A stretch of 48,384 nt of DNA from contig PBSO01000017.1 in NCBI GenBank assembly GCA_002726275.1, forward strand, positions 7,583-55,966. The letters are read 5' to 3'. The stretch is from Methanobacteriota archaeon (lineage in GTDB: Archaea > Thermoplasmatota > Poseidoniia > Poseidoniales > Thalassarchaeaceae). The translations under genes were made by a program, and so were the position numbers. Positions 1 to 48,384 of the stretch are shown here, piece by piece. The notes beneath the pieces are model-generated. The model ran no database searches. It was not told the DNA's origin and saw only the letters and a program-made list of their open reading frames with translations. Every line of letters starts with the position of its first letter. The first letter of the stretch is position 1.

Positions 1-1440
1 CCAGAGTTGGTAATCAACATCGGTGCTGGAATATCGTGGGTCGTAGAATTGGATGATGAAGGAGGATTTAGGATGCTCCTTCCCGGCGGAATGGCCGAGA
101 CATCCAGTGAGTTCGAAGTCAACCAGATGGGTCGAAACATGACCTACTCGGGAGGTAGGACAGTTAGCATGCAAGCTGGCCAAGAGACGCCACCTACGAT
201 TATATCTCACACCAGAGTCACAAACCACGAGGTCAATCTGCATGTTATCTCAAGCAGCGGTGGCGATCCGTCCCATGATGGCGGCATCGAGGATCTAATG
301 GCCATGGCAGGACCAAACTCCACTTTCCAACCACTGGAGTTCGTTTTCGGAGTGGATTACTTGGGACACGAACCATTCGACACGTTCTCCGCTCAAGCGC
401 TAGTCCCCGGTACTGACGGGGGAGACTGGCTGGTAGAGTTCCACAATGGCTCGGGAGAATGGAACACAACTGTGAGCTTCGATGTGGGCCTGGAGAACAC
501 CCTGAACTTCACCGATCTCCACGTGAGAATTTCCCCTGCTAACCAATCTGTCGCGCACTCCCTTGCCGGAGGCCACTCAGTAAATATCGACGTCTTCACG
601 ACGGATGGGTACTATGCCGAGGAAAGTGTGGTGGTGAGGATACCGCAGATTCATGGATTCTCACTGGAGCCGATGGATGACGTCTACGGAATATCATCCG
701 GCGACACGGTTCAGATAGGCATCGACATCACCAATACGGGTAATGGGGACGAGAAATTCGAGTTCTCCTTCGATGATTCGGAACTCCCAGACGGATGGGA
801 GAGGACCGGGGCGACCAGCCATACCCTGGGGGCCTTTGTCTCAACAACCCATTCAATCTCTGTCATAACCCCTGAGAACGCAACGGGTGGCCCATACACG
901 ATTTATGTCTCTGTAACCGACAAAGTTGGGGGAACATATCCAGATATAGAAATCAACGTGGAAGTATCTAACCCGGTCATCAGCATAACTGGACATCAGT
1001 CATACACCGGCGGAGATCCCGTGGCATTCACCACTAATGGATGGGCAGTAACAGTATACAATGACGGATTGGTAGACGCCCCCGGAGTTACTCTGAACGC
1101 AACAATTTGCGGAGACAGTACTTGCAGTAATGAGATTGCTTTCGACACGGACATCAGGGACGTACCTTCGATGTCAGAAGTCATTTTCGACATATCCCTT
1201 GACCTTACGGACTATGGGCCAGACTCCTACTACCTCCGGTTTGTGATTGTGGAGGAAAGCGTAACTGGGGAGGTGTTGCCATATCTGGACGAACAAGGCG
1301 GCGTTTCCAATGTCGATGTGCGTTCTCCCCCTGTCGAAGGGACCACTGACTGGATTGGGTGGATACTGGGTGCACTGATTGTTTTGGCAATTGGAATGCT
1401 AACCAAGCCCCGCTCAAGAAGGCCCAATGCACCCTTCTGA
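1..1440 (+). CDS. C-terminal part of membrane-anchored surface protein with NEW3/CARDB-like domains (5' truncated)
   Basis: The reading frame is open from base 1, so the gene starts outside the window; the TTG at base 7 is only an internal codon. The visible 479 residues are extracellular-type sequence rich in Asn, Gly, Ser and Thr. One segment (about nt 670-970) reads like a NEW3-type Ig fold, with 'TNTGNGDEKFEF' and 'LPDGWERTG'. The next (about nt 980-1290) resembles CARDB, with 'VTVYNDGLVDAPGVTLNA'. A single hydrophobic segment near the C-terminus (nt ~1345-1400) followed by a short Arg/Lys-rich tail (KPRSRRPNAPF) indicates a C-terminal membrane anchor with the bulk outside the cell. The subtilase gene follows after 38 bp on the same strand. 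Function beyond surface or adhesion-type architecture cannot be told, because the N-terminal domains are missing. Confidence 0.75.
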   Translation, partial: PELVINIGAGISWVVELDDEGGFRMLLPGGMAETSSEFEVNQMGRNMTYSGGRTVSMQAGQETPPTIISHTRVTNHEVNLHVISSSGGDPSHDGGIEDLMAMAGPNSTFQPLEFVFGVDYLGHEPFDTFSAQALVPGTDGGDWLVEFHNGSGEWNTTVSFDVGLENTLNFTDLHVRISPANQSVAHSLAGGHSVNIDVFTTDGYYAEESVVVRIPQIHGFSLEPMDDVYGISSGDTVQIGIDITNTGNGDEKFEFSFDDSELPDGWERTGATSHTLGAFVSTTHSISVITPENATGGPYTIYVSVTDKVGGTYPDIEINVEVSNPVISITGHQSYTGGDPVAFTTNGWAVTVYNDGLVDAPGVTLNATICGDSTCSNEIAFDTDIRDVPSMSEVIFDISLDLTDYGPDSYYLRFVIVEESVTGEVLPYLDEQGGVSNVDVRSPPVEGTTDWIGWILGALIVLAIGMLTKPRSRRPNAPF

Positions 1441-1446
1441 CACATT

Positions 1447-1454
1447 GATATTTA
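1447..1454 (+). promoter_or_regulatory. TATA-like promoter element of the anchored subtilase
   Basis: The sequence gatattta is centred about 28 nt upstream of the ATG at 1479. That is the spacing expected for an archaeal TATA box feeding a leaderless transcript. It supports 1479 over the in-frame TTG at 1461 as the start. Confidence 0.5.
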
Positions 1455-1478
1455 TGCCCGTTGAGATGGCGATTGCTC

Positions 1479-2714
1479 ATGCCCCCCATCGAGCATCTCG
1501 AGCTGATGCCCGAACCCGATGATCCAAGGCTCCTGACAACAGTCGACCCCTCGGCTCCCGGTTACCCCGGCGAGGCATACGGCCTGACGGACGAGGAGGC
1601 CCGTCAACTAAGGTGGCCATTAGGCCCAATCAAGGAAGCACTATGGCCATGGGGCGCAGTATTTTTCTCCATAGGGACCCTTCTATTACTGGTCTCTTGG
1701 CCATTTATTGATGCGTACCTGACCCCTGTTCTGCCAGACTCTGAATGGGCATACGAAGACACGGGAATACGTCGCCTACAGAGTACCGGGCTCTCTGGAG
1801 AGGGAGTGGATGTTTGCATTGTGGATACCGGGGCAGACATCTCCCACCGGGACTTAGAGGGGGTTTCTCTGGCTGGATTCAGAGATTTCTATGAGGAAAA
1901 CAATGAGGAAGTTAGGGATGTCGGCGATGAGTACCATGGGACTATGATGACTGGTTTGTTGGTAGCTAATGGAACCTTTACGGGAGCAGCTCCCGGAGTT
2001 TCCCTATCCATAGCTCTTGCATTGGGCCCGGAAGGCTCCTCAGGACAACAAGACAGAGTCGCACTGGCCATCAGGTGGTGTAGAATAACACAAGAAGTCG
2101 ATATCATCAGCCTAAGCCTAGGTGCTAATCCTGGTGACGGGATGGGCACTGACTCGGAAACCGTTGCTGCAGTCAACGAAGCCCTTCAGGCAGGGATTTT
2201 CGTGGTAGCTGCAGCAGGCAACACCGGTTTGGAAGGATCGATATCGGACGTCTCTGTCCCCGCGAACATCCCGGGTGTGATCGCTGTAGGGGCAGTTTTC
2301 AGGAGTGGGGTGTCATGGCCAGATAGTGCTTCAGGCTCTGCTACCGATCCATATGGGGGTGACAACAGAACATTCCCCGACCAGAAGCCCGAGATATCTG
2401 CTCCCGGAGTAAATATCTTCTCAACAGCTACAACAGACTTGACGCCACCATATGCATATTCATCTGGCACAAGCGACTCAACCGTTTTCGTAACAGGGGC
2501 ATTGTCTCTGATTCTAGAGCTCTATGGGGAAGACTTGGCCGGGGGAGATGGAATCATCAGTCAGGAAGATATGGTTCTGGTGAAAAGAGCACTAGCGAAC
2601 TCTGCTGCGTCTGGAGAGGGTGACGGAGCAGGCCATGACAATAGGTTGGGGTATGGTAAATTAGATGCCTTCGAATGGGCCTCACAAGTAGCTTTTGAGC
2701 TCAATTTGAACTAG
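1479..2714 (+). CDS. Membrane-anchored subtilisin-like serine protease (family S8)
   Basis: Subtilase fold with the catalytic triad in order: Asp116 in 'VDTGADISHRD', His153 in 'EYHGTMMTG' and Ser332 in 'SSGTSDST'. The oxyanion-hole Asn is present at about 248 in 'AAAGNTG'. A hydrophobic helix at about residues 58-80 lies between a cytoplasmic-looking N-terminus and the protease, so it is probably a type II anchor with the catalytic domain outside. There is no obvious I9 propeptide. The serine motif departs from the usual GTSMAxP: Met-Ala-x-Pro is replaced by Asp-Ser-Thr-Val, so activity or specificity may be unusual. The start at ATG 1479 is chosen because of a TATA-like element 28 nt upstream; a TTG six codons earlier is less likely. 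It lies between two surface-protein genes on the same strand, which suggests a role in surface protein processing or extracellular proteolysis. Confidence 0.88.
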   Translation: MPPIEHLELMPEPDDPRLLTTVDPSAPGYPGEAYGLTDEEARQLRWPLGPIKEALWPWGAVFFSIGTLLLLVSWPFIDAYLTPVLPDSEWAYEDTGIRRLQSTGLSGEGVDVCIVDTGADISHRDLEGVSLAGFRDFYEENNEEVRDVGDEYHGTMMTGLLVANGTFTGAAPGVSLSIALALGPEGSSGQQDRVALAIRWCRITQEVDIISLSLGANPGDGMGTDSETVAAVNEALQAGIFVVAAAGNTGLEGSISDVSVPANIPGVIAVGAVFRSGVSWPDSASGSATDPYGGDNRTFPDQKPEISAPGVNIFSTATTDLTPPYAYSSGTSDSTVFVTGALSLILELYGEDLAGGDGIISQEDMVLVKRALANSAASGEGDGAGHDNRLGYGKLDAFEWASQVAFELNLN

Positions 2715-2773
2715 AATTGAACAATAAACTGGAATTTCCACCATCTCCCAAACCACTCATTTCGACCCTAGGG

Positions 2774-2779
2774 TTAAAT
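2774..2779 (+). promoter_or_regulatory. TATA-like element of the 1413-aa surface protein gene
   Basis: TTAAAT is centred 25 nt upstream of the ATG at 2802. This fits a leaderless archaeal transcript and supports that start. Confidence 0.4.
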
Positions 2780-2801
2780 CCGCTCCCGACACCCCGCATA
2801 C

Positions 2802-5800
2802 ATGGCCCGCGTAGAGAGAACACGAAGCTCACTATTGGTATTCTTGATGCTAACTAGCGTATTCGTTTCCCTAGTCGGCCCAGCGACCCCCGTAGTTGCA
2901 GCAAACGACACCACATCCGGGACCATCTCTGGGACGGAGGTTTGGCAAGGAAACCACGCACTGACCGGGGACGTCGTGATTTCATCAGGTGCTAAATTAA
3001 TAATTCAACCAGGCACGACAGTCACATTCCCAAATGGCACTCACTTGGATGCTAGGGGGAGCATCTGCATCGGCGCATCTTCCTGTGGGGCCAGCGGGAA
3101 TGCAAATACCGCACAGAAGATAACCTTCAGATGGACAGAGCCTGCCATCTCCAACGCAACAGGCGAATGCTATGGGATGTCGAATGGCAATGAGGAGATT
3201 TTCATCGAGGACCCATCCTGCTTCGAGGGAGTCCTCATCAGGGACTCAATCGATCTCTCGCAAACCGCAATTAGATTCCTGACAATTGACGGTGCATGGG
3301 GCATCCCTTACTACATCGACACACTCAACGAGTTCAGATATGGGGCACTGGTACTGGACGGGGCGAGCCCCGTACTTAGGGAGATGGAGTTCACTGACGT
3401 GAACACAAGCAGCGTCCTGACTACCAATCTCGCACAACCCAGATTCATTGGTGGAGAGTATGTTGTAGGCAATGATGATGAAAGTGGAGTTGACGGTTCA
3501 GCAGTCCAGATTTACAGCTCAGGGACGCCCATAACTCCACTAATTATGGAAAATCCATCTCTCATTGGGACGGATAGGGGATGCGGTCAGAGAGACGGAG
3601 GGAGGCCGACTGTTTGGGTCCAAGACGCATTCATCGAGATTGACGAAGCAGACATCTCTGTTGGGGACTACGGGATTTCCCTCAGGTATTCTTCAGGTTC
3701 AGTGACCAACTCATCAATATCCGTGAACTGCAACGGGGTCGATCTATACAGCCTCAAGAGTGTTGGGACAACTGAATATTACAACACGGTAGCCGGAAAC
3801 GAGATAACTACGGGAGAGGGAACTCCTATCACTGTTTATGGTGGCTCGCACGCCGACATCTTCGATAACGAACTATCCGGTGCCTCTGAGGGATCCGGAA
3901 TTGGAGTCTACTCTAGTTACGCGAATATCCACGACAACGACATCGGCCCAATAGGCGGGTGGAACGGATTGTGGATGCTGGGCTCATTCGACGTCATTGC
4001 CGAGAACAACTCAATTCATGACGTCGCCAAGGAAGTCGTCCTAGCCGGCGAGTATGGAAGTCAAGCACCTGCCCCTTCTGCCGCTAGGGCATTCCTCGCA
4101 AACAACACACTTTCCACCGATGGAACAGGGACTTGTTCCAGCATGATGCACTTCGATGGGGGATTCACCTGTCCCGCAGTCATGGCATTCAGGTCCGGCC
4201 TGACAATGTATGACAACGAGATCAATGCTGCAGGAGATGCCGATGGAATTAGGGCTATCGGGGCTCTTCTTGACATCAGGAGGAACACCTGGAACGTTCC
4301 TTCCACAGGTGCCGTGATTAAGCACTACGACAATGGATACGCTGGGAATCAGCAATATGGCACCTTGGGCTTCTTCTCTGAGAACTCCTGGAATGGTGTT
4401 GACATGACCTACAACATCACCAAGAGCGCCGTTACCGTTCAATCCGAGACAATCCCGAGCGCTGCCGCTGGTGGCACCCCCGTCAAACTCTCGTGGCCAG
4501 ATCAAGAAGCATGGCCGGCCAACCAATTCCAGAATGGAATAGTCCCAACGGAGGTCCAGGAGTGCATGCTCTGTGACAATCTTACGCCGAGAAACTTCCC
4601 ACTAGCAGTAGGCATGGACAACAACTCAACTGTCTTCACATTTGCAGCTCTGGCAAATCTCGACCTCTCATCTGTATTCATAGAGACCCAGCCAACTCCC
4701 TACGCAGTGCAAGTCCGCAGAGCGGAACTTGTCAGATACCAAGTTCTAGTCGAGGGGGAAAGAGTGGCAGGTGCGAGCGTCCTGGTCGAGGATGCCCACG
4801 GAAACGACCTCTATGACATAGAGACCCTGGATGATGGGTACACTCCGTGGTTCTCTCTGCCTTCAGACTTCCACCTCGATTTCAGAGGCCTTGGAGGCGG
4901 AGATAATCCAGATGGATACGCAGACGACGAATACGAGGACTCGTGCACCGATGGGATAGATAACGACGGCGATCTCTTAGCCGATACTGACGATCCAGAC
5001 TGCGACTATGCAGCTGGAACACGTGAACTATCTCTCTACAGATATACGGCATACAAGTTCGGATTTGGCTTGGACAACGGTGAGTTCACCCTAGAGGACT
5101 CGTCATACCAAGGAACTGCCGACTTGCTGAATCTAGCCCCTTCTGTCACAATATCGCAGAATGAAGGCCATTCATTCAGGAAGGTAGTGAATATCACAGG
5201 GACCGCTCATGACGGAATCCTTGCCGCATTCTACCAAACGGACGAACTTGCTCAGTGGGACCAGAAAGGGTATGTGCATTCCGTGGAAGTCAAGGACCCA
5301 TTCACAGGTGATTGGGACAACGCACTGCTAGCAACTGACTCTTCAGGGGCCGGAACTGGGGAAGTAACCAGAAACAACCATCCTTTCAAGACTTGGTTCT
5401 ATGAGCTGGACATGACAAGTATGGCCGAGGGGGATTACACATTCGAGTTCAGATCATTCGATGGAATAACCCATAGTCCAATTGTTGGAATCACGATAAA
5501 ACTCAACACACAGGCACCGACCATATCTGTCACCTCTCCAAGCTCGATGTCAACTCATTCCGATGACAGTGTGACCTTCGAGGGGACAGCATACGATTTC
5601 TATGGCTGCCCCGAGCAGTGCAGTATGGATGTAGAGGACATATTTTTCCAGATTGTCGGACCAAATTTCCAAGTCATAACCCCTGTCAATGGTGGGCCTG
5701 AATGGTCCTGGACGTGGGATTTCAGCGGCCAACCAAGGGAGAATGCCCAGTACACCTTCACAATTTGGGCGTCGGACTCCGACTTCTGTGTTGGGATAAT

Positions 5801-7043
5801 TGACGAATGCGAAGCAACGGTTCTGACACTGAATATAGACAATTCAAACACTGCCCCCTTCCTTAGCGTGACTTCTCCAACCAATGGAGACCGTCTTGCG
5901 GTCTCCGAAAGCTCGGTGTTCGAGGGAGTTGCCCGCGACTCCGATGGATCAGTCACCAGAGTCGATGTGGAGGTTCTAGACATAGCGAACGGATACATCA
6001 ACGTGCATTCTGAGACAATCACAGACTTCGCTGCAAATGGCGCTTTCAGTGAGGAATGGAACTCAATGTCACTGAGGCATAATTCCGAGTACCAAATTAG
6101 AATGAGATCATACGATGGATTCGACTATAGCGATTGGGTTGAACTCCAGATAATCGCCGATAATCCTCCAGATGCAGGAAATAATCAGCCTGTATTCGAT
6201 TCAAGTGGGTGGATGGGTGAGATCACACTCTATTGCGAATTAGACTCTCAATCACAGGACAGGTGCACTTTGGCAGAGATAGACCTAATGCAGTACTTCA
6301 GTGACGCCGATCAGAATCAAGAACTAATGCTCTCAGTTTATGACAACGAGGACATGTCTAGCGATGACGAGTATGGGGTCGTATTCAGTATTGGAACTAA
6401 TGGAATAGCGACATACAATCCAATAACCATGTCATTTTATGATCCAGAGATTTCTGGATGGTCCTTGGATGAAGTGATATTCGTCGCCACCGATCCTTTC
6501 GGCTCCAAGGCCAATTCACTCCCTGTCTCAATCATTGTAATGGGCCTCGATTTCATGGTTAATGAGCCAGAGGAAAGTAGAATCGCAGAGGACGAAATTG
6601 CAATATTCTCTGGAACCGGACTCCCGGGAAAAACCGTCACTGCCACCATTGGCGGAAATCCTGTCAACAATACAGTTGTCTCTGAAGATTCCACATGGGA
6701 AATTGGAATACCCGGATCAAGGATATCCGGTTCCGCAACTCCGCAATTCAAGTATGGCGGAGAGACTCATGAACCAGGTTTCAAAATCACCGTCAGTGAC
6801 GACGAAGGTACTGGACTTACAACAATACTGGCAATTGTAGCCGTTGTACTGCTGGGCGCAATTGCCGCCTTCGCATACTTCTTCGTTGAAATAGAGGAAG
6901 ATGAAGCAGAAGAATCGACCCAAGAAGTCGAAATAGAGGCTGCTGCCGATGATTCCGATAGATTCCAGAGGCACGCCGAACAGCCCGGATGGCTATGGGA
7001 CACAGTCAATGAAGAATGGGTGCCTGACGACTCTCAGGCATGA
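2802..7043 (+). CDS. Giant exported beta-helix / Ig-like surface protein with C-terminal membrane anchor
   Basis: 1413 residues. The N-terminus is a signal peptide (positive MARVERTRSS, hydrophobic core, then PVVAAND). Residues ~40-560 have the repeating short-strand pattern of a right-handed parallel beta-helix of NosD/pectate-lyase type ('NEITTGEGTPI', 'NELSGASEGSGIGVYSS', 'NDIGPIGGWNGLW'). An Asp-rich Ca-binding-type segment (DGIDNDGDLLADTDDPDCD) lies at about 715-735. Three or so Ig/cadherin-like units follow, each opening with 'VTSPS/VTSPTNG' and carrying 'FEGTAYD'/'FEGVARD'. A transmembrane helix at ~1335-1360 is followed by an acidic stretch and a Trp-rich end (GWLWDTVNEEWVPD) predicted to be cytoplasmic. 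Such architectures bind or process polysaccharide or act as adhesins. No catalytic residues could be assigned. Confidence 0.82.
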   Translation: MARVERTRSSLLVFLMLTSVFVSLVGPATPVVAANDTTSGTISGTEVWQGNHALTGDVVISSGAKLIIQPGTTVTFPNGTHLDARGSICIGASSCGASGNANTAQKITFRWTEPAISNATGECYGMSNGNEEIFIEDPSCFEGVLIRDSIDLSQTAIRFLTIDGAWGIPYYIDTLNEFRYGALVLDGASPVLREMEFTDVNTSSVLTTNLAQPRFIGGEYVVGNDDESGVDGSAVQIYSSGTPITPLIMENPSLIGTDRGCGQRDGGRPTVWVQDAFIEIDEADISVGDYGISLRYSSGSVTNSSISVNCNGVDLYSLKSVGTTEYYNTVAGNEITTGEGTPITVYGGSHADIFDNELSGASEGSGIGVYSSYANIHDNDIGPIGGWNGLWMLGSFDVIAENNSIHDVAKEVVLAGEYGSQAPAPSAARAFLANNTLSTDGTGTCSSMMHFDGGFTCPAVMAFRSGLTMYDNEINAAGDADGIRAIGALLDIRRNTWNVPSTGAVIKHYDNGYAGNQQYGTLGFFSENSWNGVDMTYNITKSAVTVQSETIPSAAAGGTPVKLSWPDQEAWPANQFQNGIVPTEVQECMLCDNLTPRNFPLAVGMDNNSTVFTFAALANLDLSSVFIETQPTPYAVQVRRAELVRYQVLVEGERVAGASVLVEDAHGNDLYDIETLDDGYTPWFSLPSDFHLDFRGLGGGDNPDGYADDEYEDSCTDGIDNDGDLLADTDDPDCDYAAGTRELSLYRYTAYKFGFGLDNGEFTLEDSSYQGTADLLNLAPSVTISQNEGHSFRKVVNITGTAHDGILAAFYQTDELAQWDQKGYVHSVEVKDPFTGDWDNALLATDSSGAGTGEVTRNNHPFKTWFYELDMTSMAEGDYTFEFRSFDGITHSPIVGITIKLNTQAPTISVTSPSSMSTHSDDSVTFEGTAYDFYGCPEQCSMDVEDIFFQIVGPNFQVITPVNGGPEWSWTWDFSGQPRENAQYTFTIWASDSDFCVGIIDECEATVLTLNIDNSNTAPFLSVTSPTNGDRLAVSESSVFEGVARDSDGSVTRVDVEVLDIANGYINVHSETITDFAANGAFSEEWNSMSLRHNSEYQIRMRSYDGFDYSDWVELQIIADNPPDAGNNQPVFDSSGWMGEITLYCELDSQSQDRCTLAEIDLMQYFSDADQNQELMLSVYDNEDMSSDDEYGVVFSIGTNGIATYNPITMSFYDPEISGWSLDEVIFVATDPFGSKANSLPVSIIVMGLDFMVNEPEESRIAEDEIAIFSGTGLPGKTVTATIGGNPVNNTVVSEDSTWEIGIPGSRISGSATPQFKYGGETHEPGFKITVSDDEGTGLTTILAIVAVVLLGAIAAFAYFFVEIEEDEAEESTQEVEIEAAADDSDRFQRHAEQPGWLWDTVNEEWVPDDSQA
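5886..5906 (+). repeat. Perfect 8-bp inverted repeat inside the surface-protein gene
   Basis: ggagaccg (5886-5893), a 5-nt loop, then cggtctcc (5899-5906). It is a perfect stem within the coding sequence, at the start of an Ig-like unit. It may be chance, or an mRNA structure. Confidence 0.45.
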
Positions 7044-7078
7044 ATCACATGTCGGTCGTTAATCACGAACATTCTTGA

Positions 7079-9631
7079 ATGAAAGTTATCGCTAGTCGCA
7101 TTATGACTTCCGTGCCTGCCTCCAAGCCAGGTGTTCAGGAGCGCATCCTCCTACACCTGAGGGACTACGTCGATCACGCGGACAAGGTCGAGGTCCCATT
7201 CGCTCTTTCGCAAATGGGCATAGCAAATGCCGTGTCCATAGCCAGGTCCAACGTGCCCAGGGCAATTTCAGGACTTAGGGATCAGGGCTACCTGATAGAG
7301 AGGCAAGCACACGTAACTGGGGTGTCCAGAAAAAGAAAGGCATACTTTCTGACAGAAGACGGCGCGAAATTAGCTGATGACATTTGGTCCAAGGTGGGAA
7401 TGCAGATGGTTAGAGTAGTGGGACACGATGGCAGGTCATCTACAATGGAATTGCAGAAAGCCCTTGAGGCAACCGAACTCCCCCTTAGGCACGTCGACGT
7501 AATCAGATATCTGGATGACTCTGGAACAATTGATTTCTCTGCACTATCATCCGATCTGATTGAAAGGGATCTATCTAAGCACATAGAGAAACAACTAGTC
7601 ACGTCTCTTGGGGATTTGCCCAGGGCAAGAAAGTTCTACGGGAGGGAGAAGGAGATTGAGAACATGGTGGATCTACTCGAACACCAGTCAGGGTCAATAT
7701 TAGTCCCCGGGATAGCGGGAATAGGCAAAACCGCACTGTCGGCTAAGCTGATAGAGAGATTCACTCACAGGAGAAATCTCCTCTACCACAGGTGTCAGGA
7801 TTGGGATGGAGCAAGGGCCTTTCTCGAGGCAATGGGGGAGTGGATGTCCGCAATGGGTAGCGATGATCTCTCGGACTATCTAGCATCTACTCCTGTGCCA
7901 CAGCCACAGATGGCAGTCAACCTCATCGCCGATGGACTAGAGGGGGCGCCTTCTCTCATTGTGATTGATGACTTGCATAAAGTTGGTGACGAGACACTTA
8001 TTTCGGTACTCAGGTCCTTATCAACGAAGATCCCAGAGATGGGTGAAGTGGGTCTGGTAATGTTTTCCAGGTCATTCAGAATGGTGGTCCCCGAAACTGA
8101 CCCCTCTGGAAGGATTGTAACACTCGTGATGCCACTTGATGGACTCGATCAGGAAGCAAGCAGACAGATTTTGACAGCTATGAAAGACCTGGAAATGCCT
8201 CAATTCCTTCACATCCACAACCTCTCAAGGGGCCATCCTCTGGTTCTTGAACTGATAAACAGGGGGAGCGTGGGAGGAACTTTCCACGAGACTCTGGAGA
8301 CCTTCGTCGAGAAGGAGATTTTCAGCAGACTCTCAGGCTCGGAGAAGAGAGTACTAGGAGCAATCTCTGTTTTCAGGGAGCCAATGCCTCTAGAGGCAAT
8401 TTCAGGAGTGGATGCAGAAACAGACTTACTCGACGATTTAGTCGAGAAGGGCTTGGCCAGGCAGGCTGATAGTGAGAACTATGATGTTCACGACTTAGTC
8501 AGGGAATTCCTAACCAGATCAATGGATGACTCCCTTGCACAGGTGCTGCATGCAAATGCAGTAGAGTGGTACCGGACAAGACGCGACACCCCTTCACAGA
8601 GTATTGAGTACATTCACCACCTGCACATGTCAGGGGACACGGAGGGTCTTGCAGAGGCACTTTCCGACGAGGGCCACGCCTTGGTCCGCTCGGGGCACAT
8701 CGAGCTTTTGGGAATATTGAGGTCTCTGGATGTTTCAAACTTCGGACCTAGGACAAGTTTTGTCATCCACGAGCTAAGGGGGGACATACTTTCCATTCAA
8801 GGAAAATGGGAGGAAGCAGTCGACGAGTACGATGCAGCAATGCCGCTTGCGTTGAAGCACAAGATGACTGCACCACTTGCTCGCCTACTGTCATCCAGAG
8901 CAGATCTGGCAGTAAAGAGGGGTGAAATGGACGAGGCACTTTCATTGCACAGAAAGGCCCTCGAAATACAAATCTCAGTTAGGGACGCACTGGGAGCTGC
9001 TCGTTCATACAACAATATGGGTTATATTTTCAGGCGACAAAGAGACAACAAAAGGGCTCTTGAGGTGTATGGCAACGTCGAAGAACTTCTGGACGCAGAA
9101 GGTTCACCAGAACTGACAGAAGCCAGAATTAGGCTGGCTTCGGCGTTTCTTGAAATGGGCGAGATGGACAGAGCCAGAGATCATGCAATGATTGCCCACG
9201 ATGAGACTGAGGAGAATGAACAAATCAGGCTCCATGCTAGGTCGAGAGCGGTATTGGGGAGGTACTATGCAAAAATCAAGGATAATGATCTCGCAATGCA
9301 CCATTATTCAGGGGCTCTCGAGATTCTCTCAGATCAACCGGACCCACATAGCGCCGTGGAGGTGGAGATGCTGTTAGGGCAGGTTCTGAGCGATGCTGGC
9401 AGGGCCGAAGAGGCAGCGGAGCACTATCTCGACGGACTGGCCCTTGCCGAGGCCAATGACTTCAGGATGATGCAGGGGGAGATCCTCTCAAGATTAGGCG
9501 AAGTTGAGAGCAATAGGTCCCAGAGGATGGACTATCTCCAGAGATCGTTAGTAGTTTTCAGGGAGCTGGGGGCCGTTCACAGAATGAGGGACGTCCAGAA
9601 CGCAGTTCACAGAGTTGTAATGGGCCACTAG
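7079..9631 (+). CDS. Winged-helix / STAND-type NTPase / TPR regulatory protein
   Basis: 850 residues. The N-terminus (about 20-110) is a winged-helix DNA-binding domain of MarR/ArsR-like pattern, with 'VSIARSNVPRAISGLRDQGYLIER' acting as the helix-turn-helix and 'KRKAYFLTEDG' as the wing. A linker leads to 'FYGREKEIE', typical of the start of STAND/AAA-16 modules. The Walker A GIAGIGKT is at 211-218 and Walker B LIVIDD at about 293-298. From about 560 to the end the sequence is alpha-helical with TPR signatures ('ALGAARSYNNMGYIFRRQRDNKRALEVYGNVEEL'). No transmembrane segment, so cytoplasmic. The architecture resembles MalT/AfsR-like signal-transducing regulators with the DNA-binding domain moved to the N-terminus. 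The inducer and targets are unknown. The start could also be the ATG at 7103. It converges on, and overlaps by 4 bp, the MBL-fold gene. Confidence 0.85.
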   Translation: MKVIASRIMTSVPASKPGVQERILLHLRDYVDHADKVEVPFALSQMGIANAVSIARSNVPRAISGLRDQGYLIERQAHVTGVSRKRKAYFLTEDGAKLADDIWSKVGMQMVRVVGHDGRSSTMELQKALEATELPLRHVDVIRYLDDSGTIDFSALSSDLIERDLSKHIEKQLVTSLGDLPRARKFYGREKEIENMVDLLEHQSGSILVPGIAGIGKTALSAKLIERFTHRRNLLYHRCQDWDGARAFLEAMGEWMSAMGSDDLSDYLASTPVPQPQMAVNLIADGLEGAPSLIVIDDLHKVGDETLISVLRSLSTKIPEMGEVGLVMFSRSFRMVVPETDPSGRIVTLVMPLDGLDQEASRQILTAMKDLEMPQFLHIHNLSRGHPLVLELINRGSVGGTFHETLETFVEKEIFSRLSGSEKRVLGAISVFREPMPLEAISGVDAETDLLDDLVEKGLARQADSENYDVHDLVREFLTRSMDDSLAQVLHANAVEWYRTRRDTPSQSIEYIHHLHMSGDTEGLAEALSDEGHALVRSGHIELLGILRSLDVSNFGPRTSFVIHELRGDILSIQGKWEEAVDEYDAAMPLALKHKMTAPLARLLSSRADLAVKRGEMDEALSLHRKALEIQISVRDALGAARSYNNMGYIFRRQRDNKRALEVYGNVEELLDAEGSPELTEARIRLASAFLEMGEMDRARDHAMIAHDETEENEQIRLHARSRAVLGRYYAKIKDNDLAMHHYSGALEILSDQPDPHSAVEVEMLLGQVLSDAGRAEEAAEHYLDGLALAEANDFRMMQGEILSRLGEVESNRSQRMDYLQRSLVVFRELGAVHRMRDVQNAVHRVVMGH

Positions 9632-10431
9632 GAAATTCCAACTATCCTTTCTGGCTCGCTCTGGCCCAACCAATGAGTGAATTCAGGCCCATCCTGCTTC
9701 GAAATTGAAAGACTCCCTGAGAATGAATCACAAATTCTCATCAGCACTTCACTTTCAGCTATGTGTGGCATATTGTTGCTCTCAGAAAGGTGGCAGAGTA
9801 CTATGCTCTCAAGCCCATTGTGCATAACCTCATCCAATATCTGCCCAGTCTGGTAATTCGAAAGGTGACCACCTCTTCCCGTTATCCTTCTTTTCAGCGA
9901 TTCGGGATATGGTCCACTCACTAGTCTTGAATGGTCATAGTTCGCTTCTATGGAAATGTGTGAACATCCAGAAAGGTGCTTCTTTAGTTCGTCAGTAGCT
10001 TCTCCCAGATCTGTAACTATCGATGCCCTCTTTCCATCAGAGGAACGTGCGATCACTGCAACATTGTCAGCATCATCATGAGGCACTGGGATGGGCAATA
10101 GGCTCAAATCTGGGCCAGCAGCAATTCTTTCCAAGTCTGAGAACTCAGAGTAATTCTCATGCTCCAGCCATTCCATTCTACGAGCAGTCTCAGCATTGCT
10201 CATTAGTACTGAAGCCCATTTCTTCGATGCTCTGGATGCAGACCTAGAGTGATCAGAATGATGGTGCGTTACGAATATCCCATCAATTTCCATCGGATTC
10301 ACTCCAATCATGGCCAATCTCGACTCTATCCTCTTCAGTGAGAATCCGCAGTCTACCAATATCTTTGATTCATCAGTGGATAAGAGAACGGAATTGCCAC
10401 GACTCCCGCTGCCAAGATGAGTTATCTCCAT
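9628..10431 (-). CDS. MBL-fold metallo-hydrolase (YycJ/VicX-like)
   Basis: 267 residues from the ATG at 10431, giving 'MEITHLGSGSRGNS', which matches the family start. The open frame runs 22 codons further but those residues look non-homologous. The metal-binding motif HHHSDH ('FVTHHHSDHSRS') and the early 'LVDCGFS' strand mark a metallo-beta-lactamase fold. The 'GSGSRGNS' opening is typical of the YycJ/VicX group, in which a nuclease role has been suggested for some bacterial members; that role is not shown here. Further metal-binding positions are visible as 'VPHDD', 'IVTDLGEA' and 'LCHLSESNN'. Cytoplasmic, no signal peptide. Its last four bases overlap the end of the STAND gene. A TATA-like gatttatt (minus strand, around 10471-10478) lies about 40 nt upstream. 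Confidence 0.85.
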   Translation of the reverse strand: MEITHLGSGSRGNSVLLSTDESKILVDCGFSLKRIESRLAMIGVNPMEIDGIFVTHHHSDHSRSASRASKKWASVLMSNAETARRMEWLEHENYSEFSDLERIAAGPDLSLLPIPVPHDDADNVAVIARSSDGKRASIVTDLGEATDELKKHLSGCSHISIEANYDHSRLVSGPYPESLKRRITGRGGHLSNYQTGQILDEVMHNGLESIVLCHLSESNNMPHIAESEVLMRICDSFSGSLSISKQDGPEFTHWLGQSEPERIVGIS

Positions 10432-10622
10432 TGATATGACCTGTTGCAGTCCGAGCCAAGACGCCCTTTGAATAAATCCACTAATACAGTCAATCAAAGA
10501 CTAATTTGGCACAATATTGGCGTCGCCACAAACCAAAATATCTGACATCCCGTCCGAACGACGCTCCATCATCATGATAAGTCAGTCGAGAACGCTCAAA
10601 GCCGTATAGATGGGGCTATGTC

Positions 10623-13600
10623 ATGAGACGAAAGCAGACCGCGGCATTCATCACGCTACTTCTGCTCAGCAGCCTCGCCTTCGTTTCGCAGACACGCCCA
10701 CAGTCCCCTGTCTCTTCCACTGATCCAACTGATGCTCTAGGAGGGGCCCCTCCAGCGACAGATGCCGATGAAGATCAGATTCCAGATCAGTATGAATCAT
10801 TGCATGGAGCGATAGTCGTTATTGAGACTCTGGATGGGCCTGTGAACGTCAGGGGCCTAGATATGAACAATGGGACTGACAATATGACTGACCATGATAG
10901 GGATGGTGCACCCGCGCTTCTCGAGTATTGCTGGCCATACACTTTGGATAAATGCTTCACAGATAGGCTATCCCTGACTGGAAAGCCCCCTGAGTTGACT
11001 GAATCCGGACAAAGGGAGTATCTCGATCCAACCAACTCCGATTCAGATGGCGACGGACTTCCCGATGGATATGAGATACACATGTGCACAGAGGGCGGCC
11101 TCGGTTACATCAATGCTACAAATGCATGGACGTGCCTCTGGTTCGATCCTCTCGACCCATCAGATGAAGTTGACGATATTGATCGATGTCAGGATTTCAC
11201 CTTTGGATGCGGCGACGGTTTCGACGTAAATAGAGATGGAGTTATTGACATTACAGAAAGGTATACTAATTCTGAGGAATACTCTTTTGGGATTCCAGAT
11301 GGGTGGGTAACTGAGAGAGATGGACTATGGTGCGCAGGAGAGATTCCCGGACTAAGTAAGGACTCTTGCCAAGAAGTGGAAGACAGGCCTACAGGCGACA
11401 ACGGTTGGTTGGGGAGCGACCCAACAGATCCCGACTCAGATCACTATACCTGGTCAGAGGTAATTGCAACGGGACTTGTTGTACCGGGTGACGGCATACC
11501 TGATGGGTGGGAGGTTCACTACGGGCTCGATCCTAGGAATGCTAGTGATGCAATCGAGGATTCAGATGGAGATGGCTGGGATATGGACAGGGATGGTTTT
11601 GTTATTCCAGATACATCCACATCAACAGCACAATGGGGAGAGGCATTCAGTAATTATGAGGAATACATGACCCATTTCGATGATGGTGCATGGGTAACAC
11701 CCGGGCTCAGGGGAACCCTAATGTCACATCATGAGGGAGAAGTAATCTCGTTTGATCAGTCCACATCTCCTGGTTTGGTTGACGGTTCCGTGCACTCACT
11801 GATCAGCGACCCCGGAAGAGACAGACTCCTTGTTGGATCTAATTTCGGCATTACCGCAATAGATCCATTCGGTGGCTCCGTCTCACGTCATTACCTTCCT
11901 TCGGGAATGGAAATGAACACAATGATGAGTTGGTCAGCTGGAGAATCACAATTCCTAATCTTGGGGACTAATTCAGGGATTCACTGCTTATCCATGGAAA
12001 GCGGCCTTCCTGTGATGTCCTCACTTTCGGATTCAAACATAGGCCCCATAGAAACAATCCTCCAGTTGAACACGGGAAGTAGTGATCTCGACATCCTGGC
12101 ATTTGGGAAAATGTCGGCATGGTCCGTTTCATTTGTACAAGAACAATCATCCGGAGAAGCCCATTGCTCAAGCGATGGCTATTCAATTTCCATAACTGAG
12201 CCAATTCCAAATATCGAACTAAATGATATTTTTGAGGACGCTTCAACATCAGCTAATACTGCATTGCACGTCCCAGTCTCGGGAAGGGGACCATTACTTC
12301 TGATTGGAACGGATGCAGGCCTTTTGGCATGGAACACGACAGATGCCGCCACTTCGGCCGGCAATCCGTGGTGGGTTTACGACAAAGAAAACTCCGAGGA
12401 CTTCGTCCAACGTGCAGATTTACTCAATGAGTCCAAGTCTGCTATAGTTAACACAATGGAAGTCGCTGGACCTTTGCAACCGGGAGGGGGTGTTGAGGAA
12501 GTCACTGGAGTTTGGCTCGGAACAGCAGGCGGCCTCCATCTGATTGACCTAAGCACATTCATTCAGATGCCCTACTCATCTATCAGTAGTGAGCGGATGT
12601 ACAACATAGACAGATGGGCCGAGGGAGCAAATGACGTGCACTCAGTCATGTCATACAACGGGATGGTTGTCGTTGGCTCTAGAGACGGCTCTTGGTGCTT
12701 GGAGGGCGGTCATACAGGAGTTCTGGGAATGTACCTAAACCAGTCTAGAATACCTGGATTAGTCACTTCCCTAGTTACTCTCGAGAACGACGGAAAGAAT
12801 TGGCTATTTGCGGGTGTTTCACCAGGCCGATTCATGAATATCATGCCAATAGATCCTCAGTCTGCCGACTCCGATTTAGATGGGATGCCCGATGGCTGGG
12901 AGTATGCATATGGCCTTGATCCAACTGATCCCTATGACAGGGACAGAGATGCTGATGCTGATGGGGTCAGCTATGAGTTAGCCGATGGAACTGAATTTAC
13001 CAGGGGCTGGTCCAACTTAGAGGAGTACAGATACATTAGAACATCGGAGTTAGGATTCAATGGCACGGACCCTCGGGATACTGACTCAGATGGAGACGGC
13101 TTGTCCGATGGAGAAGAGTATTGGGGATGGTTCCTAGAGCCAACATCATTCAAGTGCCATTACCTAAATGACGACTATATTTGCGACGAAAATACAGAAG
13201 AACTGGCTGAGACCGTCCATCTTGAAGGGTGGCTTGGCTCGGGAGCCGGAGGGGGTACCGATGGACCAACTGACCCAACAAATGCGGACACAGATGGGGA
13301 CGGCATGCCAGATGGTTGGGAGATTGAACACAGGAGGTGGATAGGGGATGTATACACAGGCGGAAATCTTTGGACTCTTGATCCTCGAAATCCAGATGAT
13401 GCAGATGGTGATGCTGATGGCGACGGTCTGACGAACCTTTGCGAGTATATGTGGGGAAACATGCTCGAGACAGTACTTAGGGAGGGACTGCCTTCACATG
13501 GCGAATCGAACGAGTCGGCAGAATCCTGGGTTAAGACCGATCCTAACAATATTGACTCCGATGGAGACAGCCTCCCGGACGGGTGGGAGGCTAGGTACAC

Positions 13601-16367
13601 ATGTACTTGGAATAAGGAGAATAAAGGAATAAACCCACTCAATGGCTCTGATTACCTGAATAATCCCGATAACGATGGCTATGATGTGAACCACGATGGT
13701 TTGCTATCTATCGATGAACAATTCGTAAATTGGCTTGAGTACCATATCAAGTCCGAGATAATGTATGGCTCAATGACCTCTTCTGGGATGACGTATCCAG
13801 ATAACTTCACCACCTCACTCTGGAATGAGACTTGGCAGGATTTGGCCGAGGGCTCATTTGGGGACTTCACCAGTCCATCCTACCAGAGCTTGGTGAATGG
13901 TACAACGACTCAGGATGTCGGTTCTGCTAATCCTCTTTCCCCAGACTCAGACAGGGATGGCATGCCAGATGGTTGGGAATTCTTCCATTCTAGATGGAGC
14001 CTATTCGATGAGGAGTGGACACTCAACCCCGTTGATGAGAGGGACCAGATTGGGGATCCAGATGGCGATGGAATGAACAATTGGGAGGAGTACAATTCTA
14101 TAGACGGAAATCTGAGTGAAACGGATAATCTAGTTACTTCTCCACAGTTCTACCTCCTTTCTGTTGGGGGGGAACTACTTGCTACTCCGTGGCTATCTGC
14201 CGAGTCTTCTCAGTCATTCGGAACATTCCTCACTGAAGAACAGAGGAATTTGACTGGTTTGACCGCAGATCCCAATGACCCAGACACCGATAACGACGGG
14301 CTACTCGATGGCATAGAGTTGATTTTCACGAGGTGGAACTCCACCGACTCAGTTTGGACGCTAAACCCATTGGTCCCCGGAGATGGAAATTATGACTCCG
14401 ACATGGATGGGATAACAGATCTTGTAGAGTTGAACCTGACAAACAACAATCCAGCGAACGGCGGTCTTTCTCCCCCTGATGCCCCTAGGATGTGGGAGGA
14501 AGCGCAGCAACTCGACCCGTCCGAGGCCAATAATAGGATTTACAGAATTCTATTCAACAAGGAGGGCAAGGCACAATTAGCAATGCAGCAGTATCAGGAA
14601 TGGCTTTCCGGCGAGCCGGCAAAACCACTGCTGACATACCTCTTGGGAATTTCAGATCCCAATGATGAAGATACAGATAGGGATGGTATGAGTGATGGCT
14701 ATGAGTATTGGTTCACAGAGTGGAACCTGGAAGACAACATATGGGAGATGAATCCACTCACTGGGACAGATGTCTCCAGGGATACCGATGAAGACTCATT
14801 TGATTGCGATGGGAGTGGCCACATTTCCGACTCCGAATCATTCGACAATCTCGCTGAGTACGAGTCAAGGGTATATGGTAAAAGAACTGCAGTTGATACA
14901 ATATCCAATGAGACTGGCTTGGTATCATACGGGACCGACTCCATAAATGCTCAGATGGAGGAGAATGGACTGTCTTATCAAGCGGCGTTCGGGCATCTTT
15001 ATTCTTCATTCTCCAGCAAGAGTCTAGAATCATCTGAAAGAATGGGCCTGATAAATTCAGTAGATACGAACAATTTCAACACTAGCCTAGCCGGGGTTAG
15101 TGACCCAACAGACGGAGACTCAGACAGGGATGGCATGCCAGATGGTTGGGAATTCTGCTACTCGATATACGGGGAGTTCCTCCCTGTGAACTCATTCAGG
15201 TGGTCAATGAATCCGATAAACGAGCTCGATGTTGGTTATGATCCGGATGCAGATGGGTGGTATGATAGGATGTGGTCAGACATTCCTGCAGAGCAAGGAA
15301 CTTGGGAAGGCAGGCAATTTACCGCTTCATCCATAGACAGTCAGATTGGCCAGGGCGCCCAGCCACTTTACTTTTCCAACCTGATGGAGTACGAGAATGG
15401 CACACACCCATTGGATCAAGATAGTGACGATGATTCAGTCGTCATGATTCCATTCTTCCAGGACGGCTCTGTGGTAGCTTATATCCAAGACTCGAATCTC
15501 TCTGATGGCAGAGAGGTGTTCAAGTATGGCACAAACCCCCTCGACAACGATACTGATGGAGACATGATGCCCGACTTCTACGAGTACTACAGGGGATGGA
15601 ATGAGACTAATGACAATTGGTCATCATACATGCAGATTTCAGTAGTCTGGTATCAGGTTACTCCGGTTGTTTGGAAGCCAGTGGATGTTTCATCAGGTAT
15701 CATCTCCAGGCCCCAGTTGGACTGGGCATGGTTTACTCATGATCCAACGGACCCGTCCGATGCTGGCCAGGATGCAGATAATGATGGGGGGTGGGACTGC
15801 TCAAGCGGGAGTTGTATTTACCAGCCTTACAACAACTTCCAAGAGTACTTTGGCGTGGTCAATGCTTCACTTTCTTCACCATCATTGGTCCGCGAGTCAA
15901 ACCTCTATGACTGCTCAGGAAATTTGGTAATGGAGTGGTGGCAACTCAGGGAGGCACTATTGGGGACCTGCTCAGGAAGTGCTGCACTGTCCACGAATTA
16001 CTTCAGAATGTATAGGATAAACAATGATGACCAGCTATATGCCCTGATTGTTGATGACAACGATATAGACTACGAGGAGGTGGACAGTAGTGATGACGTA
16101 ATTCTGCTAAATGGCGCATGGGCCGATGAATACAACAGATTTGCTGGCGACCAATACCACCTACCTAACACCGGGCTAGGCGAGTATGTTTTCGGATGGT
16201 GGGGAATTGATATTGATGGTGATCAGATAGCTGACGGTACAGATCCGACGAATTGGGACACCGATGGGGATTGGCTGAATGACCATTTCGAAATAGAAGA
16301 CGATCTACTCGATGGAATCAGAGGAAATAGTGGATCCCCAATAAGATATGACGATCGCTCAACCTAG
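10623..16367 (+). CDS. Giant secreted protein with about 25 Asp-rich Ca-binding (TSP3-like) segments and a propeller-like insert
   Basis: 1914 residues with a signal peptide (MRRKQTAAFITLLLLSSLAFVSQ). Nearly the whole length carries repeats of the form 'DSDxDGMPDGWE', often followed by 'W.LNP' and then 'DGDGxxNxxEY'. These are thrombospondin type 3 / calcium-binding Asp loops, of which I count about 25. Residues ~385-740 break the pattern with blade-like strands ('RLLVGSNFGITAID', 'LLIGTDAGLLAWN', 'VWLGTAGGLHLIDL', 'MVVVGSRDGSWCLEG'), suggestive of a beta-propeller. There is no C-terminal transmembrane helix; the protein ends in ordinary hydrophilic sequence, so it is either released or attached by partners. 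Exact 41-bp DNA repeats occur inside it (13943-13983 and 15116-15156). Probably a calcium-stabilised surface or secreted structural/adhesive protein; no enzyme motif was seen. Confidence 0.85.
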   Translation: MRRKQTAAFITLLLLSSLAFVSQTRPQSPVSSTDPTDALGGAPPATDADEDQIPDQYESLHGAIVVIETLDGPVNVRGLDMNNGTDNMTDHDRDGAPALLEYCWPYTLDKCFTDRLSLTGKPPELTESGQREYLDPTNSDSDGDGLPDGYEIHMCTEGGLGYINATNAWTCLWFDPLDPSDEVDDIDRCQDFTFGCGDGFDVNRDGVIDITERYTNSEEYSFGIPDGWVTERDGLWCAGEIPGLSKDSCQEVEDRPTGDNGWLGSDPTDPDSDHYTWSEVIATGLVVPGDGIPDGWEVHYGLDPRNASDAIEDSDGDGWDMDRDGFVIPDTSTSTAQWGEAFSNYEEYMTHFDDGAWVTPGLRGTLMSHHEGEVISFDQSTSPGLVDGSVHSLISDPGRDRLLVGSNFGITAIDPFGGSVSRHYLPSGMEMNTMMSWSAGESQFLILGTNSGIHCLSMESGLPVMSSLSDSNIGPIETILQLNTGSSDLDILAFGKMSAWSVSFVQEQSSGEAHCSSDGYSISITEPIPNIELNDIFEDASTSANTALHVPVSGRGPLLLIGTDAGLLAWNTTDAATSAGNPWWVYDKENSEDFVQRADLLNESKSAIVNTMEVAGPLQPGGGVEEVTGVWLGTAGGLHLIDLSTFIQMPYSSISSERMYNIDRWAEGANDVHSVMSYNGMVVVGSRDGSWCLEGGHTGVLGMYLNQSRIPGLVTSLVTLENDGKNWLFAGVSPGRFMNIMPIDPQSADSDLDGMPDGWEYAYGLDPTDPYDRDRDADADGVSYELADGTEFTRGWSNLEEYRYIRTSELGFNGTDPRDTDSDGDGLSDGEEYWGWFLEPTSFKCHYLNDDYICDENTEELAETVHLEGWLGSGAGGGTDGPTDPTNADTDGDGMPDGWEIEHRRWIGDVYTGGNLWTLDPRNPDDADGDADGDGLTNLCEYMWGNMLETVLREGLPSHGESNESAESWVKTDPNNIDSDGDSLPDGWEARYTCTWNKENKGINPLNGSDYLNNPDNDGYDVNHDGLLSIDEQFVNWLEYHIKSEIMYGSMTSSGMTYPDNFTTSLWNETWQDLAEGSFGDFTSPSYQSLVNGTTTQDVGSANPLSPDSDRDGMPDGWEFFHSRWSLFDEEWTLNPVDERDQIGDPDGDGMNNWEEYNSIDGNLSETDNLVTSPQFYLLSVGGELLATPWLSAESSQSFGTFLTEEQRNLTGLTADPNDPDTDNDGLLDGIELIFTRWNSTDSVWTLNPLVPGDGNYDSDMDGITDLVELNLTNNNPANGGLSPPDAPRMWEEAQQLDPSEANNRIYRILFNKEGKAQLAMQQYQEWLSGEPAKPLLTYLLGISDPNDEDTDRDGMSDGYEYWFTEWNLEDNIWEMNPLTGTDVSRDTDEDSFDCDGSGHISDSESFDNLAEYESRVYGKRTAVDTISNETGLVSYGTDSINAQMEENGLSYQAAFGHLYSSFSSKSLESSERMGLINSVDTNNFNTSLAGVSDPTDGDSDRDGMPDGWEFCYSIYGEFLPVNSFRWSMNPINELDVGYDPDADGWYDRMWSDIPAEQGTWEGRQFTASSIDSQIGQGAQPLYFSNLMEYENGTHPLDQDSDDDSVVMIPFFQDGSVVAYIQDSNLSDGREVFKYGTNPLDNDTDGDMMPDFYEYYRGWNETNDNWSSYMQISVVWYQVTPVVWKPVDVSSGIISRPQLDWAWFTHDPTDPSDAGQDADNDGGWDCSSGSCIYQPYNNFQEYFGVVNASLSSPSLVRESNLYDCSGNLVMEWWQLREALLGTCSGSAALSTNYFRMYRINNDDQLYALIVDDNDIDYEEVDSSDDVILLNGAWADEYNRFAGDQYHLPNTGLGEYVFGWWGIDIDGDQIADGTDPTNWDTDGDWLNDHFEIEDDLLDGIRGNSGSPIRYDDRST
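13943..13983 (+). repeat. 41-bp exact direct repeat, copy 1
   Basis: Identical to 15116-15156 base for base. It encodes the core 'DSDRDGMPDGWEF' of the Asp-rich repeat. Identity at the DNA level, beyond what the protein needs, points to recent duplication or gene conversion. Confidence 0.85.
15116..15156 (+). repeat. 41-bp exact direct repeat, copy 2
   Basis: Second copy of the repeat at 13943-13983, 1173 bp downstream (391 codons, in frame). A shorter related block ('ccagatggttggga') also occurs near 13308. Confidence 0.85.
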
Positions 16368-16398
16368 AACTCTTGAGTGCGAATCACTTGGAAGGGCC

Positions 16399-16872
16399 AT
16401 GGGCGAATCCAGCGGGAGCATACCTGGTCCCAATCAACCCCTGGAGGAAAGACTCCTCTTTCTACAGGAAAACATGGTCAACTTCGTCAATCAGTACGAT
16501 CTCCCCGTGGTGGAAGTGGCCTTGGTGATATCCAAATACATCAGGATAATTACAAGTCAGTTGCAGAATGCAGCCGAAGAGTCCGGAGAGGATCTTCCAA
16601 CTTCACTATTGGAACCATGGCCAATTGATTCAGAGGGAGAATTACCCAGAATCGACTCATTCCCACTAGAAAGGGTGCTGGATTCCGTCGATCAGGACCG
16701 CATGGAAATTTTTGATACAATAATTCGAACAATATTGAATGAAACAGAGATGCCATTTGTTTCCTCAATAACCGTTTTGAGGGACTGGGAATCAAAAGTG
16801 AGAATCCAACTCAGTGAGTCCACCAGCCCAGGTCATTTATTCAGTCCAATGAAGCTACCCGATGGATTCTAA
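16399..16872 (+). CDS. Conserved-looking small cytoplasmic protein of unknown function
   Basis: 157 residues from ATG 16399, which has a weak purine-rich GGAAGGG just upstream. An earlier in-frame ATG at 16348 would overlap the preceding gene by 20 bp and give 174 residues. The sequence is predicted mostly helical ('LEERLLFLQENMVNFVNQYDLP', 'VALVISKYIRIITSQLQNAAEES') with no signal peptide, transmembrane segment or Cys pair. I do not recognise a family. It follows the giant Asp-repeat protein closely on the same strand, so it may be cotranscribed with it. It ends in a 4-bp stop-codon overlap with the converging membrane-protein gene. Confidence 0.6.
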   Translation: MGESSGSIPGPNQPLEERLLFLQENMVNFVNQYDLPVVEVALVISKYIRIITSQLQNAAEESGEDLPTSLLEPWPIDSEGELPRIDSFPLERVLDSVDQDRMEIFDTIIRTILNETEMPFVSSITVLRDWESKVRIQLSESTSPGHLFSPMKLPDGF

Positions 16873-17204
16873 CTATTCTGGGACTCTGCAACTATCCCGC
16901 TAGAAACCCACCAAGCATCGAAAATCGACCAAATGAAGATGACTGGCCACAGTACCACAGAGAGAATCAGGGGAAATTGGATCAAGAACCAACCGAGCCC
17001 CTTTCTGTGTTGACGATTGAAGTGCTGACCTAGGAAAAGGAACGGTACAAGTGAAACAACAATCGCAAAAATGGGCCTTAGTGCACCCCAGGCACCAATT
17101 CCACCACTTAGTTCAGTCCAGATTATTCCGAAAACCCCCAGAGCACTAACCCCATCATCCTCTTCTTCAGCAGGTAGTATGACTACGTACTCACTGTCAG
17201 ACAC
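16869..17204 (-). CDS. Small two-helix membrane protein, TM2-like
   Basis: 111 residues from a GTG start. The N-terminal ~25 residues are acidic (PAEEEDDG). Two hydrophobic segments follow: about 44-59 (FAIVVSLVPFLFLG) and about 71-95 (FLIQFPLILSVVLWPVIFIWSIF), separated by 'QHFNRQHRKGLGW'. The short basic loop and the 'IWSIFDAWW' end recall TM2-type small membrane proteins, in which the second helix ends near Asp-Ala-Tyr/Trp. This is a tentative resemblance. No enzymatic residues are visible. Converges with the unknown gene 16399-16872 with a shared CTAA. Confidence 0.6.
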   Translation of the reverse strand: MSDSEYVVILPAEEEDDGVSALGVFGIIWTELSGGIGAWGALRPIFAIVVSLVPFLFLGQHFNRQHRKGLGWFLIQFPLILSVVLWPVIFIWSIFDAWWVSSGIVAESQNS

Positions 17205-17288
17205 GACTATTGGAATGGGGGGGGTGGAATGAATATGACGTATCCCAGATGCGAAAATGACTACTTCTGATGGCTACTCGCAGACACC

Positions 17289-18263
17289 GTGACTTCACCG
17301 CGGGTACTACTAACGGGTTTCGAGCCCTTTTCAGGTAGGGGATTCAATGTTTCAGAATCCGTGGCAAGGAAAATCGATGCATCCGGAATCCATGGAGTGG
17401 AAATTTCAACTATTATCCTCAGTGTGGACGAGGTCGGCTCAAGAAAATGCTCAGAATTAATCAGATCCGGGCACCACTTCGATGCGATAGTACACCTTGG
17501 ATTATCAGAGAGGAGGAGAAATATCAGCCTGGAATCACTAGCTAAGAATAATCTGGAGATGTCCAAGCCGGACAACTCTGGAAGAATGGTTTCTAACTCC
17601 TCAATTGCAGAAGATGCTCCGGATTTCATCAGAACTACGGCCTCCAAGCACATTCTGGATGAGGAGTTTGAACATGACGTTAGGGTGTTATGGAGCGAAG
17701 ATGCCGGTGGTTTCGTCTGCAATGAGACCTTTTTCAGAACCCTTGAGGCAATTGGAGAAAAAGAAACACCAGTACTCTTTGTTCATCTCCCAGTTCCAGA
17801 ACACATAGCAATTAGTGAACAAACTGACATAGTCTCAAGGATTATCAGGAGACTTGCAATAAAGCCCCACTACCGGGTCGTAGGTGCTTTGCTAACTGAC
17901 CCAGAGGGAAGGATGCTTGCATGCAGGAGGCCCCAAGGAGATGCATGGGCAGGTTGGTGGGAGTTCCCAGGTGGTAAGATAGAAGAAAATGAGTCCCAGG
18001 AACTCGCATTAATCAGGGAGATAGATGAGGAACTGGGGATTTTGGTGAGTCCAATTTCTTGTGTCGCAGAGATTTCACATGATTACGGGGATAGGGATGT
18101 GGACTTGTTCATATGGAAGTGTGAGCCGGTTGATCCTGCCTCGATAATCCTTTCAGAGCACGACAAGTCAGTATGGGTTGGGAAGGATGGTTTGATTGGG
18201 CTAAAATGGCTTCCCGCCGATCTTCCTTTGATAGAGGAATGGTCCTCATCTGGAATTCCCTAA
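17289..18263 (+). CDS. Fusion of pyroglutamyl-peptidase (C15-like) and Nudix hydrolase
   Basis: 324 residues from a GTG start. Residues 1-~185 match pyrrolidone carboxyl peptidase: 'VLLTGFEPFSG' at the N-terminus, the catalytic Glu82 in 'RRNISLESLAKN', Cys144 in 'EDAGGFVCN' and His166 in 'LFVHLP'. All three catalytic residues are present, so it should be able to remove N-terminal pyroglutamate. Residues ~195-324 are a Nudix domain of MutT/CTP-pyrophosphohydrolase type with 'AWAGWWEFPGGK' and a complete Nudix box from Gly228 (GGKIEENESQELALIREIDE, continuing ELG). That domain typically cleaves (oxidised) nucleoside triphosphates. The two are joined in frame without a stop. I do not know a described partner logic for this combination. 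Cytoplasmic. Converges with the UPF0201 gene. Confidence 0.88.
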   Translation: MTSPRVLLTGFEPFSGRGFNVSESVARKIDASGIHGVEISTIILSVDEVGSRKCSELIRSGHHFDAIVHLGLSERRRNISLESLAKNNLEMSKPDNSGRMVSNSSIAEDAPDFIRTTASKHILDEEFEHDVRVLWSEDAGGFVCNETFFRTLEAIGEKETPVLFVHLPVPEHIAISEQTDIVSRIIRRLAIKPHYRVVGALLTDPEGRMLACRRPQGDAWAGWWEFPGGKIEENESQELALIREIDEELGILVSPISCVAEISHDYGDRDVDLFIWKCEPVDPASIILSEHDKSVWVGKDGLIGLKWLPADLPLIEEWSSSGIP

Positions 18264-18778
18264 GGTTCTTCGCCGATGGTGGGCTTACCCTTCTTGTCAA
18301 ACCACTCATTCGGAGTCCCATCTTTTGACATGGATAAGTCATCACCAACAGTTCTAGGAATGAAGGACCTCCCTCGATGCCAAGTCACCTCCTCTAGCCA
18401 CAAGTCAATCCCCTTCCCTGAAATTGAAACATCAATTTCTCCGCCCGTGACCCTTTCCCCCAAGGGAAATGAAACCTTTCCCACAAGTGCTGCTTGCCGG
18501 GAAATTGAGAAATCCGCGTATTTCCCATCCTCCATGTCAAGAGACATTGCGTCAAGAGCGGTGTCCATGATATTCTGTTTTGCAATGGCCTCTAGAAATA
18601 CGTCCATGGAGGAAGTTACCCCATACAGGATTTCTGCAGTTCCTTCATGAGGGAAAACCCTCCTGTCGGTTTCCCCATTTGGCTCCCAGTCGGGGAAAAT
18701 ATTCTTTACGGCCTGAACTACCAAACCTGGGTCCTCATGAGATTGGATAGTTGTTGACACCCTGATGTCTATCTCCAC
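18260..18778 (-). CDS. UPF0201-family protein (putative RNA-binding)
   Basis: 172 residues from a GTG start preceded by a G-rich GGGGGT. The N-terminus 'IDIRVSTTIQSHEDPGLVVQAVKNIFPD' is the UPF0201 signature: an edge strand, then 'T.DP..V..A..NIFP'. The C-terminal 'TYLI/DVSISGKGIDLWLEEVTWHRG' part also fits. Family members are archaeal, usually about 140 aa, and are suspected of binding RNA; the function is unproven. The last ~30 residues here (DLSMSKDGTPNEWFDKKGKP) are an extension. It is divergent from the 18803 gene with only 24 bp between them and overlaps the Pcp-Nudix gene by 4 bp at the 3' end. Confidence 0.78.
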   Translation of the reverse strand: MEIDIRVSTTIQSHEDPGLVVQAVKNIFPDWEPNGETDRRVFPHEGTAEILYGVTSSMDVFLEAIAKQNIMDTALDAMSLDMEDGKYADFSISRQAALVGKVSFPLGERVTGGEIDVSISGKGIDLWLEEVTWHRGRSFIPRTVGDDLSMSKDGTPNEWFDKKGKPTIGEEP

Positions 18779-18802
18779 GTTACCCCCAGAGACATCTCAC
18801 TG

Positions 18803-19633
18803 ATGAGTCCTCTCCAAAGATTGCAATCAAGGGCGCGAATGATTGAAACAGTAGTCGAGAGGGGACAGAGCATGTCTGAACGATCCATGGCGATGGGGGT
18901 GGCACTATTGCTTGCTCCAAACTTGTGCGTGGTGTCAATTAGATTTGGTCTACCTGTCCTCAATGACATCATCTCTGAAGATATAGTCCTTGAAATTGGA
19001 ATACACACTGCAGCCACGATTCTGGGATTACTGATGTTCCTGAGGTATAGGAGGGTCGAGGATCATGAGTATCACAGGTCAAAGATAATCAGAGGGCTAT
19101 CTAAAACATACAAGAGTGAGGATAGGGGGCTCTGGGGCGATAAATCAGATAGGGCACTAGAGAAACTGGAGGGCAACTTATCCAATATCTCCAAAAAATC
19201 TTCAAGAAAATCAAGGGAGAGGATGTCAGGGACTGTTGGTTCAATCAATACCGAGATGTCTGAGGTTGAGATAGGTGAGGAATTCGAAGCCGATGTTAGA
19301 GTTTCAGGAATACAAACAATTGTCGATGATGAAAAAATCAGAGAGGAAAGATCGAAAAATAGCACTTCGATTTCCTCCCTCTTTGGATCAATAATGGACT
19401 CTTCCGCTAGGAGGAGATTGGAGAGGGAGAAGGCCAAGGCCGAGAGGAAGAAGGCCAAGGCCGAGAGGAAGAAGGCCAAAATGCAGAACAAGAAGGAATC
19501 AATATCGGGTACTGAATGGGATGCCCCATCTCCTTCTTCAATGACTAGGTCCGTAGTCTCATGTAAGAATTGCGGGAACCTGAATAATAGCAGTGTTCAG
19601 TACTGTAGTTCTTGTGGGGACTTCTTGGCTTAG
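18803..19633 (+). CDS. Membrane protein with coiled coil and C-terminal zinc ribbon
   Basis: 276 residues. Two hydrophobic helices in the first 80 residues ('MAMGVALLLAPNLCVVSIRFGL' and 'EIGIHTAATILGLLMFL') are followed by a charged cytoplasmic region. A heptad block KAKAERK is repeated three times, encoded by 21-bp tandem DNA repeats. The C-terminus has a zinc-ribbon 'SCKNCGNLNNSSVQYCSSCGDFLA' type knuckle with four Cys. The zinc ribbon at the very end is common in archaeal small regulators and membrane proteins and probably mediates protein contact. Function unknown. DnaJ follows after 33 bp on the same strand, so cotranscription is likely. Confidence 0.7.
   Translation: MSPLQRLQSRARMIETVVERGQSMSERSMAMGVALLLAPNLCVVSIRFGLPVLNDIISEDIVLEIGIHTAATILGLLMFLRYRRVEDHEYHRSKIIRGLSKTYKSEDRGLWGDKSDRALEKLEGNLSNISKKSSRKSRERMSGTVGSINTEMSEVEIGEEFEADVRVSGIQTIVDDEKIREERSKNSTSISSLFGSIMDSSARRRLEREKAKAERKKAKAERKKAKMQNKKESISGTEWDAPSPSSMTRSVVSCKNCGNLNNSSVQYCSSCGDFLA
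19430..19480 (+). repeat. 21-bp tandem repeat (2.4 copies) encoding KAKAERK heptads
   Basis: The unit aaggccaaggccgagaggaag occurs at 19430-19450 and 19451-19471, then partially to 19480. The copies are identical at the DNA level, so the number of heptads in the coiled coil is likely to vary between strains. Confidence 0.85.
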
Positions 19634-19666
19634 CAGGGAACGGTTGAAAGCACCCAGGCTGGAGCC

Positions 19667-20830
19667 ATGGTCGAGAGTATGTCGGAGAAGAGGGACTACT
19701 ATGAGGTCCTGGGGCTGTCTAGGGGTGCCAGTAAGGAAGAAATACGCACATCATACAGGTCTCTAGCCAGGAAATATCACCCCGATAAGAATCCCGATGA
19801 TCCAGAAGCAGAGAGCAGGTTCAAGGAACTCTCGGAAGCCTTTGCAATTCTCTCCGACGATGACGAAAGGAGGAAGTACGACACATTTGGACATAATTCC
19901 CCCGGTGGCTCCCCCTTTGGTCCGGGAGGATTTCAAGGGGTGAATATCAGCATCGACGATCTTTTTGGAGGGGACCTTGGAGGAATATTCAGCCAATTCT
20001 TCCGTACATCAACAGCAAATAGAAGGGTCAAAGGATCCGACCTCATGGTTAGGCACTCTGTGCCATTCCAAGCAATTATGGACGGGAGTGAAGATGAAAT
20101 CGAGTTCGACGCCCTCAGAGTGTGCAGTGATTGTGAGGGAGAGGGATCTAAGGACCCATCATCCGTAAGAAGCTGTCCAGCATGCGATGGTAGGGGAAGG
20201 GTCGAGAGAGTGGAGAGAATCGGCCCATTCACCCAGAGGGTTGTCTCCGACTGCCCTTCTTGCGACGGAGGGGGAAGGATAATCCAGGACCCCTGTAGTG
20301 GGTGTAACGGCCTAGGGCGCGCAACTCAAAACAAGAAAGTCAGATTCTCAGTTCCACCAGGTGTTTCAAATGGTGTCAGACTCAGAATGAGGGGGCACGG
20401 GGAGTCTTCTAGAAACCACGGCGGAGAATCAGGCGATTTGTACATAGAGATAGAAGTGGAGAATCACGAATGGTTCGAGAGGGACGGGTCCGATTTGCTC
20501 ATGGCCCTGCCAATCGGATTTGCAGACCTTCTTCTGGGCACTTCCATACAGATCCCTCATTTGGACGGAGATTTGCTGAATGTTAAGATACCAGCCGGCT
20601 CAAATCCCGGTGATACTATTTCAATCCCAGGAAGGGGCTTGCCGGGCCAAGGAATGAGAGGGAGAGGAGAGGTTTCAGTGGTTCTGAAATTGGATATTCC
20701 CGATAAGATATCACGCGCAGATAAAAAGAGAATCTCCGAGATGCATGATATATTGGGGACAAATACAGAAATTATCGATGACAAAATACGGGAAGAGGCC
20801 AGAAGGCGCAGAGGTTCTCGTAGGAGATAG
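19667..20830 (+). CDS. dnaJ: Chaperone protein DnaJ (type I Hsp40)
   Basis: 387 residues; an internal ATG at 19679 (MSEKRDYYEVLG) may be the real start. J domain at about 8-75 with the essential HPD ('KYHPDKNP'), which stimulates DnaK ATPase. Gly/Phe-rich linker ('GHNSPGGSPFGPGGF') at about 76-110. The cysteine-rich zinc domain has four CxxCxGxG motifs: CSDCEGEG, CPACDGRG, CPSCDGGG, CSGCNGLG. The C-terminal substrate-binding domain contains 'VPPGVSNGVRLRMRGHG' and 'GDLYIEIEV'. Length and domain order are those of classical type I DnaJ. DnaK and GrpE, its usual operon partners, are not in this window. Only 3 bp separate its stop from the converging surface-protein gene. Confidence 0.96.
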   Translation: MVESMSEKRDYYEVLGLSRGASKEEIRTSYRSLARKYHPDKNPDDPEAESRFKELSEAFAILSDDDERRKYDTFGHNSPGGSPFGPGGFQGVNISIDDLFGGDLGGIFSQFFRTSTANRRVKGSDLMVRHSVPFQAIMDGSEDEIEFDALRVCSDCEGEGSKDPSSVRSCPACDGRGRVERVERIGPFTQRVVSDCPSCDGGGRIIQDPCSGCNGLGRATQNKKVRFSVPPGVSNGVRLRMRGHGESSRNHGGESGDLYIEIEVENHEWFERDGSDLLMALPIGFADLLLGTSIQIPHLDGDLLNVKIPAGSNPGDTISIPGRGLPGQGMRGRGEVSVVLKLDIPDKISRADKKRISEMHDILGTNTEIIDDKIREEARRRRGSRRR

Positions 20831-20833
20831 AAA

Positions 20834-22972
20834 TCATTCCGATTCAAGACTCTGCCAATCGATTGCACTACGGGGCGCTACTGCTACAGGTTCGCCACCA
20901 ACCAAACCAGATAATTGGAATGTTAGGACACTGGGACTACCTTCTATTGACATTCGAATGAATGTTCTACTGCCGGATTCCAAAGTGTCTAGAAATATCT
21001 CATCACCGCGGAAGAGGTGTTTGGGGTAGACATTGTCAATCCCAACCAATGACCCCTCCGGAGAGTGGAATCTTATGGCGGCTAACTTCCAATCTTCAGG
21101 CCCAACCCTAATTCCAAGAATCAGTGAGCTGCCCATTTCTACTCCCCAGGCACACACTTCAATCTGATCAGTCATGTGCCTAATTACGGGTCTACCCCAT
21201 TCCGAAATTATGCCTGACCAGGGACTATCTCCAAGTTGATGGAGGGCAGATTCAACAACTCTCTCGTCTATCTCACTCTCAGAAATTTCTTTGGAGAGTC
21301 TCTCCCGAAGCCTCCTGAGCCTCCTCCTTTCGTGCGCTTCAATAATATCTGACCCCTTTGTACCCGAGAAAAGCCTCCTCCTTTCCCACCAAATAACAAC
21401 AGCCAGGGGGATGATCATGATGGCCCCGAGGAATATGTAGAGGTCATTGAAAAGGTAGGAAAGATCACTCAACTCGGCATCATCAGGGATATCTTCACCT
21501 GCATAAAACAGAGTGAATCCATATTCCACTTCAGCATCTGAGGAAGAGAGCCTCTCCACCCTTAGTGCATGCAAACCATTCGGAACGCTAATCATTGAAC
21601 CATTTGTGTAATTCAGGATATTCCAATTATTCTGATCGAGTGACTGGATCTGAAAACTCACCGGGGATGAGCCAACGTCCCTAAGGTATACTCTAGAGCC
21701 ATTCTCGTCTCCGATACTGAAGATGTGAACATCTACATTGTCTCCCGGGCCCAAAGTACCGGAAAGTTCCAATGGCCCCGGCAGGACATGTTCGTGATGA
21801 CCCCATGGCCCACTTTCCCCCCATATGTAGTCAGGTGCGTCTCCAATCATCTTTCCATCATTCATTGAATCTGACGAGATGTCGATATTCCAAGAAATGG
21901 CTACGCTCGAGCGAACTCTGAACTCCAAGGAATATGCGTCTGCCGGAGTAACAATTGACTCGGGGCAAGAATCAATTTCTTCTTCAATAAAATCGGAGCC
22001 ATTCACAGTTTGCACTAGTATGTCAATCAATACCTCTCCGATGAAGATGCAGTGCGGGGTTATTTCCATCTTAGAGCCGGCCTGCAGTAAAAGGGAATCG
22101 CCATCCATGTCGAATCCTGAAATATGTCCAGAATAAGGGCCGGAACCGAATGCTAAATGATCCCCATGGTCCCATTCCCCACTTAGCTCGCCACCTCCTG
22201 GGGCCTCTGCCTGGTCATCAAATCTTGACAGACTAATTTCATAGGGAGAATATCCAGAATCTGTTGGGTGGACAACTCTTAGCCAAAGCCTCGAGTCATT
22301 AGGATAGTCGAGAATTATTGGGAACTCACTTTCGCTCGACAATACTTCGATAAGAGACTTGGACTCAGCATTGCTCTCCCAAATTTCCAAATCAATTACT
22401 CCTCTCCCTCTGAAATCATCAATGACAACTATATCGCCATCATCCCCCTCAATTCTGAATGAGTCCATGTCTTCCTCATCTTCCAAGGATCCAACGAAGA
22501 TTACTGCAGTACTGCCGAAATCCAGTGAATTACACCTGCTAAGCTGACAAATGGAGGTGGCATCTAATTCAAAAGAACCATCTTGGTTGCCAGGCAATGG
22601 GACGATTTCTTCCAGATCATCAGTTTCCACTAATGACTCTTCTAACGGAAGAATGGTGTCGAACATTATGTTTGCAATTCCCACTCCCTCATCTGCGTTC
22701 ACTTTCCATGATATGCCATTTTCGAACGGCCCAGACCATTGGACTTTGTGCTGGTCAGAGATTACCTGTTCCGACCCATCGTAAATGACGACCAATTCCA
22801 GTCCAGGGCAACTAACCTCCACACATTCAGCAACAAGCCATGCAGGACCCCCTCTTTCCAACGCTCCTTCGATAAGAACCACACCCCCCTCCTCTGCGAG
22901 AGCCGGATGGCCAACAAAGACAATTGAGGTGGCCAGAATCAACGATAGAAGTGCTGCCCTCGCCCCCTCCAT
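20834..22972 (-). CDS. Exported single-pass membrane protein with beta-rich ectodomain and cytoplasmic domain
   Basis: 712 residues. Signal peptide MEGARAALLSLILATSIVFVGHPALA. The ectodomain (about 30-500) is beta-rich and acidic, with repeated 'EDxDSFRI..DDGDIVVIDD'-like stretches reminiscent of bacterial pre-peptidase C-terminal domains ('LEIWESNAESKS', 'LWLRVVHPTDSGYSPYEISLS'). A transmembrane helix at about 505-525 (IFLGAIMIIPLAVVIWW) is followed by a basic helical segment (ERRRLRRLRERLSKEI). A ~150-residue cytoplasmic domain then ends the protein. This layout could couple an outside domain to an inside one, but I do not recognise the inner domain. Divergent from ArcS across 62 bp; converges on dnaJ. 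Confidence 0.72.
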   Translation of the reverse strand: MEGARAALLSLILATSIVFVGHPALAEEGGVVLIEGALERGGPAWLVAECVEVSCPGLELVVIYDGSEQVISDQHKVQWSGPFENGISWKVNADEGVGIANIMFDTILPLEESLVETDDLEEIVPLPGNQDGSFELDATSICQLSRCNSLDFGSTAVIFVGSLEDEEDMDSFRIEGDDGDIVVIDDFRGRGVIDLEIWESNAESKSLIEVLSSESEFPIILDYPNDSRLWLRVVHPTDSGYSPYEISLSRFDDQAEAPGGGELSGEWDHGDHLAFGSGPYSGHISGFDMDGDSLLLQAGSKMEITPHCIFIGEVLIDILVQTVNGSDFIEEEIDSCPESIVTPADAYSLEFRVRSSVAISWNIDISSDSMNDGKMIGDAPDYIWGESGPWGHHEHVLPGPLELSGTLGPGDNVDVHIFSIGDENGSRVYLRDVGSSPVSFQIQSLDQNNWNILNYTNGSMISVPNGLHALRVERLSSSDAEVEYGFTLFYAGEDIPDDAELSDLSYLFNDLYIFLGAIMIIPLAVVIWWERRRLFSGTKGSDIIEAHERRRLRRLRERLSKEISESEIDERVVESALHQLGDSPWSGIISEWGRPVIRHMTDQIEVCAWGVEMGSSLILGIRVGPEDWKLAAIRFHSPEGSLVGIDNVYPKHLFRGDEIFLDTLESGSRTFIRMSIEGSPSVLTFQLSGLVGGEPVAVAPRSAIDWQSLESE

Positions 22973-23034
22973 GCAATATCCGAGCAGTAATCAGTCTTAG
23001 AATCCTTCAAGCGAAGTTTCTCATTCGAGGCACT

Positions 23035-24816
23035 ATGGAGGGCAGGCCACTATCTCGGGATGTCATAGCTAGGCACCGTTCTGCAAGACTCTTTTCTCTG
23101 GGGGATAGGGGCAATCCTGCATCGTGGGCCCCTGCACTGGTAATGTCAGATAAAGACCCTGAATTGTCGGTTTCAATGGCCCCACTATGTTTCAAGAGGG
23201 ATAATTCAGAGTTTCCAGCCAAACTTACGATGACCACTCGAGAAAAGATATGTTTTCCATTTGACGGTATTGATGAATGGAGCGCTATAGAAGGACTGGT
23301 ATTGCCTTCCAGCCTCGACAAATCTGATTCTGGAAGTTTCGGTTCTGGAATAAACCTACTACCAGTTTCTTGGCAGTCGTTACATCATGACAATGCACTC
23401 TCCGAAGACTCTCTAGAACCATCAATCGTAATCCTCACGGACGCTCCTCAATTAGCCAGAAGTCGCGGCAAGTTAGCAAAATCATTGGACGTAATTAGGA
23501 GGAGATTCCCCTCTTCTCTAATATGGGCCCCGGGAATTTCTGGACCGGATAATTGCCATCTTCTTTCATGGCTAGGTGTCGATTTATTTGACCTCTCAAG
23601 ATCACGAAATGCATCTGCCTCGGGACTCATTCTATCAGCAGGTGGCCCCAGGGAACCTGAGGAAACTATGGGAGAGGGACATTGCATGGAAACTCAGATA
23701 GGACATTGGAAATCCGCTATTTCAAGCCTGAGGCAGTCGATTAGATCGGGAACCTTACGTGAGGAAGTGGAAAACTCCATCGGTTCCAGTCCCAGATCGG
23801 TGGAGAGGCTTAGGATTCATGACTCAATGATGAGTAACAACATTGGTCGCGCAGGACTTTCTAGCGTCGTGGGGAGGGGCAGGAGGGTGAGGTGCAACTC
23901 CCCGATAAGTCGCGATGACCCCCTCATACGTGATTGGAGGGAGAGGGTATCAGAATCCCACACTCCTCCAAAGCATCAGGAAGAAGTCCTCCTCCTACTT
24001 CCATGTTCAGCCACAAAGCCCTACCGACTCTCCCCGAGTCACCACAGATTCCTGAAGAATGTCAGTAGTAATAGGATCCATCAGGTCATGGTAACCGCGC
24101 CACTTGGTTTAGTTCCTAGGGAGTTAGAGGACCTCTGGCCAGCAGCTCACTATGACATCCCGGTCACAGGAGACTGGGATGAAGACGAATTAATAATAAT
24201 CAGGAATATGGTGGGGAATCTTGTTGAGAGAGTGGGATACAAGCACGTGATAAACCACTCCGGACTGGAAGTCAAAGTTGATGGTACGAATGTCCATGAC
24301 ACTAGGGTGGGCGGTACAGCCGGCTCCGAACAGTCTTTGTCTAGGCTCCAGCAAACCACCAAAAATCTAGCCTCATCACTTGGTTTGGAAGATTTCCGAC
24401 AATCCGATGAGCGACTAGGTGTTATGGAGTCAAGATCTAGGTTCATTCATGGTTCTGATGAATGGCTCAAGGGCTCAGTCGTCTCTGGGAGGCCCCCAAT
24501 TCTGACAATTACAAAATCGGGAGAGCAACTAGCAAGGTGGAACCCACGTGATGGCCGATTCGCTCTTTCCAAGAAGGCCCTTCCACTAATGGAAAGTAAC
24601 GACTCGATGCCAAGGGCGCATCTGAAATCTAATCACAAATGGGTCGGCGACTTGTTTCCCACGAATGTCGAACACTTCCAGGGAGATATCAGAGTTGGCG
24701 ATGAGATATTGGTCTATCAGGATGGGGGACTGGTCGGTTCGGCAAGAGCAGTTGCCCCTCAATGGGAATGGCCTCTCGGACCGGGAAGGCTAGCGCGTAC
24801 GAGGCACAGACTCTGA
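23035..24816 (+). CDS. arcS: Archaeosine synthase (ArcS/TgtA2-like)
   Basis: 593 residues. The start at ATG 23035 (MEGRPLSRDV) is preferred: the open frame extends further upstream, but only through sequence overlapping the divergent gene's 5' end. The diagnostic motif PCSATKPYRLSPSH (residues ~322-335) is the conserved core of archaeosine synthase. That enzyme works after TGT, turning preQ0 at tRNA position 15 into archaeosine (G+). The N-terminal half is a diverged TGT-like domain ('VDLFDLSRSRNAS', 'WSAIEGLVLPSS'). The last ~80 residues form a PUA RNA-binding domain ('FPTNVEHFQGDIRVGDEILVYQ'). An amidotransferase or radical-SAM partner is not seen here. Confidence 0.9.
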   Translation: MEGRPLSRDVIARHRSARLFSLGDRGNPASWAPALVMSDKDPELSVSMAPLCFKRDNSEFPAKLTMTTREKICFPFDGIDEWSAIEGLVLPSSLDKSDSGSFGSGINLLPVSWQSLHHDNALSEDSLEPSIVILTDAPQLARSRGKLAKSLDVIRRRFPSSLIWAPGISGPDNCHLLSWLGVDLFDLSRSRNASASGLILSAGGPREPEETMGEGHCMETQIGHWKSAISSLRQSIRSGTLREEVENSIGSSPRSVERLRIHDSMMSNNIGRAGLSSVVGRGRRVRCNSPISRDDPLIRDWRERVSESHTPPKHQEEVLLLLPCSATKPYRLSPSHHRFLKNVSSNRIHQVMVTAPLGLVPRELEDLWPAAHYDIPVTGDWDEDELIIIRNMVGNLVERVGYKHVINHSGLEVKVDGTNVHDTRVGGTAGSEQSLSRLQQTTKNLASSLGLEDFRQSDERLGVMESRSRFIHGSDEWLKGSVVSGRPPILTITKSGEQLARWNPRDGRFALSKKALPLMESNDSMPRAHLKSNHKWVGDLFPTNVEHFQGDIRVGDEILVYQDGGLVGSARAVAPQWEWPLGPGRLARTRHRL

Positions 24817-24876
24817 GGTACTAGAAGCCCACCCCATCGCAGCGATTAAAGAGGGAGAGCAGGTCGCCCGCTCGCT

Positions 24877-24883
24877 GGAGGAG
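24877..24883 (+). promoter_or_regulatory. Strong Shine-Dalgarno site of the uS15 gene
   Basis: GGAGGAG lies 5 nt before the ATG at 24889. It shows that this genome also uses SD-led initiation, not only leaderless mRNAs. An A/T-rich gattaaag at about 24844 is the likely TATA element. Confidence 0.6.
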
Positions 24884-24888
24884 TATGT

Positions 24889-25344
24889 ATGGCACGTATG
24901 CACAGTAAGGGAAAGGGTGCGAGTGGGTCATCTAGGCCCAATTCGGAAAACCCTCCAGAATGGTCAGAGACGGACAAGAAGGTAATTGAAGAACTAGTTG
25001 TCAATATGGCCAAAGAGGGGCATTCGACTGCCATGATAGGAATGACCCTAAGGGATCAACATGCAGTTCCGGATGTCCGCCTAGCAACTGGAGAGAGAAT
25101 TTCCCAGATTCTCTCAAGGAATGGAATTTCTCCCAAGTACCCAGAGGATATGATGAATCTGATGAGAAGGGCACTCGGTTTGATTGATCACCTAAATTCA
25201 AACTCAAAGGACCTTCACAACCGTCGCCAGTTGGAGCTCTGTGAGTCTAAGATTAGGCGTCTGTCAGTGTATTACAAGGAAGCTGGGAAGCTTGAAAGTG
25301 ATTGGCAGTACAAGAGGGACCAGCTCAGGCTCATGGTCGAATAA
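24889..25344 (+). CDS. rps15: 30S ribosomal protein S15 (uS15)
   Basis: 151 residues, the archaeal/eukaryotic length: bacterial S15 is about 90, and the archaeal form has an N-terminal extension. 'MARMHSKGKGASGSSRP' is the standard archaeal opening, followed by 'VIEELVVNMAKEGHSTAMIGMTLRDQHAVPDVR'. The C-terminal helical hairpin carries the conserved 'HLNSNSKDLHNRRQLELCESKIRRL'. It binds 16S rRNA in the central domain/platform of the small subunit. The start has a GGAGGAG site at 5-nt spacing. The DHH/RecJ-like gene follows after 41 bp, an arrangement recurrent in euryarchaea. Confidence 0.97.
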   Translation: MARMHSKGKGASGSSRPNSENPPEWSETDKKVIEELVVNMAKEGHSTAMIGMTLRDQHAVPDVRLATGERISQILSRNGISPKYPEDMMNLMRRALGLIDHLNSNSKDLHNRRQLELCESKIRRLSVYYKEAGKLESDWQYKRDQLRLMVE

Positions 25345-25385
25345 TCCATAGTAGGGGATTTGAACGAAATACCCTTCCCATTTGC

Positions 25386-26276
25386 ATGCGTGCACTCGCC
25401 AACGAGGAAATCTTCTCCTCCGTATCGGAAATTTTGCACTCAGCAGCTTCAATGGTTCGCTCTGGTGAGAGGGTAACTCTCGCCACCACGGAAGCCACGC
25501 TCCCCTCCTCACTTGCCATAGCGCCCATTGAGGCCGCGCTTTTGGATGAGGGACTCCCTTACAGGAGGAGTATCTCAGATGGGAGAAAGTCAGGATCAAT
25601 TAATCCCGAATCTACATTCATCATTATTGATATGGATAATGATGGCATCACTATTTCTGAGAAGGGTGCTCGTGGATTGCATATTGGGGCGAACGTACCA
25701 ACTATCGCCCATATGGGCCAACATGCAAAGGCTCGAAATGGAATATTGACACCCACTGCAATTTCACACGCCCTAGCTCAACTCATTTCGCCCTCTGGAA
25801 AACGAGTCAGAAGGATGAGGCCGTGGGCGATTTCAGGAAATTGGATTAGCCCCTCAATGGATGCAACATATGATCCAGTATATACTTCATTGAGGGATTT
25901 TCTAGAAGAAGAAGGGACAATCTCCGTAGTCCCCTTTCCCGAGGTCCCAGATCCAGACCCTCAATCCCGGCCATGGGTCAATAGTGACGATCTTGATGCT
26001 GTTAGGGAAAGATGGGCCGAACTTGATGCGGAAGGAAGGGCAAGAGCGATTTCACACCTGATGAGGCCTGGATTATTTTCTTCAGCGCCATCGACCGCAC
26101 GTTTCGAGGAATTGGGATGGCATTGTATTCTAGCACCAACTTGGGAGCGTGATTTGGCTGGGCAAATAAGGGAAGCATCATCAATATGGGGTACGAATAA
26201 CAGAGAGGACGCAGCGGGCAAACTAATTGATAGTCTGATTTCCAATGGTCAAATCCGAACTATTCAATCCGAATAA
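25386..26276 (+). CDS. Degenerate DHH/RecJ-like protein (GAN/Cdc45-like candidate)
   Basis: 296 residues from ATG 25386. The order of segments resembles the N-terminal part of an archaeal RecJ/DHH protein: an N-terminal helix, a strand 'RVTLATTEATLPSSLAIAPIEAALLDEGLPYRRSI', then 'STFIIIDMDNDG'. The canonical 'D-A-D-G' and DHH metal ligands are not there: the first is replaced by TEATLP and no DHH triad follows. The protein is also shorter than RecJ nucleases (usually over 400 aa). Its place directly after rps15, where many euryarchaea carry a RecJ/GAN gene, supports the assignment. A catalytically dead paralogue that serves as a replisome (GINS-associated, Cdc45-like) subunit is the best hypothesis. 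Overlaps the converging gene by 17 bp. An unrelated protein remains possible. Confidence 0.5.
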   Translation: MRALANEEIFSSVSEILHSAASMVRSGERVTLATTEATLPSSLAIAPIEAALLDEGLPYRRSISDGRKSGSINPESTFIIIDMDNDGITISEKGARGLHIGANVPTIAHMGQHAKARNGILTPTAISHALAQLISPSGKRVRRMRPWAISGNWISPSMDATYDPVYTSLRDFLEEEGTISVVPFPEVPDPDPQSRPWVNSDDLDAVRERWAELDAEGRARAISHLMRPGLFSSAPSTARFEELGWHCILAPTWERDLAGQIREASSIWGTNNREDAAGKLIDSLISNGQIRTIQSE

Positions 26277-28254
26277 CACTGTCACATTCAGAGCATGAAA
26301 TCCTTAGGGGCCTCACATCCGAATCAACTGAGATAGAATTGCCACAGGATGGACAACTCACCCTTCCTCCGCCCTTGCTGCTATCTCCTGACCTATCCTC
26401 CTTGGGTGACAGCAATGATATTGGGAAAACTAGTAGAATACTGGAAAAAACCACTCCTAGGACCATCTGCATCGGCAGCCCTAGGAAATATATCGCAAAT
26501 GACAGTAGCCCCATAGTAGCGACAGTTACCATTGTGGGAAACCTCGATCTCCTCCTAGTCATATTAAGTCCAATGCCGATTGCAGCGCAGAGTGCTAAAA
26601 CCATAATTCCAGAGCCGACCAGGACGCTGAACATCGGGTTTCCCGTTGGGGTAAAGGTAATTCTGAAATCTAACTCTAGGTCAAGCTCCTCCTGATTTAC
26701 TGAAATTGTCTCTTGCACAATCCACCTCCTATGAGAGTACTCCAGGCCTTCTGACGAGACCACCCCTATGTCATGAAGCATTGAACCGGTTAGCTCAACA
26801 CTCAGGCTTATGGATGTCCAGTATTCCTCCAAAGAAGGGCGGACGAAGTCCTCTACCAATAATTGACGCTCCCCTTCGCCCATCAAATAAGATGTCGAGA
26901 TTGTAATAACTATGGAATCTGAGCTGAACCCTCTTGTTCCGCCCATGTCGATGTTAATGTCAGTGGGGCCCAAGTCTATCGGATCGACCCCTAGAATCGA
27001 CTCTGACTCTATGAACATCCCATTGGAAAGGAAAGATCGCATGTCCGAAGTCGAACCTGTGAGATACCCCGTTAGAGCAACCAGTTCAGAATCATCCACC
27101 ATCCCATTGTTGTAGTCAGACTGTGGTATTGAGCTAGAGTAAGACTTCAGGTTTCTCCACCAACTACTGGATTCTAGACTAGAATTCCCTATGTTGTCTA
27201 ACCCCCACCTCATCCATTGAGACATCGAACCTCCAAATTCAATTGTTACATCCTTTTCCATTCTGTCTCCCTTCCAATCGGCAGAAACCGACAATGACAG
27301 ATCAGTTCCACCTGTCCTCAATGGCTCGTTAGCCGGATACCATGTCCCGCTTCCTCCGCCATCTTCCCCCACGGTAATGGTGTGTGTCATATTTGCTTCA
27401 ATTACGAGCCCTTCCTGTGGCTCAAGGTGGAAGTCAACACGGAATGTCCCTCCCTCCGTACCCTCGGGTATGCTCCAAACAAATGTGACTTCGACACCAT
27501 CCTCTACAGGGGTGGCAACCGGCTTCTCACTTACTGCAGAGTTTTGCACAGTGATCCCTCCGGACGAGGCAGTCCACATCCTGTCTTCAAAACCAGAAGA
27601 AAGAAGAATCGGGAAATATACTAGTGTCCCACTCACACTGGCATCCCTCATATGAATTTCAACCAGGGGTAGCTTCACATTGATACTAGATTTCTTGTCA
27701 TCAGAGCCCCAAACAAAGGTCACACCAGCGTTATCACCCGGTTGATTGAAACCAAGTAGTTGGACAATCAATGTGATTTCCACCAAGTCCCCCTCATTGA
27801 CCTCACCCGATTCAACATCAACCATGATCTGGATATCGCCTTCACCGGTTATGTACGGATTGAGTCCATCAGAACTTCCTTGGTAGAATGAACCTCCAAT
27901 TCTGACCTCTAGAGTTGCATTGATATTCACCCCCACTGCACCTTGAACCTCATATGGCATTGAGAACTCCCATGTAGAGTCTGGATGGCTTCCTTCAGAG
28001 CCCCAAACTACCCCCCACTTTCCAACTTCTATGGGCTGGAAAACTTGAGTCACCAATGTGGAGTCAGTTTCATCAAGATCGGAATCAAAGGGGGACAGAG
28101 TCCCGATGTCTGCCTCACCGAGCAAATACAACTCGAAGCCACCAGAGTTACAGCAGGCCGTCTGCTGTCCCGAGACTTGCGTGATGGGAGACAGTATGGT
28201 CAAAACCAAAGTCACACACAGAAGAAATGCATGACGACTCCGCCCCTCGTCCAT
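26260..28254 (-). CDS. Exported membrane protein with multi-pass C-terminus and cytoplasmic zinc ribbon
   Basis: 664 residues. Signal peptide (MDEGRSRHAFLLCVTLVLTILSPITQVSG), then a large beta-rich ectodomain with Ig-like stretches ('VEITLIVQLLGFNQPGDNAGVTF', 'GGTFRVDFHLEPQEG'). Three or so transmembrane helices at about 525-605 ('VLVGSGIMVLALCAAIGIGL', 'MVTVATMGLLSFAIYFLGL', 'MVLGVVFSSILLVFPISLL') are followed by a C-terminal zinc ribbon with two CxxC pairs (CPSCGN...CSECDS). An odd number of helices after the ectodomain would put the ribbon in the cytoplasm. Function unknown. A gtttag element about 22-30 nt upstream of the start could be its TATA box. It overlaps the DHH-like gene at the 3' end. 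Confidence 0.72.
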   Translation of the reverse strand: MDEGRSRHAFLLCVTLVLTILSPITQVSGQQTACCNSGGFELYLLGEADIGTLSPFDSDLDETDSTLVTQVFQPIEVGKWGVVWGSEGSHPDSTWEFSMPYEVQGAVGVNINATLEVRIGGSFYQGSSDGLNPYITGEGDIQIMVDVESGEVNEGDLVEITLIVQLLGFNQPGDNAGVTFVWGSDDKKSSINVKLPLVEIHMRDASVSGTLVYFPILLSSGFEDRMWTASSGGITVQNSAVSEKPVATPVEDGVEVTFVWSIPEGTEGGTFRVDFHLEPQEGLVIEANMTHTITVGEDGGGSGTWYPANEPLRTGGTDLSLSVSADWKGDRMEKDVTIEFGGSMSQWMRWGLDNIGNSSLESSSWWRNLKSYSSSIPQSDYNNGMVDDSELVALTGYLTGSTSDMRSFLSNGMFIESESILGVDPIDLGPTDINIDMGGTRGFSSDSIVITISTSYLMGEGERQLLVEDFVRPSLEEYWTSISLSVELTGSMLHDIGVVSSEGLEYSHRRWIVQETISVNQEELDLELDFRITFTPTGNPMFSVLVGSGIMVLALCAAIGIGLNMTRRRSRFPTMVTVATMGLLSFAIYFLGLPMQMVLGVVFSSILLVFPISLLSPKEDRSGDSSKGGGRVSCPSCGNSISVDSDVRPLRISCSECDSVIRIE

Positions 28255-28339
28255 GCACGCACGTCACAACTAAACAACTTGAATACAACCCCTGAAAGGG
28301 CGCCAATAAGGTGAAAATCCCATCTGAAAAGATAAGTCA

Positions 28340-30121
28340 CTACCTGTGTAGCCATCTCAAAACTACAGCCCCATCTCGAGGAATATCATCAATAATCGCA
28401 AAACCAACTCTTTCAAGCTGTATGATCATGCCCTCTGCAAGTTCAAAGTCTTCAATGGCACCCATTACAATATCGATGTCATTCCCCGAAGGAACTTCTA
28501 GAATCGCTTCTCTGGACATTTCAATTGGCAACCAGTGGGCAATTGTGCGCCTATCGGATCTTTCAATGGAAGATAACTTAGCCAATCCGTCAATCATCTC
28601 TACGTCTGCAAAGCCCTTCAGTCTGATACTCGCAATGTCGATATCTTCTTTCTCCAGCAATATTGTTCTAGAGCCAATCAACCAGGTTCTATCCCCAGTA
28701 ACGGTGCCATCGGGGTGCTTTGGGATTGAAATTGAGTTTCCAATGTGTAAATCTCCCTTTTCTGGGAGGCCAAGGCGTACTTCATTCGGACTTCTGATGA
28801 AACTTCGGCGCTCCGTCATCGAGTCTATGATGCTAGAATTCTTGGCCTCTATGCTCTGCATCGGGACAGAGATGTCTTTCTGCGTTAGCCCAAGCTCAAG
28901 CCAGAATTCCCTAATTGCATCAGATGAGAATCCTCTTTTTCTAAGTGCAGAAATTGTCGGAAGTCGTGGATCGTCCCATCCGGAGAATTTCCCCTCCGAA
29001 ATATTGGCCTTCATGCCGGACGTGGAGAAACCACCAAATTCGAGAACTTTGACTCTTCCCCAGTAGAGTGTTTCTGGATATTCCCAGCCAAAGTGTTCGT
29101 AGAGCAGGGTCTGCTTTCTCGTGCTATCCATAAGATCCTTGCCCCTGACTATGTGGGTGACTCCCTGAAGCCGATCCTCGATCGCGCTTTGGAAGTCCAG
29201 AAGTGGCCAGACTTTGTACAAGTCACCTACTAGTGGGTGTGGGGTGTGTTGAATCCTTAATGCCGGCCAGTCCCTAAGGGCGGGATTTGGTAAGTCTAAG
29301 GAAGTCTTCACCCGTACTACTGCTCCACCCTCTGGGGTTTCTCCGGAGATCATGGAATTCCAGTATGTTAAGTTGGACGCAACCTCATTCCCCCTGCAGG
29401 GACATTCATCTTTGTTATCTCTGAGGGATTTAAATTCTTGAGCAGTGCATCGGCAGACATAGCCGAATCCTTCCGAAATCATATTCTCTGCATATTCCAG
29501 ATATACGGGCATTCGGTCACTTGCCCTAATTACCACATCTGCCTTCCTGCCAGTTATCCACTCGTATTCTTCTTCAATTTGAGAATATGCAGAGGGATCA
29601 GGCGGCTTAACCCTTGTATCTGTATCATCAAATCTAAGAACCACCCTGCCTCCATTGATTTTGGCCAATTCGGAGTTAATCACAACCCCTCTGGAATGGC
29701 CAAGTGTCAATGGGCCATTCGGATTGGGTGCAAATCTCAAGGTCACCTCTCCCATCACACTGTTGGGAAGATCCGGTAAGCCAACTCTCTTCTTCTGTTT
29801 CTCCCTATGTAGTGCCTCGGGGTTGGACTCCTCCAGGATTTTCCTTACCGCATCTAAGCCTTCTTCACTAGCTATCCTGTTCGCCTCTTCGACATGAAGT
29901 TGTACTAGCTCCCTTAGCTCCCTAGCTCTGGGCCTTAATTCCTGCATTTCAGATAGAAGTCTTCCAAGAACGCTCCCGTCCTTTCCTTGGCCGTTGTATT
30001 CCACAGAATTCTGTAGGGCGTACTTACGTACTGCCTGGATGACATCCTCACTCCAAGCTCCCGATTCGGACATATTATTCACTGGGTCTCCGATGCCCCT
30101 CTTTGTGATTCCCGTTGTCAC
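28340..30121 (-). CDS. gltX: Glutamyl-tRNA synthetase (archaeal type, class I)
   Basis: 593 residues. Charges tRNA(Glu), and probably also tRNA(Gln) if no GlnRS exists, with glutamate. An N-terminal helical extension of ~120 residues typical of archaeal GluRS/GlnRS precedes the Rossmann fold. The HIGH signature appears as 'PNPNGPLTLGHSRG' (~132-145). 'RFDDTDTRVKPPD' and 'GKDLMDSTRKQ' are conserved pocket motifs, and the KMSKS-equivalent is in 'FSTSGMKANISEGKFSGWDDPRLPT'. A beta-barrel anticodon domain fills the C-terminus. The GTG start (30121) overlaps the rnhB stop as GTGA; an ATG at 30073 (MSESGAW) is the alternative start. Translationally coupled operon: surface protein, rnhB, gltX. Confidence 0.95.
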   Translation of the reverse strand: MTTGITKRGIGDPVNNMSESGAWSEDVIQAVRKYALQNSVEYNGQGKDGSVLGRLLSEMQELRPRARELRELVQLHVEEANRIASEEGLDAVRKILEESNPEALHREKQKKRVGLPDLPNSVMGEVTLRFAPNPNGPLTLGHSRGVVINSELAKINGGRVVLRFDDTDTRVKPPDPSAYSQIEEEYEWITGRKADVVIRASDRMPVYLEYAENMISEGFGYVCRCTAQEFKSLRDNKDECPCRGNEVASNLTYWNSMISGETPEGGAVVRVKTSLDLPNPALRDWPALRIQHTPHPLVGDLYKVWPLLDFQSAIEDRLQGVTHIVRGKDLMDSTRKQTLLYEHFGWEYPETLYWGRVKVLEFGGFSTSGMKANISEGKFSGWDDPRLPTISALRKRGFSSDAIREFWLELGLTQKDISVPMQSIEAKNSSIIDSMTERRSFIRSPNEVRLGLPEKGDLHIGNSISIPKHPDGTVTGDRTWLIGSRTILLEKEDIDIASIRLKGFADVEMIDGLAKLSSIERSDRRTIAHWLPIEMSREAILEVPSGNDIDIVMGAIEDFELAEGMIIQLERVGFAIIDDIPRDGAVVLRWLHR

Positions 30122-30852
30122 TGGTCTTCAAGAGTGGATTGGGAGGTTATTATTCCACCTTCAGAGCGAATTGGAATGGGGGTGCCGTGTAACTCACCCC
30201 AGGCCCTAGAAACGGTTTTCCAACTCCATCTCAAGCATTCGTGGGGTAATGGTCCAGAAACCAGCTCACGTACTGCAATCTTGGTTTTCGGATCTGAAGG
30301 GTATCCTGAACCAATTTCCATTCCTAAACGTTCTGAAAGGCTTGAAACGATTGAATCCCTTTTCACCTTTGCAATGATGCTAGAGGCGCTTGTCACCACA
30401 TCAATCGAATCCATTCGATGCTTAGATTCAATTTTCCATTCTTTCCAGGGTCTTCCCAATTTTCTGGAAAGTCTCTGCCCAAATCTTTCCGCGTTCACGT
30501 CACATGCGTCAACTTTCAGCACTCCTGATGGATGATGGCTTGTTGATATCTCCATTGCCTCCGCAAAAAGCTCCACTTCTAGGCTATTGAGGTCCGAATT
30601 AATGCTGTTGTAGTCTATCCGTGAAGGTTCGCATATTACGACCCCAACCCCCCATCCATGGGATTCCGCGAGTTCGGAGATTCTTGTGTAAATGACATCC
30701 CTTTTCTTCGATGATAGGGTTTTCGAGTCCTTAACCCCAATTTCCTCAAGGATAACCGAGTGTTCAGATGGAATGCATAGTGAACAAACCACGAGTGGGC
30801 CTATCGCTGGACCTCTGCCAGCCTCGTCAATCCCCGCATTCCGGGCACTCAT
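30118..30852 (-). CDS. rnhB: Ribonuclease HII
   Basis: 244 residues. Cleaves the RNA strand of RNA/DNA hybrids and misincorporated ribonucleotides. The N-terminus carries 'GIDEAGRGPAIGPLV', with catalytic Asp9 and Glu10. A further acidic residue of the active site is in 'LKVDACDVN', and the DxxSI-type element is seen as 'VVTSASSIIAKVKRDSIV'. The family length is about 200-240, so it is full length. Its ATG overlaps the stop of the upstream surface-protein gene (ATGA) and its own stop overlaps the gltX start (GTGA), so all three should be expressed together. Confidence 0.95.
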   Translation of the reverse strand: MSARNAGIDEAGRGPAIGPLVVCSLCIPSEHSVILEEIGVKDSKTLSSKKRDVIYTRISELAESHGWGVGVVICEPSRIDYNSINSDLNSLEVELFAEAMEISTSHHPSGVLKVDACDVNAERFGQRLSRKLGRPWKEWKIESKHRMDSIDVVTSASSIIAKVKRDSIVSSLSERLGMEIGSGYPSDPKTKIAVRELVSGPLPHECLRWSWKTVSRAWGELHGTPIPIRSEGGIITSQSTLEDQ

Positions 30853-32939
30853 ATCTCCAAGTCAAATCCAGACGGGCTTTCATCCTCACTGCTAGATTTT
30901 CTATCGTTGCCAACTTCCATTGGTTCATCGAGCATTTCGTTATCGGGATGCAAATCATCTGTCTCGGAAATCACATCTGCAATTCTAATTGCCTCATTTA
31001 TGTCATCTTCAGTCTGTGCAATATCTAGAATCTCACTAGCTTTGCTTATCACATGTTCTTCGGGGGACGTTCTTGGTTGCTCCGAAAAACCTCCCGATTT
31101 TTCCATGAAACCCCTCTTGAATTCAGATTGTGACTGCAAAGGGCTCTCGATTAAATCGACCCCCTCAACTTCACCCTTCTTGAATCTGGAAATCCAGTCT
31201 TCCGCGTTCTCCGTTTTTGCCGCATCATCACCTTTTGATGCATTTCTTTCACTCATCCTGACTGAAACCGCATTAATCACGCCAATCGTCCCAATTACTA
31301 CGACTATTATGGTCAAAGAAATTTCCAGCCATTCATTCATCCATTTGATAATTGTTTCACGTATGCCATCATTTTTCTCCCTTGGCTCAATAATTTCCTC
31401 ACCTGGAATCATTGCTGAATCTGTTCCGGTGAATGCAATCTGTGGATCCCTAACTGATCTGACCTCTATGGTCATTAGTGCCTGTGTTTCAACTGGTGCA
31501 ACGTCCGGGACAATCATCCATGCACTGAATGTCACAGTTTCTCCCGGCTGAACATTCAGTATCTCAAAAGATCTTGAACCCCCTGAAATAGAATCAATGT
31601 TGGAACCATCAGGCGGAATAAATGAGAATTCTGTTACAATGTTAGAATCGAGATTTGCAGTTATCCCATCAGGACCATTTCCCGAATTAGTCATTATCCA
31701 CGTCGAAGTTAGATTATTCTCTCCGATAATCTCTGAAGTTGCCATTTCCAGAATCCATGCATGTAGGTCGCCCGAAACAACCCCGAATGAAATGTAGCCA
31801 GGAGACCAATCATCTACGAATAATTGGATCGAGACATTAGCTGTCCGTCCAGAGATTGTCCCATCAGCAATAGTAACATTCACAGAAATGCCTCCCAATA
31901 CCTGCCCTGATTCGAGATCAATGTGATTACTCTCAATTTCCACATTTATCCATTCTTCGACTCCCAACATTTTGAGTTCGTATGAGGAATCAACATCTCC
32001 AGTGTTAGTGACTTCCAATGTGACTCCACAATCATCTCCCGGACTGGTTTCGATGCCAGAACACCCATCACTGGCCATTTCTATTGAACCGCCAACTCTC
32101 GGAACAATGTTCACACTCTGGATCGTTGTAGAAATAATGCCCGGAGAAGCTTCGCTCCAAACTCGGGCCTCGAATAGAAGGGAACTATCAATTTCCGAAG
32201 GGGAATCAATCTGAATACGCGCTTCGACAGTCCCATTTGGGGCTACATTTTCTAGTTGCCATCTATCAATTATCGACGCACTCCAACCTTCATATTCGAA
32301 GAATAAATTCGACTGCCCCACTGGTTGTGAATCGGCATCTAGGGGAATTATCTCCATAATCAGGTCCCTCCAAGAATTTCCTTCATTCCTTAGAGTAATC
32401 TCGAAAATATCTGTACTCCCTGGCTCAATGGATGAGACTCCACCACCTTCTATGATACTGGCTCCGTCATAGAAACCATACCTCAGAGAGAAGTTGTACC
32501 AGTCTGAGGATTGATTTTCTAGTGACTGCGCTTTCATTGAGAATTGATGAAGTGACTCGGATAGTGGAAGGCCCCCGGAAACCGATGGAGCCTCGATTGA
32601 GTATCCCGTCCATTCAGTGGCCCCTGCTGGCAAATCAAATTCATGCCCCACAGAAGGCAACTCTTGATTTGCCCAGGATATGTTCCAACCATCCGGTCCA
32701 GTAATCGAGATAATTGCACTATCAAAGAAATCCTCGTTATTGGTGAAATTGACATTAATTCCGATGGTGGAACCAGGTCCTATGTCAAAAATAGAACCAG
32801 ACTCAACCCCAAAAGTAGTCCCTCCCTCTGCTTGAGCTTCTTGTGCGTGAGCACTAATGGGGATTACTAGTGCAATCAGCACTATTAGAGTGATAGCCGC
32901 CCATCTCACAAACAACCTGTGAATGTAGGGTGATTTCAT
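30849..32939 (-). CDS. C-terminally anchored surface protein with NEW3/CARDB-like Ig repeats
   Basis: 696 residues from ATG 32939 (MKSPYIHRLFVRWAAIT, a good signal peptide with cleavage near AHA-QE). That ATG lies about 22 nt after a TATA-like cgtaataca; another ATG at 32951 would add four residues. The ectodomain is a series of Ig-like folds with the NEW3 pattern ('NFTNNEDFFDSAIISITGPDGW', 'TNTGDVDSSYELKMLGVEEW', 'TNSGNGPDGI'). One transmembrane helix sits at about 535-560 ('ISLTIIVVVIGTIGVINAV'). The cytoplasmic tail of ~135 residues is acidic, with 'AEDWISRFKKGEVEGVDLIESP' and no known domain. First gene of an operon with rnhB and gltX, an unexpected partnership between surface and information genes. 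Confidence 0.78.
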   Translation of the reverse strand: MKSPYIHRLFVRWAAITLIVLIALVIPISAHAQEAQAEGGTTFGVESGSIFDIGPGSTIGINVNFTNNEDFFDSAIISITGPDGWNISWANQELPSVGHEFDLPAGATEWTGYSIEAPSVSGGLPLSESLHQFSMKAQSLENQSSDWYNFSLRYGFYDGASIIEGGGVSSIEPGSTDIFEITLRNEGNSWRDLIMEIIPLDADSQPVGQSNLFFEYEGWSASIIDRWQLENVAPNGTVEARIQIDSPSEIDSSLLFEARVWSEASPGIISTTIQSVNIVPRVGGSIEMASDGCSGIETSPGDDCGVTLEVTNTGDVDSSYELKMLGVEEWINVEIESNHIDLESGQVLGGISVNVTIADGTISGRTANVSIQLFVDDWSPGYISFGVVSGDLHAWILEMATSEIIGENNLTSTWIMTNSGNGPDGITANLDSNIVTEFSFIPPDGSNIDSISGGSRSFEILNVQPGETVTFSAWMIVPDVAPVETQALMTIEVRSVRDPQIAFTGTDSAMIPGEEIIEPREKNDGIRETIIKWMNEWLEISLTIIVVVIGTIGVINAVSVRMSERNASKGDDAAKTENAEDWISRFKKGEVEGVDLIESPLQSQSEFKRGFMEKSGGFSEQPRTSPEEHVISKASEILDIAQTEDDINEAIRIADVISETDDLHPDNEMLDEPMEVGNDRKSSSEDESPSGFDLEI

Positions 32940-32999
32940 TCCTGCCCCCATATGGGTGTATTACGGAGCATTCATGAGGTTGGGCTCTGTTCGCCAGTC

Positions 33000-33185
33000 A
33001 TGACACCGGTATGGCCCTTCTCTAGAAAGAAGCCCCAACCGCCCAAGGCAAAGCCTGTCCAGGAGAAGCCTGTCATCAACTATGAGCGTCAGTCGGAAGA
33101 CGGCCAAAAGAGCAAGTTGGAAGACAGAAGCCACCTCGAAGATCAGAACTTCCTTGATGCGATGGAACTTCTGGATGAGAAATAG
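33000..33185 (+). CDS. Small basic/charged protein of unknown function
   Basis: 61 residues from ATG 33000 (MTPVWPFSRKKPQPP); an upstream ATG at 32952 gives 77 residues. The N-terminal 'VWPFSRKKPQPPKAKP' is basic and Pro-rich. The C-terminal 'LEDQNFLDAMELLDEK' is acidic and helical. It is divergent from the NEW3-type surface-protein gene and converges on pheT with only 9 bp between stops. No family recognised. The clean composition shift and tight fit between neighbours suggest a real gene. Confidence 0.5.
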   Translation: MTPVWPFSRKKPQPPKAKPVQEKPVINYERQSEDGQKSKLEDRSHLEDQNFLDAMELLDEK

Positions 33186-33194
33186 TATTGCACC

Positions 33195-34949
33195 TTAGAG
33201 AACTGGATCCGGTATTAGACTGGCCAGTTTTTCCACATCGAATTCACCGGCTTGAATTGGGGACCTAAGTCCAAACTCGGAGGAAACATGAGGGTCTACT
33301 TCTCCAAACTGCCCCACTTCTTCACCACCAATCAAAATCTTAGCTCCCCTGCCAAATATCCACGGCCCCTCGCCATCCCTTAGGGGGGCGAACTCAATAT
33401 TATCGAATTCACATCCCAGGTCTCTTATTAGTGCCTGAGAAATCCCCTTTGCGGCAGTGAAGCCACTTCCGACTTCGGCACAGGCCCATGATGCCCTTGT
33501 CCCATTCTTCGAATTGTGAACTACTTCTCCGAGCTCGTAAACCCTTTGAGGTAACTCATGATGCCTATTTGATGATAACAGCTTCAGAAGAGATGGCAGA
33601 ATGAACTGACGCATCAATGTGTGGTCCATCGTTATTGGATTCGATATTTCCGATGGGTTTCCAATTTTTTCCCACCTCATTGTTTCAAATTGGTCCCTTT
33701 CGTTGGAAAGTGTGAGACTTTGAGTTTCCTGTAGCCCAACTGACCTAAAACTGGATCTAATCCTACGTTTGATGTGAGAGGATGGAAGTGGGACGGCGTC
33801 GATGTGCACAGAAGATAACTTTTCAGGAAGATTCCCATATCCGAATCCAATTGCTATGTCTTCAATAATATCAACGGGATGCATGATGTCGCTCCGCCAT
33901 CTCGGCATGGAAACAATGTGTTCCATTTCCCCGACTACGCAGTCCGACCACCTTTCCGCCCTTTCGGAACCATCCGTCACCGTCCGCGTCTCAATTAGTT
34001 CCCCGCCCATCCTCGAAATGGCATTGGAAATCTCAGATTCATCAATATCGATCCCAAGTATCGCCTTGACAAGCCTACTTGGGACCCGGTGTATCCTGTC
34101 ATCGAAGTTTGGAGTTGTTGAAACCTCCCCGTTCCATCCAGATATCTCCACACTTTCCACCTTTCCACCCAATTCTGAAAGAGATAGGCACACCAGGAGC
34201 AGGCATGTTTCACACGCACGCTCATCTGTTCCAGTAACGTCGATGAAGAAGTCTGTTGTGCCTTCTCTGACTGTGGTGTGTTCACCATTAATTATTGGGG
34301 GGAAAGAGAGAATCTCATCATTAGAATCAAGTATGACTGGAAAATGATCCATTGAATCCATGAGGTGGGCATATTCAATTCCCTTTGGATGCTCAGAAAG
34401 TACCTCGGAAATACACATCTTTCTATCTGATGACAGGGGCGTGAATGAGAAACTATCCTCCACAGTTTCATATCTGAAGGGGGCCTTAAGTCTAGACAAA
34501 TCGTGAACCCCTATTGATGAAAGAGACCTTCTTCTCCCAAGGGTTAGGTGCAACTTCTCTTGATGGTCCATCAGAGACTGGATAAATGCGTCCCTTTCCG
34601 ATTGATCTTTTCCTGTATCAACGCCTCTCACTACAGCAGCCATAATTACCGGCCTGACTTCTTTCAATGAACTATCGACATCGATTCTTATTCCACTCTT
34701 TGTGACTTCTACTTTGTTTACAGTGTCATGGGAGCCCAAGAATGATCTAACTGCTCTAGCCATAGTTTCATGACTGAGTAGATCAGGCCTATCGGGAAAT
34801 ACCTCAATTTCTATTTCCGCCTTATCAAAATCTTCCACGGGGCATCCAATTTCAGGAAGCAAATCAGGCCATTTACCACTCTCATGTTTGAAATTGTTGA
34901 TACTTTGGATCCTATTCAATATTGAGTGCTGGAGATTTATTGTTGGCAC
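33195..34949 (-). CDS. pheT: Phenylalanyl-tRNA synthetase beta subunit
   Basis: 584 residues, the archaeal length. Pairs with PheS to charge tRNA(Phe). Recognisable parts: the N-terminal B1 region with 'FDKAEIEIEVFPDRPDLLSHE'; the B3/4 editing domain around 150-290; the B5 domain with 'DRIHRVPSRLVKAILGIDIDESEISNAISRMGGEL'; and 'SDIMHPVDIIEDIAIGFGYGNLP', the hallmark of the beta subunit. The catalytic-like module follows to the end. The GTG start is preceded by GAGGTGG, which overlaps the stop of the upstream GltS-like gene, so the two are translationally coupled. pheS is not in the window, an unusual separation. Confidence 0.94.
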   Translation of the reverse strand: MPTINLQHSILNRIQSINNFKHESGKWPDLLPEIGCPVEDFDKAEIEIEVFPDRPDLLSHETMARAVRSFLGSHDTVNKVEVTKSGIRIDVDSSLKEVRPVIMAAVVRGVDTGKDQSERDAFIQSLMDHQEKLHLTLGRRRSLSSIGVHDLSRLKAPFRYETVEDSFSFTPLSSDRKMCISEVLSEHPKGIEYAHLMDSMDHFPVILDSNDEILSFPPIINGEHTTVREGTTDFFIDVTGTDERACETCLLLVCLSLSELGGKVESVEISGWNGEVSTTPNFDDRIHRVPSRLVKAILGIDIDESEISNAISRMGGELIETRTVTDGSERAERWSDCVVGEMEHIVSMPRWRSDIMHPVDIIEDIAIGFGYGNLPEKLSSVHIDAVPLPSSHIKRRIRSSFRSVGLQETQSLTLSNERDQFETMRWEKIGNPSEISNPITMDHTLMRQFILPSLLKLLSSNRHHELPQRVYELGEVVHNSKNGTRASWACAEVGSGFTAAKGISQALIRDLGCEFDNIEFAPLRDGEGPWIFGRGAKILIGGEEVGQFGEVDPHVSSEFGLRSPIQAGEFDVEKLASLIPDPVL

Positions 34950-34958
34950 AAATCCACC

Positions 34959-36503
34959 TCAGTTTCCAAGCCACATTGGCAATGGGCGCTCAAATCCAAC
35001 TAATCTGAGTCCGCTGATTGCAGCAGTGTCCATATTCATGGCCCTGAGGTTCCTCCTGCTTAACATGTCCATTCTCTCCACCCCCACCTCTCTCATCCAA
35101 CCCCTGAGGCCTGAGTTAATTGTCGAAATATATGAGCTCAATTCGTCATCTCCGGGAACTGGTCCAACAAACAGCGAACATCCAGCCGAAATTGCAATAA
35201 TGAGGTCTTCAGAACTTGGCGTAGTGTCCATCTCAATTGCTATTGTCCGACCCTGTGATTCGAAATCCATGGCCCTAGATGCCAATCCAATTCTTGGTAG
35301 GGCGGATGCACCCCTATTCCCGCCCGGTGTCCCGGCGTGAACTATGGCCCCATCTAGATCCAATTCAGTCACAAGTCTGAACAGGTGCTCCACCCTTTCC
35401 ACCCCATCCCTGAGGAAAATTAGGGATGAATCGCCCATCGAGCTGGTCAATGAAACAACTAGGGCCTCGATCTCAGCATCATTGAGCGGGGGCAAATCTG
35501 CAAGATCAAGCACAACTCCAGAGCACCTCACAATGTTTTCAGTGGCATTGGATAAACCATCCTTGCCAACAATGAGTAGGTCATTTCCCTGGGGGTCATT
35601 ACCAACCATGGCCGGTTGCCTGTCTCTGCCCGGGAATTTTATTGAGCTCCCATTATCGCCACGAATGAGCCACGGAATCTGGAAAAACATTCCTCCCTCG
35701 TCCTTGCCCACGGGCATTACTCTAGTGCCGCTTTCGACAGGAAATTGTTCGGACAGCCTATCAGTCGCCGATGGAAAGATACCAATATTCTGGAATCCTT
35801 CTGAGACCCATCTTCGAGGGGAAACGTTTTCCGATATTCCCTGATTTTCTGCTTCTAGGACCAATGCATCGTCGCCAACAGAAAGGCCAAGGGGCTCCAG
35901 ATGAATAGAAAAATCTTCGATCTCAGAATTGGAAATTGACCTCATTGATGCTCCATGGCCCGGTGGCGGACAACTCCCTGCAATCACAATTTTTCCACCA
36001 GTTATTCCAACTCCGGGAGTGGGTCCGGCGGATCCCATTATTATCACAACACCCCCAGACATCCCCGCTCCGACATTGCTGCCAACGTGCCCCCTGACAA
36101 CTAGGGCGCCCCCAGACATCCCCGCTCCCGTATCGCTACCAGCAGAACCGTGGATGGTAATTGAACCCCCGGACATATGGAAACCAGCCCTATCTCCTAC
36201 GTCTCTCTCGACCACTGCCCTGCCATCAGTTTGGAAAGCCCCTAGCATTGAACCACATCCGCCTTCAACAGTTAGAGATCCTCCTCTATTCATACCACCC
36301 ACACATTCTCCAAGATCGCCCAGTATGAGCACCCTTGACTTGGGGGGGAGGTGGGTGATTACACCAAACTCGCCATTGCGAGGTTTTAGGTCCCCTCCTG
36401 AGCCATAACCGATCTTAATCAGACGGTCCTTTTCCATAGCCTCAGGGAGCATTTTGGCAATGTCTCTGTTGAGCTTGAGACTCTTCGCGGTCAATTCTCT
36501 CAT
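34959..36503 (-). CDS. GXGXG-domain / glutamate-synthase-like protein with reversed domain order
   Basis: 514 residues. Residues ~40-205 form a GXGXG beta-helix like the C-terminal domain of glutamate synthase large subunit or formylmethanofuran dehydrogenase FwdC/FmdC: repeated 'GSDTGAGMSGGALVV', 'GSNVGAGMSGGVVII', 'PTPGVGITGGKIVI'. The remainder is a diverged FMN-domain-like region, with 'LDLDGAIVHAGTPGGNRGASALPRIGLA' resembling the GltS FMN loop and 'RGWMREVGVERMDMLSRRNLRAMNMDTAAISGL' resembling the GltS end. In classical GltS the GXGXG domain follows the FMN barrel; here it comes first and the barrel is short. Whether it binds FMN or makes glutamate is uncertain. Coupled to pheT. Confidence 0.68.
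   Translation of the reverse strand: MRELTAKSLKLNRDIAKMLPEAMEKDRLIKIGYGSGGDLKPRNGEFGVITHLPPKSRVLILGDLGECVGGMNRGGSLTVEGGCGSMLGAFQTDGRAVVERDVGDRAGFHMSGGSITIHGSAGSDTGAGMSGGALVVRGHVGSNVGAGMSGGVVIIMGSAGPTPGVGITGGKIVIAGSCPPPGHGASMRSISNSEIEDFSIHLEPLGLSVGDDALVLEAENQGISENVSPRRWVSEGFQNIGIFPSATDRLSEQFPVESGTRVMPVGKDEGGMFFQIPWLIRGDNGSSIKFPGRDRQPAMVGNDPQGNDLLIVGKDGLSNATENIVRCSGVVLDLADLPPLNDAEIEALVVSLTSSMGDSSLIFLRDGVERVEHLFRLVTELDLDGAIVHAGTPGGNRGASALPRIGLASRAMDFESQGRTIAIEMDTTPSSEDLIIAISAGCSLFVGPVPGDDELSSYISTINSGLRGWMREVGVERMDMLSRRNLRAMNMDTAAISGLRLVGFERPLPMWLGN
36052..36128 (-). repeat. 20-bp direct repeat pair inside the GXGXG beta-helix
   Basis: cccccagacatccccgctcc (plus-strand reading) occurs at 36052-36071 and again at 36109-36128, a period of 57 bp or 19 residues. 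That equals one beta-helix turn ('GAGMSGG'). Confidence 0.85.
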
Positions 36504-36653
36504 CGCACTCGGTACGCGGACACGAGCAAGTGGTCTTCATTGTGACGGGCCACAATATAACTGTCATGACTTTTGTTGAACAGACTAATCCAGCGAATGG
36601 GTATGTTGATAGAGGGCAGTCATGGTCCTCCAAATGGGGAGACGCGGATTCTC

Positions 36654-37694
36654 ATGGGCGCTATTAGGGTTGCAATCAATGGCTTTGGAACAATTGGAAA
36701 GCGCGTTGCAGACGCCGTAGACGCCCAAGATGACATGGAAGTAGTGGGGGTGACTAAGACCGGACCCTCATTCGGATGCGATTTAGCAGTAAAGAAGGAA
36801 TTCCCACTTTACTGTACATTTGATGATGAAGCATCTGTCTCAAGATTCGCCGAGCAGGGATATGTTTGCTCCGGGGGACTCTCCGATTTGCTGTCAATAG
36901 CCGATGTCGTTGTAGATTGTGCACCTGGAAAGATGGGCGCAGAAAATCTGGCTAAATATCAATCAGCCGGAATCAAATATATGTTCCAAGGGGGAGAAAA
37001 GCACGCTCTCACGGGACTGTCCTATACATCATCTGCAAACCACTCAGAGAATCTGAATGCTCAGGGGACGCGAGTCGTCTCATGCAATACAACCGGACTC
37101 TCTCGAACTTTAGTGCCACTTTACGAACACTGCGGCTCTTTGAAAGTCGAGTGCACAATGATCCGTCGTGCAGCTGATCCGGGAGACTCACACAAGGGTC
37201 CCATCAATGCAATCAAACCCGTCCTCAAGGTGCCTAGCCACCACGGTCCCGATGTGATGACGGTCAAGCCCGAGATTGAGATAAACAGCCTCGCAGTGGC
37301 AGTACCGACAACAATCATGCACGTCCACTCGATAATTGCTGACCTGCCCCCCGGTCACGGCCTCACTACAGAGACTATTCTGGAGCTCTGGGGAAATACT
37401 CCCAGAGTCATAATTATGAATGGTTCAGAAAATCGTATTACAACTACCGCAGAAGTAATGGAGATGGCTCGAGACATCGGTAGGAAATGGGGCGATTTGC
37501 ACGAGATTTTCGTATGGGAGGACGGAGTCAAGTTAGTTGGTGATAGGCTGTATTATTTCCAAGCCATTCACCAAGAAAGCGACGTTATTCCTGAGAACGT
37601 GGATTGCATCCGTGCACTCATGGGGACCGAGTCTGACTGGAAGAAGAGTGTCGCCAAGACAGATGCCGCAATTTCCCGCTATTACGGCCTCTGA
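36654..37694 (+). CDS. gap: Type II (archaeal) glyceraldehyde-3-phosphate dehydrogenase
   Basis: 346 residues from ATG 36654 (MGAIRVAINGFGTIGKRVAD). Interconverts glyceraldehyde-3-phosphate and 1,3-bisphosphoglycerate with NAD(P). The N-terminal Rossmann motif is GFGTIGKRV. The catalytic Cys144 is in 'VVSCNTTGLSRTL', the archaeal GAPDH signature, distinct from the bacterial 'SCTTN'. 'RRAADPGDSHKGPINAI' and 'PSHHGPDVMTV' are further archaeal-type conserved stretches. Length and motif order are normal. Monocistronic by context: the upstream gene is divergent and the next gene starts 86 bp later. Confidence 0.95.
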   Translation: MGAIRVAINGFGTIGKRVADAVDAQDDMEVVGVTKTGPSFGCDLAVKKEFPLYCTFDDEASVSRFAEQGYVCSGGLSDLLSIADVVVDCAPGKMGAENLAKYQSAGIKYMFQGGEKHALTGLSYTSSANHSENLNAQGTRVVSCNTTGLSRTLVPLYEHCGSLKVECTMIRRAADPGDSHKGPINAIKPVLKVPSHHGPDVMTVKPEIEINSLAVAVPTTIMHVHSIIADLPPGHGLTTETILELWGNTPRVIIMNGSENRITTTAEVMEMARDIGRKWGDLHEIFVWEDGVKLVGDRLYYFQAIHQESDVIPENVDCIRALMGTESDWKKSVAKTDAAISRYYGL

Positions 37695-37765
37695 GTGGGA
37701 TTATCGCCCCCAAAATACCGACTTGTGAACTAATCAACTGTAGTTAACGGTCAAAAGTCAGACTT

Positions 37766-37780
37766 GGGTCCGTAGGACCC
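37766..37780 (+). promoter_or_regulatory. Inverted repeat abutting the start codon of the 1596-aa subtilase
   Basis: gggtcc-gta-ggaccc is a perfect 6-bp palindrome with a 3-nt spacer. Its last base is directly before the ATG at 37781. It could be an operator, or a short hairpin occluding the start. No clear TATA box is positioned for a leaderless start here. Confidence 0.45.
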
Positions 37781-40700
37781 ATGTACGCAAGGAGAAAGAC
37801 GCTATTGTCTATTTTCCTCCTACTGATTTCAACTTGGTCGGGATCGGCCGTAGCAGAAATGCGGGATGCTGATTCGAGTAGCCTGGAAGCCCCTTCCTCC
37901 GAATGGTCCGGGCAGTGGTCTCTACTTTCACGTGCAGACTTATTTGAGTATCAGATTAGGGAGTCATCAGGTCTTATTTTCTCTCCCTTCGGCAACTTTG
38001 ATCCATCCAAAGAACCATTGCCCATGGGTCCAGATTGGCTTAGAAATACGGCAAATCCAAACAACCCCCCCATCCTCATCATTCAATCAGTTGATTCAGA
38101 CTTATCCACCTTGATAGAAGATCTAGAAAATAACGGATTCAGAATTCTTGACTTCATCCCCGACAGCTCTCTTATCGTCAGGGCCCCCTCTGACCACCAA
38201 GAAAAACTCGTCAATATAGGCCATGTCAGATGGTCCAGCGTCATGCCAACTTCATGGAAGGTTTCGCCTGAAATCTTGGCCTTGGCCCCTTCAGAGGAAC
38301 TCCTTGATCTGGAAATAATACCGACCTCAGACTTAGACGCCGATCAATTATCCGAACTATCTTGGCATTTGTCCCAGATTTCAGAAGACTATGGCAATAG
38401 GGATATTTGCGATTTGAATCTATGCCAACTCAGGGCAGTTGATCCAATGTGGATCGCTCCAATAGCAATGGACTGGAGGGTTTTGAGCGTTCAGAAATAT
38501 GGTGAATTGGCAATTCACAATAGCAATGCATGGACAATCTCTGGCCTAGAAGGGGCATACTCGAGTAGTTCAAACACCCTCAATGGATCTGGTGAGGTTT
38601 TGGCCATTTCCGATACAGGTCTGGATGAAGACCATGGAGATTTCAATGGCAGGGTTAGGGGCATATATGATCAGTTCGGGCCCGATAACAGCCATTCTGA
38701 TATGAATAGCGGACACGGCACCCATGTTGCTGCCACCCTTCTTGGCGATGGATCAGGCGATACTGCCTCAAAGGGTATGGTTCCTGATGCCACATTCCAC
38801 TTCTACCAACTAGAAGCCGATAGCTCAGGTGTTCTGGCCAGATGGGGTTCTCTTTACGAGATGTTCACCCATTCATGGGACCAAGGAGCTAGGATTCAGA
38901 CAAACAGTTGGGGCAATACAAACCTAGTCGGAGAGTACTCCTCCGATTCTCGTTCTGTCGATGATTTCGTCTACGACTATCCGCGATTCCTAGCACTATT
39001 CTCAGCGGGCGACCTCGGTCCGAATTCCAACTCAGTAACACCTCCAGGTACCGCAAAAAATGCACTGACCGTAGGAGCCTCAACCACAGGCGCCTACTCG
39101 AGCGTACCGGAAGGTTCGGTTTCCGAAACCTCATCTTCAGGAACTACCTTGGACGGGAGGATAAAGCCTGACATCGTGGCTCCAGGGGTGATGATTTGCT
39201 CTGCTAGGGCGGAGGAAGCCCAGTACGCAAGTGGCAACTCATGTTCATCGGCCACCCATAGTGATGGGACGACTCCTCTGTATATGGCCCTGAATGGGTC
39301 ATCTATGGCCACTCCCGTCGCCGCTGGCGCCGCTGCGATGACCAGGCAGTACCTCAGGGAATCAGAGGGGATCAGCGAACCGCGCTCCGACCTAATCAGG
39401 GCCATTCTCATTAATGGGGCCGAGGATCTTGGCAATCCCGATATTCCAAACGCACTTGAGGGGTGGGGGCAACTGGATCTGCAACAGAGTTTGTATCCAT
39501 CTGGCACTTTCAATGATGACATCATGGGAAGTTCAGAGGGGAGCTTGAATTTATTCTATGACGACTCTAGACAACTCATGCCAGGTCACAGTTTTGCCTA
39601 TACATTTGAGATGTCCAGCGATGCCATGGGGGGGATTGATATCACATTGGTGTGGAATGACAGAGAGGGATCAGCAATTGCTAACCAGAGCGCTCCACGC
39701 TTAGTCAATGACCTTGACCTCAGGCTCACTGCTCCAAATGGCTCAGTATACATTGGAAACAGCTTCTCGGCTGGATTCAGCATTATGGGGAGTGGGAATG
39801 AGGACAGGCTGAACAATGTCGAGAGAATTAGACTGCCCTCTGGGGTCAGCGACATTATCGAAACGTGGACTGTTGAGGTGGGTCATGCCGGTGGTTACCT
39901 GCAGGATTACTCCCTAGTGGTAACGGCCAGCGCATCAGAGGTCGAGAAAGCGGATCTTGCAGTATTCGAAGGCTCATTGACTACCTCCATTGAAAGCCCC
40001 CTGCAAGGGGATACCTTGCTAATTGAGGCAGCATGGGGCAATAGGGCCTCTGCACCTACTGGGATCTACGATATCGAGATCGAGGACCTGACGACAGGGA
40101 ACATTATCCACACTTCTACCAGGGCCTCACTCAATGGGGGAGAATTGGACTCCTACTCATTTCCTCATTCATTCTCTTCAACTGGGGAGCACCTTCTTGA
40201 GTTGAGGCTGGACCCAGATTCAGTAGTGGAAGAAATTAACGATGAAATATCGGGGACAGATAACAACAAAGTCACAGTATCGGTAACGGTTTCTCAGATT
40301 GGCGTTAGGGTAACGCCAATGATGGAGGATGGGGGATTCCCAAGCAATCCCGCACAGTTGGAACAGGCGATGAGCAGAACCCTTGACCCTCGAACCGGGA
40401 GCTCGATATATTTCGACCTCGAACTTAGGAATGAGGGAACCTCGCCAATTTCTGTGAGACTGAGCGTCTCCCCGGTCCAGATTGTCTCCGAGAATGGGAT
40501 ATTGCAGCAACCATCTGATGAGTGGTGGAAACTACTCAATGAGTCCGGCCCATGGAACCTCGCGCCATTCGGCGATGAGGGTGATCGTATTGTGGTACAG
40601 TTGAACCTAACAGACATCGACACAGACATAGACAATCCCGCCGGAGCAGTTTATGCGCTTCCAGGGACTTTCGTCACGGACCTGAATCTATACGACGTAA

Positions 40701-42571
40701 ATGCCCCCACTGTCTCTAACTCCATCAGGTTAGAGGCCGAGGTGGAGAGGGTCGAGGGACTATACACCATTGCTGCTGGTACTGAGGATCTCGGAGCAGA
40801 ACCGGGCGAATTCGCAATTTTCTCCCTTTCAGTGAAGAACACAGGAAACGGCCCGACCCAGTATAGGGTAACTTGTGATTCAGAAAATCAATGGACTATT
40901 TTCATTGGAAACAGTCAATCCTCGGACATCACACTGGATCCTCTTGGTAGGTTGCAATTCCTGCCAATCCCGATTAAGGTAAGAGTCCCAGATTCCCAGA
41001 ATGGGGAACCGTCTGCTGGTACCACGGAAGATCTGTCATGCACTACCACTTCTGTCAATGATCCTACCCTTACCACAACTGAAGATGCAACTGTGGAGGT
41101 TCTAGAGAATATGGATTTCCTGACGGATATCTTTTCTGTGGATGAACCTGATATTTGGACACCGCTGGGGGCACTCGCTGCCGCATCAGACAGAGCTGTC
41201 CTCAATGGGGACACCGTGGCAACTAAGATGGTGGTAACTAATGATGGAAATGTACCAATGACATTCGAAGTTACAGCACTTTCCTCGCTAAACACGTGGC
41301 CCGTGCAAATAGTACACGATTCGGACGAGTCATTGGAGGGTGTTTCTTTCACAATCCCTGCTGGCTCGCAGGCAACTGTAACCGTAAACACAATCGTTCC
41401 CATGACTGCACAGATGGGGGACTCGAATACCATAACCATCAGGACCGTTCAGGAGGGAGGGGAGATGGTCACTAATGCCACCAAGCTAGTCGTACTAGAG
41501 TTGGCGCACTTGGACCTAGTCGGTGATGAGAAGATTTCGGTAGCACTGGGCACTAGCGGGATAGCTTCGATACATGCCCACAATGTCGGGAATGTGGAAT
41601 TATCAGTATCTCTGACGATGGGAACCCTCCCAGATGGGTGGTCAGCCGGCTTCCTATCTTCTCGTGATTTTCAGATGGGGATGAACCAGGAAGCGACAAT
41701 AACGGTGGCCTTAGAATTGCCTGGAAACCTAACCTCTGGACCTCTAGCGAGTACTGTCCCTGTCATCATTGAGGCATTAACGCCTAGTGGGGTCTCCCAG
41801 TCCTACACAGTGTGGATGCAAGTCGAAGTACTGCCGTCATCATGGCTCATGTTCGAATGTCAGAGCACCTCGATAGAGGGAATCGTTGCTGGCACTGAAG
41901 GGGAGTTTGAAGTTACTCTAACAAACTGGGGGAATGTGGACTCCGAGTTTACAATTGACTTGGTAACGCCCGATGGTTGGTCAGTATCAATCTACTCTCC
42001 ACATTCAGGACCACTTTCCCCTGGACAGACTATCCAGATATTGGTAACCGCAAGCCCCGGCGACTCCACGGAGTTCGGCCTCGTTCAACTGTCTCTGCAA
42101 GCGAACTCAATCTCGTCAGATGTGACATCCACCAATGGCAATATCGAATTACAGGTTAGTAAATCCAGAGATTCAGATTCTGGATTGATTCCACCTTGGG
42201 CGTACGCGATAATTTTCCTATTGCTACTTTCGACCACGGTTGTCCTCGGATTGAGGATGAGGAAGTCAACCTCCGAAGGGCTAAGGCCGGAAGAAGAATT
42301 GATCCCGCCTGGTTCCGCACTCCTCTCGGGGACCCAAAATGAGAGAATGGCAGCTGCAATGGAGACAAGCGTTTCAGGCGAGGTTCTAACTGGAACGGTT
42401 TCTGACGACGAAATTGAATCGGCCTTGAGCTCTTCCTCATTGCCATCACTTGAGATTCCCAGTTCTCCAGAGGGAGCTCCACCTCTTCCTCTCGGTGGCC
42501 TTCCAGAAGGATGGACAATGGATCAGTGGGTCGCTTACGGGCACCTCTGGTGGGAGCAGAATCGTCCGTGA
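37781..42571 (+). CDS. Giant secreted subtilase (Kp-43-like S8) with CARDB/NEW3 repeats and C-terminal anchor
   Basis: 1596 residues. Signal peptide MYARRKTLLSIFLLLISTWSGSAVA. A pro-region of ~230 residues precedes the catalytic domain, with Asp278 in 'ISDTGLDEDHGD', His312 in 'SGHGTHVAATLLGD' and Ser508 in 'NGSSMATPVAAGA'. The usual oxyanion Asn in 'AAGN' is Asp411 here ('FSAGDLGPN'). After the protease comes a jelly-roll domain of Kp-43 type ('TLVWNDREGSA', 'LVNDLDLRLTAPNGSVYIGN', 'LNNVERIRLPSG'). CARDB/NEW3-like repeats continue to ~1460 ('NTGNGPTQYRV', 'TNDGNVPMTFEV', 'HNVGNVELSVSL', 'TNWGNVDSEFTI'). A transmembrane helix (~1468-1488) leads to a ~100-residue cytoplasmic tail ending 'GWTMDQWVAYGHLWWEQNRP'. 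Probably cell-attached extracellular protein degradation. Confidence 0.92.
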   Translation: MYARRKTLLSIFLLLISTWSGSAVAEMRDADSSSLEAPSSEWSGQWSLLSRADLFEYQIRESSGLIFSPFGNFDPSKEPLPMGPDWLRNTANPNNPPILIIQSVDSDLSTLIEDLENNGFRILDFIPDSSLIVRAPSDHQEKLVNIGHVRWSSVMPTSWKVSPEILALAPSEELLDLEIIPTSDLDADQLSELSWHLSQISEDYGNRDICDLNLCQLRAVDPMWIAPIAMDWRVLSVQKYGELAIHNSNAWTISGLEGAYSSSSNTLNGSGEVLAISDTGLDEDHGDFNGRVRGIYDQFGPDNSHSDMNSGHGTHVAATLLGDGSGDTASKGMVPDATFHFYQLEADSSGVLARWGSLYEMFTHSWDQGARIQTNSWGNTNLVGEYSSDSRSVDDFVYDYPRFLALFSAGDLGPNSNSVTPPGTAKNALTVGASTTGAYSSVPEGSVSETSSSGTTLDGRIKPDIVAPGVMICSARAEEAQYASGNSCSSATHSDGTTPLYMALNGSSMATPVAAGAAAMTRQYLRESEGISEPRSDLIRAILINGAEDLGNPDIPNALEGWGQLDLQQSLYPSGTFNDDIMGSSEGSLNLFYDDSRQLMPGHSFAYTFEMSSDAMGGIDITLVWNDREGSAIANQSAPRLVNDLDLRLTAPNGSVYIGNSFSAGFSIMGSGNEDRLNNVERIRLPSGVSDIIETWTVEVGHAGGYLQDYSLVVTASASEVEKADLAVFEGSLTTSIESPLQGDTLLIEAAWGNRASAPTGIYDIEIEDLTTGNIIHTSTRASLNGGELDSYSFPHSFSSTGEHLLELRLDPDSVVEEINDEISGTDNNKVTVSVTVSQIGVRVTPMMEDGGFPSNPAQLEQAMSRTLDPRTGSSIYFDLELRNEGTSPISVRLSVSPVQIVSENGILQQPSDEWWKLLNESGPWNLAPFGDEGDRIVVQLNLTDIDTDIDNPAGAVYALPGTFVTDLNLYDVNAPTVSNSIRLEAEVERVEGLYTIAAGTEDLGAEPGEFAIFSLSVKNTGNGPTQYRVTCDSENQWTIFIGNSQSSDITLDPLGRLQFLPIPIKVRVPDSQNGEPSAGTTEDLSCTTTSVNDPTLTTTEDATVEVLENMDFLTDIFSVDEPDIWTPLGALAAASDRAVLNGDTVATKMVVTNDGNVPMTFEVTALSSLNTWPVQIVHDSDESLEGVSFTIPAGSQATVTVNTIVPMTAQMGDSNTITIRTVQEGGEMVTNATKLVVLELAHLDLVGDEKISVALGTSGIASIHAHNVGNVELSVSLTMGTLPDGWSAGFLSSRDFQMGMNQEATITVALELPGNLTSGPLASTVPVIIEALTPSGVSQSYTVWMQVEVLPSSWLMFECQSTSIEGIVAGTEGEFEVTLTNWGNVDSEFTIDLVTPDGWSVSIYSPHSGPLSPGQTIQILVTASPGDSTEFGLVQLSLQANSISSDVTSTNGNIELQVSKSRDSDSGLIPPWAYAIIFLLLLSTTVVLGLRMRKSTSEGLRPEEELIPPGSALLSGTQNERMAAAMETSVSGEVLTGTVSDDEIESALSSSSLPSLEIPSSPEGAPPLPLGGLPEGWTMDQWVAYGHLWWEQNRP

Positions 42572-42602
42572 CCATTATCACTGCATCCTAGGTCGGAATC
42601 AC

Positions 42603-43217
42603 ATGGCTGGCTCTATTGTATTGTTTGGTCCGCCTGGGGCTGGGAAGGGGACACAAGCAGGTAAGATATCTGAAATTACTGGGAAACCACAGGTCTCTAC
42701 TGGGGACATGCTAAGGTCAGCAGTTGCCGAGGGCACACAATTGGGTCACGAAGCCAAGACGTTCATGGATGCGGGGCTCCTCGTTCCTGATTCCATAATT
42801 ATTGGACTAATCTCCGAGAGGCTAAGAAATGATGATGCATCGAATGGTGTTCTCTTTGATGGCTTTCCTAGAACAATTCATCAAGCAGAGGCACTAGAAG
42901 AAATAGTCTCAGTAACATCAGTGATATCAATTGAAGTTCCCGACGAATCGATCATTGAAAGAATAGTGGGAAGGAGGATGGATCCGGAAACCGGGGAGAT
43001 ATACCACATCAAGTTCAAACCCCCTCCAGAGGAAATATCCCTTAGGGTCATCCAAAGGAGGGATGACACCGAGGAGACTGTTAGGAGCAGATTAACCGCA
43101 TATCACGAACAGACGGCACCACTAGCTGATTGGTACTCCGAAAAAGGCCTACTAGTTCGAATCGATGGGGATATGCCAATCGAAGAGGTAGGCAAGTCAA
43201 TAGCTTCCAAACTGTGA
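42603..43217 (+). CDS. adk: Adenylate kinase (bacterial-type)
   Basis: 204 residues from ATG 42603 (MAGSIVLFGPPGAGKGT). Converts AMP + ATP to 2 ADP. P-loop GPPGAGKGT at 9-17; AMP-binding 'STGDMLRSAV' and 'FDGFPRTIHQAE'. The LID segment 'GRRMDPETGEIYHIKFKPPP' is of the short, Cys-free type, so there is no zinc. 'RRDDTEETVRSRLTAYHEQTAPL' is standard. This is the bacterial/eukaryotic Adk family, not the trimeric archaeal AdkA. The TGA stop (43215-43217) is followed in the same frame by the RNase P component 4 sequence. Confidence 0.95.
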   Translation: MAGSIVLFGPPGAGKGTQAGKISEITGKPQVSTGDMLRSAVAEGTQLGHEAKTFMDAGLLVPDSIIIGLISERLRNDDASNGVLFDGFPRTIHQAEALEEIVSVTSVISIEVPDESIIERIVGRRMDPETGEIYHIKFKPPPEEISLRVIQRRDDTEETVRSRLTAYHEQTAPLADWYSEKGLLVRIDGDMPIEEVGKSIASKL

Positions 43218-43220
43218 GGG

Positions 43221-43550
43221 ATTGAAATTTCTAGAAGAGGGCAAAGCCGGTCAAGAACTTCCCGAAGGAGGAAGTCGGACGCTGCGGAGACAATATCTGA
43301 GCTATCAGAAACCCTCTCCAGTAATATTTCCAGAGACATAGAGATCGCAAATGTGGCAGCAAGGGATATATTGAGAGTTGGAAGGAGACATGGTAAGAGG
43401 CCAGACTCCGGGATTTCTAGGATGATATGCAGGTCCTGCAAAAAATCTCTCTCACCAGGTGCGAACTCAAGAATTAGAATTGTCTCCAAGCAGGTGGTTA
43501 CAACATGCCTGTATTGTGGCAGGGTCAGAAAGTTTAGTCCGGGTGAATAG
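43221..43550 (+). CDS. rnp4: Ribonuclease P protein component 4 (Rpp21 homologue); start codon not canonical
   Basis: About 110 codons are open between the adk TGA and the stop at 43548-43550. The C-terminal half is diagnostic: 'ISRMICRSCKKSLSPGANSRIRI' and 'VVTTCLYCGRVRKF' give the four zinc-binding Cys of Rpp21/Rnp4. The N-terminal helices ('AAETISELSETLSSNI', 'IEIANVAARDILRVGRRHGKRP') also fit. The frame between 43218 and 43352 has no ATG, GTG or TTG; the first is GTG at 43353, which would remove the first helix. I list ATT at 43221 as a provisional start, with a GAGGG next to it. The alternative is readthrough or reinitiation from adk. The protein is part of the RNase P holoenzyme that trims the 5' ends of tRNA precursors. 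The YhbY-like gene follows immediately. Confidence 0.72.
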   Translation: MEISRRGQSRSRTSRRRKSDAAETISELSETLSSNISRDIEIANVAARDILRVGRRHGKRPDSGISRMICRSCKKSLSPGANSRIRIVSKQVVTTCLYCGRVRKFSPGE

Positions 43551-43551
43551 T

Positions 43552-43824
43552 ATGAGTTCAATACCAGAAAGAATAGTTAGGCAGTCATCTGATCCCTCAC
43601 TTAAGGTGACTGTAAGGATTGGAAAATCCGGCTCAACTGATGCCATAGTGGCAGAGTTGGAAGACCAACTGAAAACTCGCGAACTTGTGAAAGTTAAGGC
43701 GAACAGGGGAATAGCCGGAGACTCCCAAGAGAGGACAGACATCTTCAGTTCATTGGCTTCGGAAACGAAATCAAGACTAGTCTTTCAGAGAGGGAACGTG
43801 GCAGTTTTCTGGTCAGGTAGATAA
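43552..43824 (+). CDS. YhbY-like CRM-domain RNA-binding protein
   Basis: 90 residues from ATG 43552, one base after the rnp4 stop. The CRM domain is visible as 'VTVRIGKSGSTDAIVAELEDQLKTRELVKVKANRG', where GKxG is the conserved loop, followed by the 'SRLVFQRGNVAVFWSGR' strands. In bacteria YhbY associates with pre-50S ribosomes. Next to Rnp4 this protein probably acts in ribosome or tRNA maturation; the rnp4-yhbY pairing is known in archaeal genomes. It likely shares the adk/rnp4 transcript. Confidence 0.82.
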   Translation: MSSIPERIVRQSSDPSLKVTVRIGKSGSTDAIVAELEDQLKTRELVKVKANRGIAGDSQERTDIFSSLASETKSRLVFQRGNVAVFWSGR

Positions 43825-43862
43825 CCCTCTCTAAGCCAATTAAGGAATCATTCGGGTCGCGA

Positions 43863-43870
43863 AATATTTA
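43863..43870 (+). promoter_or_regulatory. TATA box of the NhaD/ArsB-type transporter gene
   Basis: aatattta is centred 27 nt upstream of ATG 43894. It gives the transporter its own promoter and supports that start over the GTG at 43873. Confidence 0.55.
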
Positions 43871-43893
43871 GGGTGCACATTGGTCGGAGTCTC

Positions 43894-45303
43894 ATGGTCA
43901 GTCAGGAACAAGTGGTATTGGGGATTTTCATACTCTCCTTTGTGTTAATTCTCTCAGAGGTAGTACATAGGACAATAGCTGCATGGTTTGGCTCCGTTTT
44001 GATGCTTCTATACGGTCATTGGACAGGGGTCTTTCACCTCCATGAAGAATACAACTCCGCCGGTCAATTGATTGATACGTACACTCTTGAGCATACCATG
44101 CTGGGTTGGATAGAGTGGGAGGTGATCGGCCTATTACTTGGGATGATGATTTTCGCTTCCATCTTGGAACTGTGCGGTTTCTTCGAGTATGTGGCGATTA
44201 AGGCATCTAAGATGAGCAAGGGCGACCCTTGGAGGTTGATTGTCCTGCTCGGAACCTTCACCACATTGCTATCTCTTGTCATCGACAATGTCACTGCGAT
44301 CATCATTATCGCTCCTGTGACTTTGAGAATCTGCAATAAATTGGAGATTAATCCAGTCCCCCCGTTGCTCGCAGAGGCAATCCTGTCCGACACCGGTGGA
44401 GTAGCCTCGATGGTAGGCGACCCTCCCAATGTCATGATCGCTGCAGCCGCTGCTGATGCAACCCCTGCTTTGGAAGCGTTCTCTTTCAATGGCTTTCTTT
44501 TCAAGCTAGGTATTCTAACATTCATTGCATGGGCTGCAACTCTGATTTACTTCAGGTGGTACTACAAGGACTGGGCGGAGAAGAAGTCACCACACGTCGA
44601 CCTTCTTATGGAAGAGGACGAGTGGGATGCAATCAACGACAAGCAGCTGATGTATACGACTCTCTTTATTCTCGGCATGACCGTAGTAGCGTTCTCCGCT
44701 AAGTCTCTTCTAGATCTAGAGATAGAGATTGATGGGATAGCCCTAGCAGGTGCTGGTTTCGCACTGATTGCTGCTAGGCCGGGTGAGGAAATAAGAGAAG
44801 GATTCATCAATGACGTAGTGGAGAAGGTTGAGTGGCAAGCTTTACTGTTCTTTGTAGGGCTATTCTTGCTAGTTGGAGGAATTGGCGATGTCGGCTATCT
44901 CGATCAGGTCGCCAACTGGATTTTCGATAACTTCGGAGATGACGAGGTCAAGCTCGCCATAGCTATCATCTGGGTCTCTGCAATAGCCAGTGCCCTGATT
45001 GACAACATCCCATTCACAGCAGCCATGATTCCGGTAATATTCAGCATCACTGAGGCCAGTGGAGGGACTCTGAGCCCAGAGCCCCTACTATGGGCACTGG
45101 CAATGGGGGCTGGATTCGGTGGAAATGCGACTCCGATTGGATCCAGCGCCAATGTGATGACGGTAGCAATCAGCGAGCGTTCACCGTATCCGATAACCAC
45201 GAGAGAATGGGTTAGGGCAGGGCTTCCCGTGATGCTGATCACATGCTTCGTGGCGACCGTATTCATGTACTTCTTCCATGGCGCATTGTATGCTCCATTG
45301 TGA
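43894..45303 (+). CDS. NhaD/ArsB-family ion transporter (Na+/H+ antiporter-like)
   Basis: 469 residues from ATG 43894, with about 11-12 hydrophobic helices. IT-superfamily motifs sit in two inverted halves: 'VIDNVTAIIIIAPVT' with 'SDTGGVASMVGDPPNVMIA', and 'LIDNIPFTAAMIPVI' with 'GFGGNATPIGSSANVMTVA'. These re-entrant loops bind the transported ion in NhaD, ArsB and CitM relatives. In a marine organism beside a CPA1 antiporter, Na+/H+ exchange is the most likely job; arsenite or an anion cannot be excluded. There are no ars genes nearby. The long loop at 'LMEEDEWDAINDKQ' is cytoplasmic. It converges on the CPA1 gene 45 bp away. Confidence 0.85.
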   Translation: MVSQEQVVLGIFILSFVLILSEVVHRTIAAWFGSVLMLLYGHWTGVFHLHEEYNSAGQLIDTYTLEHTMLGWIEWEVIGLLLGMMIFASILELCGFFEYVAIKASKMSKGDPWRLIVLLGTFTTLLSLVIDNVTAIIIIAPVTLRICNKLEINPVPPLLAEAILSDTGGVASMVGDPPNVMIAAAAADATPALEAFSFNGFLFKLGILTFIAWAATLIYFRWYYKDWAEKKSPHVDLLMEEDEWDAINDKQLMYTTLFILGMTVVAFSAKSLLDLEIEIDGIALAGAGFALIAARPGEEIREGFINDVVEKVEWQALLFFVGLFLLVGGIGDVGYLDQVANWIFDNFGDDEVKLAIAIIWVSAIASALIDNIPFTAAMIPVIFSITEASGGTLSPEPLLWALAMGAGFGGNATPIGSSANVMTVAISERSPYPITTREWVRAGLPVMLITCFVATVFMYFFHGALYAPL

Positions 45304-45348
45304 CGTCTCAGAACACGTCCCTACCATCATCATGGAGCACGAAACCCT

Positions 45349-47139
45349 CTACTCATCCTGATTCTCTACTTTCAGGCCCCCAACGACCTCGTCCGTCCTT
45401 TTCGGAAGAAGATCATCGAATACAACTTCAGAGGTAGTCTCATCACCAACCTCGTTCGACATTGATGCTATCTCAATTCCTTCCCTGGCATGCACTGATT
45501 CCGAGAGCGCCTCGTCCAAACGGTCTAGTGCCCTAGAGGAAACCATCCTAGAAATCGTCCCCCTTCTCTCTTCATCTCTAAGAGATTCGATCTGTGCCAG
45601 AAGCATCTCCCGTCTAGCATTCTCCACCCTGGCTGCATGAACAATGCTCGACCTGGAGAGTAAAGAAACCCGTTGTGTGGCAGCAAACTCCTGTTGCTCG
45701 TATGACTCTGCTAACAGCTCCCTATCCTCACTGCTTACCAAGCCCTCTTCAGCCATTTCGCCAAGTCTTTCCAGGGCAGCACGACTGGCCACAACCTCAG
45801 CCAAAGCAATCTCGTATTCCTGCTCACTCTCGGAAACCACGCCGGTGATTCCGAGTTTCTGTAGTAAAGGCTTCATCGTAAGTCCCTGTACAAGCAGGGT
45901 CCAGAGGACAACAGCGAAACCTATCACAAGCATTGTTTCGTAAACAGACTCGTCAATGAATACCAGTCCACTATGACCCTCAAGATGAGTTCCTTCGTGG
46001 ACAATGTGCGACATATAGAGAAGTAAGGCAATTGGTATACTTCCCCTTAGCCCTCCCCAATATAGGGCCAACTGCCACTCATTTGAAATTGGCTGTTGCC
46101 GTGATAAATTTGTAATTGATGTCAGGGGGAATACCACTAATCTTGCTGCCAAGGCAGCAAAAATCCCATAGAACGCCAATCGCAGTGTCTCTGTAGTGGG
46201 GGTCAGGACACTTTGCAATTCGTATCCAATCATCAGGAAAAGTACGCTATTAATCAGGAATACAACAACTTCCCAAAAATGATGAAGGCCAATTCTCGCA
46301 GTCGGAGTCATCCCATGTTCAACTCCATGGTTACCAACCAACAACCCTGCAACTACTACAGCAATTACCCCGCTACCATGCAATGTTTCGGCAATAAGGA
46401 AGGATCCGAAAGCAAGAGCCACAGTCAGGGCAATTTCGACCAAGTGATCCTCACTATGTTCCAGTAGCCAATTTCCTATGGAACCAAGTACAGAACCTAC
46501 GATGAGGCCTATGAGGACCACAGTAAGGAATGAAGCAATTCCCTCTGTGATCATGGCAGAAGTGCCCAGTTCTCCACCTGCTAGAAGTGTGAGCAGTGAG
46601 ATTAGTAATATGTTGAACAGGACAACAGCTGTTCCATCGTTGAATAACGACTCCCCCTCAATCAATACTGACAACCTCTTGGGCGCGCCCAATGTCCTGA
46701 CAAGTGCCAGTACGCTCACAGGGTCTGTGGCAGCTAGAATGCTTCCAATCAGGAGCCCGTAGATCATTCCATATTCCGCATCAGCCCAGAGTAGCTTCCA
46801 AAGTATTGTCCCAATGATTGCTGTATTGAGGAGGACTCCCGGGACAGCAAGAATGGAGATCGGCCTCCAGTTCCTACGAAGCCTATCTATGTGCATCTGC
46901 ACTGCTCCCTCGAATAGGAGCGGTGGAAGTAGGATGAACAGGATAATCTCAGCAGACATAAGCCCACCTCCGGGCTCAAGTGGCAGGAATCCCTCTCCAA
47001 GCCAACCAAGCATCAATCCAACAATAACAAGGGCGATTGTGTATGGCAACCTCACCCACCTGAGTCCCAGTGCCACCAATAATGACATTATCAGAGCTCC
47101 AAGGAGGCCCTGCAACCAGGTCGGGGGTATGGCCGTCAT
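45349..47139 (-). CDS. CPA1-family Na+/H+ antiporter (NhaP-like) with regulatory tail
   Basis: 596 residues from ATG 47139 (MTAIPPTWLQGLLG); an ATG at 47178 is possible. About 12 transmembrane helices with CPA1 signatures: 'LFILLPPLLFEGA', 'AATDPVSVLALVRTLG' (ATDPV), and 'LIEGESLFNDGTAVVLF' with the ND pair that binds Na+/H+. The hydrophilic C-terminus (~390-596, 'ALAEVVASRAALERLGEMAEEGL' and onward) is cytoplasmic and predicted helical, like the regulatory tails of NhaP/NHE proteins. It exchanges internal Na+ for protons at the cytoplasmic membrane. It is divergent from the PFGL-repeat zinc-ribbon gene; a TATA-like tataat/attata at ~47187-47193 could serve both directions. Confidence 0.93.
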   Translation of the reverse strand: MTAIPPTWLQGLLGALIMSLLVALGLRWVRLPYTIALVIVGLMLGWLGEGFLPLEPGGGLMSAEIILFILLPPLLFEGAVQMHIDRLRRNWRPISILAVPGVLLNTAIIGTILWKLLWADAEYGMIYGLLIGSILAATDPVSVLALVRTLGAPKRLSVLIEGESLFNDGTAVVLFNILLISLLTLLAGGELGTSAMITEGIASFLTVVLIGLIVGSVLGSIGNWLLEHSEDHLVEIALTVALAFGSFLIAETLHGSGVIAVVVAGLLVGNHGVEHGMTPTARIGLHHFWEVVVFLINSVLFLMIGYELQSVLTPTTETLRLAFYGIFAALAARLVVFPLTSITNLSRQQPISNEWQLALYWGGLRGSIPIALLLYMSHIVHEGTHLEGHSGLVFIDESVYETMLVIGFAVVLWTLLVQGLTMKPLLQKLGITGVVSESEQEYEIALAEVVASRAALERLGEMAEEGLVSSEDRELLAESYEQQEFAATQRVSLLSRSSIVHAARVENARREMLLAQIESLRDEERRGTISRMVSSRALDRLDEALSESVHAREGIEIASMSNEVGDETTSEVVFDDLLPKRTDEVVGGLKVENQDE

Positions 47140-47186
47140 AATTGTCCGAGGCAACTTTCTACATTGAACTTGACGCATGTAGCCCG

Positions 47187-47193
47187 CTATAAT
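47187..47193 (+). promoter_or_regulatory. TATA-like element between divergent CPA1 and PFGL-motif genes
   Basis: ctataat is centred about 30 nt before ATG 47220. Its reverse complement attatag could equally act for the minus-strand antiporter, giving a short leader before 47139. Confidence 0.4.
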
Positions 47194-47219
47194 GAAGCAC
47201 GAGACCTCTTCAGAAGGCT

Positions 47220-47585
47220 ATGCCAGAATGCAACGTTTGTGGATTGGTAACTACTTTATCGCCATGCTCGGTATGTGGCAGTGAAACAACCGTGGAAAAA
47301 CCAAACAAGTCTGTTTTTAGGAAAGATATTGGTTCCGATGAAGAAAAGATGTTACCATTCGGACTTGAAGGGGGTAGTGGGCAGTCTGCCATTTCCAGTA
47401 TTCCATTCGGCCTCGATATTTCACCCATTATGCACGAAAAAAGAAAACTCGCATTTGGTTTAGAGGAATCTCCCAGAGATCATCATCAAGACGAAGAAAC
47501 CACAGTAAATTCTGAGCCACTTAGTGAAGAAATATCGAAACCACTCCCCTTCGACCTCTCAGACTCTCCGAATGAGGATGCATAA
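47220..47585 (+). CDS. Small zinc-ribbon protein with four PFGL-like motifs
   Basis: 121 residues. The N-terminus is a compact zinc ribbon: CNVCG ... CSVCG within the first 20 residues. The rest is predicted disordered and carries four spaced copies of a short motif: LPFGLEGG, IPFGLDIS, LAFGLEES and LPFDLSDS. Each is hydrophobic-Pro/Ala-Phe-Gly/Asp-Leu followed by an acidic pair. Such repeats act as short linear binding motifs in other systems; the partner here is unknown. No membrane segment. It is the gene immediately upstream of the 23S leader, on the same strand. Confidence 0.66.
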   Translation: MPECNVCGLVTTLSPCSVCGSETTVEKPNKSVFRKDIGSDEEKMLPFGLEGGSGQSAISSIPFGLDISPIMHEKRKLAFGLEESPRDHHQDEETTVNSEPLSEEISKPLPFDLSDSPNEDA

Positions 47586-47643
47586 TCGAACCACTGGTAG
47601 CAATTTATCACTCATTATAGTACCTCGCTTACCCCGGTTACTT

Positions 47644-47649
47644 CATATA
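47644..47649 (+). promoter_or_regulatory. Likely TATA box of the 23S rRNA transcript
   Basis: catata in 'cttcatataccg' lies about 200 nt before the predicted mature 23S 5' end, downstream of the last protein gene. It implies that the 23S gene has its own promoter. Confidence 0.45.
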
Positions 47650-47682
47650 CCGAATGTAGGTCGCCGGGATGCTTTGTGTGCT

Positions 47683-47705
47683 CCTTGGTACATCGCGTAC
47701 CAGGG
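47683..47705 (+). repeat. Hairpin in the 23S leader
   Basis: ccttggtac (47683-47691), loop atcgc, gtaccaggg (47697-47705). It forms 9 bp with one G-U pair. It lies within the rRNA leader and could be a processing or protein-binding element. Confidence 0.6.
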
Positions 47706-47791
47706 TAAGAGGTTGAGGCCGCTCCGCCCCGCGGGGAGACGGAATGGCCAGAGAAACCTGAATTGATATGCCTGGAATACCAGAGGAATTA

Positions 47792-47817
47792 CCCTTCCGC
47801 TATTTTTAGCGGGGGGG
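47792..47817 (+). repeat. Stem-loop just upstream of mature 23S
   Basis: cccttccgcta, loop tttt, tagcggggggg. Six Watson-Crick pairs next to the loop extend by two G-U and three more G-C pairs. Possibly a 5' boundary structure for 23S processing. Confidence 0.6.
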
Positions 47818-47849
47818 CGATTAAAACTCATACAGGTGGGTATGTGGAA

Positions 47850-48384
47850 TCACAAGATGCTACAACCCGACTGGGGGATGGCTCGGCTCGAGAGCCGAAG
47901 AAGGTCGTGACAAGCTGCGATAAGTCGCGGGGAGAGGCATGAATCTCATGGATCCGCGAATTACCGAATTGGACCTCCTGGCACTCAGTGCCATTCCTCA
48001 TTGAAGGAAAGGGAACCCCCCGAACTGAAGCATCTCAGTAGGGGGAGGAATAGAAATCAAAAGAGATTCCGTTAGTAGTGGCGAATGAAAACGGAATAGG
48101 ACAAACCGAATCCCCTTGGGAAACCTTGGGGAGATGTGGGGTAAGGATCGTCTGTAGCCTAATTCTAGGAAGTGGAAGTCGTCCTGGGACGGCGCACCAA
48201 AGAGGGTGAAAGTCCCGTACACGTACTAGATATGGCCATGTGACGACACCAGAGTAGCGTGCGTTGGATATCGCGCGTGAATGTGGGAGGCAGATACTTC
48301 CAATCCTAAATACTACTCGAGACCGATAGTTGACAAGTAGCGTGAGCGAAAGCTGAAAAGTATCCTTAGCGGGATGTGAAAAGA
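47850..48384 (+). rRNA. 23S rRNA: 23S ribosomal RNA, 5' part (runs off the window)
   Basis: From about 47850 the sequence follows archaeal 23S domain I: 'gatggctcggctcgagagccgaagaaggtcgtg', then 'aagctgcgataagtcg' and 'catggatccgcgaattaccgaat', and later 'agtagtggcgaatgaaaacggaa', 'ggtgaaagtcccgtac' and 'gagtagcg'. The exact 5' end is estimated by comparison with the known start of archaeal 23S and may be off by about 10-20 nt. No 16S gene or tRNA precedes it: the region upstream is a ~240-nt leader and then protein genes. Confidence 0.95.

Follow-up and report, generated by a model that had tools for sequence, protein, structure and literature searches.

The window analysed here, a 48,384-nucleotide stretch of a genome from the Poseidoniales (marine group II), contains a short gene directly downstream of the gene for ribosomal protein uS15, a position referred to below as the slot.

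24889..25344, forward strand: rps15 (uS15), which marks the GAN slot; Pfam PF08069 (2e-24) and PF00312 (1.5e-12), NCBIfam PRK08561.1 (6.4e-59).
25386..26276, forward strand: whole gene, including the stop codon, for a 296-aa degenerate GAN/RecJ-like protein; best Foldseek match 5ght.

The slot gene begins with an ATG at 25386, 41 nt past the end of rps15, and its stop codon ends at 26276. In all 78 loci with a readable upstream gene, rps15 lies upstream on the same strand, 37–85 nt from the slot gene. The first-pass annotation had placed the gene in the rps15-linked slot of GAN, the GINS-associated RecJ nuclease, and had called its product short; both points hold, as intact GANs of the sister order have 441–447 aa. 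A DUF5591 protein is encoded 5′ of rps15 (22924–24816, forward strand) and keeps the same company in 75 of 80 loci. On the 3′ side, a convergent gene (26260–28254, reverse strand), conserved in 74 of 77 loci, encodes a protein with a signal-like start, a membrane stretch, and a zinc-ribbon-like C-terminal end. Elsewhere in the window, a single ORF (17289–18263, forward strand) appears by eye to combine a pyroglutamyl-peptidase-like N-terminal half with a NUDIX/MutT-like C-terminal half.

The slot protein matches no Pfam or NCBIfam family, and the CDC45 profile PF02724 has no match in the window protein (P0001) or in the 53 members of alignment A2. An AlphaFold2 model built on 53 orthologues has a mean pLDDT of 92.9 and a pTM of 0.91, and its best 44 PDB matches in Foldseek are all GAN, RecJ, or Cdc45. 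The best match is GAN of T. kodakarensis (5ght, 2.6e-7, probability 1.00), followed by P. furiosus RecJ (8.8e-7), M. thermautotrophicus RecJ-Cdc45 (1.5e-6), M. jannaschii RecJ2 (3.1e-5), bacterial RecJ (1.5e-4), Entamoeba Cdc45 (5.2e-4), and human CMG (1.7e-3); TM-scores are moderate, at about 0.5, with rmsd values of 7–9 Å. The first unrelated protein appears at 0.048 and a CID-less NrnA-like/RecJ-like DHH protein at 0.11, and this ranking therefore favours CID-bearing GAN over its CID-less relatives. Structure prediction thus returned the DHH/RecJ-like fold that the first-pass annotation had expected, and not the unrelated fold that it had named as evidence against itself.

As a yardstick for the domain anatomy, we used a structural model of the GAN from a sister-order genome (L134; best Foldseek match 7bih, 1e-39) and read the correspondence from the order of helices (H) and strands (E) rather than from a superposition. 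With GAN residues before the slash and window-protein residues after it, the first part runs H3-16/H14-24, E21-26/E30-34, H29-44/H39-55, E49-54/E59-63, H59-68/missing, E72-76/E77-81, H80-88/missing, E92-97/E104-110, and E109-113/E116-121. It continues with H127-138/H123-134, H140-155/H139-154, H165-176/H164-176, E181-186/E180-182, H212-221/H200-212, H235-251/H215-231, H256-262/H237-244, E263-268/E247-249, H276-288/H257-270, and H292-299/H273-287. The second of the two missing helices is replaced by a small beta pair (88–91, 97–100).

25386..25946, forward strand: DHH-like domain, residues 1–187, from secondary-structure order against the modelled sister-order GAN; two helices of the GAN DHH domain are missing.
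25983..26246, forward strand: CID-like helical domain, residues 200–287, with helices matching GAN 212–299.

Beyond GAN residue ~300 the agreement stops. The long stem helix (303–329) and the DHHA1 domain of GAN have no counterpart in the window protein, which ends soon after the CID-like domain. Because the element order matches only to this point, we read the stem helix and DHHA1 as deleted, along with the loss of the DHH active site. A blind run of the DHH_CID profile (PF21763) over 116 genomes gave sub-threshold matches in 30, and in six of these, from two genera, a match lay within the slot gene, around residues 178–240. Cdc45 contacts GINS mainly through its DHH domain and MCM through its CID, GAN is alike, and the active-site groove lies between DHH and DHHA1 (Pellegrini, PMC5484177). 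The retained part of the slot protein would thus be the contact half.

The GAN motifs HxDxDG, GD[KR]Q, and GGGH were found in all 28 GANs and in none of 101 slot-family members. The string DHH occurs in only two of these members, neither copy at the motif position. The places where the motifs would be expected are as follows.

25473..25499, forward strand: place of motif I (GAN HxDxDG), residues 30–38, VTLATTEAT; ligands lost, by equivalence of strand 1 and helix 1.
25629..25631, forward strand: D82, a possible remnant of the motif II Asp; it follows strand 77–81, as GAN D77 follows strand 72–76.
25707..25724, forward strand: approximate place of the DHH motif, residues 108–113, AHMGQH; motif lost, following strand 104–110.
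25836..25844, forward strand: place of motif IV (GAN GD[KR]Q), G151-N152-W153, from invariant columns of A2 and helix equivalence.

GAN H26, D28, and D30 correspond approximately to T34, E36, and T38 of the window protein, and the motif IV Asp to N152, within a GNW that all 53 orthologues of A2 share; D82 is not conserved across the slot family. Because a direct MAFFT alignment of the slot family with GAN misaligned the middle, these equivalences were drawn from the order of secondary-structure elements, and those near motifs II and III are provisional. The missing DADG-type and DHH ligands, noted at the outset for this one protein, are a property of the family, whose sequences predict a catalytically inactive DHH domain, as in Cdc45.

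The sister order (f3), probably marine group III, retains the nuclease at the same locus. In genera g22 and g24, the gene immediately 3′ of rps15 encodes an intact GAN (447 aa in L132, 441 aa in L134, and 447 aa in L137), and the L134 protein matches Pfam DHH (3.6e-10) and DHHA1 (4.3e-14). A profile of 28 intact GANs recovered a full-length GAN beside rps15 in all seven g22/g24 genomes tested, which makes the slot homologous between the two orders. The same profile found no GAN in 11 genomes of the MGIII-like genus g23 or in 10 Poseidoniales; the absence from g23, where a methyltransferase-like gene directly follows rps15 (L133, L135, and L136), points to an independent GAN loss. Queried with the L134 GAN, the rest of the phylum gave matches up to 1e-94, and Poseidoniales only matches of 1e-4 to 1e-6 (best 2.9e-6); the DHH proteins recognised in that order are members of different families. 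Since GAN remains intact at this locus in the sister order, the inactivation is separate from the known cases, in agreement with the independent route that the first-pass annotation had suggested.

The same annotation had called for a check for a second, active RecJ, and here the outcome was mixed: a GAN-type nuclease was found in no Poseidoniales genome searched (the genome of the window is 87% complete, and the absence extends over many genomes), yet an intact protein of the wider DHH superfamily is present. A PF01368 search of the window's genome (G000) returned zero DHH proteins, but the reading of a genome without any DHH protein proved wrong when a DHHA1 search (PF02272) revealed, besides a 975-aa ORF of AlaRS size, a divergent PggH-like DHH/DHHA1 protein of 335 aa (G000:C15, L232, 656–1660, forward strand). 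Its motifs are intact (TDSDLDG, CDLP, IDHHQ, and DGGGHANACG), and among PDB entries PggH alone is a convincing relative (7d62, 1.2e-12). It also occurs in seven of eight Poseidoniales relatives whose matching region was read. By family, it is predicted to be a small-substrate DHH/DHHA1 enzyme and not a GAN. Longer DHH proteins of other genera, examined in case they were GANs that had escaped recognition, proved to be NrnA-like or, by eye, equipped with an N-terminal Rossmann-like part, and the weak Poseidoniales matches to the GAN query also spoke against them.

Traces of GAN ancestry survive in the sequences of one branch. Compared with GAN by hhalign, the window's own family is not significant (E 0.12), and an all-family slot profile does not score above shuffles. 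Erosion has gone less far in f2, the other family of the order, which is the sole branch to give a GAN profile signal. Its orthologue L174 reads LMAPADLDGILALSQLEASFLD where GAN reads, e.g., ISHYDADGITSAAIICTALHR (L149), and IIHIDPF at the site where GAN reads IIFSDMG; f2 orthologues, L174 among them, keep motif I remnants such as APADLDG. A profile of 20 f2 and early-branching sequences (L170–L189) is colinear with GAN over 219 columns with a score of 32.7, above all 300 shuffles (maxima of 32.4 for 150 column shuffles and 26.7 for 150 block shuffles); a repeat of the comparison scored 30.3. A profile search against PDB sequences yielded nothing beyond chance matches, such as MthK. Homology of the slot protein to GAN, and its inactivation, are well supported.

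Orthologues of the slot gene are present in 57 of 60 relatives. At E ≤ 1, 120 of the 146 genomes searched in the class have a match, and these belong to the two families of Poseidoniales, apart from one weak sister-order match (E 0.011) that was not counted as real. The gene is found in nearly all Poseidoniales outside genus g10. In the four g10 genomes (L128, L129, L130, and L131) it is absent: rps15 lies within about 15 nt of the next gene, a convergent one of 660 aa, with no gene or room between them. Genus g10 has lost the slot gene cleanly and outright. With this loss and that of GAN in g23, the slot protein is evidently dispensable in parts of the class. Where present, it has dN/dS values of 0.03–0.2 for many pairs of close orthologues and 18 invariant columns over the 53 sequences of A2. 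The dN/dS values led us to reject a pseudogene and argue for a selected protein rather than a relic.

The genome of the window encodes MCM and a GINS51-like protein (G000:C37, L211, 1477–2379, forward strand) with a C-terminal B-domain-like piece. The best Pfam Sld5 match within the GINS51-like family has an E-value of 0.0046, short of the cut-off, and the member from this genome is too diverged for Sld5; since a GINS profile has no match in the PDB, the GINS51 assignment is tentative. Genus g10 retains the GINS51-like protein, so the slot protein is not required for GINS function in every relative.

We consider it likely that the slot protein derives from GAN and supports the helicase by bridging GINS51 and MCM, with no catalysis of its own. 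The slot gene would descend from an rps15-linked GAN whose DHH active site would have decayed in the Poseidoniales ancestor; deletion of the stem helix and of DHHA1 in that ancestor would have left a DHH-like domain and, C-terminal to it, a CID-like helical domain. The DHH-like part may then contact the C-terminal domain of GINS51 and the CID-like part MCM, as the DHH domain of GAN and Cdc45 does with GINS51/Psf1 and their CID with MCM. Such a bridge would not cut DNA and would lack the share of the single-strand groove that DHHA1 provides. We infer the binding of GINS and MCM, and with it a role in replication. A broader version is tentative and in our judgement somewhat doubtful: Poseidoniales may have a CMG-type helicase whose Cdc45/GAN subunit is cut down to two partner-binding modules, a subunit gone altogether in g10, as GAN is in g23. 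If true, archaeal replication can drop the DNA-handling half first and then the whole Cdc45-type subunit.

A GAN-derived protein could also have left the replisome for a new role, perhaps in connection with uS15 and translation, with its gene still in the rps15 operon. We regard this as unlikely, though it accounts for the tight linkage to rps15 at every readable locus, for the clean loss in g10 while the GINS51-like protein stays, and for a former active-site face that carries a new invariant set (GNW and YDP) beyond mere decay. The linkage, however, is ancient and is shared by GANs that are active, both in the sister order and in other archaea (PMC3307487), the two domains kept correspond to the contact parts for GINS and MCM, and no ribosome-binding motif was found in the slot protein. 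That the protein is a dispensable GAN relic in slow loss, with no definite present function, is very improbable: the losses in g10 and g23 and the domain already deleted fit such a course, but the purifying dN/dS values, the invariant columns, and the presence in nearly all Poseidoniales outside g10 run against it. Least probable is an unrelated protein with a chance DHH resemblance in its predicted fold, as the missing Pfam and NCBIfam matches and the non-significant hhalign result of the window's own family might allow, given that the 44 best PDB matches belong to one superfamily, an intact GAN occupies the same slot in the sister order, and the colinear profile signal exceeds 300 shuffles.

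The bridge reading bears on why Cdc45 retains a dead nuclease fold, and the slot protein seems to be a natural case of a step towards eukaryotic Cdc45. Within one class the series is complete, with GAN intact, GAN inactivated and lacking DHHA1, and GAN absent; these natural variants allow the roles of the nuclease site, DHHA1, and CID to be tested separately. A 2012 survey argued that DHHA1, and not the nuclease, is the essential part (PMC3307487); across the Poseidoniales, the half that survives is the opposite of the one deemed crucial there. No publication linking Poseidoniales with RecJ was found in the open-access literature, and both the DHHA1-less form and the Poseidoniales lineage of GAN inactivation appear to be new.

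Several known systems resemble the slot protein in part. GAN/RecJ (arCOG00427; 5GHT and the sister-order proteins of L134 and L140) shares the rps15 slot, the DHH fold, the best fold match, and, by predicted secondary structure, a putative CID-like domain, but the slot protein lacks its catalytic motifs, stem helix, and DHHA1 domain. The PggH-like protein (7d62; L232) belongs to the same DHH superfamily, yet it is a separate gene outside the slot, with intact motifs and a DHHA1 domain. The rps15-linked RecJ homologues of Halobacteria (arCOG00428) and Crenarchaeota (arCOG00432 and arCOG05692) share the neighbourhood and a DHH domain inactivated independently in each lineage (PMC3307487). By their descriptions the slot protein is set apart, since the crenarchaeal groups keep DHHA1 parts (arCOG05692 most of the core) and PMC3307487 does not report DHHA1 loss. 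Sulfolobus RecJdbd (arCOG05902) is likewise a reduced GAN-derived protein, but it is described as retaining the C-terminal portion of RecJ and having nothing equivalent to the nuclease domain, whereas the slot protein keeps DHH and CID and has dropped DHHA1. Cdc45 itself has an inactive DHH domain, a CID-like part, and a presumed scaffold role in common with the slot protein. The Cdc45 path proposed in the first-pass annotation thus stands as far as the loss of catalysis goes, and fails over DHHA1, which Cdc45 keeps. With no PF02724 match and a gene lost from a sister genus (g10), the slot protein is no plain copy of Cdc45.
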